The notes under the pieces: generated by a model
The model's input: the letters and a program-made list of their open reading frames with translations, nothing else
The model's database searches: none
What the model was told of the DNA's origin: nothing
Position numbers and translations under genes: made by a program
Origin: an uncultured Bacteroidota bacterium
Lineage (GTDB): Bacteria > Bacteroidota > Bacteroidia > Bacteroidales > P3
NCBI GenBank assembly: GCA_902790215.1
Contig: CADAQX010000009.1
Span: 124,001-188,000, forward strand
Length of the DNA stretch: 64,000 bases
Direction of reading: 5' to 3'
Shown here: piece after piece, positions 1-64,000 of the stretch
Position numbering within the stretch: the stretch's first letter is position 1
Layout: the number at the start of each line of letters is the position of its first letter

Positions 1-42
1 AAGTAGTTGTGCCAAACGGTTTATCAACACTTTATGAACAGG

Positions 43-1422
43 TTACCCGTCAATGTCGTCTTCAGTGAAGTTGCGGGCCAGCCAGTCGGCGATGGACTTG
101 CCGAAACTAGCGCCATCCCGATTGAGGAGTTTCTTCTTGGGTTTCCTCTCCTTGGACTTCTTGGTTTCGGTATCGGTCTCAACCTCTTCCTGCTGGACAG
201 TCACTTCCTCAGCGATGGGTTCGGGTTCTGCATCGGCCACAGACTGTGCCTTTTTTTCTTCCTCCAAAATGCCGTAGATAACCAGACCCACACCAGTGGC
301 ATACATGGGATTGCTGAGGTTTTCGTATGGGAAGTTGTCGTCCTTGTCGAGGTTTTCGGTGGAGACTCCCACACGCGAGTCAATGCCTGTAATGAGTTCG
401 GAGAATTCTTTGATATGGGTGAGATTTGCACCACCACCGGTCAGCACGACGCCCGCGATAAGCTGACGCTCGAAGCCCGACTTCTGGATTTCGTAGAGCA
501 CCTGTTCCAGCAGCTGGCGCATGCGTGCATTGATGATGACGGCGAGGGTCTTGACACTGATTTCGCGCGGAGCCTGGTTGCGGATGCCGGGGATGGCAAT
601 GATGTCATCCTGACTGACACTCGTGGGCAGGCATGAGCCGAACTTGATCTTCAGGCTCTCGGCCTGATGTTTCAGAATCATGCAATTGTTGTGGATGTCG
701 TTGGTGATGACATTTCCTGCGAGAGGAAGCACCGAGGTATGGCGGATGATACCTTCGTGGAAGATGGCAATATCGGTGGTGCCGCCGCCGATGTCCACCA
801 ATGCCACACCGGCCGCTTTGTCACCGTCGTCAAGCACAGCATAGGAAGAGGCGATGGGTTCAAGCACAACGCCTTTAATGCGCAGACCCGCCTCGGCCAC
901 AGCGTCACGGATATTACGCACGTTATTGGTGTTGCCCGTGACGATATGGAAATTGGCCATCAGACACTTGCCCGCAACGCCCACAGGGTCGATGTCGTTT
1001 TCAAGCTTGTCGTTGTCGACAATATAGTTCTGTGGAAAGACATGGATGATTTCCTCGCCAGGGTCGAGCATTATGCGGTTCTGCTCTTCGATAAGACGGT
1101 CCACATCGGCCTTTTCGATGAGTCGCTGGTCTTCGGCAATCATCACGCTGCCCTGATTCGGGCGGCTTTTGATGTGCTGACCGGCAATGCCCACATAAAC
1201 CTCTTCCACGTCGTAATTGGCCATTTCGGAGGCGTCGCTTACCGCACGACGGATGGAATTGGCTGTGTCGTAGATGTTGCGCACTATGCCGTGTTCCACA
1301 CCCACGGACTCCGTTTTGCCGAATCCTTTAATCTGGATTTTGCCGTTTTCGGCGCGCAGACCGATGAAACAGGCGATTTTTGTTGTTCCGATGTCAAGAC
1401 CTACAATGTATTTACTACTCAT
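43..1422 (-). CDS. ftsA: Cell division protein FtsA
   Basis: Actin-like ATPase that tethers FtsZ filaments to the inner face of the cytoplasmic membrane and recruits the late divisome. The 459-residue product has the actin-fold phosphate loop DIGTTK at residues 10-15 and the second phosphate motif GGGTTD near 212-217. The C-terminus has an acidic/lysine-rich linker (about 390-435) followed by an amphipathic stretch, FGKSIADWLARNF, that fits the membrane-targeting helix. It is the last gene of the dcw cluster in this window; ftsZ is expected just past the left edge. About 110 bp separate it from ftsQ, and this gap carries an octamer array. Family assignment is secure. Confidence 0.97.
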   Translation of the reverse strand: MSSKYIVGLDIGTTKIACFIGLRAENGKIQIKGFGKTESVGVEHGIVRNIYDTANSIRRAVSDASEMANYDVEEVYVGIAGQHIKSRPNQGSVMIAEDQRLIEKADVDRLIEEQNRIMLDPGEEIIHVFPQNYIVDNDKLENDIDPVGVAGKCLMANFHIVTGNTNNVRNIRDAVAEAGLRIKGVVLEPIASSYAVLDDGDKAAGVALVDIGGGTTDIAIFHEGIIRHTSVLPLAGNVITNDIHNNCMILKHQAESLKIKFGSCLPTSVSQDDIIAIPGIRNQAPREISVKTLAVIINARMRQLLEQVLYEIQKSGFERQLIAGVVLTGGGANLTHIKEFSELITGIDSRVGVSTENLDKDDNFPYENLSNPMYATGVGLVIYGILEEEKKAQSVADAEPEPIAEEVTVQQEEVETDTETKKSKERKPKKKLLNRDGASFGKSIADWLARNFTEDDIDG

Positions 1423-1464
1423 GGCATTTATTTTTTATTGTTTATATTTTCAGTGAATGATATT

Positions 1465-1530
1465 TTGAATGTGTGAATGTGTTTTGTTGATATGTTGATA
1501 TGTTGATATGATGCGAGCCGTATAAACTCA
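1465..1530. repeat. Octamer tandem array between ftsQ and ftsA
   Basis: The gap contains tandem GTTGATAT-type octamers followed by GATGCGAGCCGTATAAACT. The same octamer and the same 3' tail recur at 6640-6725. The array runs toward the ftsQ 3' end, whose last codons (NKFVNS and stop) are themselves made of the related octamer GTTAATTC. Function unknown. Confidence 0.8.
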
Positions 1531-1531
1531 T

Positions 1532-2284
1532 TTATGAATTAACGAATTTATTATTTCTTTTCGTGCACACCACCTGGCCGTGGTATTTGACACTTATCTG
1601 GCTGTATGTCTCCCATCCCACTTTCGGCAGTCCTTGCTTGTAGAGGACAAGCAAGTTGCGGAATTTCTCGTCAAGGTTCTGGTCGGAGCCCATCTGCACC
1701 ACATGGTTTCCCAGTTTAGGGGTTAGGAAAAGGTCGCCTTTGCCGTCACGGTATATCTGGTCGAACAGCGGTGAGAGGTCGGGGTGCCGGTCGAGATAGC
1801 TGGCCAAATTCCACACCTGCTCCAATCCTTTGCCTTTTTCCGGGATGTTTCCACTGGCCACCAACACGTCACACTCCGACACCTGGCTGAGCGGCACTCG
1901 CTTCGCCTGGTCGTCAAGATAGTACTCGCTGCCTTGGCTGCACACACGGACTATGGGACGGCGCTGCACGGCATGCACCACCACATCGCCACCGATAGAG
2001 GTTCCTGCCACGCAATCGTACAGCCAGGGCGAGGAGGCCGCCGCCTGTGCCACCGTCTTCAGGTCAACATCGCGGAGACGGCTGGTCATCATGCCGGGAT
2101 ACTTGTCCTGCACCAGCGATGCCACCTGCTGAGGCGTGACCAGCGTGTCGCCACCGGCATACGCAATTTCTACACGGATATTGCGCACCTGGGAACGGTT
2201 ACGCCACACATTGGCCGCCACCACCACCGCCAACAGCAGCAGCAAAACGACAATGGGCACTATTTTGATACGGGGTTTCGACAT
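1532..2284 (-). CDS. ftsQ: Cell division protein FtsQ/DivIB
   Basis: Bitopic divisome protein that scaffolds FtsB/FtsL and regulates septal synthesis. The product (250 aa from the chosen start) has a short basic N-terminus, one transmembrane segment at about residues 8-26 and a periplasmic POTRA-like region beginning near VRNIRVEIAYAGG. The ATG at 2284 (MSKPRIK) was chosen over an upstream in-frame start at 2314, because it lies one base after the murC stop and has GGAGAA suitably placed in the murC 3' end. The C-terminal codons merge into the octamer array next door. Sequence conservation in this family is low, so the call rests on position and topology. Confidence 0.88.
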   Translation of the reverse strand: MSKPRIKIVPIVVLLLLLAVVVAANVWRNRSQVRNIRVEIAYAGGDTLVTPQQVASLVQDKYPGMMTSRLRDVDLKTVAQAAASSPWLYDCVAGTSIGGDVVVHAVQRRPIVRVCSQGSEYYLDDQAKRVPLSQVSECDVLVASGNIPEKGKGLEQVWNLASYLDRHPDLSPLFDQIYRDGKGDLFLTPKLGNHVVQMGSDQNLDEKFRNLLVLYKQGLPKVGWETYSQISVKYHGQVVCTKRNNKFVNS

Positions 2285-2285
2285 A

Positions 2286-3686
2286 CTACATATTCTCCAA
2301 TAATTTAGCTTCAAGACGGGGCACCAGGCGGTCTATGTCGCCGGCACCCATGGTCACCACCACATCGGGACACAGCGCGGGCACCAGTTCGAGAGCCTGG
2401 TCGGGCGTACAGAGATACTTTGACATGCTGTCTATCTTCCGCAGCACCATAGACGAGGTGACACCCAGTATGGGCTTTTCGCGTGCAGGGTAGATTGGGA
2501 GCATCACCAGTTCGTCCAAAGTGGAAAGCACTTCGGCAAACTGGTCGGCGAAGTCACGGGTGCGCGAGTAGAGATGAGGCTGGAAGACACCCACCACACG
2601 TTTGCCCGGATACAGGTAGCGGATACTTTCGAGGCAAGCAGCAATCTCCTGAGGGTGATGGGCATAGTCGTCTATCATCACCAGATTGCCGGTTTTGATA
2701 CGGTAGTCGAAACGCCGCTGCACACCGGTGTAAGTCTTCAAACCGTTGCGCAACTGGTATTCGTTTACTCCCAAAGTCATGCAAACCGCTGCAGCAGCAA
2801 CGGCATTCTCCACATTGTAGAGACTTGCATTGGGCAGCTCCATGTCGTACAGAACACCTTTGGGGGTGCGGAGGTCGAAGAAGATATTGCCATTATAATT
2901 GCGCACATTCCACGGATAGTAATCGGCTTCGATGCCACGGGCGGTGTAGCTCACCATGTGTGCGGACACGCCCTCTATTTCATGGCCGTGGTGATGTTCG
3001 TCATGTTCCCCTTCGCCGGAGTGGTCGTCGCTGTGAAGGGTCAGCCCCTCTTTCAGGACAAGTGTGCCGTCGGCGTCAATCTGCGATGCAAACTGACGAA
3101 ACGCCTCCAGCATATTGTCGCGGTTTCCGTAGACATCCAAGTGGTCGGCATCAGTGGCGGTGATCACCGCACAATAGGGATAGAGCTGCAGGAAAGAACG
3201 GTCGAACTCGTCAGCCTCCACCACCACATAGTCACTCTTGCTGTTGACCAAGACATTGGAGTTGATATTCTTTGCCACACCACCAAGAAAAGCGCTGCAA
3301 CCCATTTCGGTGTGGTTGAGGATATGGGCCACCATGCTTGATGTGGAGGTCTTGCCATGGGTGCCGGCAACTGCCACACACTTCTTGCCGCGGGTAAGCT
3401 CACCCAGCACCTGAGAGCGTTTCTTTATGGGGAATCCTTTCTGGAGCACATGCTGGTATTCGGCAGTCTCGACAGGTACAGCGGGAGTATAGACCACCAG
3501 GTCTGTGTCGTCGGGGACAAGGGATGGGTTGTCGTCGTAGTGGACAGCAATGCCTTCAGCCACCAACTGCTTGGTGATAGGCGACTCGGTGCGGTCGTAG
3601 CCGCTGACACGGTCGCCGCGCTGGTGGAAGAACCGGGCGATGGCGCTCATTCCTATGCCTCCTATGCCGAGAAAGTAGTAGTTCAT
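2286..3686 (-). CDS. murC: UDP-N-acetylmuramate--L-alanine ligase MurC
   Basis: Cytoplasmic ATP-dependent ligase that adds L-alanine to UDP-MurNAc. The 466-residue protein shows the N-terminal GIGGIGMSA nucleotide-binding loop (7-15), the ATP-binding GTHGKTS (108-114), an EADE motif (about 157-160) and a DDYAHHP motif in the C-terminal domain. All catalytic landmarks are present and the length is normal. One oddity is a His/Asp/Glu-rich stretch at about 218-236 with seven histidines, in the central domain. It lies between murG and ftsQ and overlaps neither. Confidence 0.97.
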   Translation of the reverse strand: MNYYFLGIGGIGMSAIARFFHQRGDRVSGYDRTESPITKQLVAEGIAVHYDDNPSLVPDDTDLVVYTPAVPVETAEYQHVLQKGFPIKKRSQVLGELTRGKKCVAVAGTHGKTSTSSMVAHILNHTEMGCSAFLGGVAKNINSNVLVNSKSDYVVVEADEFDRSFLQLYPYCAVITATDADHLDVYGNRDNMLEAFRQFASQIDADGTLVLKEGLTLHSDDHSGEGEHDEHHHGHEIEGVSAHMVSYTARGIEADYYPWNVRNYNGNIFFDLRTPKGVLYDMELPNASLYNVENAVAAAAVCMTLGVNEYQLRNGLKTYTGVQRRFDYRIKTGNLVMIDDYAHHPQEIAACLESIRYLYPGKRVVGVFQPHLYSRTRDFADQFAEVLSTLDELVMLPIYPAREKPILGVTSSMVLRKIDSMSKYLCTPDQALELVPALCPDVVVTMGAGDIDRLVPRLEAKLLENM

Positions 3687-3730
3687 TTCTTCAATCTTCT
3701 TGTGGTTAGTGAATAGTGTATTGACAAGTC

Positions 3731-4843
3731 TTATTTTTTGTTCAGCAATCTGTCTATCTGGTCGACAATCCGGTCGGCAGCATGCGGAACAGCAAGGGCC
3801 TTGATGGCCTGCCCCATGCGCTGGCAGCGCTCGCCATCACGCAGCAGCTCGAGAGCCAATGGCAAGCCTTTCGTGCCGCAATCGCTGTCGGTCACCACTA
3901 CCGCAGCCCCTTTCGAGGCCAAGGCCATGGCATTTTTTGTCTGGTGGTCTTCCGCCACATTCGGAGAAGGAATCAGTATGACGGGCTTGCCCACAAAGCA
4001 GAGCTCGGAGATGGCAATGGCACCGGCACGGGATATCACCATATCGGCTGCAGCATAAGCCAAATCCATCCGGGCAATGAACTGGTTAACCTTAACCCAC
4101 TGCTCAACGCCAGCCGCGCTAACGGCCTGAACCGCCTCGTTGTACATCCACCGGCCGGTCTGCCATATAAGCTGGATGTCATTGTCTTTAAAGAAAGCAA
4201 GGTTGTCGAGTATCATCCTGTTGATGCTACGGGCGCCCAGGCTACCGCCCACCGAAAGCATGACGGGCTTGGCATCGTCTACACCAAAATGGGCACACCC
4301 TTCGGAATGTGAAGCCGAGAGGTTTTCTATATCGGCCCGTACAGGATTGCCCGTGTACACAATCTTGTCTGCCGGGAAAAAACGCTGCATGCCATCGTAT
4401 GCCACACAGATTGCCGCGGCCGTTTTGGCAAGGGTCTTGTTTGTGAGACCGGCGTAGGAATTCTGCTCCTGCAAAAGGGTGATATATCCCATACGGGAAG
4501 CCATCTTGAGCGTGGGTTCGCTGGCAAACCCTCCCACTCCGACTACAATGTCGGGGTTGAAATCACGGATTATGCCACGCACCTTGCAACGGCTACGGAT
4601 AACCTTGTAGGGCAACTGCAGGTTCTTGAAAATGTTCTCAACGGTCAGCTGCCGCTGCAGGCCGGCAATAGGAAGGCCCTTTATCTCGTAGCCCGCTGCG
4701 GGGACCTTCTCCATTTCCATGCGTCCTTCAGCACCCACAAAGAGTATTTCGGCGCCGGGGTGACGCTGCTTGACGGCATTTGCAATTGCCAAAGCGGGGA
4801 AAATATGCCCCCCGCTACCTCCTCCGCTAATTATTACTTTCAT
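3731..4843 (-). CDS. murG: UDP-GlcNAc:undecaprenyl-PP-MurNAc-pentapeptide GlcNAc transferase MurG
   Basis: Peripheral membrane glycosyltransferase (GT28) that converts lipid I to lipid II. From the ATG at 4843 the product is 370 aa and starts MKVIISGGGSGGHIFPALA, the glycine-rich acceptor-binding loop; the donor-site motifs GGSLGARSIN and SRAGAIAISEL follow. A longer in-frame extension to 4924 lies inside ftsW and has no family similarity, so the internal ATG was chosen; it overlaps the ftsW 3' end by 17 nt, consistent with translational coupling. Confidence 0.97.
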   Translation of the reverse strand: MKVIISGGGSGGHIFPALAIANAVKQRHPGAEILFVGAEGRMEMEKVPAAGYEIKGLPIAGLQRQLTVENIFKNLQLPYKVIRSRCKVRGIIRDFNPDIVVGVGGFASEPTLKMASRMGYITLLQEQNSYAGLTNKTLAKTAAAICVAYDGMQRFFPADKIVYTGNPVRADIENLSASHSEGCAHFGVDDAKPVMLSVGGSLGARSINRMILDNLAFFKDNDIQLIWQTGRWMYNEAVQAVSAAGVEQWVKVNQFIARMDLAYAAADMVISRAGAIAISELCFVGKPVILIPSPNVAEDHQTKNAMALASKGAAVVVTDSDCGTKGLPLALELLRDGERCQRMGQAIKALAVPHAADRIVDQIDRLLNKK

Positions 4844-6017
4844 CTTGCAGTGTGTTTTTATCGTTATTAGCTTCAGACTGCATCTCGGCCTGTTTAGCCA
4901 AGCGCAGCTGTTTCTTGTTTTCATAAGCCACAGACTGGATGACCCCTATACCGGATCCGAGGAACAGGTAGGCCGAACCGCCATAGCTGATAAAGGGCAG
5001 TGTTTGTCCCGTGACGGGAAGCACACCCACGGCGACAGCCATATTGATGATGGCTTGAAGGAATATCAAAGTGCCGATACCGGCCACGCAAAGGCTGCCA
5101 AAGAGTTTTTTCGATGCTGTGGCAATGCGGATGCAGCGGAAATAGAACCAGGCATAAAGGGCAAAGATGAGCAGGGCAGCAAAGGTTCCCGCTTCTTCGA
5201 TGATGATGGAGAAGATAAAGTCGTTGTGTGCCTGGGTCATCAGCCTGCCGTGTATCGTGGTGCCTATGCCGTTGCCAAAGAATCCTCCTCGTGCCACAGC
5301 CATGCGGGCCATGTTCTCCTGCGTGAGTTCATCTGGATTGGGGTTTATCCAGGAATGGATACGGTGGGACCACGTCGGGATACGTCCGACACTCATTTTG
5401 TCGCCGAGGAAATAGAGGAAAAGGAATACCCCGACGGCGCCAATCAAAACTATTCCCAGTCCTTTCCACCACATCTTGCGGTTGACACCGCCAAAGTAAA
5501 GGATAAGATATCCTGTGACTAAAACCAGAATACCGGTGGAGAGGTTCTCCGGCACAATCAGCGCGCAGGTGACAAATATGGGAATAAGCAGAATGTAGAA
5601 TGTACGAGGGTCTTCAAGTTGGTCGCGGTTGACGGTTACTGTCCGGGCAAGATAGATAACCATGGAGATCTTTGCAAGCTCAGAAGGCTCAAAGCGTCCT
5701 ACGTGGGGGATGACAAGCCAGCGGCCGGTGTGCATCACCATGACGATAAGCATCATGACAAGCGAGGCATAGAACGCCCACCGGAAGATCTTTGCGAAGT
5801 ATATGTATTTGATGTGGGATATGCCGATAACAGCGATATAGGTGAGCAGAACAAAGGACAGGTGTTTGAAGAATATCTTCATGGGTGTTGAATGAAGGTC
5901 GGTGATGGCGGACAGCCCTATAGTGCTGTATACAGCCACGAGCGAAATACCGCTGAGGAGGAAGAAGATAACCCACAGCGCTTTGTCGCCTGACAATATG
6001 TTCAACTTACGCTTCAT
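4827..6017 (-). CDS. ftsW: Septal peptidoglycan glycosyltransferase FtsW (SEDS family)
   Basis: Polytopic lipid II polymerase that works with FtsI at the septum. The 396-residue protein shows about ten hydrophobic segments, GRFEPSELAK near residue 110 and the C-terminal GQTLPFISYGGS signature typical of FtsW/RodA. The tail is short, hydrophilic and Asn/Glu-rich. It lies between the murD remnant and murG and overlaps murG by 17 nt. FtsW rather than RodA is inferred from its place in the dcw cluster. Confidence 0.96.
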   Translation of the reverse strand: MKRKLNILSGDKALWVIFFLLSGISLVAVYSTIGLSAITDLHSTPMKIFFKHLSFVLLTYIAVIGISHIKYIYFAKIFRWAFYASLVMMLIVMVMHTGRWLVIPHVGRFEPSELAKISMVIYLARTVTVNRDQLEDPRTFYILLIPIFVTCALIVPENLSTGILVLVTGYLILYFGGVNRKMWWKGLGIVLIGAVGVFLFLYFLGDKMSVGRIPTWSHRIHSWINPNPDELTQENMARMAVARGGFFGNGIGTTIHGRLMTQAHNDFIFSIIIEEAGTFAALLIFALYAWFYFRCIRIATASKKLFGSLCVAGIGTLIFLQAIINMAVAVGVLPVTGQTLPFISYGGSAYLFLGSGIGVIQSVAYENKKQLRLAKQAEMQSEANNDKNTLQDESNN

Positions 6018-6069
6018 GTCAACTTTGTTTTTTTATTGAAGTTATCGGGTTTCTGGATTATACTGATGA

Positions 6070-6609
6070 TTAAAGTTCATTGACCTGATGGCAGTATTCG
6101 CGGCCCAGTTCCTGCACAGAGGTGCCTGGGTGCGTGGCGGGAGAGAGAAGCACTTTGGCCTGGTCGATTCCGCAATAGCAGGAGGTCTGCACAGCGGCTG
6201 CAAGAGAACCCGCATCGATTATTTCGGGCACTACGCCGCTAAAGGCGCGGTGTAGGTTGCTGTTGTCCCTACCGACGCAAATGAGCATGCGCACCTTGCG
6301 CAGCGCGAGGGGACGCAGGCGAGTGTAATCGGTCTGGTTGTCGTCGCCCAGTGCTATCCATACAACCCCGCCGTCCAGTTTCTCCAGCGTGTACCAGGTG
6401 GCGTTGACGCTGACCGAGGCGGCATCGTTGATGTATTCCTTGCCATGTATGTGTGCCACATGCTCCATGCGGCAGGCAGTTTCCTCAATGCGGGAGAAGC
6501 AGCTGCGCATTGCGTTGTCGCGCATCTGACGCAGACGGGAGGTTTCGACGGCGGCAAGTCCGCCGTATATGCGGGTGCGACCCTGTTTTGCCAATAGTTC
6601 TATGCTCAT
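6070..6609 (-). CDS. MurD-like C-terminal ligase domain protein (degenerate stand-alone remnant at the murD locus)
   Basis: The frame occupies the canonical murD position (mraY-murD-ftsW) but encodes only 179 aa, against about 440 for MurD. It aligns with the C-terminal substrate-binding domain: an HGKEYINDA segment followed by VNATWYTLEK corresponds to the usual YINDSKATN...WYAL, and VLLSPATHPG corresponds to LLSPACASFD. The UDP-binding and ATP-binding domains, including any GTxGKT loop, are absent, and only about 140 bp of repeat DNA separate it from mraY. Key residues are replaced: SKAT by AASV, the GKDKG lysines by GDDNQ, CASFD by THPGT. It should not ligate D-Glu, yet it has no frameshift or internal stop. 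A genuine murD must exist elsewhere. Function unknown; it may be a relic or a repurposed domain. Confidence 0.82.
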   Translation of the reverse strand: MSIELLAKQGRTRIYGGLAAVETSRLRQMRDNAMRSCFSRIEETACRMEHVAHIHGKEYINDAASVSVNATWYTLEKLDGGVVWIALGDDNQTDYTRLRPLALRKVRMLICVGRDNSNLHRAFSGVVPEIIDAGSLAAAVQTSCYCGIDQAKVLLSPATHPGTSVQELGREYCHQVNEL

Positions 6610-6617
6610 GATGTATT

Positions 6618-6740
6618 TGAATTATTGCTTGAATGCTTGATTGTGTTTTGTTGATATGTTGATACGTTGATATGTTGATATGTTGATACGTTGATATGTT
6701 GATATGATGCGAGCCGTATAAACTTATAAACTTATCAACG
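6618..6740. repeat. Octamer tandem array between mraY and the murD remnant
   Basis: About seven near-perfect GTTGATAT/GTTGATAC octamers follow a TGCTTGAA-type segment and end in GATGCGAGCCGTATAAACT. The first part matches the array at 63138-63255, the second the array at 1465-1530. It fills the space where the missing two thirds of murD would be, so the murD deletion boundary and the array coincide. Confidence 0.85.
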
Positions 6741-6753
6741 GACAACGTATTCT

Positions 6754-7926
6754 TTATCTGAGTTTGAGTGTCACGATGCTGACAATGGCGAGGAGTATGC
6801 CGATGATGACGAAACGCTGTACAATCTTGGGTTCGGATATGCCTTTTTTCTGGTAGTGGTGGTGTATGGGAGTCATGAGGAAAGGCCTTTTGTCTATAGG
6901 GACCATCTCGCCTGCCGGCAGTTTATGCTTGCGCCGATAGCTTTTGCATCCCCACGTCTGCAGAATGACTGAGAAGTCTTCGACCAGATAGATTCCACAG
7001 AGTATGGGGAGCAGCAGCTCCTTGCGGATAAGGAGTGCAAACACTGCAATGATGCCGCCGATGGCCAGGGAACCGGTATCGCCCATGAAGATTTCTGCGG
7101 GATAGGTGTTGAACCACAGGAAACCCAGCGTGGCACCGACGAAAGCGGTGATGAAGATGGTGAGCTCGCCGATGTGGGGGAGATAGACAATGTTGAGGTA
7201 GTTGGACATGATGATATTGCCCGAAAGCCATGCCAGGATGGCCAGCGCACCGCCGATGATGGAGGCCGTGCCGGTGGCAAGTCCGTCGATACCGTCGGTG
7301 AGGTTGGAGGCGTTGGACACCGCCGTCACAACGAAGATGGCCACGAGGACATATACCACCCATACCCAGTCAACTGTCCAGTCGCCCATCCAGCTGATGA
7401 GCCAGGCATAGTCGAACTCATTGCCTTTGACAAAGGGAATGGTGGTCTTGGTGGAGGCAATAGAGGGGTGGAAAGAGAGCAGCAGACCCACACCCAGTCC
7501 CAGCATTACCTGGCCAAAGACTTTGAATCGTCCGGGCATACCGGCTTTGTCTTTCTTGAACACCTTGATGTAGTCGTCGATGAACCCTATCAGTCCCAGC
7601 CAGACGGTGGTGACGAGCATGGTCAGGACATACACATTGTCCAACTGTGCGAACAGGAGTGTGGGGATAATGATGGCGGCCAAGATGAGCAGACCGCCCA
7701 TGGTGGGTGTGCCCTCCTTCTCTTTCTGGCCTTCAAGGCCGAGGTTGCGCACCGACTCGCCTATCGACTTGCGGCGGATGAGCCGTATGAAAGGTTTGCC
7801 GCAAAACAGCATGATGAGCAACGAGAGTATTGCCGCCATGGAGGCGCGGAAGGAGATGTACTGGAACACTCCTGCCCCGGGAAGGTCAAATGCCCTGTCT
7901 AACCAATCAAATAAATAATATAACAT
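6754..7926 (-). CDS. mraY: Phospho-N-acetylmuramoyl-pentapeptide transferase MraY
   Basis: Integral membrane enzyme that transfers phospho-MurNAc-pentapeptide to undecaprenyl phosphate, giving lipid I. The 390-residue protein has GTPTMGG (72-78), the Mg-binding FIDDYIK (115-121), [25 protein letters not shown] and the cytoplasmic [11 protein letters not shown] loop, all hallmarks of the family. About ten hydrophobic segments are visible. It lies 4 bp from the murE stop and is probably cotranscribed with it. Confidence 0.97.
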
Positions 7927-7930
7927 CTGT

Positions 7931-9385
7931 TTAATCCTTTATCAATATATTTTCAAGTTCTTCTTTGTCGTCGAAATGGTGTTTGACACCCTGTATGTCC
8001 TGATACTTCTCATGGCCTTTGCCTGCCACAAGGATGATGTCGCCTTCGTGTGCCATGAGGACCGCTGTGCGGATGGCCTGGCGACGGTCGGGGATGCGCA
8101 CCGCACGGCTTTTGTCCTCGAGGGTAAGACCCGCCTCCATATCGTCAAGGATGCGTCCCGGGTCTTCCGTGCGGGGGTTGTCGGAGGTGAGGATGAGGCG
8201 GTCGCTGAGGTCGGCGGCAATCCGGGCCATTTCGGGTCGCTTGGTGGTGTCGCGGTCGCCGCCGCACCCCACAACAGTGATGAGGGTCTGTCCCTGCCGA
8301 CGCATGCCGTTGATGGCGGAAAGGACGTTTTGCAGTGCATCGGGGGTGTGGGCATAGTCGACTATTGCCGTAATCCCTTTCCCCGAGACATACTGGAACC
8401 GTCCCTCGGCGGCCTCGAGTGTGCTGAGCAGCCGCAGTGCATCGCCGTGAGGCATTCCGCACAGCACAGCGGCGGCATAGATGGCGGTGAGGTTGTAGGC
8501 ATTGAAGCGCCCCACAAGCCGGGTGGACACAGGGCAGCCGTTGATTTCCAACAGCGTTCCCTGGAATGACTCTTCCATCACACGGCAGCGATAGTCTGCC
8601 ATGCGCTGCAGGCTGTAGGTGTGGACGTGCGCCCGAGTGTTCTGCACCATGACATTGCCGTTGCGGTCGTCGATGTTTGTCAGGGCAAAGGCTGTGGCGG
8701 GCAGCTGGTCGAAGAAGGCCTTCTTGGCAGCGATGTAGGCGGCCATGGTCTTATGGTAGTCGAGGTGGTCGTGGGTGATGTTGGAGAAGATGCCACCGGC
8801 AAAAGTCAGCCCGGCAATGCGGTTCTGCACGATGGAATGGCTGCTGACTTCGATGAAGGCATACTGGCATCCCGCCTGCACCATGCGGCTGAGCAGGCTG
8901 TTCAGCTCAAGGGCGTCGGGGGTAGTATGGGTGGAGGGGATGGCTTCGTCATCCACTTTGTTGACGATAGTGGAGAGAAGACCTGCATGGCAACCATATT
9001 CACGAAAAAGACGGTGGAGAAGGGTGACGGTGGTGGTTTTGCCGTTGGTGCCGGTGACACCGACAAGCTTCAATTGCCGCGAAGGGTGTCCATAGAAACA
9101 ATCGGCCATGACACCCAAGGCAATGTCGCTGTCTTCAACCTGCACATAGGCCACGCCGGGAGCAAGGATTTCCGGCATCTGGCAGCACACCACGGCGGCG
9201 GCGCCTTTCTCAACAGCGGTGTCAATATATTGGTGTCCGTCGACATGCGTTCCCTTCTGTGCCACAAAGCAACTGCCCGGCTCGACTTTGCGCGAGTCAA
9301 AGCAGATGCTGCAGATGTCGGGGTCGCCACCCACATGTTTCTTTATCAGCGGAGTCTCACCGCCAAGGAGTGTTATCAGTTTCAT
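7931..9385 (-). CDS. murE: UDP-MurNAc-L-Ala-D-Glu:meso-diaminopimelate ligase MurE
   Basis: Cytoplasmic ligase adding the third residue of the stem peptide. The 484-residue product has the ATP loop TGTNGKTTT (111-119) and, near residue 400, DNPRTEDP. The DNPR motif is the established signature of meso-diaminopimelate specificity (lysine enzymes differ there), so the stem peptide most likely carries mDAP. The start codon overlaps the ftsI stop by 4 nt (ATGA), which implies translational coupling. Confidence 0.97.
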
Positions 9386-11568
9386 GGTTTCAATTCTAAT
9401 GTTACGGTTGCACCCCGTCGGACAGGTGTGCGGGGTTTCGGTGACTGAGATACTACTTTGCCCTGTCCCGAGAAGCGGGTCTTGAGTCCGACTTTGTGCA
9501 GCAGCCGCATGGCGTCGCGCACTGTCATGCCGTGGCAGTCGGGAACCACACCCGAAGGCACTTGATAATTCATATAGCCTCCGACAGTGGCGTCATACAC
9601 AGCCCACGGGGTGGCCTGGGTGCTGTCGGCCATGGCAAAAGGCATGCCTAAAAGGCGGTGGATGGTTTCGAGCTGGGTGCGGGGTGACTTGGTCGCAACA
9701 GGTCGCTCGACACGGATGGAATCGGACAGGCGTATGCTGCCCAGTTCCTTGTCAAAGGCCACCACACAGTCGGCTATCTTGCGGAAAACAGGCGCTGCGG
9801 CATACCTTCCGGCAATGCTGGTGCGCTCTACTAGGACAAGGCAGGTATAGCGGGGATTATCGGCAGGGAAAAAGCCGACAAAGGAGGAGTTCTTGATACT
9901 CTTGTCGGTGATGCCCTGGGTAGTGCCTGTTTTGCCGGCGATGCCATATACGGTGTTCCGGATATTGTTGCCCGTACCGTGTTCCACCACACCCACCAGC
10001 ATCGAACGCATCTGTGCGGCCACCTCCTCGCTGCACACATGCTCATTGAGTACAACAGGTTTCACCGGTCGGGAACGTCTGCCCTCGATGATTTCGCGGC
10101 AGAAAAGGGGTTTCACCATTCGGCCCCCATTGGCAAGGGCATTATAGAAGGTGATGAGCTGCAGAGGGGTCACCGTGGCCGAGTAGCCATAACTGAGGTT
10201 GAGGAAGTCTCGGTCGGAGTTGAGTTTTCCCGTTCTGGTATTGGGCTCCAGCACCTCAATGTCGGGATGCATCCGGCCAAAGGGGAAGATGGACTCGATG
10301 CCCTTCTTCAAATCCTCCCTGCGGTTGCGGTAGTATTCCCATGCCAGTTCACACATGCCCACATTGGACGACTTCGCCAGCACACCCGGCAGACTGGCAG
10401 TGTCGGTGGCATAGCCGTGCCCGTCGTTAATCTCACCGCTGGTGGCGCTGAAGCGTTTCACACCGCCTGCACGCACCCGTTTGGAGGTGTCAAGGGCAAT
10501 CTGCTTGTCGCTGAGCATCGATGTCATCACCACTGTCTTGAAAGTGGAACCGGGCTCATAGCTGTCGCTGCATGCCACATTGCTCCAAAGGTTTTCTTTC
10601 AGCTGGCCGTTGGTGTCGCGGGTGAGGCTGCTGCAGGCCAGCACATAGCCCGTCTCAACCTCCATCAAGATGGCACATCCCGCCTGGCCGCCGTACTGGT
10701 TCATGGAATTACGCAAGGCACTCTCTGCAATGTCCTGATAGCGGGTATCGATAGTGGCCACAATGCTCTTGCCGTCCTCACGGTGCTGCACAAGGGTGGA
10801 ATCCTCGTCGGGCACATCGCCGTCCTCCATGGGCAGCCAGATGCCACGGGTGAGGCGGCGGCAGATGTACTTGCCGTCTTTGCCGCGAAGCACACTGTCG
10901 TAGTAGCCTTCCAGGCCCGTATAGCCTTCCTTCTGGGGGGTTTTGTAATGCAGACCGATGGTGTTCTCGCCAAGGTTGCCGTAGATATGTGCTCTCACAT
11001 AGCTCGTCACACTGCCCTCGGCAGTCTTGGTTGCCACGTAGCCGCCCCAGCCGGGCAGCTTGCGGATGGTCTCCCACTGCGAATAAGGCACTCGACGCGC
11101 CACATACAAGCAATGGCCCCGCTCTTTTTTGTTCCACTCGTTGATGATGCGGCTGCGGAAATACTGCTCCGACTTGTCGGGGAACTGGGTGTGCAGTATC
11201 TTGCAGACTTTGCCCAGATTCGCTTCGAAGGCGGCCTCGCGCTTCAGGTATGCCTTATACTGTACGGGGTTCTTCTCGCCATCCTTTGCCGTCATACGGG
11301 GCCAGCGGCCCAGATCCAGACAAAGGTCGCATACCGGCACCGTGGTGGCCAGCACCTTGTCGTCGGAAGAGAAGATGTTGCCGCGGCGGGCAGGTTCTAT
11401 GCGCTCTATCTCTTCGCGATCCTTGGCTTTCGCCCGCCACATATCGCCGTCCACCACCTGTGTCTTGATGGTGGAGGCAAGCATGGCGCCCCCCACCGCT
11501 ATCACGAGCAGCAGATAAAGCACCAGCATCTTGGTGAACAGAGCTTTATTATTGTGTTTCTCTTCCAT
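9382..11568 (-). CDS. ftsI: Septal transpeptidase FtsI (class B PBP) with C-terminal PASTA domain
   Basis: Class B penicillin-binding protein that cross-links septal peptidoglycan with FtsW. The 728-residue product has one N-terminal transmembrane segment (about 12-34), a dimerisation region, and the transpeptidase motifs STFK (341-344, nucleophile Ser341), SSN (400-402) and KTG (546-548). A PASTA domain of about 60 aa closes the protein (about 665-728), as in other Bacteroidota FtsI. It is followed by murE with a 4-nt overlap and preceded by ftsL. Confidence 0.96.
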   Translation of the reverse strand: MEEKHNNKALFTKMLVLYLLLVIAVGGAMLASTIKTQVVDGDMWRAKAKDREEIERIEPARRGNIFSSDDKVLATTVPVCDLCLDLGRWPRMTAKDGEKNPVQYKAYLKREAAFEANLGKVCKILHTQFPDKSEQYFRSRIINEWNKKERGHCLYVARRVPYSQWETIRKLPGWGGYVATKTAEGSVTSYVRAHIYGNLGENTIGLHYKTPQKEGYTGLEGYYDSVLRGKDGKYICRRLTRGIWLPMEDGDVPDEDSTLVQHREDGKSIVATIDTRYQDIAESALRNSMNQYGGQAGCAILMEVETGYVLACSSLTRDTNGQLKENLWSNVACSDSYEPGSTFKTVVMTSMLSDKQIALDTSKRVRAGGVKRFSATSGEINDGHGYATDTASLPGVLAKSSNVGMCELAWEYYRNRREDLKKGIESIFPFGRMHPDIEVLEPNTRTGKLNSDRDFLNLSYGYSATVTPLQLITFYNALANGGRMVKPLFCREIIEGRRSRPVKPVVLNEHVCSEEVAAQMRSMLVGVVEHGTGNNIRNTVYGIAGKTGTTQGITDKSIKNSSFVGFFPADNPRYTCLVLVERTSIAGRYAAAPVFRKIADCVVAFDKELGSIRLSDSIRVERPVATKSPRTQLETIHRLLGMPFAMADSTQATPWAVYDATVGGYMNYQVPSGVVPDCHGMTVRDAMRLLHKVGLKTRFSGQGKVVSQSPKPRTPVRRGATVTLELKP

Positions 11569-11598
11569 ACTTTTCTCTACTTAGTGTTTGCTTCCGTC

Positions 11599-11994
11599 TC
11601 AATCCTCTGCTTTCAGTTCATAGGGAGGTCCTGCCGTGATGCCGATACCCGTACTGTCGAGCATCTCGGCAATCTGCGAAATCTTGATGCTTTCCTGGTA
11701 TCTCTTCTGCAGCTCGATGCGGGCTTCGCGCAGATAATTGTTTCGCTCTTGTGCCTCGGCCTTGGCCTTGGTCAAATCCTCCACCTTGTAGCGATTATAC
11801 ACCAGGACGATGGCATAGAAGCACAGCAACAGAATCAGCGGTATCTGTTTCACCACGGCACGGCTCTGCAACACCTCACCCCCCAATATACGCGACAGCC
11901 AGTTGCGGCGCTTGCGTTCCGGTTCCTGAGAGTCCTTGCGCTCCTCGTCTTGCCGACTCGGCTCCTGTATGTCCTGTTGCTGTTCCTGTTCCAT
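11599..11994 (-). CDS. ftsL: FtsL-like cell division protein
   Basis: Small bitopic protein with a charged cytoplasmic N-terminus (Gln/Glu/Arg-rich, about 50 aa), one transmembrane helix around IPLILLLCFYAIVLVYN and a periplasmic coiled coil (VEDLTKAKAEAQERNNYLREA). Topology and position between rsmH and ftsI match the FtsL family of Bacteroidota, which is often mislabelled because of low conservation. The ATG at 11994 (MEQEQ) was chosen; a TTG at 12027 overlapping the rsmH stop would add 11 residues and cannot be excluded. Confidence 0.85.
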   Translation of the reverse strand: MEQEQQQDIQEPSRQDEERKDSQEPERKRRNWLSRILGGEVLQSRAVVKQIPLILLLCFYAIVLVYNRYKVEDLTKAKAEAQERNNYLREARIELQKRYQESIKISQIAEMLDSTGIGITAGPPYELKAED

Positions 11995-12023
11995 CTTGAA
12001 AGTTAATGACTTTATGTTTTTGT

Positions 12024-12926
12024 TCAACTCAGTTTCTCTGCCACACGCAGCTTCGCACTGCGCGCACGGCTGTTGACCTGCAGCTCCTCCTCACTCGCTG
12101 TGACGGCCTTGCGCACCACGGGTTTCAGCGGCACAATCGGGTTGCCGTAGAAGTCCTTGTTCACCTCACCCTCGAAGTTGCCCGCCTTGAAGAAGTTCTT
12201 CACCAGCCGGTCTTCCAGCGAGTGGTACGACATCACCACCAGCCTGCCGCCGGACACAAGCACATCCACCGACTGCTGCAGCATCTCTTTCAACGCATCC
12301 AGCTCGCCGTTCACCTCTATGCGCAACGCCTGGAACAGCATGGCCAGATACTTGTTCTCCATTCCTCGTGGCAAATGGCGGCTCACCGCATCCCTCAGGT
12401 CAAACGTGGTGACTATCTCCTTCTCCATCCGGGCGCGACAGATTGCCTTCGCCATCTGATAGGCGTTTGGCAGTTCGCCATACAGCCGCAGCATGCGTGT
12501 CAACTCCTCCTCGCTGGCGCTGTTCACCAAGTCTCGGGCGGTCGTCTCCTGACGGCGGTCCATGCGCAAGTCCAGCTCCCCGTTCAACCGGGTGGAGAAA
12601 CCGCGCTCCGCCACATCAAACTGGTGCGACGAAACACCCAGGTCAGCCAACACACCGTCCACCGACCGGACTCCGTGCAGCCGCAGGAAACTCTTCATGT
12701 GGCGGAAATTCTCATTCAGCAGTGTAAAGCGGGAATCGTCCAGCGCGTTCTCCAACGCATCGGCATCCTGGTCAAAGGCTATCAGCCGTCCCCCCTCGCC
12801 CAAATGCGACAGGATGGCACGCGAGTGGCCGCCGCCTCCGAAGGTGGCATCCACATACGTCCCGTCAGGACGGATGTTCAATCCCTCGATGCATTCATTC
12901 AGCATCACCGGCAGATGATAGCCCAT
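12024..12926 (-). CDS. rsmH: 16S rRNA (cytosine(1402)-N4)-methyltransferase RsmH (MraW)
   Basis: SAM-dependent enzyme that N4-methylates C1402 in the ribosomal P site. The 300-residue product has the SAM-binding DATFGGGGHSRAIL near residue 26, the downstream DLGVSSHQFD motif and the C-terminal SYHSLEDRLVKNFF signature. It is the second gene of the dcw cluster and overlaps mraZ by 32 nt at its start. Confidence 0.97.
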   Translation of the reverse strand: MGYHLPVMLNECIEGLNIRPDGTYVDATFGGGGHSRAILSHLGEGGRLIAFDQDADALENALDDSRFTLLNENFRHMKSFLRLHGVRSVDGVLADLGVSSHQFDVAERGFSTRLNGELDLRMDRRQETTARDLVNSASEEELTRMLRLYGELPNAYQMAKAICRARMEKEIVTTFDLRDAVSRHLPRGMENKYLAMLFQALRIEVNGELDALKEMLQQSVDVLVSGGRLVVMSYHSLEDRLVKNFFKAGNFEGEVNKDFYGNPIVPLKPVVRKAVTASEEELQVNSRARSAKLRVAEKLS

Positions 12927-13368
12927 ACAGTTCTCCCAGTCGTTTATCGACTATCGACGCAAAGTCGGTAATCGAGTCGTTCATCTTGTCATAGGCCGAA
13001 CGTTCCCAGATCTCGATGCACTTACCGGTACTCTGTAGCACTATCTCCTTGGCATCCCCTATCACCGACTTCTGCTCCGGCGGAATCAGCAGGCGGTCGT
13101 TGCTGTCCATCTCCACCAGGTTGGCGCGCGTCAGCTGCTGCATTATCTGGTGGTCATGGATGTTGTAGGGTCTCAGCGTCTTCCGAAGCACTTCCACTTC
13201 CTCTTGAAAACTGGCATACGTCCACAGCTCCAAATACTCGGAAGTGAATCCGCGACGGATTACAAAACGGCAATCTTCCGTCTCCAACTGCCTCTTTAAT
13301 GCAATTGGGAACTTGAAGCGACCGTTGGAATCGACCTTACAGTATTCTGTTCCAAGTATTAAAGCCAT
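12895..13368 (-). CDS. mraZ: Transcriptional regulator MraZ
   Basis: SpoVT/AbrB-type DNA-binding protein that heads dcw clusters and in studied bacteria represses its own operon by binding direct repeats upstream. The 157-residue protein has two AbrB-like halves, one starting GTEYCKVDSNGRFKFP and one around NLVEMDSNDRLLIP, each with the D-x-x-x-R-x-x-x-P pattern. A promoter-like TACTTTTA lies at 13393-13400, and three 33-bp-spaced direct repeats at 13513-13596 are candidate operators. Confidence 0.96.
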   Translation of the reverse strand: MALILGTEYCKVDSNGRFKFPIALKRQLETEDCRFVIRRGFTSEYLELWTYASFQEEVEVLRKTLRPYNIHDHQIMQQLTRANLVEMDSNDRLLIPPEQKSVIGDAKEIVLQSTGKCIEIWERSAYDKMNDSITDFASIVDKRLGELYGLSSAGDAE

Positions 13369-13392
13369 TTTTACCTATATTGTTTCAAGATG

Positions 13393-13400
13393 TAAAAGTA
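13393..13400 (-). promoter_or_regulatory. Candidate -7 box for the dcw operon
   Basis: Read on the minus strand the sequence is TACTTTTA, seven of eight matches to the Bacteroidota -7 consensus TAnnTTTG, 25 bp before the mraZ start codon. The mismatch is at the last position. Confidence 0.5.
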
Positions 13401-13512
13401 CAACTAATTTTCCAATTATTGCCAAAAAGTTCCAAAAAAAGTTATTAACTTCCATTTTCAAATAACCCATTATACGGAAAAACAGAAAAAAGGTTTCATT
13501 TTTTTTGTTGTT

Positions 13513-13596
13513 TTCACCGTCCAATGTTGATAACTCCGATTCCAATTCACCGCCATTTGTTGAAAAGTAACTTTCCAATTCACCACCCATTGTTGA
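13513..13596 (-). promoter_or_regulatory. Three 18-bp direct repeats at an exact 33-bp period upstream of mraZ
   Basis: Copies start at 13513, 13546 and 13579 (plus-strand form TTCACCGTCCAATGTTGA and two close variants TTCACCGCCATTTGTTGA and TTCACCACCCATTGTTGA). The minus-strand core is TGGnnGGTGAA. MraZ in other phyla binds clustered TGG-containing direct repeats, so these are candidate MraZ operators; the distance (about 145-228 bp before mraZ) is longer than in E. coli. An even, three-turn spacing would place all sites on one helix face. Confidence 0.55.
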
Positions 13597-13636
13597 AATC
13601 CCAACCCCATATATAATTATTGTGAACATACTTTTG

Positions 13637-13817
13637 GTAACCTCCAATAATTGCCCCTAAAAGGGGCGCATTTATGATAATTATTATTGAACATTTAACA
13701 CGAATTTCCATGTAATGACCACAAATTCATGACAATTAATGATAATTCATGTTTTTTTTTAAATCATTACCATGAATTCTCATTGCAAAGAATTTTATAT
13801 TATTATTGGAGGTTGCC
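13637..13817. mobile_element. MITE-like element with inverted ends (copy A of a dispersed repeat)
   Basis: The left end reads GGTAACCTCCAATAAT and the right end ATTATTGGAGGTTGCC, an inverted pair about 180 bp apart with no coding content. The first 120 bp, including an internal imperfect palindrome around TTCCATGTAATGACCACAAA, is repeated with about 75% identity at 61551-61668. A solo end (AATTATTGGAGGTTGTC) is found near 16948-16966. Size, inverted ends and lack of a gene suggest a non-autonomous element; no target duplication was recognised. Confidence 0.45.
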
Positions 13818-13949
13818 TTGTATACCCCAAGTCTCACAATATTCACGCAGAAATCGCAGAAAACGCAGAAATGGCTTTACCTGTCTGTGATTTCTGTGTG
13901 AAGCACTATCAACTTGTTTGAATCGTGGTCGCTATGCCACAATATGATT

Positions 13950-14200
13950 TCCAGCGGCCTGAGACAAAAAGTCCGAAGGACTGAAAGACCACAGACGGGG
14001 GTGCAACCCCCGTTCATGTAGTCGACAAGCCAAAGCCCTGAAAGGGCGACAGACAGTCAACGGCACGCATTCTGTCACCCCTTCGGGGTTCTGTTTTATC
14101 CATTCCCTTTGCGCAGGGGTTACACCCCTGCCTGTGTTATGTCGTCCCCGTCGGGGACTTTTTGCCCTTGTGGTTATCGGCGGCCTGAAGGGTCAACACA
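13950..14200. repeat. Cluster of intergenic palindromes (REP-like)
   Basis: Six short hairpins follow each other: GTCCgaaGGAC (13971), GGGGgtgcaaCCCC (13997), GCCCTgaaAGGGC (14034), CCCCttcgGGG (about 14078), CAGGGGttacaCCCCTG (14114) and GTCCCCgtcGGGGAC (14143). This style of palindrome cluster is common between genes in Bacteroidales and is probably mobilised or expanded as a unit. No gene is visible. The stretch 14200-14290 after it shows nothing recognisable. Confidence 0.7.
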
Positions 14201-14292
14201 CAGCCAGCCCAGAGAGACGCCCTGGGCTTTTGAGACACCCTCAGTACCGGACAACAGACGGCAACAACCCGTCCACATCCCGGCAGGGATAC

Positions 14293-14335
14293 AAAAAAAA
14301 GCCGGCCTCTCAAAGAACATCCTTGAGAGGCCGGC
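14293..14335 (-). terminator. Terminator of the BspA-like lipoprotein gene
   Basis: A 13-bp GC-rich stem, GCCGGCCTCTCAA paired with TTGAGAGGCCGGC, with a 9-nt loop is followed on the minus strand by eight T residues. It ends about 40 bp after the minus-strand stop codon at 14374. Confidence 0.92.
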
Positions 14336-14373
14336 AGTATTAAACTATTCCGAATACAGAATAGATTAGTATA

Positions 14374-16308
14374 TTATTTCGAAGGTGGATTGAAAACAAT
14401 CTTTCTAGCATTATTATAACCACTTGGATAATAGTTTCCGTCGGGATTAGTAGCATCAAGTCCAGAATAATAAATTCCATTACCATCTTGTGCCAAGATA
14501 GCCGCTACAACATTATTAGTGGAAGTAGCGGGACAATACACTTTACAAGGATCATATATAGATACTGGTTGGATAGAAGCCGTCTCCTTAAACATGTCCT
14601 TTTTATTTTCATTAGAAACATTATTCATATTGAAATTGTCGAGGCGCAGTGTTTTCATAACCTTACAACCATTAAATAAATCGGTCATATTGGTTATTCG
14701 TTCGGTGGTGAATGAACTTATATTAAGCGACGCTAGGTTAGTGCAACCATTAAACATGGCAACCATTCCATCACCTATCACGTTATGAGTATTGAAATCC
14801 AGGTACAGACTAGTTAGAGCTATACATCCGTCAAACATGTGTTCCATATTCGTCACATTAGTAGTATTGAGATAGAATTTGCCATAGGGATCAGCAACGG
14901 CCTCACCCTCGGAATTATAACTGTTATACGCCACAAGGGTTTGTAAGCGCGTGCATCCTGCAAACATGTATGCCATACTATTCACATCTTCGGATTGAAA
15001 GCCCCTATCACGCGAAGTAGTCCATTGAATACCCTGGATAGTAGTAAGGTCTCTGAACATATTGTCACAGTTGGTATTGGCATAAACAAAATCAGCCCAA
15101 GAGTAAATCTTCACCATGTTTCCCTCAATATGTGCATATATTTTATGAGGCGAATCTGAAGTCGATACATCTACCCAACCATCTCCTTCTTGGGGAGTGG
15201 GGTTAAGGATGTTACCCTGGTCATCGATAAAACCTGCAGTAATAATTGGTTGAGCATTCACTGCGCCATTAAGGAACATGATCTCCGTGATGTCGGTACG
15301 AGTACCAATTAGTTGCTTCATATGTTGATTAAAGTCCGGGCCGGGTTCAAGATATCCATAATCAAAAGGAATGACATCATCGCGGACAGAGGTGACTCCA
15401 AAGTTGATGGTTACAATCTTATTACGTTCTACTGATACTGTGCCACTAATATCCTCAATAATTGAATGACCTGGTCTTCGAGTCCACCCTTCAGGGACAA
15501 TGCACACCGTATCAGAGGTGTAACCCATCTTGGTACCATTAGTACGATACAGCTCCGCCTCGAGGATGAGATATCGAGCGTTGAATGGCGGCACGACAAT
15601 GTCAAAAGGTTCACTGGCGCCATGCGCAATGGTTTTGTTAGGAACGTGTAATGTTAACGTGTTGTCTTCTGAGTTGTTGTTAAGGCTAGACGGATTTATT
15701 TCAGGGACATTCGTTGAAAGGTCCGTACTGGAGTATGAAAGTTTAACATCGTAGTATCCAGCAACGTATCCACCAAATGATGTTACAGTGAGTCTTTTTA
15801 CAACAAAAGCAGTACCTGAACTATTGCTTACATTCAGCCTAAGGATGGAACAAAGGTTTTTGAAGATGAGCGTCTTATCACCATCCGTTGTGACAGCTCC
15901 CATAGGCATGTTTACCCGTTGGTGTTGGTGGTCATTATCCCAAACATACTGCTGATGGTTATCGAACTTGATGGTAGCTTTTGTCTCAGAGAGATTGGGG
16001 GTGCCCATTGATCCTGGTACGAGAGCGTCGGCTGGGTAAATGGCGCAGTAAACACTGTTGGTAGTCACACCCGTGATTGATGCAAAGGTGGTAGAGACAG
16101 ACCCAGCATCGAGACCATAGCTAGTACCGTTGACATTCACCTGGTCATCACTATCCCAATAAGGTAAATCACGAGTATCATTACCAAAATACGCTTTGGT
16201 TTCCTGATCGAAAACGGCTTTAAGCGTAACGCCATCCTGGTCTTTCTTGCAGCCAGTCATTACGGCAATACCTGCCAATAGTGCAAAAAATAGAAATAAC
16301 TTTTTCAT
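14374..16308 (-). CDS. BspA-like (DUF285-type repeat) surface lipoprotein
   Basis: The 644-residue product begins with a lipoprotein signal ending in MTGC (Cys20). Residues about 21-320 form a fimbrillin-like N-terminal region (KAVFDQETKAYFGND, DSDDQVNVNG) also seen in the 592-aa protein at 58292. The C-terminal third has degenerate repeats with VTNMEHMFDGC, VAMFNGCTNLASLNIS and ITNMTDLFNGC, the pattern of BspA-type repeats involved in surface adhesion. It follows a small peptide gene by 34 bp and is probably cotranscribed with it. Base composition is clearly more AT-rich than the dcw genes and the S46 gene. Ligand unknown. Confidence 0.85.
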   Translation of the reverse strand: MKKLFLFFALLAGIAVMTGCKKDQDGVTLKAVFDQETKAYFGNDTRDLPYWDSDDQVNVNGTSYGLDAGSVSTTFASITGVTTNSVYCAIYPADALVPGSMGTPNLSETKATIKFDNHQQYVWDNDHQHQRVNMPMGAVTTDGDKTLIFKNLCSILRLNVSNSSGTAFVVKRLTVTSFGGYVAGYYDVKLSYSSTDLSTNVPEINPSSLNNNSEDNTLTLHVPNKTIAHGASEPFDIVVPPFNARYLILEAELYRTNGTKMGYTSDTVCIVPEGWTRRPGHSIIEDISGTVSVERNKIVTINFGVTSVRDDVIPFDYGYLEPGPDFNQHMKQLIGTRTDITEIMFLNGAVNAQPIITAGFIDDQGNILNPTPQEGDGWVDVSTSDSPHKIYAHIEGNMVKIYSWADFVYANTNCDNMFRDLTTIQGIQWTTSRDRGFQSEDVNSMAYMFAGCTRLQTLVAYNSYNSEGEAVADPYGKFYLNTTNVTNMEHMFDGCIALTSLYLDFNTHNVIGDGMVAMFNGCTNLASLNISSFTTERITNMTDLFNGCKVMKTLRLDNFNMNNVSNENKKDMFKETASIQPVSIYDPCKVYCPATSTNNVVAAILAQDGNGIYYSGLDATNPDGNYYPSGYNNARKIVFNPPSK

Positions 16309-16342
16309 TATTATAAGTCTTTTAGTTCTTTTGTTGTGATTC

Positions 16343-16576
16343 TTAATTGTAGGCAGTCAAAGATTCGCGACCAAAGAGTTCAGATCCTTGTGTTACTCGA
16401 CGATCCAAAGTGGCTGCTCGTTCTTCTGAGACTCCGAGGTTGAGAGTCTCTGACCCGGCGAAACCGTGTTCCACCTGGAAGGTGACAACCTTGATGGTCG
16501 GTGTTGCATAACTACTTTTTGCCGACAGCCCCTCGGCGGTGGCTCCAAACAATTCTTGTGTGGATTTGTTTTTCAT
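16343..16576 (-). CDS. Small conserved-motif peptide preceding a BspA-like lipoprotein
   Basis: A 77-residue hydrophilic peptide (80 if the ATG at 16585 is used). It carries Y-x-T-P-x-I-x-V-V-x-x-x-V-E-x-G-F-x-x-S around residues 23-42, a pattern shared with the 59-aa peptide at 58094, which also sits directly upstream of a BspA-like lipoprotein. There is no signal peptide and no membrane segment. A TATCTTTG promoter lies about 95 bp upstream. I do not recognise a characterised family; similar short proteins near lipoprotein genes are familiar from Bacteroidales but have no known function. Confidence 0.7.
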   Translation of the reverse strand: MKNKSTQELFGATAEGLSAKSSYATPTIKVVTFQVEHGFAGSETLNLGVSEERAATLDRRVTQGSELFGRESLTAYN

Positions 16577-16671
16577 AATAGTCATTTTGTATAAAGAAAT
16601 TAAGTTAATATTATATGTGATTATCTAAATATCAGTGCATTAAAATAAAACGAGAACACAATATCGTGTTG

Positions 16672-16679
16672 CAAAGATA
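16672..16679 (-). promoter_or_regulatory. -7 promoter box for the peptide/BspA operon
   Basis: The minus-strand sequence TATCTTTG followed by CA is a perfect TAnnTTTG box. It would start a transcript with a leader of about 90 nt before the peptide start. Confidence 0.75.
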
Positions 16680-16783
16680 CAAAAATTATTTCAAACAGCA
16701 CTTTTTTTTTACTTAATTCTTATTAATGTAGTTCTATTCATTGCTTGCCATTGGCTCTATTATTGTATAAGACTGTTTTTTTA

Positions 16784-16874
16784 CAGCCTCGAAGGCTGAA
16801 TATCAATAACACCGTACAAGCATAGCTCAGTGCGGTGACAGAATATACTCACTCATAGCGTCCCGAAAGGACGC
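16784..16874. repeat. Second intergenic palindrome cluster
   Basis: Three hairpins in a row: CAGCCTcgaAGGCTG, CACCG...CGGTG spanning 16810-16838, and GCGTCCcgaaaGGACGC. They resemble the cluster at 13950-14200 in style. The rest of the 546-bp gap holds the two promoters and the solo MITE-like end near 16948, with no supportable gene. Confidence 0.6.
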
Positions 16875-17078
16875 GACAAAGAGAAGGTTTGGCAAAAATC
16901 AGTCATATATTGCACTATAGCGTTGCAATTAAAGTAATGATTTGTTTGAATAATTATTGGAGGTTGTCTTTTATGAAACAACGTCGGAAGGAAAACGCAC
17001 CCCACGCACAACCAGCTATAAATCTGCTAAAAAGCATTTCATATTGGTACATGTATGCAACAATTCAAAAAAAAGTCG

Positions 17079-17086
17079 TACTTTTG
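17079..17086 (+). promoter_or_regulatory. -7 promoter box for the S46 peptidase gene
   Basis: TACTTTTG followed by CA matches TAnnTTTG, 45 bp before the start codon at 17132. Confidence 0.75.
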
Positions 17087-17131
17087 CATTTTCAACATAA
17101 CATTAAATTAGTAACATAATACATTAACAGC

Positions 17132-19303
17132 ATGAAGAAAATCATCCTCACTCTGACTCTGGCCCTGCTGGTTCTGGCCCCCGCCGCCAGCCGCGCCGAC
17201 GAGGGCATGTGGCTCCTCTCGCTCATCGGCAAAAACTATGCCGACATGCAGAAAGCCGGTTTCAAACTCTCGCCCGAAGACATCTATTCCATCAACCAGA
17301 ACTGCATCAAGGACGCCATCGTCGGCCTTGGCAACGAAGGCCGCCCCTTCTGGCACTTCTGCACCGGTGAAATCATTTCCAACAAGGGACTCATCTCCAC
17401 CAACCACCACTGCGGCTACGGCAAACTGCAGGAGCACTCCACCGTTGAGCACGACTACCTGCGCGACGGCTTCTGGGCCTACAACATGGCGCAGGAACTC
17501 CCCAACCCCGGCCTCACCGCCTCCATCCTCGTCCGCATGGAAGACGTCACCCAACGCGTGCTTGAATGCCTCAGCGACGACATGAGCGAGGACGACCGCG
17601 CCAAAGCCGTGCGCAACGTCAGCGAGCGCATCGCCCGCGAAGCCGTCCAGGGCACCGACTACGACGCCACCGTCAAACCCATGTTCAACGGCAACCAGTA
17701 CTTCCTCTTCGTCCACATCATCTACAAGGATGTCCGCCTCGTGGGCGCTCCCCCCTCGTCGATGGGCAAATTCGGAGGCGACACCGACAACTGGTCATGG
17801 CCCCGCCACACCTGCGACTTCTCCATGTTCCGCATCTACACCGCCCCCGACGGCAAACCCGCTGCCTACGCCAAGGAGAACATCCCCCTCAAGCCCAAGC
17901 ACCACCTCCCCGTCAGCGCCCGTGAGCTCAACGACGGCGACTTCGCCATGGTTCTCGGCTTCCCCGGCACCACCGACCACTTCCTCACCTCCTACGGCCT
18001 CAAAGAGACCATGGAAGTCAGCAACAAGCTCCGCTACGAGCTCCGCACCGTAAAAATCAACATCCTCCGCGAGGAGATGAACAAAGACCAGGCCGTCAAA
18101 ATCAAATACGCCTCCAAGTATGCCAGCTGCTCCAACTACTGGAAATACAGCAACGAGCAGAACATCGCCCTCAAGAAGCTCAACACCATGGCCCTCAAAA
18201 AGGACATCGAGAAAGAGTACTACGACTGGGCACTCGACAAGGACCCCAAATACCGCGCCGCCCTCGGCCTCATAGAAAAGAGCTATGCCGACCGCCGCGA
18301 ACTCCAGGAAGCCATCACCTACCTTGACGAAGGCCTCCTCGAAGGTCCCGAACTCCTCTACCAGTCCACCCTCTTCGGCCGCAAAATCAAAGCCATGCTC
18401 AACGAGGAAAACCCCGACCAGCGCGACGCCATGCTTGCCGACCTCCGCGAAGAGGCCGCCAAATTCTACAAAGACTATGACGAAGCCGTAGAACAGCGCG
18501 TCATGGCCGCCATGATGGAATACACCTACCGCAACATCAACGTCAACTACATCCCCGACTGCCTCAAAAACGCCGACCGCAAATACCGCGGCGACTTCAC
18601 CTCGCTCGTCGCCCACCTCTTCAGCCGCTCCATCTTCGCCAACCAGAAAGCCTTCGAGGAATACCTCAAGAACCCCTCCTTCAAACAGCTCGACCGCGAC
18701 GAAATCTACAAATACGGCAGCGACATCCTCGACAAATACCGCGAGGTCTATCTCTCCATCCCCAAGGAGAACCGTGACAACCTCACCCGCGGACAGCGCG
18801 ACTTCGTCGATGGCATCCTCCAAATCAATGCCGGACGCAAACTCATGTCGCCCGACGCCAACAGCACCATCCGCCTCACCTACGGCAACGTCAAAGCCTA
18901 CGAGCCCCGCGACGGCGTCACCTACCACTTCTACACCACCCTCGAAGGTGTCATGCAGAAAGAAGACCCCAACAACACCGAGTTCATCGTCCCGCAGCGC
19001 CTTAAAGACCTCTACGCCGCCAAAGATTACGGCACCTACGCCAACGCCAAGGGTCAACTGCCCACCTGCTTCATCACCAACAACGACATCACCGGCGGCA
19101 ACAGCGGCTCGCCCGTCCTCGATGCCTACGGCAACCTCATCGGCCTTGCCTTCGACGGCAACGGCGAAGCCATGAGCGGCGACATCGACTTCGAGGAAAA
19201 CCTGCAGCGCTGCATCTGCCTCGACAGCCGCTACATGCTCTTCGTCATCGACAAATACGCCAACGCCCAGAACCTCATCGACGAAATGGACATTGTGCGC
19301 TAA
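17132..19303 (+). CDS. S46 family dipeptidyl-peptidase, DPP7-like
   Basis: Periplasmic serine peptidase that releases dipeptides from oligopeptides, a main route of amino-acid supply in asaccharolytic Bacteroidales. The 723-residue product has a signal peptide cleaved near Ala20, the His motif TNHHCGYG (90-97), the Asp motif WPRHTCDFSMFR (Asp229) and the nucleophile motif GGNSGSP (Ser658). Eighteen residues after Ser658 comes Gly676 (in FDGN). DPP7-type enzymes carry Gly there and prefer hydrophobic P1 residues, whereas DPP11 enzymes carry Arg and cut after Asp/Glu. DPP7-type specificity is therefore inferred. Single-gene transcript with its own promoter and terminator. Confidence 0.95.
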   Translation: MKKIILTLTLALLVLAPAASRADEGMWLLSLIGKNYADMQKAGFKLSPEDIYSINQNCIKDAIVGLGNEGRPFWHFCTGEIISNKGLISTNHHCGYGKLQEHSTVEHDYLRDGFWAYNMAQELPNPGLTASILVRMEDVTQRVLECLSDDMSEDDRAKAVRNVSERIAREAVQGTDYDATVKPMFNGNQYFLFVHIIYKDVRLVGAPPSSMGKFGGDTDNWSWPRHTCDFSMFRIYTAPDGKPAAYAKENIPLKPKHHLPVSARELNDGDFAMVLGFPGTTDHFLTSYGLKETMEVSNKLRYELRTVKINILREEMNKDQAVKIKYASKYASCSNYWKYSNEQNIALKKLNTMALKKDIEKEYYDWALDKDPKYRAALGLIEKSYADRRELQEAITYLDEGLLEGPELLYQSTLFGRKIKAMLNEENPDQRDAMLADLREEAAKFYKDYDEAVEQRVMAAMMEYTYRNINVNYIPDCLKNADRKYRGDFTSLVAHLFSRSIFANQKAFEEYLKNPSFKQLDRDEIYKYGSDILDKYREVYLSIPKENRDNLTRGQRDFVDGILQINAGRKLMSPDANSTIRLTYGNVKAYEPRDGVTYHFYTTLEGVMQKEDPNNTEFIVPQRLKDLYAAKDYGTYANAKGQLPTCFITNNDITGGNSGSPVLDAYGNLIGLAFDGNGEAMSGDIDFEENLQRCICLDSRYMLFVIDKYANAQNLIDEMDIVR

Positions 19304-19329
19304 CCCTCACACCAACACTACACATACCG

Positions 19330-19370
19330 AAAGAGAATGCCTGCCCCTGCAGACATTCTCTTTCTTTTTT
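19330..19370 (+). terminator. Terminator of the S46 peptidase gene
   Basis: AAAGAGAATG and CATTCTCTTT form a stem around a 14-nt loop, followed by TCTTTTTT, about 30 bp after the stop codon. Confidence 0.85.
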
Positions 19371-19385
19371 AGATTTGAGATAAAG

Positions 19386-19416
19386 AAAACCGGGCTGCAG
19401 CTGCGCTGCGGCCCGG
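19386..19416 (-). terminator. Terminator of the HU gene
   Basis: CCGGGC-TGCAGC and GCTGCG-GCCCGG form a long GC-rich stem. On the minus strand it is followed by TTTTCTTTA, about 40 bp after the HU stop codon. Confidence 0.8.
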
Positions 19417-19452
19417 CCTTTTCAGTCTTTAATTCATTACATTGCAGGGCAA

Positions 19453-19713
19453 TCAGAGAAGGCCCTTGCCTGCTTTGAACTTGGCAGCTTTCTTGGCGGC
19501 AATCTTGATTTTGGCGCCGGTGCGGGGGTTGCGGCCAGTACGTGCGGGACGGCTGACAACATCAAAAGTGCCAAAGCCCACGAGGGTGATCTTTTCACCC
19601 TTGGTGAGTTGTTCCTTTACTACATCGACATAAGCATTCAAAGCTTTTCCAGCGTCGACTTTGGTCAGACCAGCTTTCTCTGCCATTGCGGCAATCAATT
19701 CGGTTTTGTTCAT
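19453..19713 (-). CDS. HU-family DNA-binding protein
   Basis: Small nucleoid protein that bends DNA as a dimer. The 86-residue product shows the full HU pattern: MNKTELIAAMAEKAGLTK, the central VGFGTFDVVSRPARTGRNP arm motif with its intercalating proline, and the basic C-terminus. It is monocistronic, with a TATATTTG box at 19754-19761 and its own terminator. HU versus IHF subunit cannot be decided from the sequence alone; the arm sequence favours HU. Confidence 0.95.
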   Translation of the reverse strand: MNKTELIAAMAEKAGLTKVDAGKALNAYVDVVKEQLTKGEKITLVGFGTFDVVSRPARTGRNPRTGAKIKIAAKKAAKFKAGKGLL

Positions 19714-19753
19714 GGTGATAATTTTAACAGGTTAATACAACTTTTTCCGGCTG

Positions 19754-19761
19754 CAAATATA
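19754..19761 (-). promoter_or_regulatory. -7 promoter box for the HU gene
   Basis: The minus-strand TATATTTG followed by CAGCC is a perfect TAnnTTTG box, 41 bp before the HU start codon. Confidence 0.75.
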
Positions 19762-19826
19762 TACTTTTTTTTTTATTGGTTGGCATTCTTTTTTAAAATT
19801 ATTTTGTTAAAAAAAGAACCCACTGT

Positions 19827-20768
19827 TCAATATATTAATTTCCAACCTGTTATATTGCACCCTCGGAGGAAGTCGGAGATATGCATTGCTTTTTTTCCGC
19901 TGATTTGCAGATGCAAAATACTGATAAAACCACCCTTTACACCGATTTTTGCGTATGTTTTGCCATCTGTGTCCAGCTGTCCGGCAGGGCTGTCGGGAGC
20001 GGGTTCGAAACGCACTTGGAAGAGTTTGAACTGATGGGGCGTGCCAGCGGGGTCGGCCAGCTGCATGGTGGCGGCGGGATAGGGGGACAGCCCGCGGACG
20101 AAGTCGGCTATCCGGCTGCCCGGCAGGTGCCAGTCGACGGCACAGTCGGGCTTGAATATCTTGGGCGCGGCGGGCATCCCGACACCGGCGGGCTGTGGCC
20201 TGGGGGTGAGGGTGCCGGCCTCTATGCCCTCGATGGTCTGCACCACGAGGCGGCTGCCTATGGCGGCCAGCCGGTCGTGGAGGGTGCCGGCGGTGTCGTC
20301 GGGGGCAATGGGGGTGGATTGCTGCAGGAGGAGCGACCCCTCGTCGATGCGCTCGTTGAGCATGAAGGTGGTGACGCCCGTCTCGGTGTCGCCGTTGATA
20401 ATCGCCCAATTGATGGGAGCGGCGCCACGGTAGCGGGGCAGCAGGGAGGCATGGAGGTTGAAGGTGCCTCGAGGCGGCATGGCCCAGACGCTTTGGGGCA
20501 GCATGCGGAAGGCCACAACAACAAAGAGGTCGGCATTCCACGCCTTGAGCTGAGACTGGAAGAGGGGGTCGCGCAGCTTTTCGGGCTGGAGGAGCGGGAG
20601 GTTGTGGTCGAGAGCGTATTGCCCCACGGGCGAGCAGGTCATTTTGAGGCCACGGCCTGTGGGACGGTCGGGCACGGTGACCACGCCCACCACTTGGTGT
20701 CCGGCGGAGAGGATGGCCTGGAGCGACGACACGGCGAAATCGGGGGTGCCCATAAAGACTATCTTCAT
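19827..20768 (-). CDS. fmt: Methionyl-tRNA formyltransferase
   Basis: Transfers a formyl group from 10-formyl-THF to initiator Met-tRNA. The 313-residue protein starts MKIVFMGTPDFAV, has the catalytic Asn104-x-His106 pair in FNLHASLLPRYRGAAP, and Asp142 in the NERIDEG segment. The C-terminal anticodon-side domain is present. It lies between HU and the rpoN fusion, convergent with neither, and is separated from the latter by about 58 bp. Confidence 0.96.
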   Translation of the reverse strand: MKIVFMGTPDFAVSSLQAILSAGHQVVGVVTVPDRPTGRGLKMTCSPVGQYALDHNLPLLQPEKLRDPLFQSQLKAWNADLFVVVAFRMLPQSVWAMPPRGTFNLHASLLPRYRGAAPINWAIINGDTETGVTTFMLNERIDEGSLLLQQSTPIAPDDTAGTLHDRLAAIGSRLVVQTIEGIEAGTLTPRPQPAGVGMPAAPKIFKPDCAVDWHLPGSRIADFVRGLSPYPAATMQLADPAGTPHQFKLFQVRFEPAPDSPAGQLDTDGKTYAKIGVKGGFISILHLQISGKKAMHISDFLRGCNITGWKLIY

Positions 20769-20826
20769 TTTCTTGGGGGGATTATAGAGTTTATAGAGTT
20801 GATGGTATTAAAGAAGGTGATGATTT

Positions 20827-23283
20827 TTATCTGACGCGGACGCGCACTCCGGCCTTGAACTTGGAGATGTCGGGGTTGAGCTCGCGCAGCTTGGCGGCGG
20901 TGGTGTAGTTGCGCTTGGCCAGGTCGTCGAGGGTCTCGCCTTTCTTCATGGTGGCGTAGACGGGCTTGCCGCTGCGCTTGGCAGGGCTGAGGTCTTCGGG
21001 GACGATGCTTTTGTCGGCCTTGTAGACCAGTGATTCGCCTTTAGAGGGTTTGCGGATGCCGAAGTAGGTTTTGTCGAGGTAGAGTTTGCGCGTGCGGAGG
21101 GTGTAGTTGGAAAAGTCCAGTATCCATTCGGGGTCGAAAGGTTCGTACTGGAAGCGGACTTCGAAGTGGAGGTGCGGGCCTGTGGAGCGGCCTGTGCTGC
21201 CGCCCAGTCCAAGCACCTGCCCAGCGGCCACAACCTGCATAGGCTTGACATTGATTTTGGAGAGGTGTCCATAGACGGTCTCGAGCCCGTTGTAGTGGCG
21301 CACCACGACGAGGTTGCCGTAGGCACCCATGGGGCGTGCAATGCGCACCACGCCGTTGAAGGCGCAGTGGACGGGTTCGCCGGTGCGCAGACGGATGTCC
21401 ACGCCGCGGTGCGGGCGCTCCCAGCGCCAGCCGTAGGGCGAGGTGATGATGTTCTTGACGGGGAAGCAGAAGCGCTCGTTGTCTTTGAGCAGGCGTATGG
21501 TGATTTCGTCGGGCAGGGAGTCCATGGAGAGGTTTACCAGCCGCACATGGGCGCCCGAGAGGTTACGCCCGTACCAGAGGGAGGAGGGCGGCGGCAAGGT
21601 GGAGTTGTACATGACGTCGATGAGTTCGTCGCCGGCGGCCAGGGCTGTGTCGATGGCGGTGGGCTCGGGGGCAGGCTCGTGGATTTCAAGAGCCGGACGG
21701 TTGGGGCGTTTGTCGTTTTTCTTTCCTCCCTGGCTCTGCAAGCGGCTTTTTGCCTGTCCCTCGCGGATGCGCGCATTGAGGAGCGAGTCGTAGTAGCTCT
21801 CTTTGGCGGGCTGCTGGGCGGAGAGGGTGCCAGCCACGGCAAGCAGGAGAATGAGCACCTTGAGCTTGCGGCGCAGACGGCCGACGGGGATGCCCAGCAT
21901 GTCGCGGTATTTGGCCACGGTGCGTCGGGCAACGGGATAGCCTTTCTGGCTGAGAAGGTCGGCGAGAGCCTCGTCGGAGAGCGGATGGCGCTTGTCCTCG
22001 GCGTCGACGGCGGCCTGGAGTTCGCGGCGCACGGCCTCGGTGGCGACTTCTTCGCCCTCATCGTTGACGATGGCTTGCGAGAAGCAGTCTTTGAGAAGGA
22101 AGGTGCCAAATTCGGTCTGCACGTATTTGCTGTTCACCACACGGGAGACTGTGGAGATGTCGTATCCCGTGAGGGCGGCCACATCCTTTTGCAGCAGGGG
22201 GCGCATCTCGGAGCTGTCGCCGGTGAGGAAGAAGCGGTATTGTTTCTTCATGATTACCTGCATGACACGCAGCATGGCGGCATGACGTTGGCGGAGCGTG
22301 TCGACCAAGAGGTCGGCGCTTTCGTTGCGGGTGCGGAGGAAGTCGAGAGCCTGTTTGTCGGCGGGCGAGGGGTTGTCGATGGCGGAGAGCTGCTGCAGGA
22401 GGTCTTGGTAATATTCAGCCTTCTGGATCTGCGGCAGGAAGCGGTCGTTGACGGAGAGGGTGAGGGTGTCGTCATGACGGGTGACGGTGAAGTCGGGGAT
22501 GATGTAGCGAGCCTGCGGGGTGTCGTTCTCCACGGCGCCGGGCTTGGGGTTGAGGCGGCGTATACGCGCTATGGCGGCATGGAGCTGGTCGTCGGTGAGC
22601 GAGAGTTCCTCCATGACACGGCTGTAGTTGTGGCGGGCGAAAGGCTCGAAGCACCGGTCTACAACATCGACAGCCCAACGGGTGGCGTCGTCCTGTGTGT
22701 CGGCACGGTGGAGCTGGAGGGAGAGGCATTCCTGCAGGTTGCGGGCGGCAATGCCTGGAGGGTCCATCTGCTGTACGAGGCGGAGGACTTCCTCCACCTC
22801 CTGCGGCGACACCTCTATGCCCTGGGTGAATGCCAAGTCGTTGGCCAGGAGGTCGAGGCTGCGGCCGACATAGCCGGCATCGTCGAGGCTGCCGACAATT
22901 TCCTGTGCAATGGCGCGCTGGCGGTCGTCGAGGTTGCGCATGGAGAGCTGGTCCATGAGGTGGTCGAAGAACGACTCCTCGGAGATGAAGACTGCCTCGC
23001 GGGCGTCCTGGTTGCGGTCGCGCTCCTGCCGCTCGCGGTAGCTGTAGTCGTCATCGTCGGTTTCGGCGCCTATCATGTCGTAGGCGGGGGTGCCTGTTTC
23101 GGGCAATGGCTCAAGGCGGTCGCTGTTGTCGGTGGAGACTTCGAGGATGGGGTTCTTTTCCACCTCCTCTTTGAGACGCTGCTCCAGTTCCATGACAGGC
23201 ATCTGTATCAGCTGCATCAGCAGCAGCTGCTGCGGCGACAGCCTCTGCTGCATTTTCATGGTCTGATGTTGTCCGCTTTTCAT
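20827..23283 (-). CDS. Fused RNA polymerase sigma-54 factor (RpoN) - M23 metallopeptidase - LysM protein
   Basis: One uninterrupted 818-codon frame. Residues 1-474 are a complete sigma-54: Gln-rich activator region I (LSPQQLLLMQLIQMP), acidic region II (about 50-95), core-binding and helix-turn-helix regions, and the RpoN box ARRTVAKYRD (452-461). Directly after, RRKLK (471-475) and VLILLLAVAGTLSAQ (476-490) read as a signal peptide or membrane anchor. Next comes an M23 domain with zinc ligands His625/Asp629 (HRGVD) and His704-x-His706 (PHLHF), then a LysM-like module (about 773-818). No RpoN stop codon exists. An in-frame ATG at 21900 (Met462), inside the RpoN box, could start a separate M23 precursor. 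Either a real membrane-tethered sigma factor, two overlapping in-frame genes, or a consensus error; the sequence alone cannot decide. Confidence 0.85.
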   Translation of the reverse strand: MKSGQHQTMKMQQRLSPQQLLLMQLIQMPVMELEQRLKEEVEKNPILEVSTDNSDRLEPLPETGTPAYDMIGAETDDDDYSYRERQERDRNQDAREAVFISEESFFDHLMDQLSMRNLDDRQRAIAQEIVGSLDDAGYVGRSLDLLANDLAFTQGIEVSPQEVEEVLRLVQQMDPPGIAARNLQECLSLQLHRADTQDDATRWAVDVVDRCFEPFARHNYSRVMEELSLTDDQLHAAIARIRRLNPKPGAVENDTPQARYIIPDFTVTRHDDTLTLSVNDRFLPQIQKAEYYQDLLQQLSAIDNPSPADKQALDFLRTRNESADLLVDTLRQRHAAMLRVMQVIMKKQYRFFLTGDSSEMRPLLQKDVAALTGYDISTVSRVVNSKYVQTEFGTFLLKDCFSQAIVNDEGEEVATEAVRRELQAAVDAEDKRHPLSDEALADLLSQKGYPVARRTVAKYRDMLGIPVGRLRRKLKVLILLLAVAGTLSAQQPAKESYYDSLLNARIREGQAKSRLQSQGGKKNDKRPNRPALEIHEPAPEPTAIDTALAAGDELIDVMYNSTLPPPSSLWYGRNLSGAHVRLVNLSMDSLPDEITIRLLKDNERFCFPVKNIITSPYGWRWERPHRGVDIRLRTGEPVHCAFNGVVRIARPMGAYGNLVVVRHYNGLETVYGHLSKINVKPMQVVAAGQVLGLGGSTGRSTGPHLHFEVRFQYEPFDPEWILDFSNYTLRTRKLYLDKTYFGIRKPSKGESLVYKADKSIVPEDLSPAKRSGKPVYATMKKGETLDDLAKRNYTTAAKLRELNPDISKFKAGVRVRVR

Positions 23284-23336
23284 AGTCGGGTGTTTAGGGG
23301 TTGAGGAGGGATGGTAGCAATCAGGATAAATAACTG

Positions 23337-24782
23337 CTATTTGCCAAAATTATTATCCGGGGGCTGAAAAAAGTTGTCCTTGAAGTTGAGCAGGTAGACG
23401 CGGCCGGTGGCACGGGTGACGGCGGTGTAGAGCCACCGGAGGTATTCCCTGTCTACCATTTCGTCGGTGAGATAGCCTTGGTCGATGACCACGGTGCCCC
23501 ACTGGCCGCCCTGTGTCTTGTGGCAGGTGAGGGCATAGGAGAACTTGACCTGCAAGGCGTTGTAGTAGGGGTTCTGTTTCACGGCACGCAGCCGGTCCTG
23601 CTTGCGCGGCATGTCGGCATAGTCCTCCATGACGGCCTCGAAGAGCTGCTGCGACTCGGCGGCGGTGAGCGAGGGGGACTCGCTGTGGAGGGTTTCGAGG
23701 AGCAGTTTGCAGTCGTGGGCCGGGAGGTCGGGGTAGTCGACAAAGCGCAGGGTGGCATCGGCGAAATGGAAGCCATAGAGTTCCTGGTGGTTGCGGAGGC
23801 TCTGCACCTCGGCTATGTCGCCGTTGGCAATGAAGCCTATGCCGCTTTCGGGCTCAAGCCAGTAGTAGTTGTTTTTCACCACCATGAGGTGGTCGCCGGC
23901 GTTCACCTCCTCCTCGCGGAAGAGGATGCGGTTGCGTATCTCCTGGTTGAAGAGGTTGGCCCGCTTGTTGCTGCGGGTGACAATAACCATCTGCTCGATG
24001 CCGTTGCTGCTGTACTCCCGGTTGAGAATTTCCTCTAATTCGCCGCCCTGCAGCCTTACGACATCGTCGCAGTCCTGCAGGTCGAACAGGGGCATGGCGG
24101 GCTCGTCGCCGGGGGCGAGGAGCGCTATCTGCCGGCGCAGGAGGGTGGCGTTGAGCAGGATGCCGGAGAGGTGCTGCTGCCGCACCACTTCGGTGAGTTC
24201 GCTGTGGTGCACCGTGAGCCGGAGTACCCGGCCGAGATAGGCAGGGTCGAGAGCTGGGCTTTGGGTGGAGCCTACGGGCGGGAGCTGGGCGGTGTCTCCA
24301 ATCAGCATGAGGCGGCAATGGCTGCCCTCGCCGACATAGTCCACGAGGTCTTCGAGCAGGTTGTGGCGGTCGAGGACCATGTCGTCGCCCTGCCCTATCA
24401 TGGAGGCCTCGTCGACAATAAAGAGTGTGTAGGAATGCTTGTTGAACGCCCGTGCCATGCGCATGATGCCGCTGCCGTCGGTGACGGTCTGGTATATCTT
24501 GCGGTGGATGGTGAAGGCGGGCTGGCCGGAATAGGAGGCCAGCACTTTGGCTGCCCGTCCGGTGGGAGCCAGCAGGACAGTCTTGATGTGCAGCGCAGGG
24601 GCTGAGCGCACCAGGGCGCTTACCAGCGAAGTCTTGCCCGTGCCGGCATAGCCCCGCAGGAGAAAAGCGGCGGCAGGGTCGGGGTCGTAGAGGAAGCGCA
24701 CCATCTCTTCGCACGCCGCGACCTGCATGGCTGTGGGGTGGTGGGGAAAGTGCGACAGGATATGGTTTACGACACGCTGCAT
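23337..24782 (-). CDS. RecD/Dda-like superfamily 1B DNA helicase
   Basis: Single-subunit ATP-dependent 5'-3' helicase of the RecD2/Dda type, probably in DNA repair or replication restart. The 481-residue product has Walker A GYAGTGKT (44-51), DEAS (motif II), GDTAQLPPVG (motif III), the SH3-like insertion region and the C-terminal ALTCHKTQGGQW and YTAVTRA motifs. It lacks the long N-terminal region of full RecD2. Located downstream of secG, behind a terminator. Confidence 0.9.
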   Translation of the reverse strand: MQRVVNHILSHFPHHPTAMQVAACEEMVRFLYDPDPAAAFLLRGYAGTGKTSLVSALVRSAPALHIKTVLLAPTGRAAKVLASYSGQPAFTIHRKIYQTVTDGSGIMRMARAFNKHSYTLFIVDEASMIGQGDDMVLDRHNLLEDLVDYVGEGSHCRLMLIGDTAQLPPVGSTQSPALDPAYLGRVLRLTVHHSELTEVVRQQHLSGILLNATLLRRQIALLAPGDEPAMPLFDLQDCDDVVRLQGGELEEILNREYSSNGIEQMVIVTRSNKRANLFNQEIRNRILFREEEVNAGDHLMVVKNNYYWLEPESGIGFIANGDIAEVQSLRNHQELYGFHFADATLRFVDYPDLPAHDCKLLLETLHSESPSLTAAESQQLFEAVMEDYADMPRKQDRLRAVKQNPYYNALQVKFSYALTCHKTQGGQWGTVVIDQGYLTDEMVDREYLRWLYTAVTRATGRVYLLNFKDNFFQPPDNNFGK

Positions 24783-24797
24783 GGCTGTTTATATAGT

Positions 24798-24838
24798 AAA
24801 AGGGAGGTCCGCCCACTGAGGCGAATCTCCCCTTTTTG
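24798..24838 (-). terminator. Terminator of secG
   Basis: AAAAGGGAG and CTCCCCTTTT bracket a second stem CGCC/GGCG. T runs follow on both strands; orientation and position fit the end of the minus-strand secG transcript, although the helicase start lies only 15 bp further on. Confidence 0.75.
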
Positions 24839-24852
24839 CTTGGTATGGGGTG

Positions 24853-25197
24853 TTACTCGGCCTCGGGGGCAGGAGCAACATCGGTGGCTACGGGAGCCGT
24901 GGCGGCAGGAGTGGGAGTAACACTCTTGGCGGCAGTGACATCGACCTCGGTGTTGAGGTTGCCTTCCACGCTGTGGCGCGGGATGGCCATCGTGGCAGCC
25001 AGAGAGAGAACAACCAGAGCAATAGCCAGTCCCCAGGTAATCTTCTCTATAGTTTCGGTGGTCTTGCGGACACCCAACACTTGGTTGGGGGCAGAAAAGT
25101 TGGCAGCAAGACCGCCACCTTTGGAGTTCTGAACTAATACGGCAAGAGCCAGAGCGACACATACAAGCAGGATAAGAATGACAATAAATGTGTACAT
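24853..25197 (-). CDS. secG: Preprotein translocase subunit SecG
   Basis: Small partner of SecYE in the Sec translocon. The 114-residue product has two transmembrane segments (about 2-22 and 54-72) separated by the conserved cytoplasmic loop NSKGGGLAANFS. The tail after residue 75 is Ala/Pro/Thr/Val-rich and unusually long, a feature of Bacteroidota SecG. It is directly downstream of the TPR-like gene, a neighbour pairing common in the order. Confidence 0.93.
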   Translation of the reverse strand: MYTFIVILILLVCVALALAVLVQNSKGGGLAANFSAPNQVLGVRKTTETIEKITWGLAIALVVLSLAATMAIPRHSVEGNLNTEVDVTAAKSVTPTPAATAPVATDVAPAPEAE

Positions 25198-25220
25198 TGT
25201 TTGATTGTTATTATTATTTA

Positions 25221-25883
25221 TTACTTTTTATTTTCGTTTATCTGCGCCTTTAACTCGGCAATTCGAACTGCAAAAGTACTACTTTTTTCGGGATTATTGA
25301 CCATTAATTTTTCATAGACAGCGGCAGCCTGTGCCAATTTCCCCTGCTTTTCAAGTATAACAGCAAGAGTTTCAGTTTCTAATATCCCTGAAGGCAAAAT
25401 GCTTTTTTTGGCAAGTTCCTGGACTGACACGTTGTCGAAAGTATCGAAATCGGGCACTATTCCGCCATCTTTTTCAAGAAAATTGGACAGAATGACGCTC
25501 TTGGGAGCCGTTTTGAACGAAACCTCCTGGTATTCATTAATCTCCTTCAACACATCGAAGTTTTCGGGCTGCTGGGGCTTGGCTTCGGCGACAGGCGGCC
25601 GGGGGACGGCGGGGGCAGCCGGGGCCTCGGGCTGACGGGTGGGGGCTGCGCCGTTCTTCACCAGCTCATACAGCCGTCCGGCATCCTCGACATAGAGCGA
25701 CACCTGGGGCAGGGTCTGCCGCTCCCACAGGGGGGCTCCGTTGGCCTTGTCGGCCAGAAGCGACATCACCTGCAGCGGGGCACTGAAAGGATACCTCTCT
25801 TTTTCGTGCCTGAGGGCCTCCCACTCGTCGGGTGTGAGGGTGCCGGGATGCTCCAAAGCATGAGCAAAACTGTTTTTATCCAT
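25221..25883 (-). CDS. Conserved Bacteroidales protein with TPR-like C-terminus
   Basis: The 220-residue protein has a globular N-terminal half (about 1-70), a Pro/Ala-rich linker (about 82-112) and a C-terminal helical pair (ETETLAVILEKQGKLAQAAAVYEKLMV) that reads as one tetratricopeptide repeat. The ATG at 25883 was preferred to a TTG 12 nt upstream. Its fixed place before secG in Bacteroidales suggests a link to envelope biogenesis, but no function is known. Confidence 0.75.
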   Translation of the reverse strand: MDKNSFAHALEHPGTLTPDEWEALRHEKERYPFSAPLQVMSLLADKANGAPLWERQTLPQVSLYVEDAGRLYELVKNGAAPTRQPEAPAAPAVPRPPVAEAKPQQPENFDVLKEINEYQEVSFKTAPKSVILSNFLEKDGGIVPDFDTFDNVSVQELAKKSILPSGILETETLAVILEKQGKLAQAAAVYEKLMVNNPEKSSTFAVRIAELKAQINENKK

Positions 25884-25920
25884 ATACCTTAACAACTTTT
25901 ATTACCACTAATTGCGAATG

Positions 25921-25928
25921 CAAAGGTA
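25921..25928 (-). promoter_or_regulatory. -7 promoter box for the TPR-like/secG operon
   Basis: The minus-strand TACCTTTG followed by CA matches TAnnTTTG, 38 bp before the start at 25883. It is divergent from the rpmH promoter at 26055. Confidence 0.7.
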
Positions 25929-26054
25929 CGTCTTTTTTTTCAACTAAAGAAAAAACAAATTATTTGTTTAAATTATTGCAGTGAATATCAGTGACATAAC
26001 AATAAAAATAACATAAAGGCATCACTTTTTTCTTGCCAATCAAAAAAAAGTTCG

Positions 26055-26062
26055 TACTTTTG
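26055..26062 (+). promoter_or_regulatory. -7 promoter box for rpmH
   Basis: TACTTTTG followed by CA matches TAnnTTTG, 23 bp before the rpmH start. Confidence 0.75.
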
Positions 26063-26084
26063 CAACTCCAAAATTGAAGAAAAA

Positions 26085-26231
26085 ATGAAGAGAACATTTC
26101 AACCATCACGCAGAAAGAGAGCTAATAAGCACGGATTCCGCCAGAGAATGTCCACCGCCAACGGCAGACGAGTTTTGGCCGCAAGACGCAGAAAAGGCAG
26201 AAAAAAACTGACCGTCTCCGACGAGCGTTAA
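26085..26231 (+). CDS. rpmH: 50S ribosomal protein bL34
   Basis: A 48-codon gene beginning [18 protein letters not shown] and ending LTVSDER; the Arg/Lys-rich sequence is the complete bL34. It has a promoter box 23 bp upstream and a terminator 47 bp downstream, so it is monocistronic. The usual neighbours dnaA or rnpA are not present. Confidence 0.97.
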
Positions 26232-26277
26232 TGTTGGGATTTTTTGAATCCAGGCATAGCCTCTTTGCAAAGAGAGA

Positions 26278-26309
26278 AGAAGTATTGTGGTGCAGTACTT
26301 CTTTTTTTT
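26278..26309 (+). terminator. Terminator of rpmH
   Basis: AGAAGTA pairs with TACTTCT around an 11-nt loop and is followed by eight T residues. Confidence 0.85.
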
Positions 26310-26386
26310 ACCCCTACGGGTAACAGGCATCAACCCACCCAACCCCGCCCGGCACGACCGCACCAGCCGGGCATCAACAATAGTCC

Positions 26387-27805
26387 ATGAAGAAGAAAAA
26401 GGAACAGCCCATCCTCGAAGACATCCTTATCACCGACGTCGGTGCCGAAGGCAAGGCAATAGCACGGGTCGACGGCATGGTAGTCTTCGTCCCCTATGTA
26501 GTGCCGGGTGACATCGCCGACATTAAAATAATAAAGAAAAAGAAAAACTTCGCCGAAGGCCGCGCAGTGAATGTCAAGCACTACTCCGACAAGCGCGTCG
26601 AGCCGCAGTGCCCCCACTTCGGCACCTGCGGGGGCTGCCGCTGGCAGACCCTGAACTATGCCGACCAGCTGGCTGCCAAGCAGCAGCAGGTGCGCGACAA
26701 CTTCGAGCGGCTGGGGCACATAGACTGTTCCGGCATGCAGCCCATCTGTGGCTCGGAAGAGATATTCGAGTATCGCAACAAGCTCGAATTCACCTTCTCC
26801 TCACGGGCATGGCACGACCTGCCCCCTGCCGACGGCGACAGCCCCGACCCCGGAGCCCTCGGCTTCCATATCCCCACCCTCTTCGACAAAGTGCTCAACA
26901 TCGAGCACTGCGCCCTGCAGCCCTCCCTCAGCGACCGGATACGCCTTGCCGTCCGCGACTACGCCCTGGCCCACGGCCTCCCCTTCTACGACATCCGCAA
27001 CCACACCGGTTGCCTCCGCAACCTCATCATCCGCAACACCGCCACCGGCCAGTGGATGGTCGTCCTTGTCATCGCCGAATACCATCCCGGCTGGAAAGAG
27101 CTGCTCCAGCACCTGCACGACACCTTCCCGCAAATCACCTCGCTGCAATACATCCTTAACGACAAGTTCAACGACTCCTACGCCGACCTCCCCTCCACCA
27201 CCTTTGCTGGCCAAGACTATGTAGAGGAAATCATGCCCGGCTACGGCGACGCACAGTCCCTGCACTTCACCATCCGGCCGCAGACCTTCTACCAGACCAA
27301 TTCACGCCAGGCACAGCGGCTCTACTCCTTCGTGGCGCAATATGCACAGCTCGCGCCCTCCGACACCGTCTACGACCTTTACACCGGCACCGGCACCATC
27401 GCCCTTTTCCTCGCCCACATGTGCCGGCAGGTCATCGGCATAGAATACGTCGAGGACTCCATTGCCGCAGCACGCCAGAACGCCGTCACCAACAGGATAG
27501 ACAACACCCAGTTCTTTGCTGGCGACATGGCCAAAGTGCTCACCCCCGACTTTGTCGCCGCGCACGGCCGTCCCGATGTCGTCGTCACCGACCCGCCGCG
27601 TGCCGGCATGCACGAGAAAGTCGTGGAACAACTCCTCGCCATGCAGCCCCGACGCATCATATACGTCAGCTGCAACCCCGCCACACAGGCCCGCGACATC
27701 AGCCTCCTCGCCGGGAAATACCAGGTGGGACGCATCCAGCCCGTCGACATGTTCCCGCACACACAGCACGTCGAAAACGTCGCCGAGCTCATCCTCCGGC
27801 CTTAG
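26387..27805 (+). CDS. rlmD: 23S rRNA (uracil-C5)-methyltransferase RlmD-type
   Basis: SAM-dependent RNA methyltransferase of the RumA/TrmA family. The 472-residue protein has an N-terminal TRAM domain (about 8-65), four iron-sulfur cysteines (Cys75, Cys81, Cys84, Cys175), the SAM motif DLYTGTGTIALFL, TDPPRAGMH and the catalytic VSCNPATQARD. RlmD is the likely identity, but a family paralogue targeting another uridine cannot be excluded. It stands alone between rpmH and the T9SS gene. Confidence 0.93.
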   Translation: MKKKKEQPILEDILITDVGAEGKAIARVDGMVVFVPYVVPGDIADIKIIKKKKNFAEGRAVNVKHYSDKRVEPQCPHFGTCGGCRWQTLNYADQLAAKQQQVRDNFERLGHIDCSGMQPICGSEEIFEYRNKLEFTFSSRAWHDLPPADGDSPDPGALGFHIPTLFDKVLNIEHCALQPSLSDRIRLAVRDYALAHGLPFYDIRNHTGCLRNLIIRNTATGQWMVVLVIAEYHPGWKELLQHLHDTFPQITSLQYILNDKFNDSYADLPSTTFAGQDYVEEIMPGYGDAQSLHFTIRPQTFYQTNSRQAQRLYSFVAQYAQLAPSDTVYDLYTGTGTIALFLAHMCRQVIGIEYVEDSIAAARQNAVTNRIDNTQFFAGDMAKVLTPDFVAAHGRPDVVVTDPPRAGMHEKVVEQLLAMQPRRIIYVSCNPATQARDISLLAGKYQVGRIQPVDMFPHTQHVENVAELILRP

Positions 27806-27889
27806 GGCAAAAACACCTGCCGGAGCCGGGCAAAACGAGTTCCTGCAGCACTTTTTTAAAAAAAATATCAACATATTAAAAAAAAATGC

Positions 27890-27897
27890 TATCTTTG
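27890..27897 (+). promoter_or_regulatory. -7 promoter box for the T9SS cargo gene
   Basis: TATCTTTG followed by CA matches TAnnTTTG and gives a leader of about 85 nt before the start at 27990. Confidence 0.75.
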
Positions 27898-27989
27898 CAT
27901 GTTGTATGTCTGCACAATACAGCATGCATTTTATATAATAACATATTGATAATAAATAAACAAAGAATAAACTAATAAATTTTCACACG

Positions 27990-29663
27990 ATGAAAAAAGC
28001 ATTATTAAGTCTGTTATTGGCCGTAGCCGTCATGCCTTTGGCACTTGCCCAAGACAACACACCGAGTTACATCAGCACAACCACTGCCTCCGCATGTGGA
28101 AGCTACTTATGGTCTGCCAACGGCCAAACATACACCACCGACACCGTGGCATACTACATCAACGCCACCGACGACACCCTGTTCGTCCTCAGCCTCACCA
28201 TCAACCATCCCTTCACCTCGACCGAGAACGTCAACGGCACCCGTTGCACCTATCAGTGGCGCGGCACCACATACAACCAGCCCGGCCTCTACAGCGACAC
28301 CGTTGTAGCCACCGCCGCCTCTGGTCTTTGCGACAGTGTCTTCCACCTCAACCTGACACTTGCCACCACCGAATATGACAACGAAATTGCCAACGCATGC
28401 GGCAGCTTCACCTGGCATGGCAACACCTACGAAGCCTCAGGAGTCTACAGCGACACCACCGTCAACGCCGGCTGCACCCACATCGACATGCTCAACCTCA
28501 GCATTGTCACCTCTCTCAACGTCGTTGAGAACGTTGAGCACTGCGGCGACTACAGCTGGTATGGCGAAACCTACACCGCCTCCGGCAACTACACCCACAC
28601 AATTTCGGATACGCTCATCGGCTGCGACACCGTCCACCAGCTCAACCTCACCATTGTGGTTGACACTGCCAGAATGGAAGTCGACTCTGCCTGCGGCTCC
28701 AAAACATGGCGCGGCACCACCTACGACGCCACCGGCCTCTACAGCATCCTCGACACCAACGCCACCACCCATTGCGTGACCTACCGCTCCATCAACCTTA
28801 AAATCAAAACTCCCCGCTATCCCGTAAAGGACACCGCCATGGTCGGCTGCAACGCTATCATCTTCACCGTCAGTTCCCTTACCGGTACCACCAACACACG
28901 CTATAACGAGAGCGCCACATTCGACACCACCATCATCGACCATCGCTGGAACAGATGCTACGACAGCACCATCCACCTCAACGTAACCATCCACAAATCC
29001 GGCTATGACACCACCTATGTCAACGCCTGCGACAGCTTCTACTGGAACCTCAACAAAAAGACCTACTACAAGACCCCGACCACAGCTCCCAGCTATCCCT
29101 TCTCCACCGACACCTTCGGCTGCGACAGCATGATGACCCTCATGCTCACCGTCAAAAAGGCTCCCGTCATCTCCGCCATCAATGGCAACTGGCACCTCCA
29201 GGCCGGTGAAACTGCCGTCCTCTACCCCACCTGCACCGCCGGCGCCACCTACAAATGGACCTATGGCAACCAGACCTCCACTGCCGACACCCTCACCATC
29301 CCCAACGTGCAAGGCAATGTCGACGTGAGCCTCGAAGCCACCCTCAACTATCCCGCCAACGGATTTGCATGCCACGACACCAGCTGGATAACCCTCGTCA
29401 CCTTTGTAGGCATTGACAACACCGACGCCGCCAACATCAGCCTCTACCCCAACCCCACCGTTGGACAGCTCAACATCGAGGCTTCCGATGCCATCAGCCA
29501 GGCTACCGTCTACAACATCCTGGGTCAGCAAGTCCTCACCCTGCACAACCTGGGCAGCAAGACCACCGTCGACCTCACCACGCTGGCCAAGGGCACCTAC
29601 ACCCTGCACCTTGCTCTCCAGAACGGTCAGACCATCATCCGCAAATTTATAATCAACAGATAA
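27990..29663 (+). CDS. Secreted repeat protein with T9SS type A sorting domain
   Basis: The 557-residue product has a Sec signal peptide (cleavage near residue 20, LALAQ), then at least five Cys-containing repeats of about 45 aa built around CGSxxWxGxTY...SGxYSDT...GCDSxxxLNLT, and ends in a T9SS sorting domain (NISLYPNPTVGQLNIEA ... KGTYTLHLALQNGQ ... FIINR). It should be exported by Sec and then translocated and surface-anchored by the type IX system. The paired cysteines in each repeat suggest disulfide-stabilised modules. Ligand or role unknown. Its stop codon overlaps the apbE start by one base. Confidence 0.88.
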   Translation: MKKALLSLLLAVAVMPLALAQDNTPSYISTTTASACGSYLWSANGQTYTTDTVAYYINATDDTLFVLSLTINHPFTSTENVNGTRCTYQWRGTTYNQPGLYSDTVVATAASGLCDSVFHLNLTLATTEYDNEIANACGSFTWHGNTYEASGVYSDTTVNAGCTHIDMLNLSIVTSLNVVENVEHCGDYSWYGETYTASGNYTHTISDTLIGCDTVHQLNLTIVVDTARMEVDSACGSKTWRGTTYDATGLYSILDTNATTHCVTYRSINLKIKTPRYPVKDTAMVGCNAIIFTVSSLTGTTNTRYNESATFDTTIIDHRWNRCYDSTIHLNVTIHKSGYDTTYVNACDSFYWNLNKKTYYKTPTTAPSYPFSTDTFGCDSMMTLMLTVKKAPVISAINGNWHLQAGETAVLYPTCTAGATYKWTYGNQTSTADTLTIPNVQGNVDVSLEATLNYPANGFACHDTSWITLVTFVGIDNTDAANISLYPNPTVGQLNIEASDAISQATVYNILGQQVLTLHNLGSKTTVDLTTLAKGTYTLHLALQNGQTIIRKFIINR

Positions 29664-30730
29664 TGCATCTGCATACCGAACAAAAAAGCGTCCTGCACAC
29701 GACTGCCGGACGCTTTTTTCATAAAGCACTTGCCACGCCGCTCATCGCCCTGCTGCTGACGGTCTCGTGCCAGCGCACCAGCCAGCCGGTCAGGCTGCAC
29801 GGCGAAGCCCAGGGCACCTACTACAGCGTTGCCTACTACGACACCCGCCACCGCAATCTGCAGCCCCAGATTGACTCACTGCTCAACGACTTCGACCTCA
29901 CCGCCTCGCTTTGGGTGGAGAACTCCCTTATCCGCAGAGCAAACCGCCACGAGAACCCGCCAGCCAATGCAATCTTCCGCGACCTGCTGCGCCACTCACT
30001 CCAAATGGAGGACTACACCCAGGGCGCTTTCAATTGCAAAATAGGCTCGCTTGTTAACCTCTATGGGTTCGGCTTCAAAAACAGGGAAGACATCACCGAC
30101 AGCCAAATCGACAGCCTCCTCGGCCTCATACGCCAAGGCCAATGCTCCATATCCGGCCCCGACAGCACCGAAGCCCAAGTCATCCTCACGCCGGGCATCG
30201 AGCTCGACTTCAACGCCATTGCCCAGGGCTATGCCGTGGACCTCATTGCCGCCATGCTCGACAAGGAAGGAATAGAAAGCTACCTCATCGACGTGGGCGG
30301 CGAAGTGATAGCCCGTGGCTGCAAGGCCGACGGCTCCGACTGGACAGTAGGCATTGAGCGTCCCGCCAAAGACAAATACAGCGACCAGGAAATCGAAACC
30401 GCCATAGGCCTCAGCAACCGCTCAGTCGTCACGTCGGGCAGCTACCGGAAATACTACGAACACAACGGCACACGCTACTCCCACACCATCGACCCCTCCA
30501 CCGGCCGCCCCGTCAGCCACTCGCTGCTGAGCGTCTCGGTCGTGTCATCCAGCGCCTGGTATGCCGACGCCATGGCCACGGCATTCATGGTCATGGGACT
30601 GGACAAAAGCCTCCAATTCATCCACGACCATCCCGAAAACGCCGACATCCAGGCCGTCTTCTTCATCTACGACGACCACGGCACCTACAAAACCCACGCC
30701 ACACCGGCCTTCCAATCCATGATAATATAA
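29663..30730 (+). CDS. apbE: FAD:protein FMN transferase (ApbE), lipoprotein
   Basis: Periplasmic enzyme that attaches FMN covalently to flavoproteins such as NqrB, NqrC and RnfG. The 355-residue product has a lipobox (LTVSC, Cys36) after an unusually long N-terminus, GEAQGTYYSVAYY near 47, ELDFNAIAQGYAVD, DVGGEVIARG and the conserved HTIDPSTGRPVSH. No other ATG, GTG or TTG lies between 29663 and the lipobox, so the start is forced. A terminator-like hairpin is embedded in its first codons (29682-29719), an unusual arrangement. Confidence 0.93.
   Translation: MHLHTEQKSVLHTTAGRFFHKALATPLIALLLTVSCQRTSQPVRLHGEAQGTYYSVAYYDTRHRNLQPQIDSLLNDFDLTASLWVENSLIRRANRHENPPANAIFRDLLRHSLQMEDYTQGAFNCKIGSLVNLYGFGFKNREDITDSQIDSLLGLIRQGQCSISGPDSTEAQVILTPGIELDFNAIAQGYAVDLIAAMLDKEGIESYLIDVGGEVIARGCKADGSDWTVGIERPAKDKYSDQEIETAIGLSNRSVVTSGSYRKYYEHNGTRYSHTIDPSTGRPVSHSLLSVSVVSSSAWYADAMATAFMVMGLDKSLQFIHDHPENADIQAVFFIYDDHGTYKTHATPAFQSMII
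29682..29719 (+). terminator. Intrinsic terminator inside the 5' end of apbE
   Basis: AAAAAAGCGTCC pairs perfectly with GGACGCTTTTTT around a 14-nt loop, followed by C. It lies 20 bp past the T9SS gene stop but within apbE codons 7-19. It probably ends most T9SS transcripts and limits apbE read-through, unless a ribosome initiating on apbE melts it. Confidence 0.8.
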
Positions 30731-30746
30731 CAAACACACACGCGAT

Positions 30747-31610
30747 ATGAAATCAATGACAGGCTATGCCAAACGGCAATGCACCACCGCCGGACGGAAA
30801 TACACCGTCGAAATAAAAACCCTCAACAGCAAAGCCCTCGACATAATAGCCAAACTGCCCGCCTCGCTGCGCTCCCGCGAACTCGACATCCGCAACCTCC
30901 TCAATCCCCTCGAACGCGGCAAAATCGACATCGTCATCTCCGAAGAATGCAGCACCGAGTCGGTCGCCCACGTCAACCACGACCTCGTAATGCAGCGCTA
31001 TGCCGAACTGCAGCAACTCGCGCTCCAGCTCAACGACAACGGCGCCAACCTGCTCGACACCATCCTTGCCATGCCCGACGTGTGGGTGGCCACCGAGAAC
31101 CACGACCTCACCCCCGAAGAATGGGAGGCACTGGCCGACACCCTGCGCCAGGCAGTAGCCGATGTCGACACCTTCCGCAGCGAAGAGGGAGCCGTGCTGC
31201 ACCGCGACTTTGTCAAACACATCGAACTCATACAACAAAAACTCGCAGCCATCCCGCAATACGAGAGCGAGCGCATCGACACTGCCAAAGAGCGCATCCA
31301 CCGCTACTTTGCCGAAAGCGCCATCAAGGAGATCGACCCCAACCGCTTTGAGCAGGAACTCATCTACTACCTCGAGAAGCTCGACATCACCGAAGAGAAA
31401 ATCCGCCTTGCCAAACACATCGACTACTTTGTCCAAACCATGGACAATGAAGAGAGCTGCGGCAAGAAACTGGCCTTCGTGGCACAGGAAATGGGGCGCG
31501 AGATCAACACCACCGGCTCCAAGGCCAACCACGTCGAGATACAGCGCATTGTCGTGGAGATGAAAGACGAGCTCGAGAAAATCAAAGAGCAGCTGGGCAA
31601 CATCCTGTAG
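30747..31610 (+). CDS. YicC/YloC-family endoribonuclease
   Basis: The 287-residue protein has the family N-terminus MKSMTGYAKRQ, the EIKTLNSKALD segment, and the C-terminal DUF1732 signature (FVAQEMGREINTTGSKA). E. coli YicC acts in RNA decay and the family is widespread near gmk, which is not seen here. It follows apbE by 16 bp, likely as part of the same transcript. Confidence 0.9.
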   Translation: MKSMTGYAKRQCTTAGRKYTVEIKTLNSKALDIIAKLPASLRSRELDIRNLLNPLERGKIDIVISEECSTESVAHVNHDLVMQRYAELQQLALQLNDNGANLLDTILAMPDVWVATENHDLTPEEWEALADTLRQAVADVDTFRSEEGAVLHRDFVKHIELIQQKLAAIPQYESERIDTAKERIHRYFAESAIKEIDPNRFEQELIYYLEKLDITEEKIRLAKHIDYFVQTMDNEESCGKKLAFVAQEMGREINTTGSKANHVEIQRIVVEMKDELEKIKEQLGNIL

Positions 31611-31634
31611 GCCGCCGACACACCACACGAGTTT

Positions 31635-31696
31635 AGAGGTAAGAACTAAGAGCCAGGAACTGTGGCATACAATCCTGGTTCTTATTTCTTACCTCT
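31635..31696. repeat. Long inverted repeat after the YicC-family gene
   Basis: Two 24-nt arms (31635-31658 and 31673-31696) match at about 22 positions around a 14-nt loop; the core is GAGGTAAGAA. It lacks a clear T run and could act as a processing or decay-protecting hairpin. The following stretch 31700-31980 shows no supportable gene. Confidence 0.7.
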
Positions 31697-31985
31697 TACT
31701 TTGCTTTCTACCGCTTCGCGCGGAAGTTACTTTTTATTCTGTGAAGGATTACGCCAACTTTCGCCAACTTACTCCACAGTTCCGATAGTGTCGCATATTT
31801 GTTCCCAACGTACCTCTGTGCGCCTTCCGAACCCGATGTTGCGTCGTTCTTTATCTTATCGTTTTCCGATATGTTTCCCTCGTTTTTCCCTTTGTGAAAC
31901 GGAGAAAGAGTGGAAAACGATCGAATAACGAGCGAATAAATGACGACGCTTCATTGGTGGAAGAAGGCATCAAGGGAAAAAGAAA

Positions 31986-32010
31986 GGCGGGGTGCCGATG
32001 GCACCCCGCC
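31986..32010 (-). terminator. Terminator of the 856-aa T9SS gene
   Basis: GGCGGGGTGCC pairs perfectly with GGCACCCCGCC around three bases, and on the minus strand TTTCTTTTTC follows, about 30 bp after the stop. Confidence 0.88.
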
Positions 32011-32037
32011 CTGTTATTGTTGTGTCGTTAAAAGGAC

Positions 32038-34608
32038 TTAGCGGACAATCAGTTTCTCAACTTTGCTGAACTTGTCGTTGGTGATACGGACGAAGTAAGC
32101 ACCCTTGGCGAGATTACTGACGTTGATGGTCTGAGCAGTCTCGGCGTTGAGGTTCTGGTTGTAGACAACGCGGCCGCTCATGTCGATGAGGACGCAGTTG
32201 ACCATGCCGCTGACACCTTCGATGTTCATGTTAACAACAGAGGTGGCGGGGTTGGGCTGGAGGTTCATGCGGACACCGGCAGCAGCGGGATCGATGGAGA
32301 TAGGAGGCTGACCTTCGGCGAAGACGAACTTGATGGTGTGGTCGCCCTGCACGTTGGCGAACCTGTACTGATAGACCCAAACATGAGAGGCGGAATCGTA
32401 AGAAGCAGACAGGTTGATGTCGCCGGTCTCTTCGTCTTCGTTCCAAACCTCAACCTCTTCACCGTCGACGAGGACAGATTTCACGGTGCACCAAGTGGCG
32501 GTGCTGGCCACGATGGTAGCGGTAGAACCCTCAACGGGGGTGATGGTCTCGCCGCAAACCTCATTGCCGCCATAAGCAACAGTACCGAAGTCGGTGCTGT
32601 CGCACTCAACGCTGATGTTCACGCGGTTGACAGCCTGGGCAGGACCAACAAGCAGACGAATCATAGGATTGACGTCCTGATAGGCGGCAAAAGTGCCAGC
32701 GCTGCCGGTTCCACCGTAGGTGGGATCGAAGATATAGGACTGATAGGCATTGGGCAGGAAGTAGTTGGCATACTTGGCAGTAGCCTCGTTGTTGCGGAAG
32801 TAGATAAGGGTGTCTAAGTGCTCGGGGTCAGAGGGAGCAGCCATGCGATAGTAGCCATTGGCCTCGTGAGCCAAAGCGAAGTAGCTGTTGTCTTCCATGC
32901 TGTAGCCGACACGGTAGGTGGTGTTGGGTTCGAGAGCGGGCTGCTCGGGGAACTCGATAACAATGGTGTTGTAGTTGCCGGGTTCGAGATAACCAGCGGA
33001 GTTACGTCCGATAACGTTGCTGTCGTTGACATCGTTGGCGGTGATTTCCTTCACATTGGCACCAGTCATGAGGGTGTGGAAGGTAACGTGGTTGTTATCG
33101 TATTCATCCTGCAGGAGGACGCCGGAGATTCTGGCACCAGTGCTGTGGAAACCATTAACGGGAGAGGCAACGAGTTCGACGCCACGGATAACCCAACCGT
33201 CGGGAACAACGGCATCGGTGGTGAAACGGCTGGTAGCCATGTAACCGGGTTCATAGTAGTGAACCTCTTCGGGATCGTCGGTAACATACCAGTTACCACC
33301 GCTAAGAATATAACCATAGAGCCAGTAGTTGGTGGGGAGGTAGGTGAGCACGCCATTGTCGTGGCCCCAACGATAGTAGCCGTTTTCGAGGCCGGTGACT
33401 TTGTAGTACATGGTGTCGTAGTTGAGAGTTACATTGTCGTTGCCAAGAGTGGCAAAGATGTAGTTGTCGCCGAGGGTCTCGGTGGGGAGCTGCACACCAG
33501 TGCCGTGAGGAGTGTGGTCGATGTAGCCATACCATCCGCGGCTGTCCATGGAGTCGGTGTTGATCCAACCGGCAAGGTCAGCAATAACGTCTTTGGTGGT
33601 GTTGATGTTGATGCCCTGGTTGTTGTATCTGTCGATCTCGGTGCTGACATCCTGGGCAGCATTGAGGTGATAGAGGGTAGCATTGACGTTGAGCTGGTTG
33701 ACAGCGCCATTGTTCTGGACGTGGCTGTACCAAGCGGGGTTGATCTGCAAGCCCTGGGGAACCATAGCGTAGTTACCCTCGACATACTCCTGACCGTAGT
33801 GTTTCAGACGGTTGGCTTCGGCGGCGATAACGCTTACGTCATCGAGCATCCAGTAGTAGCCGTAGGCGTTACCACGGTCGCCAAGGCTCTTGAAGCGGAT
33901 GCGGATGCTGAGATTGTTAGCACAAGCGGAAGTGGGGAGAGTGTAGCGGATGAAACCGCGGAGAGAGCTGTTGATAGCGACATCGACGCCAAGGACGTTG
34001 ATCTCAACCTGGTTCCAGGTGTTGCCATCGGTGCAATAGTCGATGTAGGCGTGGTCATAGTAACGATAATAATACTGGAAGAACTCGACATCGAGGACAC
34101 CGGCATTGGAGGCATCGATAGAGTCGATGCGGATGTAAGCATTGAATTTGTTTTCAGAAGTTACGGTACGTTGCTCAATAGGAGCAATGAACATGAAACC
34201 ATTCTCGGCAGAAGAGGTAGCGGTGTCGAGACGGTTCATCATGAAAGTGGGGAAATCAGAACCTTCCTGCATCAGCCGCGTGGTAAGGAAGGAATAGGTG
34301 GCAGAGGCAGTGGTCAAAGAATTCTCGTTGGCCTCCCAGCGCTGCCAAACAGCGTAGTCATAGCTCATAGTGTGGCCTTCAAGACCGCCAGAGATAACAC
34401 CAGTGGAGTAGTCGACATTGGTGGCGTGGAAGTCAACCGTCTTCAGCGTGGTCTCATCTTTGGTGAAGATGGAGCTGCTGTAGTTGGTCTGAATCTTAGC
34501 CTCCTTGGTGGAAGCCTTTGCTACGCCCTTGTTGTAAGGGGTGGCCGTCTGTGCGAAAACGAAGGTTGCGCACAGGGCAAAAGTTAGAACCATTAATGTT
34601 TTTTTCAT
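32038..34608 (-). CDS. Large secreted protein with T9SS type A sorting domain
   Basis: The 856-residue product has a Sec signal peptide (cleavage near ATFVFAQ), a jelly-roll-like region at about 50-260 (WYxxLDDVSVIA), middle domains rich in Tyr, Asn and Asp, and a C-terminal sorting domain (NLQPNPATSVVNMNIEG ... VYNQNLN ... KGAYFVRITNDKF ... KLIVR). It should be displayed on or released from the cell surface by type IX secretion. Catalytic motifs of known peptidases or glycosidases were not recognised, so substrate and role are unknown. Single-gene transcript. Confidence 0.85.
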   Translation of the reverse strand: MKKTLMVLTFALCATFVFAQTATPYNKGVAKASTKEAKIQTNYSSSIFTKDETTLKTVDFHATNVDYSTGVISGGLEGHTMSYDYAVWQRWEANENSLTTASATYSFLTTRLMQEGSDFPTFMMNRLDTATSSAENGFMFIAPIEQRTVTSENKFNAYIRIDSIDASNAGVLDVEFFQYYYRYYDHAYIDYCTDGNTWNQVEINVLGVDVAINSSLRGFIRYTLPTSACANNLSIRIRFKSLGDRGNAYGYYWMLDDVSVIAAEANRLKHYGQEYVEGNYAMVPQGLQINPAWYSHVQNNGAVNQLNVNATLYHLNAAQDVSTEIDRYNNQGININTTKDVIADLAGWINTDSMDSRGWYGYIDHTPHGTGVQLPTETLGDNYIFATLGNDNVTLNYDTMYYKVTGLENGYYRWGHDNGVLTYLPTNYWLYGYILSGGNWYVTDDPEEVHYYEPGYMATSRFTTDAVVPDGWVIRGVELVASPVNGFHSTGARISGVLLQDEYDNNHVTFHTLMTGANVKEITANDVNDSNVIGRNSAGYLEPGNYNTIVIEFPEQPALEPNTTYRVGYSMEDNSYFALAHEANGYYRMAAPSDPEHLDTLIYFRNNEATAKYANYFLPNAYQSYIFDPTYGGTGSAGTFAAYQDVNPMIRLLVGPAQAVNRVNISVECDSTDFGTVAYGGNEVCGETITPVEGSTATIVASTATWCTVKSVLVDGEEVEVWNEDEETGDINLSASYDSASHVWVYQYRFANVQGDHTIKFVFAEGQPPISIDPAAAGVRMNLQPNPATSVVNMNIEGVSGMVNCVLIDMSGRVVYNQNLNAETAQTINVSNLAKGAYFVRITNDKFSKVEKLIVR

Positions 34609-34723
34609 TGTTGTTTGTGATTTTGATGAATAATTAATTTCCCTTTTAAAATGTATTTAAACTCTCAGTCACAATTCCTTGCGTCATTGTTCAGAGGGTC
34701 TTTTACGTTTTACAATTACGATG

Positions 34724-34731
34724 CAAATATA
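34724..34731 (-). promoter_or_regulatory. -7 promoter box for the 856-aa T9SS gene
   Basis: The minus-strand TATATTTG followed by CA matches TAnnTTTG and gives a leader of about 110 nt. The rest of the 305-bp gap to 34913 is AT-rich and shows nothing else I can support. Confidence 0.7.
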
Positions 34732-34913
34732 TATCATTTTTTTGACATAGAAATATTTTTTTGCTTTTTTAATTTTTTTTCAATCTTTCAGAGCCGTTTC
34801 GGGGCATGGTTTTACCGTCATGAAACCGGGGCGACAGGACAGCGCAGCATTTTATCTGCGCCCCTACACAATAAAATCAGGAAAAAGGAGTTTTAAGGGG
34901 ATATTGACAACTG

Positions 34914-36245
34914 ATGATACGCACGATGAAGAGAGTATATGTATATATAACCTTTTTAATGATGCTGGCAGCCTGCACGGGCACCGGCAAGACGGCCCGC
35001 AGCGATTCGCCCTACAAGCGCAAGCCTATTGTCGAGGTGACCGAGAGCGAGTTGAAGAACGACGCGGAACAGATTGACGCCACTATGCAGCAGCTGCTTG
35101 GCAACCAGGAGGAGGCAATTGCCAAGTACCAGTCGCTGCTTGGCAGGAACCCGGACTATTCGCCTGCCCACTACGGCCTGGGCAAGCTCTATTTCAATAG
35201 CGGATGGCTGGACAGCGCGCTGTACCACACCCAGCTGGCATGCCGCCTTGACAGCGGCAACCCGTGGTACAAAATCCAGCTTGCCCACATCTACGAGCAC
35301 CTGCGCGACGCCAAGAACCTCACCGCCACATGGGAGGAGCTGGTGCGCGGCAACCCGGACGTGGTGGACTATTACTACAATCTGTCCAACGCCTATCTGT
35401 TTGCCGGCAATGTGCAGGGGAGCATCGAGGTCCTCGACCGCGTGGAGAAGCGGTTCGGGGTCACCGAGGCCGTCTCGCTGCAGAAGCAGAAGCTGTGGTA
35501 TGCCATAGAGAAGCCCGACAAGGCCCGCAAGGAGCTGGAGAAGCTGGCCGCCGCAATGCCCACCGAGCCCCGCTATAACGCCATCCTGGCCGAGAGCTAC
35601 ATGAACGAGAAAAACTACGCCAAGGCACTGCAATACTACAATACAATCCTCGAGAACAACCCGACGGACGAGAACATACACGTGTCGCTTGCCTCGTGCT
35701 ATATGGCCATGGACAACCTGCCGCAGGCCTACCGGCACCTGCGCCTTGGCATGGCGAACCCCGTCATCAACTGCAAGGACCGCATGGTGTACCTGAGCGA
35801 GTTTCTCCGCAACGAGAGGTTTTTCAAGGCTTACAGCAAGCAATGTTTCCGCCTGGCCGACACCATTGCGGCACAATGCCCCGGCGACGACGGCCACACG
35901 CTGCTCTATGGCCAGATGCTTGCCGCTCAGGAGCGTTTTGCCGAGGCGGTGACGCAGTTCAAGGCTTTCCTGAAGACGGACCGCAGCCAGTATTCGGTAT
36001 GGGAGGCGCTCCTCATCTGCGAGAGCCAGCTGCCCGACAGCACCGAGGCGCTGCTCGAGGATGCCCGGCAGGCTGCAGAGCTATTCCCTCTGCACCTGCG
36101 CCCGTATGTCATCCTTGTGCAGGAGTACCTGCGCCGCAACAACTGCGAGAAAGCACGCTATTACCTTGAGCGATGCCACATGATAGCCCCCAACGAAACC
36201 ACCATTAAACAGCTCACCCAACAATGCGAACAACAATGCCAATAA
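34914..36245 (+). CDS. TPR-repeat lipoprotein
   Basis: The 443-residue product has a lipobox (LAAC, about residue 21) and about ten helix-pair repeats with TPR spacing (EEAIAKYQSLLGRNPDYSPA, YAKALQYYNTILENNPTDEN, ERFAEAVTQFKAFLKTDRSQ). It is probably a periplasmic scaffold on the outer membrane. Two in-frame ATGs (34914 and 34926) are possible. It overlaps the following DUF4292 gene; this TPR-DUF4292 pair is common in Bacteroidales and its function is unknown. Confidence 0.88.
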   Translation: MIRTMKRVYVYITFLMMLAACTGTGKTARSDSPYKRKPIVEVTESELKNDAEQIDATMQQLLGNQEEAIAKYQSLLGRNPDYSPAHYGLGKLYFNSGWLDSALYHTQLACRLDSGNPWYKIQLAHIYEHLRDAKNLTATWEELVRGNPDVVDYYYNLSNAYLFAGNVQGSIEVLDRVEKRFGVTEAVSLQKQKLWYAIEKPDKARKELEKLAAAMPTEPRYNAILAESYMNEKNYAKALQYYNTILENNPTDENIHVSLASCYMAMDNLPQAYRHLRLGMANPVINCKDRMVYLSEFLRNERFFKAYSKQCFRLADTIAAQCPGDDGHTLLYGQMLAAQERFAEAVTQFKAFLKTDRSQYSVWEALLICESQLPDSTEALLEDARQAAELFPLHLRPYVILVQEYLRRNNCEKARYYLERCHMIAPNETTIKQLTQQCEQQCQ

Positions 36246-36763
36246 GACGCCACCTGCCGCTGTGGCTGCTGGCCGCGGCGCTCCTTGCAGCAGGATGCAT
36301 CAGCCACAAGGGAGCCGCCCGCCCGGAGACACCCGCCGTCACTTCCCCGACCACGGATGCCAGCCCCAGCTACTATACCGCCAATTTCACCTGCTCGGCC
36401 GAGGGGATGACCGCCAACGGGCAGCTGCGCATGCAAACCGACAGCATCATCTGGCTCAGCGCCTCCAAAGTCATAGAACTCGGACGCGCCCGCTTCACCC
36501 ACGACTCGGTGATAATCCACGCCAAGATAACGGGACAGTGTTTCCGGGGGAACTACAACGACCTGTACAGGCGTTTCAATTTCCGCACCGACTTTGACCA
36601 ACTGTCCAAGACCCTCACCGCCCCCGCCCCCCAGGCCGAGAAGCAATTGGCAGACATTGCCCAGCTGCTGGGCATCGAGGCCACCTTCACCCTCCAGCCC
36701 TGGCAGAAGGTTGACAAGCTCACGTTCCCCATTCCCATTCCCAACAACGCCAAACCCCTGTAA
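36224..36763 (+). CDS. DUF4292 lipoprotein
   Basis: The 179-residue product has a lipobox (LLAAGC, about residue 25) and the DUF4292 features FTCSAEGMTANGQLRMQTDSIIWLS and FRGNYNDLY, a LolA/LppX-like fold expectation. It overlaps the TPR gene by 22 nt; an alternative ATG at 36236 would shorten the overlap. The C-terminus appears shorter than in many DUF4292 proteins. Possibly a periplasmic lipid or lipoprotein carrier; this is inference. Confidence 0.8.
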   Translation: MRTTMPIRRHLPLWLLAAALLAAGCISHKGAARPETPAVTSPTTDASPSYYTANFTCSAEGMTANGQLRMQTDSIIWLSASKVIELGRARFTHDSVIIHAKITGQCFRGNYNDLYRRFNFRTDFDQLSKTLTAPAPQAEKQLADIAQLLGIEATFTLQPWQKVDKLTFPIPIPNNAKPL

Positions 36764-36775
36764 CCATATCCTCAC

Positions 36776-37567
36776 ATGAAGAAAATAGCATTGTTTCTTA
36801 CCCTCGCCATCGTCAGCCTGACCTGCGCCCACGGCCAGGCTCCAGCCGACTCGACCCAGTCCTCGCCTGCAAAAGGCGACACGGCCATGGCAGCAACAAT
36901 CATTGACAACTACATCGGCTTTATCAATTTCGACCACCTGCTAAAGGACAGTGTGCTGGCGGTGGTGTCCTATGTCGTCGACCAGTACCACCCGGACGAC
37001 ACCATCACCATCTACCGCTGGTATGCCGCCAACCACCAGAACCGAATAGAGATGTGGCAGAAAGGCCGCATGGAGGATGCCTATTTCTGCGACGGCACAA
37101 GCACATTCATGCGGTTTGTCGCCTCCCGCCGCGAGTGGGCCCATGTCACGCAGATGTCGTACTATGACCTTACCACCCCCCTCGACATCCGCGGCGCACT
37201 CTACAACTGGCGAGGCAAGGGTGCCGAAGCCTCCTATATGGGGCAATATGAATACAAAGGCCACCCCGTTCACCGGGTCTTTGTCTCCTCGCCCGAAATC
37301 TTCGACCGCAACTACTTCTTTGAGAAAGAGACCGGCCTGCTTTTCATTCTCACCGAGGACGACCACATCTTCGGCGATGCCAAGCCCTCCATAAACGCCC
37401 ACCGCGTGGACTGGCGCGCCTGGCACGAGTTCACACCCTTCCACGGCTGTCTGCTTCCCAGCATAGAGTCGTATCAAGTAAAAGGCCAGATTGTCGTCAT
37501 GCACCACAAATACAGCCTCGAAGCCTACAACAAGAAACTCTTTACCGAAGAATACCGCAAAAGATGA
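36776..37567 (+). CDS. Exported protein of unknown function
   Basis: The 263-residue product has a cleavable signal peptide (SLTCAHGQ, about residue 20). The mature part is rich in aromatic residues (YHPDDTITIYRWYAANHQNRIEMW, MSYYDLTTPLDIRGALYNW), as in LolA-like beta proteins that bind hydrophobic ligands, but I do not recognise a named family. It lies 12 bp after the DUF4292 gene and overlaps tadA by 4 nt, so it is part of the same operon. Confidence 0.75.
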   Translation: MKKIALFLTLAIVSLTCAHGQAPADSTQSSPAKGDTAMAATIIDNYIGFINFDHLLKDSVLAVVSYVVDQYHPDDTITIYRWYAANHQNRIEMWQKGRMEDAYFCDGTSTFMRFVASRREWAHVTQMSYYDLTTPLDIRGALYNWRGKGAEASYMGQYEYKGHPVHRVFVSSPEIFDRNYFFEKETGLLFILTEDDHIFGDAKPSINAHRVDWRAWHEFTPFHGCLLPSIESYQVKGQIVVMHHKYSLEAYNKKLFTEEYRKR

Positions 37568-38013
37568 GCATCTTTGACAATCCCGACGAGTACTATATGC
37601 AGCAAGCGCTGCGCGAAGCCCGTGCCGCCTTTGACGAGGGCGAGATACCTGTCGGGGCTGTCATTGTCGGCAACGGCAGCATCATTGCACGCGCCCACAA
37701 CAACACCGAGCGGCTGCAGGATGTCACCGCCCATGCCGAGATGCTGGCTTTTACCGCCGCCACCAATTTCCTCGGTGCCAAATATCTTACCGACTGCACC
37801 CTGTATGTCACCCTTGAGCCCTGTCCCATGTGTGCCGGGGCCGCCGGATGGACACAGATAGGCCGCATTGTCTATGGTGCCTCCGACCCCAAGCGGGGCT
37901 TCAGCCGCCTGGGCCGCGAGATGCTGCACCCCAAAACCACTGTCGAGGGAGGCCTGATGAAAGAGGAGTGCGAGGAATTGCTGAAGCGTTTTTTCCAACA
38001 AAAAAGACAATAA
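37564..38013 (+). CDS. tadA: tRNA-specific adenosine deaminase TadA
   Basis: Zinc enzyme that converts A34 to inosine in tRNA-Arg(ACG). The 149-residue product has His57-Ala-Glu59 (catalytic Glu) and PCPMC (Cys87, Cys90), the complete zinc site. The length is standard. A CMP/dCMP-deaminase paralogue is possible but size and motif spacing favour TadA. It overlaps the upstream gene by 4 nt. Confidence 0.92.
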   Translation: MSIFDNPDEYYMQQALREARAAFDEGEIPVGAVIVGNGSIIARAHNNTERLQDVTAHAEMLAFTAATNFLGAKYLTDCTLYVTLEPCPMCAGAAGWTQIGRIVYGASDPKRGFSRLGREMLHPKTTVEGGLMKEECEELLKRFFQQKRQ

Positions 38014-38033
38014 ACAAAAATACTATAACAATT

Positions 38034-38924
38034 ATGCAACCTACATTATTAGTACTTGCCGCTGGTATGGGCAGCCGTTACGGCGGCCTGAAACAGATGG
38101 ACGGCGTAGGCCCCCACGGCGAAATCATCATGGACTATTCTATCAACGACGCCATCCGCGCCGGTTTCGGCAAAGTGGTTTTCGTCATCCGCCACAGCTT
38201 TGAACAGGAATTCAAAGCCAAAATCAACGCCGAGCACTTCGGCAACCGCATTGCTGTGGAGTATGTCTTCCAGGAGCTCGACTATCTGCCGGAAGGCTTC
38301 CATGTGCCCGAAGGCCGCGAAAAGCCCTGGGGCACCAACCACGCCATCCTCATGGCCAAGGATGTAATACACGAGCCTTTCGCCATCATCAATGCCGACG
38401 ATTTCTACGGCCGCGACGCCTTTCAAGTGATTGCCGACCACCTGCGCACACTCGAAGGCACCAAAGGGAAATACTGCATGGTGGGCTACCGCCTGGAAAA
38501 CACCCTGAGCGAAAACGGCACGGTGAGTCGCGGTGTCTGCGAGACCGATGCCAACGGGCTGCTCATCGGCATGACGGAGCGCACCTCCATCGGCCGTACT
38601 GCCAACGGAATCGAGTACAAGGACGCCGACGGCTCGATGCACCCGCTGTCCGCCGACGCTACCGTCAGCATGAACCTCTTCGGCTTCACGCCCGACTATT
38701 TCGGCAAGAGCGAGGAGCTGTTCGTGGAGTTCTTAAAGGAGCACGGCAACGAGATGAAGAGCGAATACTATATCCCCTTTGCCGTCAACACCTTCATCCA
38801 TAGCGGCTACGCCACGATGACTGTTCTGAAGACCACCGCCCAGTGGTTCGGCGTCACCTACAAGGAAGACCGCCCCATGGTTGTCGACCGCCTCAAACAG
38901 CTCCACGACCAGGGCGTATACTGA
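38034..38924 (+). CDS. NTP_transferase-family nucleotidyltransferase
   Basis: The 296-residue product starts MQPTLLVLAAGMGSRYGGLKQ, the sugar-nucleotidyltransferase signature (LAAGxGxRxxxxxK), followed by PWGTNHAILMAKD and NADDFYGRDAF, the metal and nucleotide site. It likely activates a sugar-1-phosphate or related metabolite as an NDP derivative; substrate unknown. The ATG at 38034 was chosen because the upstream open frame overlaps tadA and lacks family similarity. Its stop overlaps the next start by one base. Confidence 0.88.
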   Translation: MQPTLLVLAAGMGSRYGGLKQMDGVGPHGEIIMDYSINDAIRAGFGKVVFVIRHSFEQEFKAKINAEHFGNRIAVEYVFQELDYLPEGFHVPEGREKPWGTNHAILMAKDVIHEPFAIINADDFYGRDAFQVIADHLRTLEGTKGKYCMVGYRLENTLSENGTVSRGVCETDANGLLIGMTERTSIGRTANGIEYKDADGSMHPLSADATVSMNLFGFTPDYFGKSEELFVEFLKEHGNEMKSEYYIPFAVNTFIHSGYATMTVLKTTAQWFGVTYKEDRPMVVDRLKQLHDQGVY

Positions 38925-40141
38925 TGCCCTGTGACATGGACAGCCTGGACGACATCCTGCTTTTCGCCGACCGGCATTGCACTGACGACCCGCTTGCCCT
39001 CCTGCTGCAGAAAGACCGCTACCCGGGCATAAACCTCGGCCTGGTAGCCCAGCAACTGGAAGGCAGAAGCCAGGCCCACAGTAAATGGCCGTCGCTGGCA
39101 GCATGCGGCAGCTATTTCTTCCCGCCGAAACTTAACCGCGAGCAAAGCTCGTCAGAGGCCACAGCCCGCTATAAAGCCGGCATTGCCGCCCGGCTACACC
39201 CCGACACCCTTGCCGACCTCACCGGCGGCATGGGTGTCGATATTTCATTTATGGCACCTCACTGCCGCCAAGCCGACTATTTCGAGCTTGACACCGAACT
39301 ATGTGCCATAGCAAAGCACAACTTCAGGCATCTCGGTCTGGACAACATCGCCTGCCACAATGCCGACAGCCTCGCCCACCTCGCCGCACACAGCCATCGT
39401 TACAGCCTCATCTTCATAGACCCCGCCCGACGCGACAGCCATGGCCGGAAGGTGTCGGCCTTTGAGAATTGCACACCCGACCTTATAGCCAGTCTGCCGC
39501 TGCTGCAAAGCCGGTGCGAACGCCTGCTGATTAAGGCCTCGCCCATGATAGACCTGCATCTGGCACTCTCGCAACTTGGCAGTGTGGCCGAAGTGCACAT
39601 TGTGGCAGTCGGCAACGAATGCAAGGAGATTCTCTTCCTCAGCGGCGACTCGACGGAGCCCACAATCCATTGCGCCAACATCACCGCGGCAGGCACCTCC
39701 CTCACCAGTTTCACAGCCACGTCCGAGGCTGCTGCACAGCCCCTCTATGCCACTGAGACTGCCACCTACCTCTACGAACCCAACTCCGCCATCATGAAAG
39801 GCGGCTGCTACAACACCCTGGGCCAGCAATACAACCTGCACAAACTGGCACGCAACACCCACCTCTACACCTCCGACAGACTTGTGTACGGCTTTCCGGG
39901 GCGCATCTTTGAGATATTGCAGGCCATTCCGCTCAATGCCAAGACCGTCCGCAAGGCTCTGCCCGACGGCAAGGCCCATGTCGTCACGCGCAATTACCCC
40001 ATGGCCGCCGCCGAGCTGCAGCGGCAACTCAAACTGCGCGAAGGCGGCGACCTTTTCATCATTGCCGCCACTCTCGGCACCCGTCCCCAAGGGTGGCTCT
40101 GCCGACGCGTCGCCGCCACCCCATCCGGCACCGACTCTTGA
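38924..40141 (+). CDS. THUMP-like SAM-dependent methyltransferase
   Basis: The 405-residue product has a SAM-binding segment LADLTGGMGVDISFMA and YFELDTELCAIAKHN, then FIDPARRDSHGRKV and a C-terminal THUMP-like part (KLREGGDLFIIAATL). The family is conserved in Bacteroidales beside nucleotidyltransferase or tadA genes and probably methylates RNA; no target is known. Start at the ATG overlapping the upstream stop (TGATG). Confidence 0.85.
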   Translation: MPCDMDSLDDILLFADRHCTDDPLALLLQKDRYPGINLGLVAQQLEGRSQAHSKWPSLAACGSYFFPPKLNREQSSSEATARYKAGIAARLHPDTLADLTGGMGVDISFMAPHCRQADYFELDTELCAIAKHNFRHLGLDNIACHNADSLAHLAAHSHRYSLIFIDPARRDSHGRKVSAFENCTPDLIASLPLLQSRCERLLIKASPMIDLHLALSQLGSVAEVHIVAVGNECKEILFLSGDSTEPTIHCANITAAGTSLTSFTATSEAAAQPLYATETATYLYEPNSAIMKGGCYNTLGQQYNLHKLARNTHLYTSDRLVYGFPGRIFEILQAIPLNAKTVRKALPDGKAHVVTRNYPMAAAELQRQLKLREGGDLFIIAATLGTRPQGWLCRRVAATPSGTDS

Positions 40142-40240
40142 GCATCATTCCAGCAGACTGCCCCACCCTGCCTGAAAAACTTTTCAACAGAAAAATGAAA
40201 GAAATTAACAGGCAAATTTTGTCAATTAAAAAATAAGTTG

Positions 40241-40248
40241 TAATTTTG
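40241..40248 (+). promoter_or_regulatory. -7 promoter box for the rplM-rpsI operon
   Basis: TAATTTTG followed by CA matches TAnnTTTG, and a TTTTG lies about 20 bp upstream. It gives a long leader of about 225 nt before rplM. Confidence 0.75.
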
Positions 40249-40255
40249 CATCCTC

Positions 40256-40481
40256 TTAGCATAGTGGGTACAAGCCCTGTTATATACCCGTTCAGGCTTG
40301 TGATTCAAAATGTTGAGAGAAAATATTATGTCACAGAAACTGGCTGAAAACGTCGAAAAAAAGGTATCCGTCACCCCAATTCGGCACCGAAACCGGCAGA
40401 AATGACAAAAAAATTATGCACGTTCCGCATAAAAACCGGGACAGCGAAAACAAAGAAAAAACATCATCGTTAAAAAATAGT
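40256..40481 (+). promoter_or_regulatory. Structured leader of rplM with a pseudoknot-like fold and a short upstream frame
   Basis: GGGTA (40266-40270) can pair with TACCC (40285-40289), and ACAAGCC (40270-40276) with GGCTTGT (40295-40301). The two pairings interleave, giving an H-type pseudoknot. A 25-codon ATG frame (40328-40405) follows. Such leaders in ribosomal operons usually bind the encoded protein to autoregulate; an L13 leader class has been proposed for Bacteroidia, and this may be a member. Not verified here. Confidence 0.5.
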
Positions 40482-40937
40482 ATGAACACATTAAGTTACA
40501 AAACAATCTCCGCCAACAAGAACACCGTCCAGAAGGAATGGGTGCTCGTTGATGCCGAGAACCAGACCGTGGGACGTTTGGCTACCCGCGTGGCCAACAT
40601 CCTGCGTGGCAAGACCAAACCTTGCTACACCCCGCACGTGGACTGCGGCGACAATGTCATCATTATCAATGCTGAGAAGATTGTCTTCACCGGCAAAAAG
40701 ATGACCGACAAGATCTACCAGCGCTATACCGGATATCCCGGCGGCCAGCGCGAGACCACCCCTGAGAAGGTGCTCGCCAAACACCCCGAGCGCATACTTG
40801 AACACGCCATCCGCGGCATGCTTCCTAAAAACCGTCTGGGTGCTGCCCTGTACCGCAACCTGCATGTGTATGCCGGTCCCGAGCATCCCCACCAGGGTCA
40901 GAACCCCAAAGTAATCAATATTAACGACGTTAGATAA
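40482..40937 (+). CDS. rplM: 50S ribosomal protein uL13
   Basis: The 151-residue product shows the uL13 signature (VLVDAENQTVGRLATRVANILRGK, GDNVIIINAEK, MLPKNRLG). The start at 40482 (MNTLSYKT) was chosen over an in-frame upstream extension to 40416, which lies in the leader and is not conserved. First gene of the rplM-rpsI-rpsB-tsf group. Confidence 0.97.
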   Translation: MNTLSYKTISANKNTVQKEWVLVDAENQTVGRLATRVANILRGKTKPCYTPHVDCGDNVIIINAEKIVFTGKKMTDKIYQRYTGYPGGQRETTPEKVLAKHPERILEHAIRGMLPKNRLGAALYRNLHVYAGPEHPHQGQNPKVININDVR

Positions 40938-40945
40938 TAATCAAT

Positions 40946-41332
40946 ATGGAAGTAATCAACACTATCGGTAGAAGAAAATGCTCCGTTGCCCGCATCTATA
41001 TGACCCCCGGCACCGGCAAGATTGTTGTTAACAAGAGAGACTATAAGGAATATTTCCCCACTGGCCCGCTGCAGTTCATCGTCAACCAGCCTCTGCAGGT
41101 TGCCAATGCCGAAGGCAAATGGGACATCAAGGCCAATCTCGACGGCGGCGGAATCACCGGCCAGGCACAGGCTCTGCGCATGGCTATCGCCCGCGCCCTT
41201 TGCGAGAACAACATCGAGGACCGTCCCGCTCTGAAGAAAGAAGGTTTCCTCATGCGCGACCCCCGTATGGTCGAGCGCAAGAAACCCGGTCAGCCCAAGG
41301 CCCGCAAACGCTTCCAGTTCAGCAAACGTTAA
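40946..41332 (+). CDS. rpsI: 30S ribosomal protein uS9
   Basis: The 128-residue product starts MEVINTIGRRKCSVARIYM and ends KARKRFQFSKR, the tail whose last Arg contacts the P-site tRNA. It lies 8 bp after rplM. Confidence 0.97.
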   Translation: MEVINTIGRRKCSVARIYMTPGTGKIVVNKRDYKEYFPTGPLQFIVNQPLQVANAEGKWDIKANLDGGGITGQAQALRMAIARALCENNIEDRPALKKEGFLMRDPRMVERKKPGQPKARKRFQFSKR

Positions 41333-41495
41333 CCGTTGCCGCTTAGAAGCACAAACAACAGAAATAATCAAGTTTAGAATCCAAATCGCAGAGACGCTCC
41401 GTCTGGTTGCCAGTCCGGCAGCATAGGACAGCCGGAAAACCAGACCCAAAGGACTACTCCACGATTGGTTCAAAAGGAAAGTAAACAATAAAAAA
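41333..41495 (+). promoter_or_regulatory. Leader region of rpsB with a two-part hairpin
   Basis: GTCTGGTT (41401-41408) pairs with AACCAGAC (41438-41445), enclosing CCGGC/GCCGG. The hairpin ends 50 nt before the rpsB start and has no T run, so it looks like a regulatory leader rather than a terminator. An autoregulatory site for uS2 is plausible. Confidence 0.4.
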
Positions 41496-42248
41496 ATGAC
41501 AGAACTCAAATTTGAAGAACTCCTTGAGGCCGGTTGTCACTTTGGACACCTCAAGAGAAAATGGAATCCCAAAATGGCTCCCTATATCTTTAAGGAGCAC
41601 AACGGCATCCACGTTATCGACCTGCAGAAGACCATCGCCAAAGCCGACGAGGCAGCTGCTGCACTGAAACAGATTGCCAAGAGCGGCAAGAAAGTGCTTT
41701 TCGTGGCCACCAAGAAACAGGCCAAGGACATCGTGGCCGAGATGGCAAAAGGCGTTGACATGCCTTTCGTCACCGAGCGTTGGCCTGGTGGTATGCTCAC
41801 CAACTTCGCCACCATCCGCAAGGCTGTGAAGAAGATGAACAACCTCGACAACCTGATGCACGACAAGGATTTCAACAACATCAGCAAGCGTGAACGCCTC
41901 CAGGTGCAGCGCGAGCGTGCCAAGCTCGACAAGAACCTTGGCAGCATCGCCGACCTCACCCGTCTGCCCAGCGCCCTGTTTGTCATCGACATCAACAAGG
42001 AGCACATTGCTGTCGCCGAGGCACGCCGTCTTAACATCCCCACCTTTGCACTGGTCGACACCAACTGCAACCCCGACCTTATCGACTTCCCCATCCCCGC
42101 TAACGATGATGCTTCCAAGTCGATAGCCGCCATCCTGAAACACATGACCGAGGCTATCCAGGAAGGTCTTAACGAGCGCATGCTCGCCGAGAAGAAGACC
42201 CGTCCCCGCCGTGGCCGCAAAAACGAGGATGCCCCCGCTGAACAATAA
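41496..42248 (+). CDS. rpsB: 30S ribosomal protein uS2
   Basis: The 250-residue product has the family patterns LLEAGCHFGHLKRKWNPKMAPYIF, FVATKKQAKDIV and ERWPGGMLTNF. The C-terminus is extended and basic/acidic, as in Bacteroidota. It lies 24 bp before tsf. Confidence 0.97.
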   Translation: MTELKFEELLEAGCHFGHLKRKWNPKMAPYIFKEHNGIHVIDLQKTIAKADEAAAALKQIAKSGKKVLFVATKKQAKDIVAEMAKGVDMPFVTERWPGGMLTNFATIRKAVKKMNNLDNLMHDKDFNNISKRERLQVQRERAKLDKNLGSIADLTRLPSALFVIDINKEHIAVAEARRLNIPTFALVDTNCNPDLIDFPIPANDDASKSIAAILKHMTEAIQEGLNERMLAEKKTRPRRGRKNEDAPAEQ

Positions 42249-42272
42249 TCATTAACAAAAGAAATCACTACT

Positions 42273-43262
42273 ATGGCAAATATCACCGCAAAACAGGTTA
42301 ATGAGCTGCGCCAACTCACTGGCGTGGGCATGATGGACTGCAAAAAAGCCCTCGTAGAGTGCGACGGCGATTTTGAGAAAGCTATCGACTTCCTGCGCCA
42401 GAAAGGCCAGAAGATGGCTGCCAAGCGTGCCGACCGCGACGCCAACGAAGGCTGCGTGCTGGCCAAGAGCAACGGCACCTACGGTGCTATCATCATGCTG
42501 AGCTGCGAGACCGACTTCGTGGCCACCAATGCCGACTTCGTGGCATTCACCACCAACATCCTCGACAACGCCATGGCAAAACACCTCACCACCAAGGAGC
42601 AGGTGCTCGACATGGAACTCGAAGGCCGCAAAGTGAGTGACTGCATCACTGACCAGATTGCCAAGATTGGCGAGAAGATAGAGTTGGCCCACTTCGAGGC
42701 CATCGAGGCTGCTGCCGTCTACTCCTACATCCATCCGGGCAACCGCATGGCCTCCATCGTCGGAATGTCCAAGGCCGGCTTTGACGAGGTTGGACACAAC
42801 ATCGCCATGCAAGTCGTCGCCATGCGTCCTCTGGCCATCGATGCCAACAGCATCCCCCAGGAGACCAAAGACAAAGAGCTTGCCGTCGCCGCCGAGAAGA
42901 CCCGCGAGGAACTCATTGGCAAGGCAGTTGACGCCGCCCTGAAGAAAGCCGGCATCAACCCCGCCCACGTCGACAGCGAAGAGCACATGGCCTCCAACTG
43001 CGCCAAAGGCTGGATTACCGAGGAGCAGGTCGAACAGGCCAAGAAAATCAAAGAGGAAGAAGCCGCCAAGAAAGCCGCTACCCTCAATGAGAAGCAGATC
43101 GAGCAGATTGCTATGGGCCGTCTGAACAAGTTCTTCAAAGAGAACACCCTGGTCGAACAGGAGTACATCATGGAGAGCAAGATGACCGTCCGCCAGTTCA
43201 TCGAAAGCATCGACAAAGAGCTTTCCTGCACTGGTTTCAAACGCCTCGAGCTGGGTGCGTAA
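42273..43262 (+). CDS. tsf: Elongation factor Ts
   Basis: Nucleotide exchange factor for EF-Tu. The 329-residue product has the N-terminal UBA-like region with VNELRQLTGVGMMDCKKAL, the TDFVA motif (SCETDFVATN) and HIAMQV-type core region (GHNIAMQVVAM). It closes the operon before a strong terminator. Confidence 0.97.
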   Translation: MANITAKQVNELRQLTGVGMMDCKKALVECDGDFEKAIDFLRQKGQKMAAKRADRDANEGCVLAKSNGTYGAIIMLSCETDFVATNADFVAFTTNILDNAMAKHLTTKEQVLDMELEGRKVSDCITDQIAKIGEKIELAHFEAIEAAAVYSYIHPGNRMASIVGMSKAGFDEVGHNIAMQVVAMRPLAIDANSIPQETKDKELAVAAEKTREELIGKAVDAALKKAGINPAHVDSEEHMASNCAKGWITEEQVEQAKKIKEEEAAKKAATLNEKQIEQIAMGRLNKFFKENTLVEQEYIMESKMTVRQFIESIDKELSCTGFKRLELGA

Positions 43263-43278
43263 TAACACACCTGTCAAT

Positions 43279-43316
43279 AATAATAAAGGCTGCGATTGTT
43301 CGCAGCCTTTATTATT
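43279..43316. terminator. Bidirectional terminator between tsf and the DUF2807 gene
   Basis: A perfect 17-bp stem (AATAATAAAGGCTGCGA and its complement) with a 4-nt loop, A- and T-rich at the foot on both strands, lies between convergent genes. Confidence 0.92.
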
Positions 43317-43332
43317 TTACTTTTTTGGAAAC

Positions 43333-44094
43333 TTATTCTGCGTGGACTTTCGAGCCGCCACTGGTGCTGCAGTTCACCACGGGATTGCAGCCAGGGAGTG
43401 CTTTATAGTAAAGGTCGCTGGAACCCGAAATGGAACCCGTGATACTCTCGCAGCATGAAATCTTTACATCGCTGGAACCGCTCACCTTGGCAGTCACCTT
43501 GCGGCTCTCAAGCCCGAAAGCGTCCACATTGCTGGAGCCGGAGACAGTCATATCCAGCTGCTCGGTGCATATTCCGGCACTCTTGACCGAAGAAGAACCG
43601 CTAACTTCCAAATCCAACTTGTCGGCATCGATATAGCCTTCAAAATCCGAGGCACCGGAAAGGTCGATGTTCACCTCCGGTCCCGACACATTGCCGTAGA
43701 AATTGGAAGAACCCGACGCATCCACTTCCACCTCGTCACCCTGCAAATCACCACGGAAACTGGAGGCACCCGAAAGTTCCACATCGCATAACTCGATATT
43801 ACGGGGCAGCAGCACCTTGGCCGTACCGTGGTACCAATGGAACAGACCATTCTTGAAACCAATCTTCAGCGTGCCGTCCTCCACCTTGAAAATAACATTC
43901 TTGTGTTCTCCTCCCCTCACTGTCACCTTCGCCTCGTTAATCGTGTCGCACACCACCACATCAAAGGCGTTACTCACATCCAAAGCAGTATATTTGTCGG
44001 TAACAGGATAATTAATGGTGATACTGCTGTTGTCCTTTTCACATGCAGTGCACAAACCGCACAGCACAAGTAGCATAAAAGTGATTTTCTTCAT
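43333..44094 (-). CDS. DUF2807 (head GIN domain) lipoprotein
   Basis: The 253-residue product has a lipobox (LCTAC, about residue 18) and a right-handed parallel beta-helix-like region with repeated (V/L)SGSSxV and LSGASxF turns (about 105-240), the 'head GIN' pattern of Bacteroidota. It is probably an outer-membrane-anchored protein facing the periplasm or surface. Function unknown. Promoter box at 44126-44133 on the minus strand. Confidence 0.88.
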   Translation of the reverse strand: MKKITFMLLVLCGLCTACEKDNSSITINYPVTDKYTALDVSNAFDVVVCDTINEAKVTVRGGEHKNVIFKVEDGTLKIGFKNGLFHWYHGTAKVLLPRNIELCDVELSGASSFRGDLQGDEVEVDASGSSNFYGNVSGPEVNIDLSGASDFEGYIDADKLDLEVSGSSSVKSAGICTEQLDMTVSGSSNVDAFGLESRKVTAKVSGSSDVKISCCESITGSISGSSDLYYKALPGCNPVVNCSTSGGSKVHAE

Positions 44095-44125
44095 TGTAAA
44101 CAGTTTTTAGTATTCTTTTAAAATG

Positions 44126-44133
44126 CAAAGATA
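44126..44133 (-). promoter_or_regulatory. -7 promoter box for the DUF2807 gene
   Basis: The minus-strand TATCTTTG followed by CA matches TAnnTTTG, 32 bp before the start codon. It is divergent from the RNase H promoter. Confidence 0.75.
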
Positions 44134-44165
44134 CGAATAAAAAACCATATATGAGAAAAAGTTTG

Positions 44166-44173
44166 TACCTTTG
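44166..44173 (+). promoter_or_regulatory. -7 promoter box for the RNase HI gene
   Basis: TACCTTTG followed by CA matches TAnnTTTG. It is only 13 bp before the start at 44186, so the transcript has a very short leader. Confidence 0.7.
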
Positions 44174-44185
44174 CACCTCAATTCT

Positions 44186-44851
44186 ATGGCAAAGAAACAG
44201 AAATACTACGTTGTTTGGCAGGGTAATACGCCCGGCATCTACGACAACTGGGCCGACTGCCAAAAGCAGGTCACCGGTGTCAGTGCCGCGCAATACAAAT
44301 CCTTCGACACCCTCGAAGCCGCCCGCTATGCCTACCAGCGTCCCTACGACGAGATAAAGGGAACCCACACCACCCCTACCGCCCAGCCGCCTATGGTGGG
44401 GATAGACGAAAACGGCATGACCGTTGTGCGCCCGGGCGGTGTGCCAGGTCCCGAGCTGAACAGTATCGCGGTCGACGCTGCCTGCAGCGGCAATCCCGGG
44501 GCGATGGAATACCAAGGGGTCTACGTCGCCACACGCCAGCAGCTCTTCCACTTCATCACACCCCTGGGGACAAACAACATAGGCGAATTCCTTGCCATAG
44601 TCCACGGCCTCGCCTACCTCAAGCAGCACCACATGAAGCAGATACTCTACAGCGACTCGAAAATAGCCATCAACTGGATTCGACACAAAGAGTGCCGCAC
44701 CAAACTGCCCCTCACCCCCGACACCGCCGCGCTTTGGAACGTTATCCGCCGCGCCGAAGCCTGGCTGCAGAACAACACCTACACCACCGAAATCCGCAAG
44801 TGGGACACCGACCACTGGGGCGAAATACCTGCCGACTTTAACCGTAAATAA
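44186..44851 (+). CDS. rnhA: Ribonuclease HI with viroplasmin-like N-terminal domain
   Basis: Cleaves RNA in RNA-DNA hybrids. The 221-residue product begins with a hybrid-binding domain (KYYVVWQGNTPGIYDNW ... YKSFDTLEAARYAY, 5-55), followed by an RNase H fold with catalytic Asp in VDAACSGNPG, Glu in GTNNIGEFLAI and Asp in LYSDSKIAINW. The ATG at 44186 was chosen; a start five codons upstream would lie over the expected transcription start. First gene of a run with pnuC and prmC. Confidence 0.9.
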   Translation: MAKKQKYYVVWQGNTPGIYDNWADCQKQVTGVSAAQYKSFDTLEAARYAYQRPYDEIKGTHTTPTAQPPMVGIDENGMTVVRPGGVPGPELNSIAVDAACSGNPGAMEYQGVYVATRQQLFHFITPLGTNNIGEFLAIVHGLAYLKQHHMKQILYSDSKIAINWIRHKECRTKLPLTPDTAALWNVIRRAEAWLQNNTYTTEIRKWDTDHWGEIPADFNRK

Positions 44852-44859
44852 CAACACAC

Positions 44860-45438
44860 ATGGACGCAATACTCACCATTCTCATCACCATTGCCCAAAT
44901 CGCCACCGTCTATCTTGCCGCCCGCGGCAACCGCTGGACTTGGGTATTCAGCATAGTCACCGGCCTCATCCTGTGCTACAACTTCTTCACCGACCAGCAC
45001 TACATGAGCTTCGCTTTCCAAGTCTATAGCCTGCTGGCCTCCATCGGCGGTGTATTCATCTGGAAAAAGAAAGAGGAGGACAACCGTCGCTCCATCCGCT
45101 GGGGCAACCCGCTCTGGCCTTTGCTCGCCGTTGCCGCCATCGCTGCCGCCACATACCTGCTCGACACCCGCGTGCTCCACTCCAACCTGCCCGCTCTCGA
45201 CTGTGCCATCTTTGCCCTCCAGGCTGTGGCCACCTTCCTCATGGTGCGCAAAGACATCAACGCCTGGATTTGCTACCTCATCTGCGACGCCATCTACATT
45301 CCCCTCGGCATCATGGGCGGCAGCTACAAATGGCTCTTCATCAGCGCCTGCTTCCTCGCCACCGCCACCTATGGCTTTATAGTCTTCGTCAAAGCCTGGC
45401 GCAACAGCAAGAAAGCCTCCGAGACCGAAAACGCATAG
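44860..45438 (+). CDS. pnuC: PnuC-family nicotinamide riboside/vitamin transporter
   Basis: The 192-residue protein has about seven hydrophobic segments and the PnuC patterns GNRWTWVFSIVTGLI and INAWICYLICDAIYIPLG. PnuC proteins facilitate uptake of nicotinamide riboside; homologues in Bacteroidota can also move thiamine or riboflavin, so the substrate is open. It lies 8 bp after the RNase HI gene. Confidence 0.85.
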   Translation: MDAILTILITIAQIATVYLAARGNRWTWVFSIVTGLILCYNFFTDQHYMSFAFQVYSLLASIGGVFIWKKKEEDNRRSIRWGNPLWPLLAVAAIAAATYLLDTRVLHSNLPALDCAIFALQAVATFLMVRKDINAWICYLICDAIYIPLGIMGGSYKWLFISACFLATATYGFIVFVKAWRNSKKASETENA

Positions 45439-45478
45439 TTCCCCCTGCTTAGCACCCGCCGCCGTGAACACCACCAAC

Positions 45479-46351
45479 ATGCACATCCCCTCCAACCGCG
45501 TGCGCGACATCGAGCGGTACTACCTCTCCGAACTCCGCACCCTCTATCCCGAAGGGGAACTGCGCACCTTTGTCTACATGCTCTTCGAGGCCTTCCTTGG
45601 TTGGGACAAAACCCAGTTCCTGCTGCATCGCGACGACACCATCAACCAGTCCGACCTGCTGCGTTTCCACTGGGCCGCCGAAGACCTCAAACGCCACCGC
45701 CCTATCCAGCACATCGTCGGCTACACGCACTTCTGCGGCCTCCGCATCGACGTGTCGCCCGATGCCCTCATTCCCCGTCCCGAAACCGAGGAGATAGTGC
45801 AAAGCCTCATCCTGTCGCTGCATCCGGCTCCGGCAGCCGTCCTCGACCTCTGCACGGGAAGCGGATGCATTGCCATTGCTCTCAAGCACCACTTCCCCAC
45901 CGCCGAAGTGACAGCCGTGGACATCTCCCCTGCCGCCCTCGCACTGGCGCAGCACAACGCCCGGCAAAACAATACCGAAATCACCTTTAGGCAAACCGAC
46001 CTGCTCGACCCCGCGCAGCTCGCCGCACTCCCATGCCCCTACGACCTTATCGTCAGCAATCCCCCCTACGTCATGGAACGCGAGCGCGCCGATATGCAAC
46101 TCAATGTTTTAGACTACGACCCGGCTCAGGCTCTCTTCGTGCCGGACAGCGACCCGTTGCTCTTTTACCGCGCCATCGGGCAGTATGCCGTCCGCAGCCT
46201 CGCCCCCGGTGGACAGCTCGTAGTGGAGATCAACCAAGCCCTTGCAGCCGAGACCTCCCAGCTGCTCGGCACACTGGGCTTCGACACCCGCATCCACGAC
46301 GACTTCCGAGGCAACCCACGCAGCATCACCGCCACCCTGCCGTCACGATAG
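45479..46351 (+). CDS. prmC: Release factor glutamine methyltransferase PrmC
   Basis: SAM-dependent enzyme that N5-methylates the GGQ glutamine of peptide-chain release factors. The 290-residue product has the SAM motif VLDLCTGSGCIAIALK, the Gln-binding NPPY (VSNPPYV) and the N-terminal release-factor-binding region (IPRPETEEIV). The ATG at 45479 was chosen; a GTG at 45464 would add five residues. Confidence 0.94.
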   Translation: MHIPSNRVRDIERYYLSELRTLYPEGELRTFVYMLFEAFLGWDKTQFLLHRDDTINQSDLLRFHWAAEDLKRHRPIQHIVGYTHFCGLRIDVSPDALIPRPETEEIVQSLILSLHPAPAAVLDLCTGSGCIAIALKHHFPTAEVTAVDISPAALALAQHNARQNNTEITFRQTDLLDPAQLAALPCPYDLIVSNPPYVMERERADMQLNVLDYDPAQALFVPDSDPLLFYRAIGQYAVRSLAPGGQLVVEINQALAAETSQLLGTLGFDTRIHDDFRGNPRSITATLPSR

Positions 46352-46420
46352 CCACGCCGCACCCCCGACGCCCTAACATCGTCCTCTATTCTTTCATGCT
46401 TCTATATTATTGAAGGAAAA

Positions 46421-46876
46421 CTACTTCCGGTTTTGACTGTCGATAATGATGGTCACCGGGCCGTCGTTGACAAGCTCCACCTGCATGTTGGCACCGAATT
46501 CACCGGTCTGCACCTCTTTGCCGAACTCCTGGCTCAGCCTTTTGATGAACTTCTCGTACATGGGGATGGCCACATCGGGCTTGGAGGCGTGGATGTAGCT
46601 GGGGCGGTTGCCCTTCTTGGTGCTGGCCATGAGGGTGAACTGGCTGACAAGCAGGATACCGCTGTCGGGCACATCGGTGATGGGGAGGTTCATCACCCCG
46701 TCGGCATCATCGAAAATGCGCAGAGCTACCGTTTTGCGGCAGAGCCAGTTGATGTCTTCGTCGGTGTCGGCATCTTCTATGCCGAGGAGGATGAGCATGC
46801 CCTGCCCTATCTGTGATTTAAGCTGCCCCGCAATGGTGACCGAGGCTCTTGTGCAACGCTGGATAACTATTCGCAT
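46421..46876 (-). CDS. dtd: D-aminoacyl-tRNA deacylase
   Basis: Proofreading enzyme that removes D-amino acids and glycine from mischarged tRNAs. The 151-residue product starts MRIVIQRCTRASVTI, and has the cross-subunit SQFTLMAST and NxGP-like NDGPVTIIID motifs of the family. It lies downstream of the uvrD gene, separated by a decamer array. Confidence 0.96.
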   Translation of the reverse strand: MRIVIQRCTRASVTIAGQLKSQIGQGMLILLGIEDADTDEDINWLCRKTVALRIFDDADGVMNLPITDVPDSGILLVSQFTLMASTKKGNRPSYIHASKPDVAIPMYEKFIKRLSQEFGKEVQTGEFGANMQVELVNDGPVTIIIDSQNRK

Positions 46877-46900
46877 GGTGGTGTTTTTTGAGAGGATAGG

Positions 46901-46940
46901 AAGTTCTAGGCTTTCCTAGGATACCTTAGGTTTTCCTAGG
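46901..46940. repeat. Four-copy decamer array ending in CTAGG
   Basis: Four consecutive 10-bp units each end in CTAGG or TTAGG (aagttCTAGG, ctttcCTAGG, ataccTTAGG, ttttcCTAGG). The exact 10-bp period equals one helical turn. It lies between the uvrD stop and the dtd start. Function unknown. Confidence 0.6.
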
Positions 46941-46943
46941 AGT

Positions 46944-49310
46944 TTATTCTATTATCTTTAGTCTGGCATAAACCAGCATCATGGTCTTTTGGCCGGCGGA
47001 TTCAAAGAAAATGGTGGCCTTGCGGTTGCTACCGCTGCCTTCCACGCTGAGCACCTTGCCCTTGCCGAACTTGGCGTGTTCCACCTGCATGCCCACTTGT
47101 ATGGCATTGATTTCGGCCTCGCTGTTGGGTGCCGTGGGGCCTTTGGGCAGGGCCGACTGCGGTTTCAGACGGCGTGGTTTCGGCGGCTCAGCGGCGGGTT
47201 TACGCTGGAAACCCTGCTCCACCTCGGAAGACCATTTCACTCCCTTCACTCCCTCGAAAGCCTTGGGCAGCTCGCCCGGCTTGGGGAAAGAGCTCTTGCG
47301 CTGGGGCATCTCGATGTACTTGCGGTCTATCTCTTCCACGAAACGACTCATCTCCTGGCAGGAGGAGCTGCCGTACTGGTAACGCGTCATGGCATAGGAG
47401 AGGGTGAGCTGCCGCTCAGCGCGGGTGACGGCGACATAGAAGAGCCTCCGTTCCTCTTCCAGCTCCTGGCGCGAGGAGATTGACATGATGGAGGGAAAGA
47501 GGTTCTCCTCCATGCCCGCCACATAGACGTAGGGGAATTCCAACCCCTTGGCGGAGTGGATGGTCATCATAGCCACCTTGTCGGCATCCTTGTCCTCGCC
47601 CTTGTCCTCGGAGGTGAGCAGCAGCACTTGCTGAAGGAATTGGTCGAGGGTTTTTATCGGAGTGGTCAGAGTATTCTGAGTATTCTGATTGTCGCCCTCC
47701 TCTTCTTCGGAGAACTGGTCTTCCTTTTCGCAGAATTCCTGCACACCGTTGAGAAGCTCTTCGATGTTTTCTATGCGGTTGGGATTGTCGGGGTCGTCGT
47801 CGTTGCGCAGCATGGTGACGATGCCGGAGTTATAGACTATCTGCTTGGCCAGGTCGTAGGCGTTGGTGACGGGCAGCATGGCTGTGAAGCGCTTGATCAT
47901 CATCACGAACTCGCCTATCTTCTGCGTGGCACCACTTCCGAGACCCAAACCCCACGAGGGCAGGTTTTCGAGCACTGTCCAGACGGCCACGTCATTGTCT
48001 GACGCAGCCACACGCACTCGGTCAAGCGTGGTTTGCCCAATGCCTCGTGCGGGGTAGTTGATGACACGTAGGAGCGATTCCTCGTCGTAGTTGTTCACCA
48101 CCAGGCGCATGTATGCCAGCACATCCTTGATTTCCTTGCGCCCATAGAAAGAGAGTCCCTGGTAGATGCGGTAGGGGATGGCAGCGCGGCGGAGGGACTC
48201 CTCAATGGCACGCGACTGCACATTGGTGCGGTATAGGATGGCGAAAGACTTGTAGTCGAGGTTTTCACCGATGTGGGCTTCCTGTATCGATTCGGCTATG
48301 AGTCGCCCTTCGTCGCGCTCGTCGGCGGCGCGGAGCAGGGTGATGCGGTTGCCTTGTGCGTTGTCGGTCCATATTTCCTTCTCTATCTGCTCGACATTTT
48401 TGGCTATAATGGAGTTGGCGGCATTGACGATGACCTTGGTGGAGCGGTAGTTCTGTTCCAGTTTGAAGAGGTGGAGGTTGGGATAATCGCGGCGGAAGTT
48501 GAAGATGTTCTGTATGTTGGCACCACGGAAGGCATAGATGCTTTGGGCATCGTCACCCACGACACAGATGTTCTGCAGCCGCGCGGCAAGCTTTTTGACA
48601 ATGAGGTATTGCGAGTAGTTGGTGTCCTGGTACTCATCGACCATGATATACTTGAAACGGTTCTGGTATTTGAGCAGCACATCGGGAAAGTCGCGCAGGA
48701 GGATGTTCATGTTGAAGAGCAGGTCGTCGAAGTCCATGGCCATGGCGTTGCGCAGGCGCTGGTTGTAGTGCTTGTAGATTTCGGCAATCATGGGCTTGTG
48801 TGAGTCCTTGTCGGCCTGCATGATTTCGGGGTTGTTGGCGTAGTCGTCGGGCGAGAGGAGGTTGCTCTTGGCCATGGAGATGCGCCCGAGCACAAAACTG
48901 GGGCTGTAGGTCTTGGGGTCGAGGTTCTGAGCCTTCACAATCTGCTTGATGGCAGACTTGCTATCGTCGGTGTCGTAGATGGTAAAGGTGCGGATATACC
49001 CCAGTTTTTCCGCTTCGGAGCGGAGAATGCGGGCAAAGACAGAGTGGAATGTTCCCATCCAGATATTGCGGGCCTCGGAGCCGACGAGTTTCATGATGCG
49101 CTCCTTCATCTCGGCGGCAGCCTTGTTGGTAAAGGTGAGTGCCAGGATATTGAAGGGGTCCACACCCTGGCTTATGAGATAGGCTATGCGGTAGGTGAGC
49201 GTGCGGGTCTTGCCGCTACCGGCACCGGCTATTATCATGACGGGGCCTTCGGTGCAGGCGGCTGCCTCGCGCTGCGATTCGTTGAGCTGGGAGAGTATGT
49301 CGTTGTTCAT
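46944..49310 (-). CDS. uvrD: UvrD/PcrA-type ATP-dependent DNA helicase
   Basis: SF1A 3'-5' helicase for nucleotide excision and mismatch repair and for removal of RecA filaments. The 788-residue protein has Walker A AGAGSGKT (28-35), the Q-motif LNESQREAA, DEYQDTNYSQ (motif II), GDDAQSIYAFRGA (motif III), MTIHSAKGLEFPYV (motif V) and VAVTRAERQL (motif VI). The C-terminus has a Tudor-like module (GMQVEHAKFGKGKVLSVEG) typical of PcrA. Confidence 0.96.
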   Translation of the reverse strand: MNNDILSQLNESQREAAACTEGPVMIIAGAGSGKTRTLTYRIAYLISQGVDPFNILALTFTNKAAAEMKERIMKLVGSEARNIWMGTFHSVFARILRSEAEKLGYIRTFTIYDTDDSKSAIKQIVKAQNLDPKTYSPSFVLGRISMAKSNLLSPDDYANNPEIMQADKDSHKPMIAEIYKHYNQRLRNAMAMDFDDLLFNMNILLRDFPDVLLKYQNRFKYIMVDEYQDTNYSQYLIVKKLAARLQNICVVGDDAQSIYAFRGANIQNIFNFRRDYPNLHLFKLEQNYRSTKVIVNAANSIIAKNVEQIEKEIWTDNAQGNRITLLRAADERDEGRLIAESIQEAHIGENLDYKSFAILYRTNVQSRAIEESLRRAAIPYRIYQGLSFYGRKEIKDVLAYMRLVVNNYDEESLLRVINYPARGIGQTTLDRVRVAASDNDVAVWTVLENLPSWGLGLGSGATQKIGEFVMMIKRFTAMLPVTNAYDLAKQIVYNSGIVTMLRNDDDPDNPNRIENIEELLNGVQEFCEKEDQFSEEEEGDNQNTQNTLTTPIKTLDQFLQQVLLLTSEDKGEDKDADKVAMMTIHSAKGLEFPYVYVAGMEENLFPSIMSISSRQELEEERRLFYVAVTRAERQLTLSYAMTRYQYGSSSCQEMSRFVEEIDRKYIEMPQRKSSFPKPGELPKAFEGVKGVKWSSEVEQGFQRKPAAEPPKPRRLKPQSALPKGPTAPNSEAEINAIQVGMQVEHAKFGKGKVLSVEGSGSNRKATIFFESAGQKTMMLVYARLKIIE

Positions 49311-49377
49311 CCTGTGATTTGAAAATGGAGAGTTGATAATTGAAAATTAACGCTACCTGTTTATTGTCATTACCGCT

Positions 49378-49974
49378 TTAGTTTATCTTTAGGCCATAGA
49401 GCTTGGAGAGGGTGTCGTAAACACGGACGCTCTGCGACTGGCGCACGGAGATGTCGAGGCGGCAGTCGAGGTTGAACTCCTGGTTGCGGGGCTGTACGCC
49501 CAGTTCCTTGAGCATGCGCATCACGTCGTTCATCAAGGCATACTCGAAGTGGAGATGATAGGTCACGTCGATGGTCTTCTCTATGATGGTGGCGTTGGTG
49601 ATGGCGTCGCGCGCGGCGGCCTTGTAGGCATTGGCCAACCCCGAAGCGCCCAGCAGTATGCCACCAAAGTAGCGCACCACGACGATGAGCGTGTCGGTGA
49701 GGTCGGCGGAGAGAAGCTGCCCATGGATGGGCCGGCCGCCAGTGCCAGAGGGCTCGCCGTCGTCGTTGGCCCGGTAGACCTCCTTGGTGGGGCCGAGTAT
49801 ATAGGCATAGCAATGGTGACGGGCATCGAAGTACTCCTTGCGCAGTGCCTCGAGGTGCTGTTTCACCTCGTCGGTGTTATGCACCGGATAGGCAAAGGCG
49901 AGGAACTTGCTGCCCTTCTCCTTGTAGAGCCCCTCGGCGGGAGCCGCTATGGTATGATACGTGTCATCGAACAT
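49378..49974 (-). CDS. IMPACT/YigZ-family protein (UPF0029)
   Basis: The 198-residue protein has the family signature DDGEPSGTGGRPIHGQL and VVVRYFGGILLGASGLANAYK, with a C-terminal DUF1949-like domain. Family members may act on stalled ribosomes or tRNA; the molecular role is not established. The ATG at 49974 was chosen over a TTG four codons upstream. Promoter box TATCTTTG lies at 50042-50049 on the minus strand. Confidence 0.9.
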   Translation of the reverse strand: MFDDTYHTIAAPAEGLYKEKGSKFLAFAYPVHNTDEVKQHLEALRKEYFDARHHCYAYILGPTKEVYRANDDGEPSGTGGRPIHGQLLSADLTDTLIVVVRYFGGILLGASGLANAYKAAARDAITNATIIEKTIDVTYHLHFEYALMNDVMRMLKELGVQPRNQEFNLDCRLDISVRQSQSVRVYDTLSKLYGLKIN

Positions 49975-50041
49975 TGTGGCTGTCAAAAACTGCTTTATTA
50001 TTAGGCTCTAAGGCTTCCGCCCATGGCCATAGAATGCAATG

Positions 50042-50049
50042 CAAAGATA
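50042..50049 (-). promoter_or_regulatory. -7 promoter box for the IMPACT-family gene
   Basis: The minus-strand TATCTTTG followed by CA matches TAnnTTTG, about 70 bp before the start codon. Confidence 0.7.
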
Positions 50050-50144
50050 AACAAAAAAAACGACATAGCAGGTAAAAACTATCACCGCTGCACCAAGAAA
50101 AAAAGCACCTGTCCACAAAAACATGCTATATCGAAAAAAAAGCG

Positions 50145-50235
50145 TATCTTTGCAGTCGCTTTCGAAAGGTGGAAGCTGTTTGCAAGAAAAGCATTGCGAT
50201 AAGGTCCTTACATTTAAAGTTCGCCATATTTTATG
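50145..50235 (+). ncRNA. Truncated copy of a promoter-linked structured RNA
   Basis: A TATCTTTG box (50145-50152) is followed by a hairpin (GCTTTC 50158-50163 with GGAAGC 50171-50176), then the 16-mer GCAAGAAAAGCATTGC (50182-50197), GGTCC and TTCGCCA. The same order occurs at 57792-57880, where the hairpin bases differ but still pair. The 3' half of the longer copy is missing here. The gap 50236-50396 shows nothing else recognisable. Confidence 0.45.
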
Positions 50236-50396
50236 TGAGTCGTGCACACTTCACATTTACCTTCTGTAGTAGTCGAATTTGGGCAATTAGAACAGATGTA
50301 TTAACCAACAATAGGGAGTGTAATGTGGGTACCATAAATCCTTACAGTGCAATAAATATATACCACTATCATATTATTTATATGCATCTTACAGAA

Positions 50397-50441
50397 TTAT
50401 GCAAACAGCATTATGCAAATTGCATAATGCTGTTTGCATAA
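50397..50441. promoter_or_regulatory. Perfect 45-bp palindrome upstream of an ATPase gene
   Basis: Two 22-bp arms, each holding TTATGCAA twice, flank a single central A. It ends 17 bp before the TATCTTTG box at 50458-50465 and 52 bp before the ATPase start, so it covers the region where an activator or repressor would bind. It has no T run and is unlikely to be a terminator. Confidence 0.8.
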
Positions 50442-50457
50442 TATCAAAAATTATTCG

Positions 50458-50465
50458 TATCTTTG
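50458..50465 (+). promoter_or_regulatory. -7 promoter box for the orphan ATPase
   Basis: TATCTTTG followed by CAGCC matches TAnnTTTG, 28 bp before the start at 50493. Confidence 0.75.
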
Positions 50466-50492
50466 CAGCCGGAAACTATAGAATAGAAGATT

Positions 50493-51623
50493 ATGGAAGA
50501 GAATCCTTTTGTAGTGTCTGGGCGCATACGGCCCGAGTATTTCTGCGACCGCAAGGCTGAGTCGGAACGGATGATTAAACTGCTGACCAATGGGAATAAC
50601 GTGGTATTAAAGTCTGACCGGCGCATGGGCAAAACGGGACTGATTCAGTATTGCTTTGACCAGCCTGTGCTGCACGATAATTATTACACGTTTTTTGTAG
50701 ATATTCTTCACACCACCTGTTTGCAAGAGTTGGTGCATGAGTTGGGTCGGACAGTGTATGAACAGACTGTGCCTCGAGGTAAAAAGATGGTACAGAACTT
50801 TGTCAAGGCTCTGCGCAGCATTGCAGGTAAAATGGGGTTTGATGCAAGCACTGGGCTGCCGACTTTCAGCGTTGGCCTTGGTGACATTGAACAGCCCGAA
50901 TATACGCTGGAAGAGATTTTCGGCTACCTGCAGCAGGCCGACAAGCCTTGTATTGTCGCCATTGATGAGTTTCAGCAGGTGGCAAAGTACCCGGAAAGTA
51001 ATATCGAGGCCTTGCTTAGAGGCCATATCCAGCGGATAGACAATTGCCGATTCGTGTTCGCGGGAAGCGAGCGACACATGCTGGAACAGATGTTTGACAG
51101 CAGAAAACACCCCTTCTATAAGAGTGCAGACAACATGAACCTGGGGGCTATAGACAGGGATTTGTATGTTGATTTTATGTGTCAGAAGTTCCAGGAGAAG
51201 GGAAGGTCATTGGATGCAGATGTCGCTAAGGTTGTATATGATATGTTTGAGGGGCATACATACTATGTACAGAAGACTATGAATGAAGCCTTTGCCGACA
51301 CTTCAAGGGGTGATAAATGCACAGAAGAAACTTTGGGGACTGCCATTAGCGATATTCTTGCCAGCAATGATTATTACTACAGAGAGTTGTTGTCTCGTAT
51401 GACAATAAAGCAGAAGATGCTATTGTATGCTATTGCAGAAGACGGCTTGGCCACACAAATAACTTCTGCAGACTTTATCAAACGCCATAAACTGACTTCA
51501 GCCAGTTCGGTTCAGTCGGCAGTCAAGAGACTTCTGTCGGACGGCTATGTCGTTGAGGAGGATAGACGGTACCGGGTCAATGACCGGTTCTTCGGGCTGT
51601 GGATACAGCGGATGATGGCATAA
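50493..51623 (+). CDS. Orphan AAA/STAND-type ATPase (archaeal-ATPase-like)
   Basis: The 376-residue protein has a Walker A SDRRMGKTGL (41-50), Walker B IVAIDEFQQV (about 155-164), a sensor-like FAGSERHML and a C-terminal winged-helix region (about 300-376, ITSADFIKRHKLTSASSVQSAVKRLL). It belongs to the broad MNS/archaeal ATPase group found as accessory genes in Bacteroidota; no partner is known. Codon use is less GC-rich than in the flanking translation genes, which suggests transfer. It has its own promoter and a striking upstream palindrome. Confidence 0.85.
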   Translation: MEENPFVVSGRIRPEYFCDRKAESERMIKLLTNGNNVVLKSDRRMGKTGLIQYCFDQPVLHDNYYTFFVDILHTTCLQELVHELGRTVYEQTVPRGKKMVQNFVKALRSIAGKMGFDASTGLPTFSVGLGDIEQPEYTLEEIFGYLQQADKPCIVAIDEFQQVAKYPESNIEALLRGHIQRIDNCRFVFAGSERHMLEQMFDSRKHPFYKSADNMNLGAIDRDLYVDFMCQKFQEKGRSLDADVAKVVYDMFEGHTYYVQKTMNEAFADTSRGDKCTEETLGTAISDILASNDYYYRELLSRMTIKQKMLLYAIAEDGLATQITSADFIKRHKLTSASSVQSAVKRLLSDGYVVEEDRRYRVNDRFFGLWIQRMMA

Positions 51624-51705
51624 CATCCGGGTTAAGGAAGTGGCTTATGGTGGGCAGAATATGTGGCGTAATGCAAGTTTTTCTTGCTATGTTAAAAAAA
51701 TTGTG

Positions 51706-51743
51706 TATCTTTGCAGCGATTAAATGTGGGGACGAGAGTCCCC
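51706..51743 (+). promoter_or_regulatory. Promoter and leader hairpin of rimP-nusA-infB
   Basis: TATCTTTG (51706-51713) followed by CA is the -7 box. A hairpin GGGGAC-GAGA-GTCCCC (51728-51743) follows and leads into TCTTTTATT, just 13 nt before rimP. The short stem and T-rich tail look like an attenuator. Confidence 0.55.
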
Positions 51744-51756
51744 TCTTTTATTGCTT

Positions 51757-52197
51757 ATGATAGACAAGTTCAAGGTTTTAGACATCATCAACGATGTGCT
51801 GGAAGGGACTGAAAAGTTCCTCATTAATATGAAAATCACCCCCGATAACCGCATTTTTGTGGATATCGACGGGGATAACGGCGTCACGATTGACGACTGC
51901 ATTGAACTGAGCCGCGCCATTGAGAACGGTTTAAACCGCGAAGAGGAGGATTTCGAGTTGAATGTGAGTTCGGCGGGTGCCGATTCTCCATTGAAGATGC
52001 CGCGTCAGTTCCGCCGCCATGTGGGTCGGGATGTAAGTGTGGTGCCTTTTGAAGGACCGAGTGTGGAAGGCACTCTGGCCGAGGCCGGCGACAAGGAGTT
52101 CACCATCAAAATCAAGGGCACCAAGAAAGAGGCGCCGAAGGAATATACTTTTGCCTACGAGGATGTGAAGACTGTGAAGGTAATCATCCGTTTCTGA
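51757..52197 (+). CDS. rimP: Ribosome maturation factor RimP
   Basis: Assists 30S subunit assembly. The 146-residue product (start MIDKFKVLD at 51757) has the family core VFVDIDGDNGVTIDDCIELSR, NVSSAGADSPLKMPRQF and the C-terminal SH3-like region. The order rimP-nusA-infB is conserved in most bacteria. An upstream in-frame extension into the leader hairpin was rejected. Confidence 0.95.
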   Translation: MIDKFKVLDIINDVLEGTEKFLINMKITPDNRIFVDIDGDNGVTIDDCIELSRAIENGLNREEEDFELNVSSAGADSPLKMPRQFRRHVGRDVSVVPFEGPSVEGTLAEAGDKEFTIKIKGTKKEAPKEYTFAYEDVKTVKVIIRF

Positions 52198-52242
52198 GGC
52201 ACAGACATAGTGTAGAAATTATATCAACAATATATTAGTCAA

Positions 52243-53529
52243 ATGAAGACGTTAGACCTGATAGATTCCTTTTCGGAATTTAAAGAATTTAAGAACATTG
52301 ACCGCGAGACATTGATGCATATTCTCGAAGAGGTTTTCCGCGCCGCGCTGGCCAAACGCTACGGCACCGAGGACAACTTCGACATTATTGTGAACATTGA
52401 CAAAGGCGACCTGGAGATTTTCCGCAACCGCACCATTGTTGAAGACGGTGCCGTGAAGGACGAGAACCTGGAGATTGCCTACAGCGATGCCATTAAGATT
52501 GAGTCGGACTTTGAAGTGGGCGAGGAACTGTCGGAGCCCATCTACATGACCGACTTTGGCCGCCGCGAGATTCTGGCTATCCGCCAGAATCTGGTGAGCA
52601 AAATCCAAGACTATGAGAAGTCGCTTGTCTTCCAAAAATACAAAGAGAAAGTTGGCGAAATTGTGGTTGGCGAAGTTTACCAACCCTGGAACAAAGAGAT
52701 ATTGATTCTTGACGAGGAGAAAATTGAACTGGTGCTTCCCAAGGCCGAGCAGATACCGACCGACCGTTTCCGCAAAGGCGACACCGTGCGTGCCGTTGTG
52801 CTGAAGGTGGAGATGCGCAACAACAACCCCGTCATCGTGCTGTCCCGCACATCCCCCATCTTCCTGGAGCGCCTGCTCGAGGCTGAGGTGCCAGAGATTT
52901 ACGACGGTCTCATCACCATCCGCAATATCGTCCGCATCCCCGGCGAGCGTGCCAAGATAGCCGTTGAGTCCTACGACGACCGCATTGACCCCGTGGGTTC
53001 TTGCGTCGGTATCAAGGGTGCCCGTATCCATGGCATTGTGCGTGAGCTGCGCAACGAGAACATTGACGTGCTCAACTATACCCCGCGCCTGGACATTATG
53101 GTGCAGCGTGCTTTGGCTCCCGCCAAGGTTTCGTCGCTCAAGGTACGCGAGGAAGAGAAGAAAGTGGATGTCTACATGGAGCCGGACCAGGTGTCGCTGG
53201 CCATCGGCAAGGGCGGCTGCAACATCAAGCTGGCCAGTAAGCTGGTAGGATACGACATCGATGTTTACCGTACCGGTGACGAAGACCCGGACGATGTCGA
53301 CCTGCGCGACTTCTCCGACGAGATTGACCAGTGGATTATCGATATCCTCATCAATATCGGCTGCGACACGGCCCGCGAGGTTCTTGCCCTCAGCAAGGAA
53401 GACCTCCTCAGCCGTACCGACCTCGAAGAGGAGACTATCGACGAAGTCATCCGCATCCTCAAGGCTGAGTTCGAGGAAGAGCCGAACTCCCAGAATGCTG
53501 AGGCCAAAGCCGAGCCCGACGGGGAATAG
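52243..53529 (+). CDS. nusA: Transcription termination/antitermination protein NusA
   Basis: RNA-polymerase-binding factor for pausing and termination. The 428-residue product has the N-terminal RNAP-binding domain (1-125), an S1 domain (about 130-200), two KH domains (RIPGERAKIAVESYD, DPVGSCVGIKGARI; and VSLAIGKGGCNIKLA) and a short acidic C-terminus. Size is normal for a NusA without the extra C-terminal repeats. Confidence 0.97.
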   Translation: MKTLDLIDSFSEFKEFKNIDRETLMHILEEVFRAALAKRYGTEDNFDIIVNIDKGDLEIFRNRTIVEDGAVKDENLEIAYSDAIKIESDFEVGEELSEPIYMTDFGRREILAIRQNLVSKIQDYEKSLVFQKYKEKVGEIVVGEVYQPWNKEILILDEEKIELVLPKAEQIPTDRFRKGDTVRAVVLKVEMRNNNPVIVLSRTSPIFLERLLEAEVPEIYDGLITIRNIVRIPGERAKIAVESYDDRIDPVGSCVGIKGARIHGIVRELRNENIDVLNYTPRLDIMVQRALAPAKVSSLKVREEEKKVDVYMEPDQVSLAIGKGGCNIKLASKLVGYDIDVYRTGDEDPDDVDLRDFSDEIDQWIIDILINIGCDTAREVLALSKEDLLSRTDLEEETIDEVIRILKAEFEEEPNSQNAEAKAEPDGE

Positions 53530-53631
53530 GCCAACAACCCACTGGGATTTGGACAACCACTTAGCAAGTGGCAAAAAGAAATAACAAAACAATGGCGGCC
53601 ACCGCCGCCCTAACGAAAAAAGGAGTGTAAT

Positions 53632-56607
53632 ATGGCAGAAGAAAACAAAGGAATACGACTTAAAAAAGCGGCTACAGAGCTGAACGTGGGAATCTCTACA
53701 CTAGTGGAATTTCTTGCCAAGAAAGGCCATCAGGTGGAAATGAACCCCAATACGAGGCTCTCTGCCGAGCAGTACGATATTGTCGCCACCGCCTTCCAGG
53801 CCGAGCGTGCCGTCAAAGAGCAGGCTGACAAAATCGAAATAACTCCCAGCAGCAGTAATGTGGTTGTAGAGGCGACCAACGACGAGAACAAAGAGGAGTC
53901 GGAAGAAGTCATCATCAAGAACTACAACACATCACCTGCAGACAACAAGGTCGCTGCCAAGCCCGTCGAAACTGCCGTCACTCCCGACGAGCCGGAGGTG
54001 TCCGAGACTGTTGCAGAGAATGCCGCCGAGCCTGTGGCACCCATCGAGAGCGAACAAGTTCCCGAAGCTGTCAGCGAACCTGCAGAGCCTCAGCCCGCAG
54101 AGCCCGAGGCCGCCCCGGCATTCATTCCCACACAGGTAGGCGACCTGCGCATCATCAACAAGATAGACCTCGACGCCATCAACACCAAGACCCGTCCTGA
54201 CAAAAAGAAAAAGACCAAGGCCGAGAAGACTGAAAAGCAAGCCAAAGCCTCTAAAGCTCCTAAAACCCCCAAAGCCGAAGCTCAGCCCAAGGCACCCAAA
54301 GAGCAAGTCGAGGCACCCAAGGAGCCTCCCGCACCGGCACCCGTTCCCGAACCCGAGCCTGTGCCCGAACCTGTCGTGGTGGCTCCCCCTGCCGTAAAAG
54401 AGCCGGAGTTTATCGAGACACAATACAAGAAACTCGAAGGCCCCAAACTGGTAGGCAAAGTGGATCTCAGCCAGTTCGAGAAGCCAAAGTCATCTTCTGA
54501 AAAGAAGAAACGCAAGCGCATCAAGAACAAAGGTGTCAAGGTGAGCGAAGTAAACGGCCAAACCGAAACTGCCGCTCCCGCTCCAAGCACCCCAAAGAAT
54601 GCCTCAAAGAACAAAAAGAACGAGGCAGGTGGAACCGATGCCAAGAGCGAAAAATCCGAAAAGAAGAAAAAGAAAGAAAAGAAGGCCGTAAAGGTCGAGA
54701 TTGATGAATCTGAAATCGAGAAACAGATTCGCGACACTCTCGCCCGTCTCAGCCCCATGGGCAAGTCAAAGACTTCCAAACACAACCGCGAGAAACGCCA
54801 GAAGGTGCACCAGCGCATAGAGGAGGAGCAGCTCAACGAGATGGAAAGCCAGAAGACGTTGCAGGTGACGGAATTCGTCACCGCCAACGAGCTGGCCACC
54901 ATGATGAACGTGCCTGTCACCCAGGTCATCAGCACCTGTATGTCCGTAGGCATATTCGTCAGTATCAACCAGCGTCTCGATGCCGAGACCATCAAGCTCA
55001 TTGCCGACGAGTTCGGCTTTGAAATCAACTTTGCCAGTGCCGACGTCATCGACGAGCTCAACAAGATTGAAGAGGAAGACCGTCCCGAAGACCTCATCAC
55101 GCGCAACCCCATCGTCACCGTCATGGGTCATGTGGACCACGGTAAGACCTCTCTCCTTGACTATATCCGCAAGACCAACGTCATTGCCGGTGAGGCTGGC
55201 GGCATCACCCAGCACATCGGTGCCTACGAAGTCACCACTGCCGACGGCCGCAAGATTACTTTCCTCGACACCCCTGGCCACGAGGCTTTCACAGCCATGC
55301 GTGCCCGCGGTGCCAAGGTGACGGATATCGCCATCATCGTCATCGCCGCCGACGACAAAATCATGCCGCAGACCGTCGAGGCCATCAACCACGCCCAGGC
55401 TGCCGGTGTCCCCATCGTCTTTGCCATCAACAAGATTGACAAACCCGGTGCCGACCCCGACCGCATCAAGACCGAACTGGCCAACATGAACCTTCTTGTC
55501 GAAGAATGGGGCGGTAAATACCAAAGCCAGGACATCTCTGCCAAGAAGGGTATCAACGTGGAGGAACTGCTTGAGAAAGTAATTCTCCAAGCTGACATCA
55601 TGGAGCTGAAAGGCAACCCCAATAAACGAGCCAAGGGTACTGTGCTGGAAAGCTCGCTGGACAAAGGCCGTGGCTATGTGGCCAAACTCCTTGTGGAGAA
55701 CGGTACCATCCGCAAAGGCGACCCCATCGTGGCTGGTGCCATCAGCGGTCGTGTGCGCGCCATGTACAACGAGCGCAACCAGGAAGTCATGTCTGCCGGT
55801 CCTTCGCAGCCCGTGCTGCTTCTCGGCCTTACCGGTGCCTGCCAGGCAGGCGACACATTCAACGTCACTGAGAACGAGAAGGAAGCCAAAGATATTGCCG
55901 CTAAGCGCACCCAGCTGCAACGCGAGCAGGGACTCCGCACCCAGACACACCTCACCCTCGACGAGATTGGCCGCCGCATAGCATTGGGCAACTTCAAAGA
56001 ACTCAACGTTATCGTCAAGGGCGATGTGGACGGTTCCGTCGAAGCACTTTCCGACTCGCTGTTGAAGCTCTCCACCGACGAAGTGCAGGTCAACGTCATC
56101 CACAAGGCTGTGGGACAGATTACCGAGACCGACGTCATGCTGGCTGAGTCCTCCGACGCTATCATCATCGGCTTCCAGGTGCGCCCCTCCGTGGGTGCCC
56201 GCAAGATGGCCGAGACCGACCACATCGACATCCGCCTCTACAGCATCATCTACGACGCCATCAACGAGCTCAAGGATGCTATTGAGGGCATGCTCTCGCC
56301 CGAGACACAGGAGAAGATTGTCGCCAACCTCGAAATCCGCGAAACCTTCAAGATTTCCAAGGTGGGTACCATTGCAGGATGTATGTGTCTTGATGGAAAG
56401 ATTACCCGCAACCACAATGTCCGCATCATTCGCGACGGCATCGTGGTCTATACAGGCAAGCTGGCCTCTCTCAAACGCTTCAAAGACGATGTCAAGGAAG
56501 TCGTCAGCGGCCAGGACTGTGGCCTGAACATCGAAGGCTTCAACGACATCAAAGTCGGCGACATTGTCGAAGCCTATGAGGTAATAGAAATCAAACGAAA
56601 ACTATGA
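53632..56607 (+). CDS. infB: Translation initiation factor IF-2
   Basis: GTPase that places initiator tRNA in the ribosomal P site. The 991-residue product has an N-terminal domain ([21 protein letters not shown]), a long low-complexity Lys/Glu/Pro/Ala linker (about 65-390), and the G domain with GHVDHGKT (about 497-504), DTPGHE and NKID, followed by domains II-IV. The linker is the usual variable region of Bacteroidota IF-2. Last gene of the rimP operon. Confidence 0.97.
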
Positions 56608-56608
56608 T

Positions 56609-56669
56609 GAATGTGTTAACGTGTAAATTCGTTAATTCGTGAATCACTGAATACGTTAATTTGTTAATC
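56609..56669. repeat. Octamer array (GTTAATTC orientation) after infB
   Basis: About seven units of GTTAATTC-type octamers (GTTAACGT, GTAAATTC, GTTAATTC, GTGAATCA, GTTAATTT) fill the space between infB and the four-helix gene. The unit is the reverse complement of that in the array at 57019-57122. Confidence 0.8.
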
Positions 56670-57029
56670 ATGAAGGCACAAGGAATATTATACGACAAAA
56701 GCAAGATATTTGCCTTAAGCGTAATTGCCTTGTGTAACGAGTTGCGTGAAAAGGGTGAATATGTCATGTCCAAACAGATTCTCAAGTCAGGTACCAGCAT
56801 AGGAGCAAATTATTGCGAGGCAGTTTGTGCCGAGAGTCCACAAGACTTTATCCACAAAGTGTCTATCTCAATTAAAGAAGCGAATGAAACATACTATTGG
56901 CTAGACCTGCTTCACGATAGCAAATATCTCGACAACGAAAGGTACACCCAAATGAGCAATCAAGTGGAAGAAATCTTCAAGATGCTTAATTCCTCTGCAA
57001 TAACCGTCAAACAAAGACTAACGCATTAA
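56670..57029 (+). CDS. Four-helix bundle protein (S23/IVP family)
   Basis: The 119-residue protein has the family core (LYDKSKIFALSVIALCNEL, SKQILKSGTSIGANYCEAV, DFIHKVSISIKEANETYYWL), four amphipathic helices. Related proteins were first seen inside 23S rRNA intervening sequences; a pentameric structure is known but no function. The ATG at 56670 was chosen; a TTG three codons upstream lies in the repeat. Its last codons (RLTH and stop) are formed by the downstream octamer array, and it is bracketed by arrays in opposite orientation. Confidence 0.9.
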   Translation: MKAQGILYDKSKIFALSVIALCNELREKGEYVMSKQILKSGTSIGANYCEAVCAESPQDFIHKVSISIKEANETYYWLDLLHDSKYLDNERYTQMSNQVEEIFKMLNSSAITVKQRLTH

Positions 57030-57122
57030 CGAATTCAAAAAGACTAACGAATTAACACATTAACGAATTAACGAATTCAAAAGGACTAACGAATTAACAC
57101 ATTAACGAATTAACACATTCAA
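57019..57122. repeat. Octamer array (TAACGAAT orientation) before tRNA-Arg
   Basis: Octamers TAACGAAT and TAACACAT alternate and are grouped into longer units of about 42 bp that end in TTCAAAA. Together with 56609-56669 they form inverted flanks around the four-helix gene. The last unit ends 3 bp before the tRNA. Confidence 0.85.
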
Positions 57123-57125
57123 AAC

Positions 57126-57197
57126 GCTCTGATAGTTCAATGGATAGAATAACTCTCTCCTAAAGAGTAGATCCGGGTTCGATTCCCGGTCGGAGTA
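57126..57197 (+). tRNA. tRNA-Arg (anticodon CCT)
   Basis: A complete cloverleaf: acceptor GCTCTGA/TCGGAGT, D stem GTTC/GAAT, anticodon stem ACTCT/AGAGT with loop CTCCTAA (anticodon CCT, reading AGG), T arm CCGGG-TTCGATT-CCCGG and discriminator A at 57197. CCA is not encoded. No copy of its 3' end was found elsewhere in the window. Confidence 0.97.
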
Positions 57198-57791
57198 CAA
57201 AACAAAGATGCCATAGAAGCAATTCACTTGTTTTTTGCAAGTTCTCTTAGTTAAATCAAAACACAGTATGTCAAAGGCCTCTCGGTTCAAAGAAGCGTAA
57301 CCACTCCTTGGAAGCCGGTTGCAAAAGTACATAAAACTCTTGCACCATTTCCCTCAATTTTCGCCTACTTTCCGATATTAACCTATATTTACCACAAAGT
57401 AGGAATAGAAAACCTCTCAGTATGACAGGATTCCTGAATTGAAGAGTGATGCTAAGGCTGACCTTATTTACTTCATCGGATTATTGGAGTGGCGCGATAC
57501 GGGCTTTTGTGAGGTGTGTCTATCTGTCAGCATGACTATCAGATCATGGATAGGAACGAGCGAAGCTTCACCCTGTATATGACGTTTAAGACGATACAAC
57601 CCTGCAAGGCGTACAGAAATCTGTTGTCAATACATGTGCAACACCTGTAGGGTCTATTTTTGAAAAAATAGATGGACAAGGAGTGCTTTTTATGCCGACA
57701 GGCAGGTTTGCGGGTTTTATGTAATTGTCTGGTATATATACCAATTTGTTGTTATTATTTGAAATAATGCAACTGTTTTTAAAAAAAAGTG
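57198..57791. other. Gap after tRNA-Arg with no recognisable gene
   Basis: About 590 bp. One short open stretch near 57420-57590 (reading ELKSDAKADLIYFIGLLEW) is interrupted and may be a gene remnant, but it matches nothing I know. No promoter box or strong repeat was found apart from the box that starts the next RNA. Confidence 0.4.
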
Positions 57792-57799
57792 TATATTTG
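57792..57799 (+). promoter_or_regulatory. -7 promoter box of the structured RNA candidate
   Basis: TATATTTG followed by CAGCC matches TAnnTTTG. A transcript would begin near 57806. Confidence 0.7.
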
Positions 57800-57805
57800 C
57801 AGCCG

Positions 57806-58045
57806 CTTACAATAGTAAAGTAAGCAGTAAGCAAGAAAAGCATTGCAAGATTGTCCTTTTTGCTGAATTTCGCCAAAACAAAGAAGGAGGACGAGGCAAT
57901 TATGCTTTCGCTTGTTGTGTATGCTATGGGCTCACGCCTCAGCATATCCTCAGGCGTGAGATTAGTTCCTTAACCGTTCCTTCAAAGGTGTTTGGCGATA
58001 CCTAGCAAAAGACGGACATGAGCACATAAGTCTCATGCCTTTTTT
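57806..58045 (+). ncRNA. Candidate structured RNA or leader with terminator, upstream of the peptide/BspA pair
   Basis: Pairings found by eye: 5' hairpin GCTTAC/GTAAGC (57805-57825); the motif GCAAGAAAAGCATTGC (57831-57846); nested long-range stems GTCC-TTTTGCT with AGCAAAA-GGAC (57853-57864 and 58004-58017), TCGCCAAA with TTTGGCGA (57870-57877 and 57991-57998), GAAGGA with TCCTTC; an inner hairpin CTCACGCCT/AGGCGTGAG (57931-57960); and a terminator CATGAG/CTCATG plus T run (58017-58045). The outer stem and the terminator share bases 58014-58017, so they may be mutually exclusive. It could be a free small RNA or an attenuator for the genes that follow. No known class was recognised. Confidence 0.5.
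58014..58045 (+). terminator. Terminator at the end of the structured RNA candidate
   Basis: CATGAG and CTCATG with flanking GG/CC form the stem; CCTTTTTT follows. It precedes the peptide gene by about 50 bp. Confidence 0.7.
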
Positions 58046-58093
58046 ATTTGCTGCCTGTTGGAGACTTGGGGCAGTAACATAATACCTAAAAAC

Positions 58094-58273
58094 ATGAAAG
58101 AAAGCAATTTCAAGTGCAATTACGAATCACCCGTCGTAGAGGTGTTGAAAGCCCGCGTGGAGGCTGGTTATCAGTCTTCCAATGTGCAAAGTGGAGGAAA
58201 CGCCAACACCACCCGCTACGGTGAAGGCAGCTGGGACACACCCAGTGGTAACCCTAACGCACGGTACAATTAA
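58094..58273 (+). CDS. Small conserved-motif peptide preceding a BspA-like lipoprotein (second copy)
   Basis: A 59-residue peptide, start MKESNFKCNYESP at ATG 58094; a TTG twelve codons upstream was rejected. It shares the pattern Y-x-S-P-x-V-x-V-L-x-x-x-V-E-x-G-Y-x-x-S (residues 10-29) with the peptide at 16343 and ends in a Gly/Asn/Ser-rich tail. There is no signal peptide. It is followed after 18 bp by the BspA-like lipoprotein gene. Function unknown; a precursor peptide, a regulator or a partner of the lipoprotein are all possible. Confidence 0.7.
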   Translation: MKESNFKCNYESPVVEVLKARVEAGYQSSNVQSGGNANTTRYGEGSWDTPSGNPNARYN

Positions 58274-58291
58274 CCTTTAACCTTACTTGCC

Positions 58292-60070
58292 ATGAAGAAG
58301 ATTCTATTCATTTCTACTCTCATTGCAACCCTGCTGCTGGCCTCCAGTTGCCAGAAAGAGCAGGAATTAGTCACCCTCGGGGCAGTCATCAACCAGCCCT
58401 CCAAGACCTATATCGACAATCGCTACCCCTGTTGGAGCGAGGGCGACCAAGTGTATGTCAACAATGCCGCCTACACCGTCTCTGCCATCTCCGGCTCGTC
58501 GGCACAGATAGCCGATGTGGTGGGTGACGACTCTTATCGTGCCCTCTTCCCCGCCTCGTTGGTGACACCGGGCAGCAACATCACCAACAGTGCTACCATA
58601 CCCGTCACCCTGCCAGCCACGCAGCGGTACCAAGTGGTGAATGGCCACCAACGCGTAGACGCTCCCATGGGGGCCTACACCGAGGGCAGCACACTGCAGT
58701 TCTACAACCTCTGCTCCATTGTGCATGTGGTAGTCAACAACAACACGGGCAGTGACATGACACTCGGTAGCCTGAAAATGGAAGCAGCCAACGCCTATCT
58801 GAGCGGCACAGGCACTGCCTCAATCAACGGCACTTTGAACGACGGCATCACCCTCTCCTCCGATGCCTCCCACTCCGTTTCGCTCCGCATAGCCGGACCC
58901 ACCAGCGTCACCCTCGCTGCCGGAGCCCAATCCACTTTCGACATCTACGTCCCCGCCTTCCCCACGGACAATGTCACCATCACCCTCTATACCACCAACG
59001 GCTACTACTACGAGCTGCCCAAGAACGGTGTAGCCCTCACCCCCAACACCTACACCACCGTCACCCTCAATGTCACCTCCCTCACCCAAGTCCTCGCCGC
59101 AGAGCTGGTGAATGGCTATACGTTTAAAAATGCCATTCCTGACAATGCCACTTCGGTGGTTTTCGAATACAATAACGCTTCGACATCAAATACTATACTA
59201 TCCACACCCGATTCCCCTGTCCCCATTTATGGTTACATAGATGGGAATGTATGGCATGTATGTACTGCCGCCGATGCAATCAATGCCAACTCTGACTGTT
59301 CAAGTATGTTCTCCTCCAAATCGTCCCTAACCTCCATTGATTTTGGATCTGACTTCAACACTTCCAACGTGACGTATATGCTATATATGTTTGATGGTTG
59401 CTCCAGCCTGACCAGCCTCGACCTCTCCAACTTCAACACCGCCAACGTGACAAGTATGGGTGCGATGTTTGGCAATTGCCAAAGCCTGACCAGCCTTGAC
59501 CTCTCCAACTTCAACACTTCGAATGTAACAAATATGCAGGTGATGTTTAGCGGGTGTTACAGCCTGACAAGCCTTGACCTCTCCAACTTCAACACTTCCA
59601 GCGTGATGAATATGCCTTTTATGTTTGAGGGTTGCTCCAGTCTTACCAGTCTTGACCTCTCCAATTTCAACACCGAGAATGTAACGAGCATGAACGGTAT
59701 GTTCGGAAAATGTAGCAGCCTGATAAGCCTTGACCTCTCCAACTTCAACACCTCCAACGTGACGAGTATGAGAGGGATGTTTTCCAGGTGCATCAGTCTG
59801 ACCAGCCTTGACCTCTCCAGTTTCAACACTGGCAATGTGACGCGAATGTATAATATGTTTGGCGGTTGCTCCAGCCTGACTAGCCTTAATCTATCCCACT
59901 TTGATATGAGTAGGGTTTTAGAGAAGTCATTCATGTGCCTCCTCCTTTCCACCACTTCAGGTTATTGTACTATCATTTGCCCAGCGGCAGTGCAGACGGA
60001 ATTGGAGAATGGTACAGACCTACCCTCAAGCGGAGTTACTTTCACTTGGGTTAGACCCACATCCAAGTAA
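58292..60070 (+). CDS. BspA-like (DUF285-type repeat) surface lipoprotein
   Basis: The 592-residue product has a lipobox (LLASSC, Cys20), a fimbrillin-like N-terminal half (about 21-275) similar in layout to the 644-aa protein, and about eight 24-residue repeats (about 345-545) of the form LTSLDLSNFNTSNVTxMxxMF. The repeats are nearly identical at the DNA level (72-bp units, 59390-59890), so copy number can vary by recombination. A cap region with two cysteines and FTWVRP closes the protein. Probably a surface adhesin; ligand unknown. Confidence 0.9.
   Translation: MKKILFISTLIATLLLASSCQKEQELVTLGAVINQPSKTYIDNRYPCWSEGDQVYVNNAAYTVSAISGSSAQIADVVGDDSYRALFPASLVTPGSNITNSATIPVTLPATQRYQVVNGHQRVDAPMGAYTEGSTLQFYNLCSIVHVVVNNNTGSDMTLGSLKMEAANAYLSGTGTASINGTLNDGITLSSDASHSVSLRIAGPTSVTLAAGAQSTFDIYVPAFPTDNVTITLYTTNGYYYELPKNGVALTPNTYTTVTLNVTSLTQVLAAELVNGYTFKNAIPDNATSVVFEYNNASTSNTILSTPDSPVPIYGYIDGNVWHVCTAADAINANSDCSSMFSSKSSLTSIDFGSDFNTSNVTYMLYMFDGCSSLTSLDLSNFNTANVTSMGAMFGNCQSLTSLDLSNFNTSNVTNMQVMFSGCYSLTSLDLSNFNTSSVMNMPFMFEGCSSLTSLDLSNFNTENVTSMNGMFGKCSSLISLDLSNFNTSNVTSMRGMFSRCISLTSLDLSSFNTGNVTRMYNMFGGCSSLTSLNLSHFDMSRVLEKSFMCLLLSTTSGYCTIICPAAVQTELENGTDLPSSGVTFTWVRPTSK
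59390..59890 (+). repeat. 72-bp tandem repeats coding for the BspA-type units
   Basis: About seven adjacent units share AGCCTTGACCTCTCCAACTT and CAACACTTCC segments. The level of DNA identity implies recent duplication or homogenisation. Confidence 0.85.
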
Positions 60071-60241
60071 GGCAACTGCCATCTGTCTGCTATTGTCAGC
60101 CTATCCGTGCCGGAGGCACTGTATCCTATTAACCCCACACTAAGCGACCACAGAGAGTGCAGTGTGGGGTTGCATATCAACCCCATCTTGCGTGTCAACG
60201 ACACGCTACAAAAACTTTATTCTCAACAATTTGCAAAGATT

Positions 60242-60289
60242 GCTCTCCCAAGAGAGCAAAAAATGCAAAATTTACTCTCCCGAGAGAAC
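60242..60289. promoter_or_regulatory. Twin 16-bp palindromes upstream of the AAA_14-type ATPase
   Basis: GCTCTCCCAAGAGAGC (60242-60257) and ACTCTCCCGAGAGAAC (60274-60289) are related dyads whose centres are 32 bp apart, about three helical turns. They lie 45-92 bp before the ATPase start. Operators for a dimeric regulator, possibly the ATPase product, are a reasonable inference. Confidence 0.6.
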
Positions 60290-60333
60290 AATAATTATTG
60301 AGTTTTGACGTTACCATTGTAAATTAAACGATT

Positions 60334-61533
60334 ATGGACGTACTGGTATCACAATTTAAACGTCGGCTGACGAATATATCGTTAGATTTGATTAGAGAGT
60401 GCATTAACGAAGTGGCTTGGGATGAAAGGCTGTCAGCCATCATAGGACCGCGCGGTGTAGGCAAGACCACGTTGATACTTCAGTATATAAAACAGCATTA
60501 CGCCGATAGTCTTTCCGAAGTGCTTTATGCCACAGCCGAAAGTCTGTACTTCGCACAGAACACACTAGTGGACTTGGCGGAACGATTCGTGACAAATGGG
60601 GGAAAACATCTATTCTTAGACGAGATTCATCGTTATCAGAACTGGAGTCGTGAAATAAAACTGATTTACGATACCTACCCCGAACTGAAGGTTACGATTA
60701 GCGGATCATCACTGCTTCAGATACTCAATTCGGAAGCTGACCTTTCTCGTCGTTGCATTTGGTATAATATGCAAGGGTTGTCTTTCCGCGAATTTCTTCG
60801 GTTTTATAAAGGAATCGACCTCCCAGTGTTCTCTTTCGACAATATTATTCAAAAACCTGATGATGTATGTCGCAAAATCAATACATTGTGTCACCCTGTG
60901 CCATTGTTTCATGAATACCTTCAGGTAGGTTATTTCCCCTACTTTTTAGAGGGCGAGAAAAGATACTATGAACGTGTGGGGAATGTGATAGACTATGTAA
61001 TTGGCACAGAACTACCGATGGTATGCAAGGTGGAGACGGTGAACGTTCGCAAGCTACAGATGCTGCTAAATGTAGTGGCTGGCCTTGTACCTTATGAACT
61101 TGATATTAGCAAAATTGCACTGATGCTACAGTCTTCGCGTAATACGGTGATAACTTATCTTAGGTATTTGTCCATGTCGAAAATTATCAATTTGCTCTAT
61201 TCGGACATCCAATCGCTAAAGAAAGTACAGAAACCCGATAAAATGTATTTGGAAAACCCCAATATGCTATATGCCTTGTGTCTGGAAAAAGCGAATATAG
61301 GTACCGCCAGAGAGACCTTTGTTGTTAATCAATTGGGATACCAACATCGGATAGAGTACAGCAAGAAAAACGGTGATTTCAAAATCGATGGGAAATATGT
61401 GTTTGAAGTGGGTGGAGCTACTAAGAACTTTGACCAGGTGGCCAACATACCTGACTCATACATCTTAGCAGATGACATAGAATGGCCTGTAGGAAACAAA
61501 CTGCCACTATGGCTTGTCGGACTGTTGTACTGA
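60334..61533 (+). CDS. AAA_14/DUF4143-type ATPase
   Basis: The 399-residue protein has Walker A GPRGVGKTTL (38-47), Walker B LFLDEIHRYQNW (about 91-102) and a SGSSLLQI sensor segment, then a DUF4143-like C-terminal half with a winged-helix region (SKIALMLQSSRNTVITYLRYLS) and an FEVGG segment resembling a degenerate nuclease-like fold. These proteins are common accessory genes in Bacteroidetes; their biological role is not settled. It is AT-rich relative to core genes and lies between two BspA-like genes. Confidence 0.88.
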   Translation: MDVLVSQFKRRLTNISLDLIRECINEVAWDERLSAIIGPRGVGKTTLILQYIKQHYADSLSEVLYATAESLYFAQNTLVDLAERFVTNGGKHLFLDEIHRYQNWSREIKLIYDTYPELKVTISGSSLLQILNSEADLSRRCIWYNMQGLSFREFLRFYKGIDLPVFSFDNIIQKPDDVCRKINTLCHPVPLFHEYLQVGYFPYFLEGEKRYYERVGNVIDYVIGTELPMVCKVETVNVRKLQMLLNVVAGLVPYELDISKIALMLQSSRNTVITYLRYLSMSKIINLLYSDIQSLKKVQKPDKMYLENPNMLYALCLEKANIGTARETFVVNQLGYQHRIEYSKKNGDFKIDGKYVFEVGGATKNFDQVANIPDSYILADDIEWPVGNKLPLWLVGLLY

Positions 61534-61550
61534 AGAGAATTGTGATTAGG

Positions 61551-61668
61551 TAACCACTAATATTTACCCCAAAAAGGAGCATTCGTGATAATCAAATACT
61601 GAGTATTAAACACAAATTGCCATGTAATGACTATAAATTCATGGCAATTAATGATAATTAGTGTTTAA
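61551..61668. repeat. Second copy (B) of the dispersed non-coding repeat
   Basis: Aligns with 13638-13756, from TAACC...ACCCC..AAGG.GCATT to the inner palindrome around CATGTAATGACTATAAATTCATGG. The right-hand inverted end present in copy A is absent. The remaining gap to 61957 contains no supportable gene. Confidence 0.6.
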
Positions 61669-61957
61669 CCCAAATCGGTCATTAGGCAGACTTTTCAATT
61701 ATTCTCTTTTTTCAGGTCCGTTTATGCCCTATCAGTATTTCTTTATGTTCTATGATGTTACTTGGCTCGGCGGAGCAAGCGAGCTTTCTCTGCTCTCAAA
61801 AATAACGTTGCTCCCATTCGGTCGCGACGTCACTTTACGCAGCTTTCGCCAGCGCTGCGGCCAATCTGCTCGAAACAAATACTCACCTGCCATAAACCCT
61901 AATGACCGATTGGGGATAAAATACTCAATATAATGCTCTACATCTGAATATTATTTG

Positions 61958-61965
61958 TATATTTG
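61958..61965 (+). promoter_or_regulatory. -7 promoter box for the third BspA-like gene
   Basis: TATATTTG followed by CA matches TAnnTTTG and lies 22 bp before the start at 61987. This shows that the longer frame beginning at 61963 cannot be used. Confidence 0.75.
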
Positions 61966-61986
61966 CACCCACAAACACACATCATT

Positions 61987-63135
61987 ATGAAAAACAGGAT
62001 TATTCTTAATGCCCTGATACTAGTCACAATGGCTATGCTGGCAGTAGGTTGCCAGAAAGACTATGAAACCCTCCACGCCGAATTGGTTGACGGTGAGACT
62101 TTCAATAGTACCATTCCAGCGAATGCCACATCTGTGGTATTTGAATGCAACAATTCCTATCACAGAAACCGTATTAATCTTTCTTCACCTTCATCGCCAG
62201 TTCCTGTCTATGGACATTTAGAAGGCGAAGTGTGGTATGTCACCACCCGGGCCGGTTTCCTTGATGCCAATCCCAATAGTAGAAAGATGTTCTGTAATTG
62301 TTCAAAGTTGACCTCCATCAAGTTTGGCAATGGCTTCAACACCTCCAATGTAGAACACATGGATGCCATGTTTTATGGCTGCAGTGGCTTGACGAGCCTT
62401 GATGTCTCCAATTTCAACACCTCCAATGTCGTCTCCATGTCCTATGCTGTAGATTCAGTTTTTTACTCTACTGCCCCAGATGGACGACGATACAAATGGT
62501 ACAATAAATATATGCTAATGGGTATGTTCGCCGGTTGTAGCAGTCTCACAAGTCTCGACCTTTCCAGTTTCAACACCTCCCAAGTGACCGACATGCGTGG
62601 ACTCTTTGATGGGTGTAAGAATCTGACAAGCCTAAATGTATCCAACTTCAACACCTCGAATGTAAAACACATGGATGCCATGTTTAGGGGTTGCAGCAGA
62701 TTGACAAGCCTTGACCTCTCCAATTTCAACACCTCCAATGTCGTTTCCATGAGCTATAGGGTTAAGGTATTCCGCAACAACGGTTCTTGGGGACAGAGGC
62801 CAGGCAGTGGTTATAATTGGGATGGCGGCATGTTTATGAATTGCAATAGTTTGACAAGCCTCGACCTTTCCAATTTCAACACTTCGAATGTGACCTGTAT
62901 GTGTAAGCTGTTCTGCAATTGCACCCATTTGACATTCCTCGACCTCTCCAATTTCGATATGACCTTGACAAATGGTTTCTCCCAGAAGCAGGATATGTGT
63001 AGTGGCTTATCTACATCTTCGGGAGTCTGCACCATCGTTTGTACAGAGTCGGTACAAAACAGTCTCTTAGATAATAATGGTTACATTACAGGTATTCCCG
63101 TCGACGAGGTGACGTTCACCTGGGTGAGACCTTAG
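61987..63135 (+). CDS. Short BspA-like repeat lipoprotein
   Basis: The 382-residue product has a lipobox (LAVGC, about residue 22) followed almost at once by a short linker and BspA-type repeats (LTSLDVSNFNTSNVVSMS, MFAGCSSLTSLDLSSFNTSQVTDM, MDAMFRGCSRLTSLDL). It lacks the long fimbrillin-like N-terminal region of the other two BspA-like proteins and has no peptide gene before it. Two repeats are interrupted by about 25-residue insertions rich in Tyr, Arg and Gly. The FTWVRP ending matches the 592-aa protein. Confidence 0.88.
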   Translation: MKNRIILNALILVTMAMLAVGCQKDYETLHAELVDGETFNSTIPANATSVVFECNNSYHRNRINLSSPSSPVPVYGHLEGEVWYVTTRAGFLDANPNSRKMFCNCSKLTSIKFGNGFNTSNVEHMDAMFYGCSGLTSLDVSNFNTSNVVSMSYAVDSVFYSTAPDGRRYKWYNKYMLMGMFAGCSSLTSLDLSSFNTSQVTDMRGLFDGCKNLTSLNVSNFNTSNVKHMDAMFRGCSRLTSLDLSNFNTSNVVSMSYRVKVFRNNGSWGQRPGSGYNWDGGMFMNCNSLTSLDLSNFNTSNVTCMCKLFCNCTHLTFLDLSNFDMTLTNGFSQKQDMCSGLSTSSGVCTIVCTESVQNSLLDNNGYITGIPVDEVTFTWVRP

Positions 63136-63137
63136 GG

Positions 63138-63255
63138 ATTATTGCTTGAATGCTTGAATGTGTAAATGCTTGAATGAATGCATGAATGCTTGATTGTGTA
63201 AATGCTTGAGTGAAAAATACTCAGACAATCAAGCAATTAGACAATCAAGCAATAA
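63138..63255. repeat. Octamer array with inverted halves before the DNA repair gene
   Basis: TGCTTGAA-type octamers on the left (63143-63212) face CAATCAAGCAATTAGA units on the right (63223-63253), so the two halves can pair. The left part matches the start of the array at 6618. The array ends about 40 bp before the next start codon. Confidence 0.8.
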
Positions 63256-63293
63256 TTGACGTTGTTTACCGTTATAGGGGCATGAATAGGTTG

Positions 63294-63989
63294 ATGAATG
63301 CTATTGTGGCACTTCGCGATGAGGCACAAGCTGCACACTTGGCCCGTTTCTTCAAGACGGGACCGGGAGAGTACGGCGAGGGCGACCGTTTCCTTGGCAT
63401 CAAGGTGCCGGTCACCCGCTCGGTGGTGAAGGAACACTGGAAAGGGTGCAACTGGGATGACCTTGAGGAGTGTCTGGCTTCGGAGTGGCACGAAGTGCGG
63501 CTGGCTGGCCTGCTGGCTTTGGTCCAGCGTTTTCACCACGCCAAAAGAGACCCCGCCGAACAGCAAAAGTGTGTAGATTTTTACCTCAACCACCTTTCGG
63601 CAGTGAACAATTGGGATTTGGTTGACCTCTCGTGCTATGAAATCCTCGGCACGTGGTACCTCACCCACGACGCCACACTGCTTTACACATTAGCCCGCGA
63701 GGGCAAGACCATTTGGGAACAGCGTATAGGCATTGTCAGCACCATGCAGTTTCTACGCCACGGGCGCTTGGACGACACCTACGCCATTGCCGACATCCTG
63801 CTTCACCACCCCCACGACCTTATCCACAAAGCCGTTGGCTGGCTGCTGCGCGAGGCCGGCAAGCGCGACACCCAGCGCCTGCAGCAGTATCTCGACACCC
63901 GCTGCACCGCCATGCCTCGCACCATGCTGCGCTATGCCATTGAGAAATTCCCTCCCGACATCAGGCAGTTCTATCTTAGACAAAAATAA
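63294..63989 (+). CDS. AlkD-like DNA alkylation repair protein
   Basis: HEAT-like repeat glycosylase that removes alkylated purines. The 231-residue product shows the family pattern FKTGPGEYGEGDRFLGIKVPVTR, the SEWHEVRLAGLLAL helix and NNWDLVDLSCYEILG with the catalytic Asp region, then the terminal helices. The ATG at 63294 (MNAIVALRDE) fits homologues; an ATG at 63282 and a GTG at 63210 inside the repeat array are less likely. The right edge of the window follows. Confidence 0.9.
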   Translation: MNAIVALRDEAQAAHLARFFKTGPGEYGEGDRFLGIKVPVTRSVVKEHWKGCNWDDLEECLASEWHEVRLAGLLALVQRFHHAKRDPAEQQKCVDFYLNHLSAVNNWDLVDLSCYEILGTWYLTHDATLLYTLAREGKTIWEQRIGIVSTMQFLRHGRLDDTYAIADILLHHPHDLIHKAVGWLLREAGKRDTQRLQQYLDTRCTAMPRTMLRYAIEKFPPDIRQFYLRQK

Positions 63990-64000
63990 CAATATAATAC

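Follow-up and report, generated by a model that had tools for sequence, protein, structure and literature searches.

A sigma-54 gene that runs in frame into a predicted exported M23 peptidase across most of a genus of Bacteroidales

Results

A sigma-54 and an M23 peptidase share one stop-free reading frame

The stretch of DNA analysed here (hereafter the window) comprises 64,000 nucleotides from an uncultured member of the Bacteroidales. A close-packed run of minus-strand genes occupies positions 19453-25895 of the window, and within it lies a single open reading frame that encodes sigma-54, a signal-peptide-like segment, an M23 peptidase and a LysM-like end (Table 1). The small frame at the downstream end of the run is presumably an HU-like gene, a name that we give it from its sequence. 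A match to fmt was found at 80 of the 85 fused loci and at all 31 unfused loci of the genus described below.

Table 1. Features of the fusion locus and its neighbours (positions are those of the window; residues are those of the fusion).
Feature	Position	Strand	Basis or remark
ORF of no assigned function	25221-25895	-	
secG	24853-25197	-	
PIF1/UvrD-like helicase	23337-24782	-	53 bp gap to fusion
Sigma-54 / signal peptide / M23 / LysM fusion ORF, 818 aa	20827..23283	-	stop-free frame, Pfam
Sigma54_AID (activator-interacting region I), residues 5-49	23137..23271	-	PF00309, E 2.3e-11
Sigma-54 core-binding domain (Sigma54_CBD), residues 97-292	22408..22995	-	PF04963, E 3.8e-53
Sigma-54 DNA-binding domain (Sigma54_DBD), residues 315-473	21865..22341	-	PF04552, E 4.8e-46
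RpoN box ARRTVAKYRD, residues 452-461	21901..21930	-	sequence
Sigma-54 C-terminal tail, putatively doubling as signal peptide: basic RLRRKLK (469-475), hydrophobic VLILLLAVAGTL (476-487), SA	21817..21879	-	
Predicted signal peptidase I site between A489 and Q490 (Bacteroidetes Q-rule)	21814..21819	-	AQ conservation
Peptidase_M23, residues 624-718 (His625, Asp629; His706 in HLH)	21130..21414	-	PF01551, E 3.8e-31
LysM-like module near C-terminus	20863..20946	-	PF01476, E 3.4e-4, at cut-off
fmt	19827-20768	-	58 bp gap to fusion
HU-like ORF (presumed)	19453-19713	-	

As judged from its sequence, the sigma-54 part is complete, with region I, the core-binding and DNA-binding domains and the RpoN box all present. 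Residues 1-474 of the fusion align to residues 1-476 of a 477-residue solved sigma-54 chain, and the hydrophobic segment therefore begins where a normal sigma-54 ends. A Pfam scan of 32 fusions recovered Sigma54_AID in 31 and both the core-binding and the DNA-binding domain in all 32, and in 76 of the 86 fusions examined (85 loci of this genus together with locus L194 from a second genus) the box is ARRTVAKYR with E or D as the next residue, the remainder being near variants. An earlier note on this DNA had read a complete RpoN running through its box and, without a stop, into the peptidase; the minus-strand frame, the Pfam matches and the alignment to the solved chain bear this out.

The enzyme part is intact and active-looking. 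An M23 fold is supported for the peptidase half, and the three zinc ligands named in the earlier note (His625, Asp629 and His706) are present and invariant across 32 aligned fusions; HxGVD or HxGTD together with GPHLHFE occurred in all 86, leaving the M23 zinc motifs HxxxD and HxH intact. The LysM module proposed alongside them is borderline: its match falls exactly on the Pfam cut-off (20.9 bits with the C-terminal 97 residues scanned alone), and E 0.001 was reached in 11 of 32 scanned fusions. In an AlphaFold2 model the last 48 residues had block pLDDT values of 77-87. Since the scores for the whole fusion were middling (mean pLDDT 68.4, pTM 0.37), we made no use of the placing of its domains.

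The fusion is conserved across most of the genus

We then surveyed 120 genomes of the genus, of which 116 gave a sigma-54 locus (one locus per genome). The two parts were fused in one stop-free frame in 85 and unfused in 31, where rpoN is followed by a stop or a change of frame, and the remaining four genomes had no sigma-54 match. Alignment in one piece was obtained for 78 of the 85 fused loci, the window included, with relatives ranging from 81 to 48% identity; for the other seven (L089, L104, L106, L107, L108, L111 and L112) the two parts gave separate alignments, with 41-49% identity over sigma-54. With 85 of 116 loci sharing the frame, the fusion is biological and conserved, beyond what chance would give. 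The earlier note had considered that a stop was lost by error, in which case close relatives should carry a stop and a base should be missing here; the nearest relatives, 80-81% identical, are fused too. Among named records, the fusion was found in Candidatus Colimorpha merdihippi and in Bacteroidales bins from the rumen and other gut sources, and it could be argued for an assembly or sequencing artefact that most of these records are metagenome bins. Yet an open frame in 85 genomes, one-piece relatives at identities down to 48% and, by their record titles, an origin in several projects leave such an artefact scarcely credible.

In the unfused loci the peptidase is usually close at hand: 29 of the 31 have an M23 match downstream of rpoN, no more than 103 codons away in 27 and further off in L096 and L109, while L110 and L117 lack such a match within the locus. 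At two unfused loci, L115 and L116, rpoN is broken or partial; in L115 (genome G094) it is split into two frames, with a 95-residue open frame around the RpoN box.

Beyond the genus, a draw of 159 genomes of the family (partly of the same genus) gave one further genus with a frame of fusion length, which was confirmed as a fusion in L194, so that RpoN and M23 co-occur in one frame at 85 loci of this genus and in a second genus of the family. Among the 20 loci taken from the family and the order, 19 were unfused. The nearest tree row to L194 (L206) is unfused, and so are L207 and L208, family members with an M23 gene close behind rpoN; the long frames of L195-L199 proved to be upstream extensions and not fusions. 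An order-wide search with a fusion profile covered 393 genomes, only two of them from this genus, and among the matches listed in order of score only the window's genome had the whole stop-free fusion, with genome G121 matching both parts across an intervening stop. On a quick-search tree of 135 rows, built from the sigma-54 part, the fused label changes at least five times, at least three of them forced by starred branches, and these changes fit gain or loss alike.

The junction resembles a signal peptide with a conserved AQ site

The order at the junction is RpoN box, MLGIPVGRLRRKLK, VLILLLAVAGTLSA and QQPAKESYYDS. By sequence, a hydrophobic segment was present in all 86 fusions, its core beginning 12-16 residues past the RpoN box, and the net charge before the core was positive in most. 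Behind the core, [AGS]Q occurred in 86 of 86 fusions and already in 50% of shuffles, which makes AQ the informative count: it was found in 83 of 86 fusions versus 21% of shuffles (counted over the 20 residues from where the most hydrophobic 9-mer ends). The A and Q columns are each at least 90% conserved across 32 fusions. All such junction counts come from phylogenetically clustered fusions, are inflated by shared ancestry and do not amount to independent events. Signal peptidase I substrates of Bacteroidetes are reported to carry Gln at +1 in 71% of cases on average, the Q-rule (PMC5837995). With its basic n-region, hydrophobic core, small residue at -1 and Gln at +1, the junction fits a Sec and signal peptidase I substrate of this phylum, and the peptidase half looks exported, as the earlier note had it.

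In the sigma-54 tail, the R[RK] pair is followed by a glutamate in 27 of the 31 unfused genus loci versus 1 of the 86 fusions, a loss that is expected if the tail turned into a signal-peptide n-region; the glutamate is also mostly missing from unfused members of the family and order (present in 5 of 19).

The earlier note went further and pictured a standing chain, with sigma-54 at the inner membrane face and the peptidase at the wall. Such an uncleaved type II membrane protein, which would form a permanent link between peptidoglycan and transcription, would agree with the continuous frame, with the positive charge before the core and with a helix modelled by AlphaFold2 over residues 468-484. 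The core, however, has a median length of 11 residues by segment score (range 6-25), which is little for an anchor; the same scoring gave a median of 14 (range 9-33, some mis-picked) for the signal peptides of unfused M23 proteins and 19 residues for the first SecG helix. A short signal peptide with a conserved AQ site makes a permanent link less likely than a long anchor would, and in an uncleaved chain the DNA-reading helix would sit almost at the membrane. We regard this arrangement as quite improbable.

Sigma-54 probably comes from the long chain

We examined copy number, internal starts and frameshifting. The window's genome has one sigma-54 match. So does each same-genus genome within the family draw, the part of the genus that this count covers, except G094 (two, from its broken frame) and G060 and G061 (none). 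As the sigma-54 frame has no stop, any ribosome that finishes sigma-54 runs on into the peptidase, and together with the single match this makes the long chain the likely source of sigma-54. Programmed frameshifting to a free sigma-54 was rejected: no conserved stop was found in the +1 frame, where the first stop lies 1 to 163 codons past the RpoN box and is absent in 2 of 86 fusions, or in the -1 frame, where it is absent within 600 bases in 15 of 86.

The peptidase might instead be made mainly from starts inside the sigma-54 tail, with the long chain minor or quickly degraded. The earlier note had proposed an in-frame ATG at Met462 for this role; the codon is present (21898-21900), but Met occupies the position in only 23 of 86 fusions, and we rejected it as a general rule; in other subclades a GTG would have to serve. 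Between the RpoN box and the first core residues, 44 of the 85 genus fusions have an ATG and 41 have none, 6 lack both ATG and GTG, and 3 lack ATG, GTG and TTG, leaving 82 with at least one of the three codons in frame close to the junction. At one junction valine of the fusions GTG is used more often than expected (48/67, expected 34.0, z 3.7), which favours internal starts, and it is used about as expected at the same valine of unfused loci (15/38, expected 14.0); two other valine columns exceed the GTG share of the junction (0.82 and 0.77 versus 0.72).

The unfused M23 genes of the genus also bear on this question. In a first scan, in which some were mis-scored, 17 of 29 had an ATG before the core and 12 had none; a second scan gave ATG in 17 of 29 (a partly different set), only GTG or TTG in 10 and none of the three in 2. 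The core was mis-picked in a few rows, an ATG being scored for L114 and L116 in the first scan only and for L084 and L082 in the second only; in L082 the ATG can lie only inside the core, and L115 is the broken rpoN locus. L081, L086, L088, L092-L095, L097 and L099 have an unfused M23 gene close behind rpoN with GTG or TTG but no ATG before the core. Non-ATG starts are thus plausible for unfused M23 genes, and probably serve several of them, which again favours internal starts in the fusions. Since unfused genes so often lack an ATG, we dropped its absence from fusions as proof of synthesis as a single chain.

Internal starts may provide extra peptidase. They would add peptidase only and no separate sigma-54, because the sigma-54 frame has no stop. 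With no start position common to all fusions, and with no conserved frameshift stop, which means that the long chain must still supply sigma-54, we think it improbable that internal initiation is the main route.

Activator and promoter sites speak for a working sigma-54

We found one strong match to a sigma-54 activator in the window's genome (L187:1468-2727), an AAA+ protein with GAFTGA, lid and HTH_8. It has no sensor domain, only AAA+ and a Fis-type HTH, an architecture that we take to resemble that of PspF. At E 1e-30, at least one activator was present in 110 of 120 genus genomes.

Exact -24/-12 sites numbered 7 in the window's genome versus 1 for a reversed-pattern control. Only two avoid overlap with other open frames; one lies 44 bp upstream of a Clp_N/AAA ATPase gene, the other 107 bp upstream of an Hsp20 gene (the clp and hsp20 loci L218 and L219, compared with L221-L271 in relatives). 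The site in L214 lies 169 bp before a 389-residue ORF and opposite open frames, and those in L215, L216, L217 and L220 lie inside same-strand open frames. Allowing at most one mismatch, a site preceded hsp20 at 10 of the 22 loci with enough upstream DNA (fused 6/10, unfused 3/9, no sigma-54 match 1/3) and the clp gene at 13 of 28 (fused 7/15, unfused 5/9, no sigma-54 match 1/4), and controls inside the gene and on the opposite strand gave 0 for both genes. These sites speak for a live sigma-54 with what looks like a heat-shock-like regulon in these Bacteroidales. Being alike in fused and unfused genomes, they provide no argument for a role of the fusion.

For the four genomes without a sigma-54 match (G007, G060, G061 and G119) we did not accept a loss of sigma-54, as all four keep an activator and their completeness is 73-93%. 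In G007, hsp20 and clp each still have an exact -24/-12 site upstream, and an assembly gap is likely there.

That promoter sites do not differ with fusion is also what would be seen if the fusion were neutral and locked in. The stop would have been lost and the sigma-54 tail would have become the signal peptide of the peptidase; signal peptidase and routine clearance would then separate the parts into two independent proteins with no regulatory meaning, and the fusion would persist because the tail now does two jobs. The ordinary make-up of the signal peptide agrees with this, and so does an M23 gene that already stands downstream of rpoN in most unfused loci of the genus and in L207 and L208. 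It leaves unexplained why most of the genus tolerates a tail that should draw sigma-54 to the membrane, and why a second fusion exists in another genus, although neither is strong evidence of function. We consider this neutral course unlikely, if a serious contender.

Discussion

A polyprotein that signal peptidase I may divide

The best explanation in our judgement, and one that we hold to be rather probable, is that the fusion is a polyprotein that signal peptidase I divides into an M23 peptidase in the periplasm and a sigma-54 left at the membrane by a hydrophobic tail. Its observed basis is the stop-free frame, its conservation, the intact domains, the signal-peptide features and the single sigma-54 match. 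The genome's only detected sigma-54 gene would thereby encode a polyprotein. Ribosomes would pass from the basic C-terminus of sigma-54, serving as n-region, into the short hydrophobic core and on into the peptidase, and the chain would insert so that sigma-54 stays in the cytoplasm while the peptidase lies beyond the membrane. Cleavage between A489 and Q490 would free the M23 enzyme into the periplasm, its new N-terminal Gln being cyclised under the Q-rule. The features that suggest this cleavage would be kept equally if the peptidase had a separate start.

What is left of the signal peptide would remain on sigma-54 as a hydrophobic tail, 12-16 residues away from the helix that reads DNA. With the tail so near, sigma-54 should be kept at the membrane, away from promoters, until it is cut a second time. 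RseP clears spent signal peptides, and by analogy with this clearing and with the release of the sigma factor IutY (see below) we propose that the second, intramembrane cut would free sigma-54, most simply through an S2P protease of the RseP kind; the window's genome encodes an M50 (S2P family) protease in a 492-residue frame. Membrane insertion, the first cut, the tethering and the second cut with release of sigma-54 are all steps that we infer. Whether the arrangement acts as a lock, with sigma-54 free only after export of the peptidase, cleavage by signal peptidase and then an intramembrane cut of the leftover, is a more tentative matter, and we would sooner doubt such a lock than count on it. 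If it existed, the genes for the Clp-type ATPase and Hsp20 would report Sec export, membrane proteolysis or wall growth.

Were the polyprotein model true, export and wall synthesis would be coupled to transcription in a new way. The 85 fused and 31 unfused loci provide natural controls within one genus.

Comparison with known systems

Sigma-54 is known to be soluble and to be regulated chiefly by activator ATPases. Our literature search found no description of a tethered or peptidase-fused sigma-54, in agreement with the earlier note, which knew of no sigma-54 with a peptidase domain, and nothing relevant on RpoN regulons of Bacteroides. The fusion is like canonical RpoN in its three Pfam regions, its RpoN box and its near full-length match to solved sigma-54 chains, and differs in that its C-terminus has no stop and runs on into what appears to be a signal peptide and an exported enzyme. 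It shares the M23 domain with its His/Asp/His motif, and also its LysM-like end, with M23 peptidoglycan peptidases (Csd1-Csd2, ShyA, MepM and DipM among the listed relatives); unlike other M23 enzymes, it draws its signal peptide from the end of sigma-54 and not from its own N-terminus.

Polyproteins cut by signal peptidase include the cytochrome b-c1 precursor of Bradyrhizobium, on which our literature search turned up nothing, and the flavivirus capsid-prM. These resemble the fusion in having a cytoplasmic part, an internal signal, an exported part and one signal peptidase cut. To our knowledge neither contains a transcription factor, and the present case, if true, would be a bacterial polyprotein split by signal peptidase that does.

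The closest parallels for a tethered sigma factor lie in the ECF group. IutY of Pseudomonas putida is an ECF sigma factor that is reported to be freed by Prc and RseP (PMC8999054). IutY and SCO4117/ECF52 are described as joining a sigma factor to a C-terminal membrane part, with proteolytic release in IutY and an expected release in the other, and as ECF factors with anti-sigma, sensor or binding domains (PMC8999054). The fusion differs from them in that its sigma factor is sigma-54, from a separate protein family, and that a segment like a signal peptide connects it to an enzyme that looks active. Membrane-tethered sigma factors are thus already known in the ECF group, and a sigma-54 with an exported peptidase would be a new variation on them.
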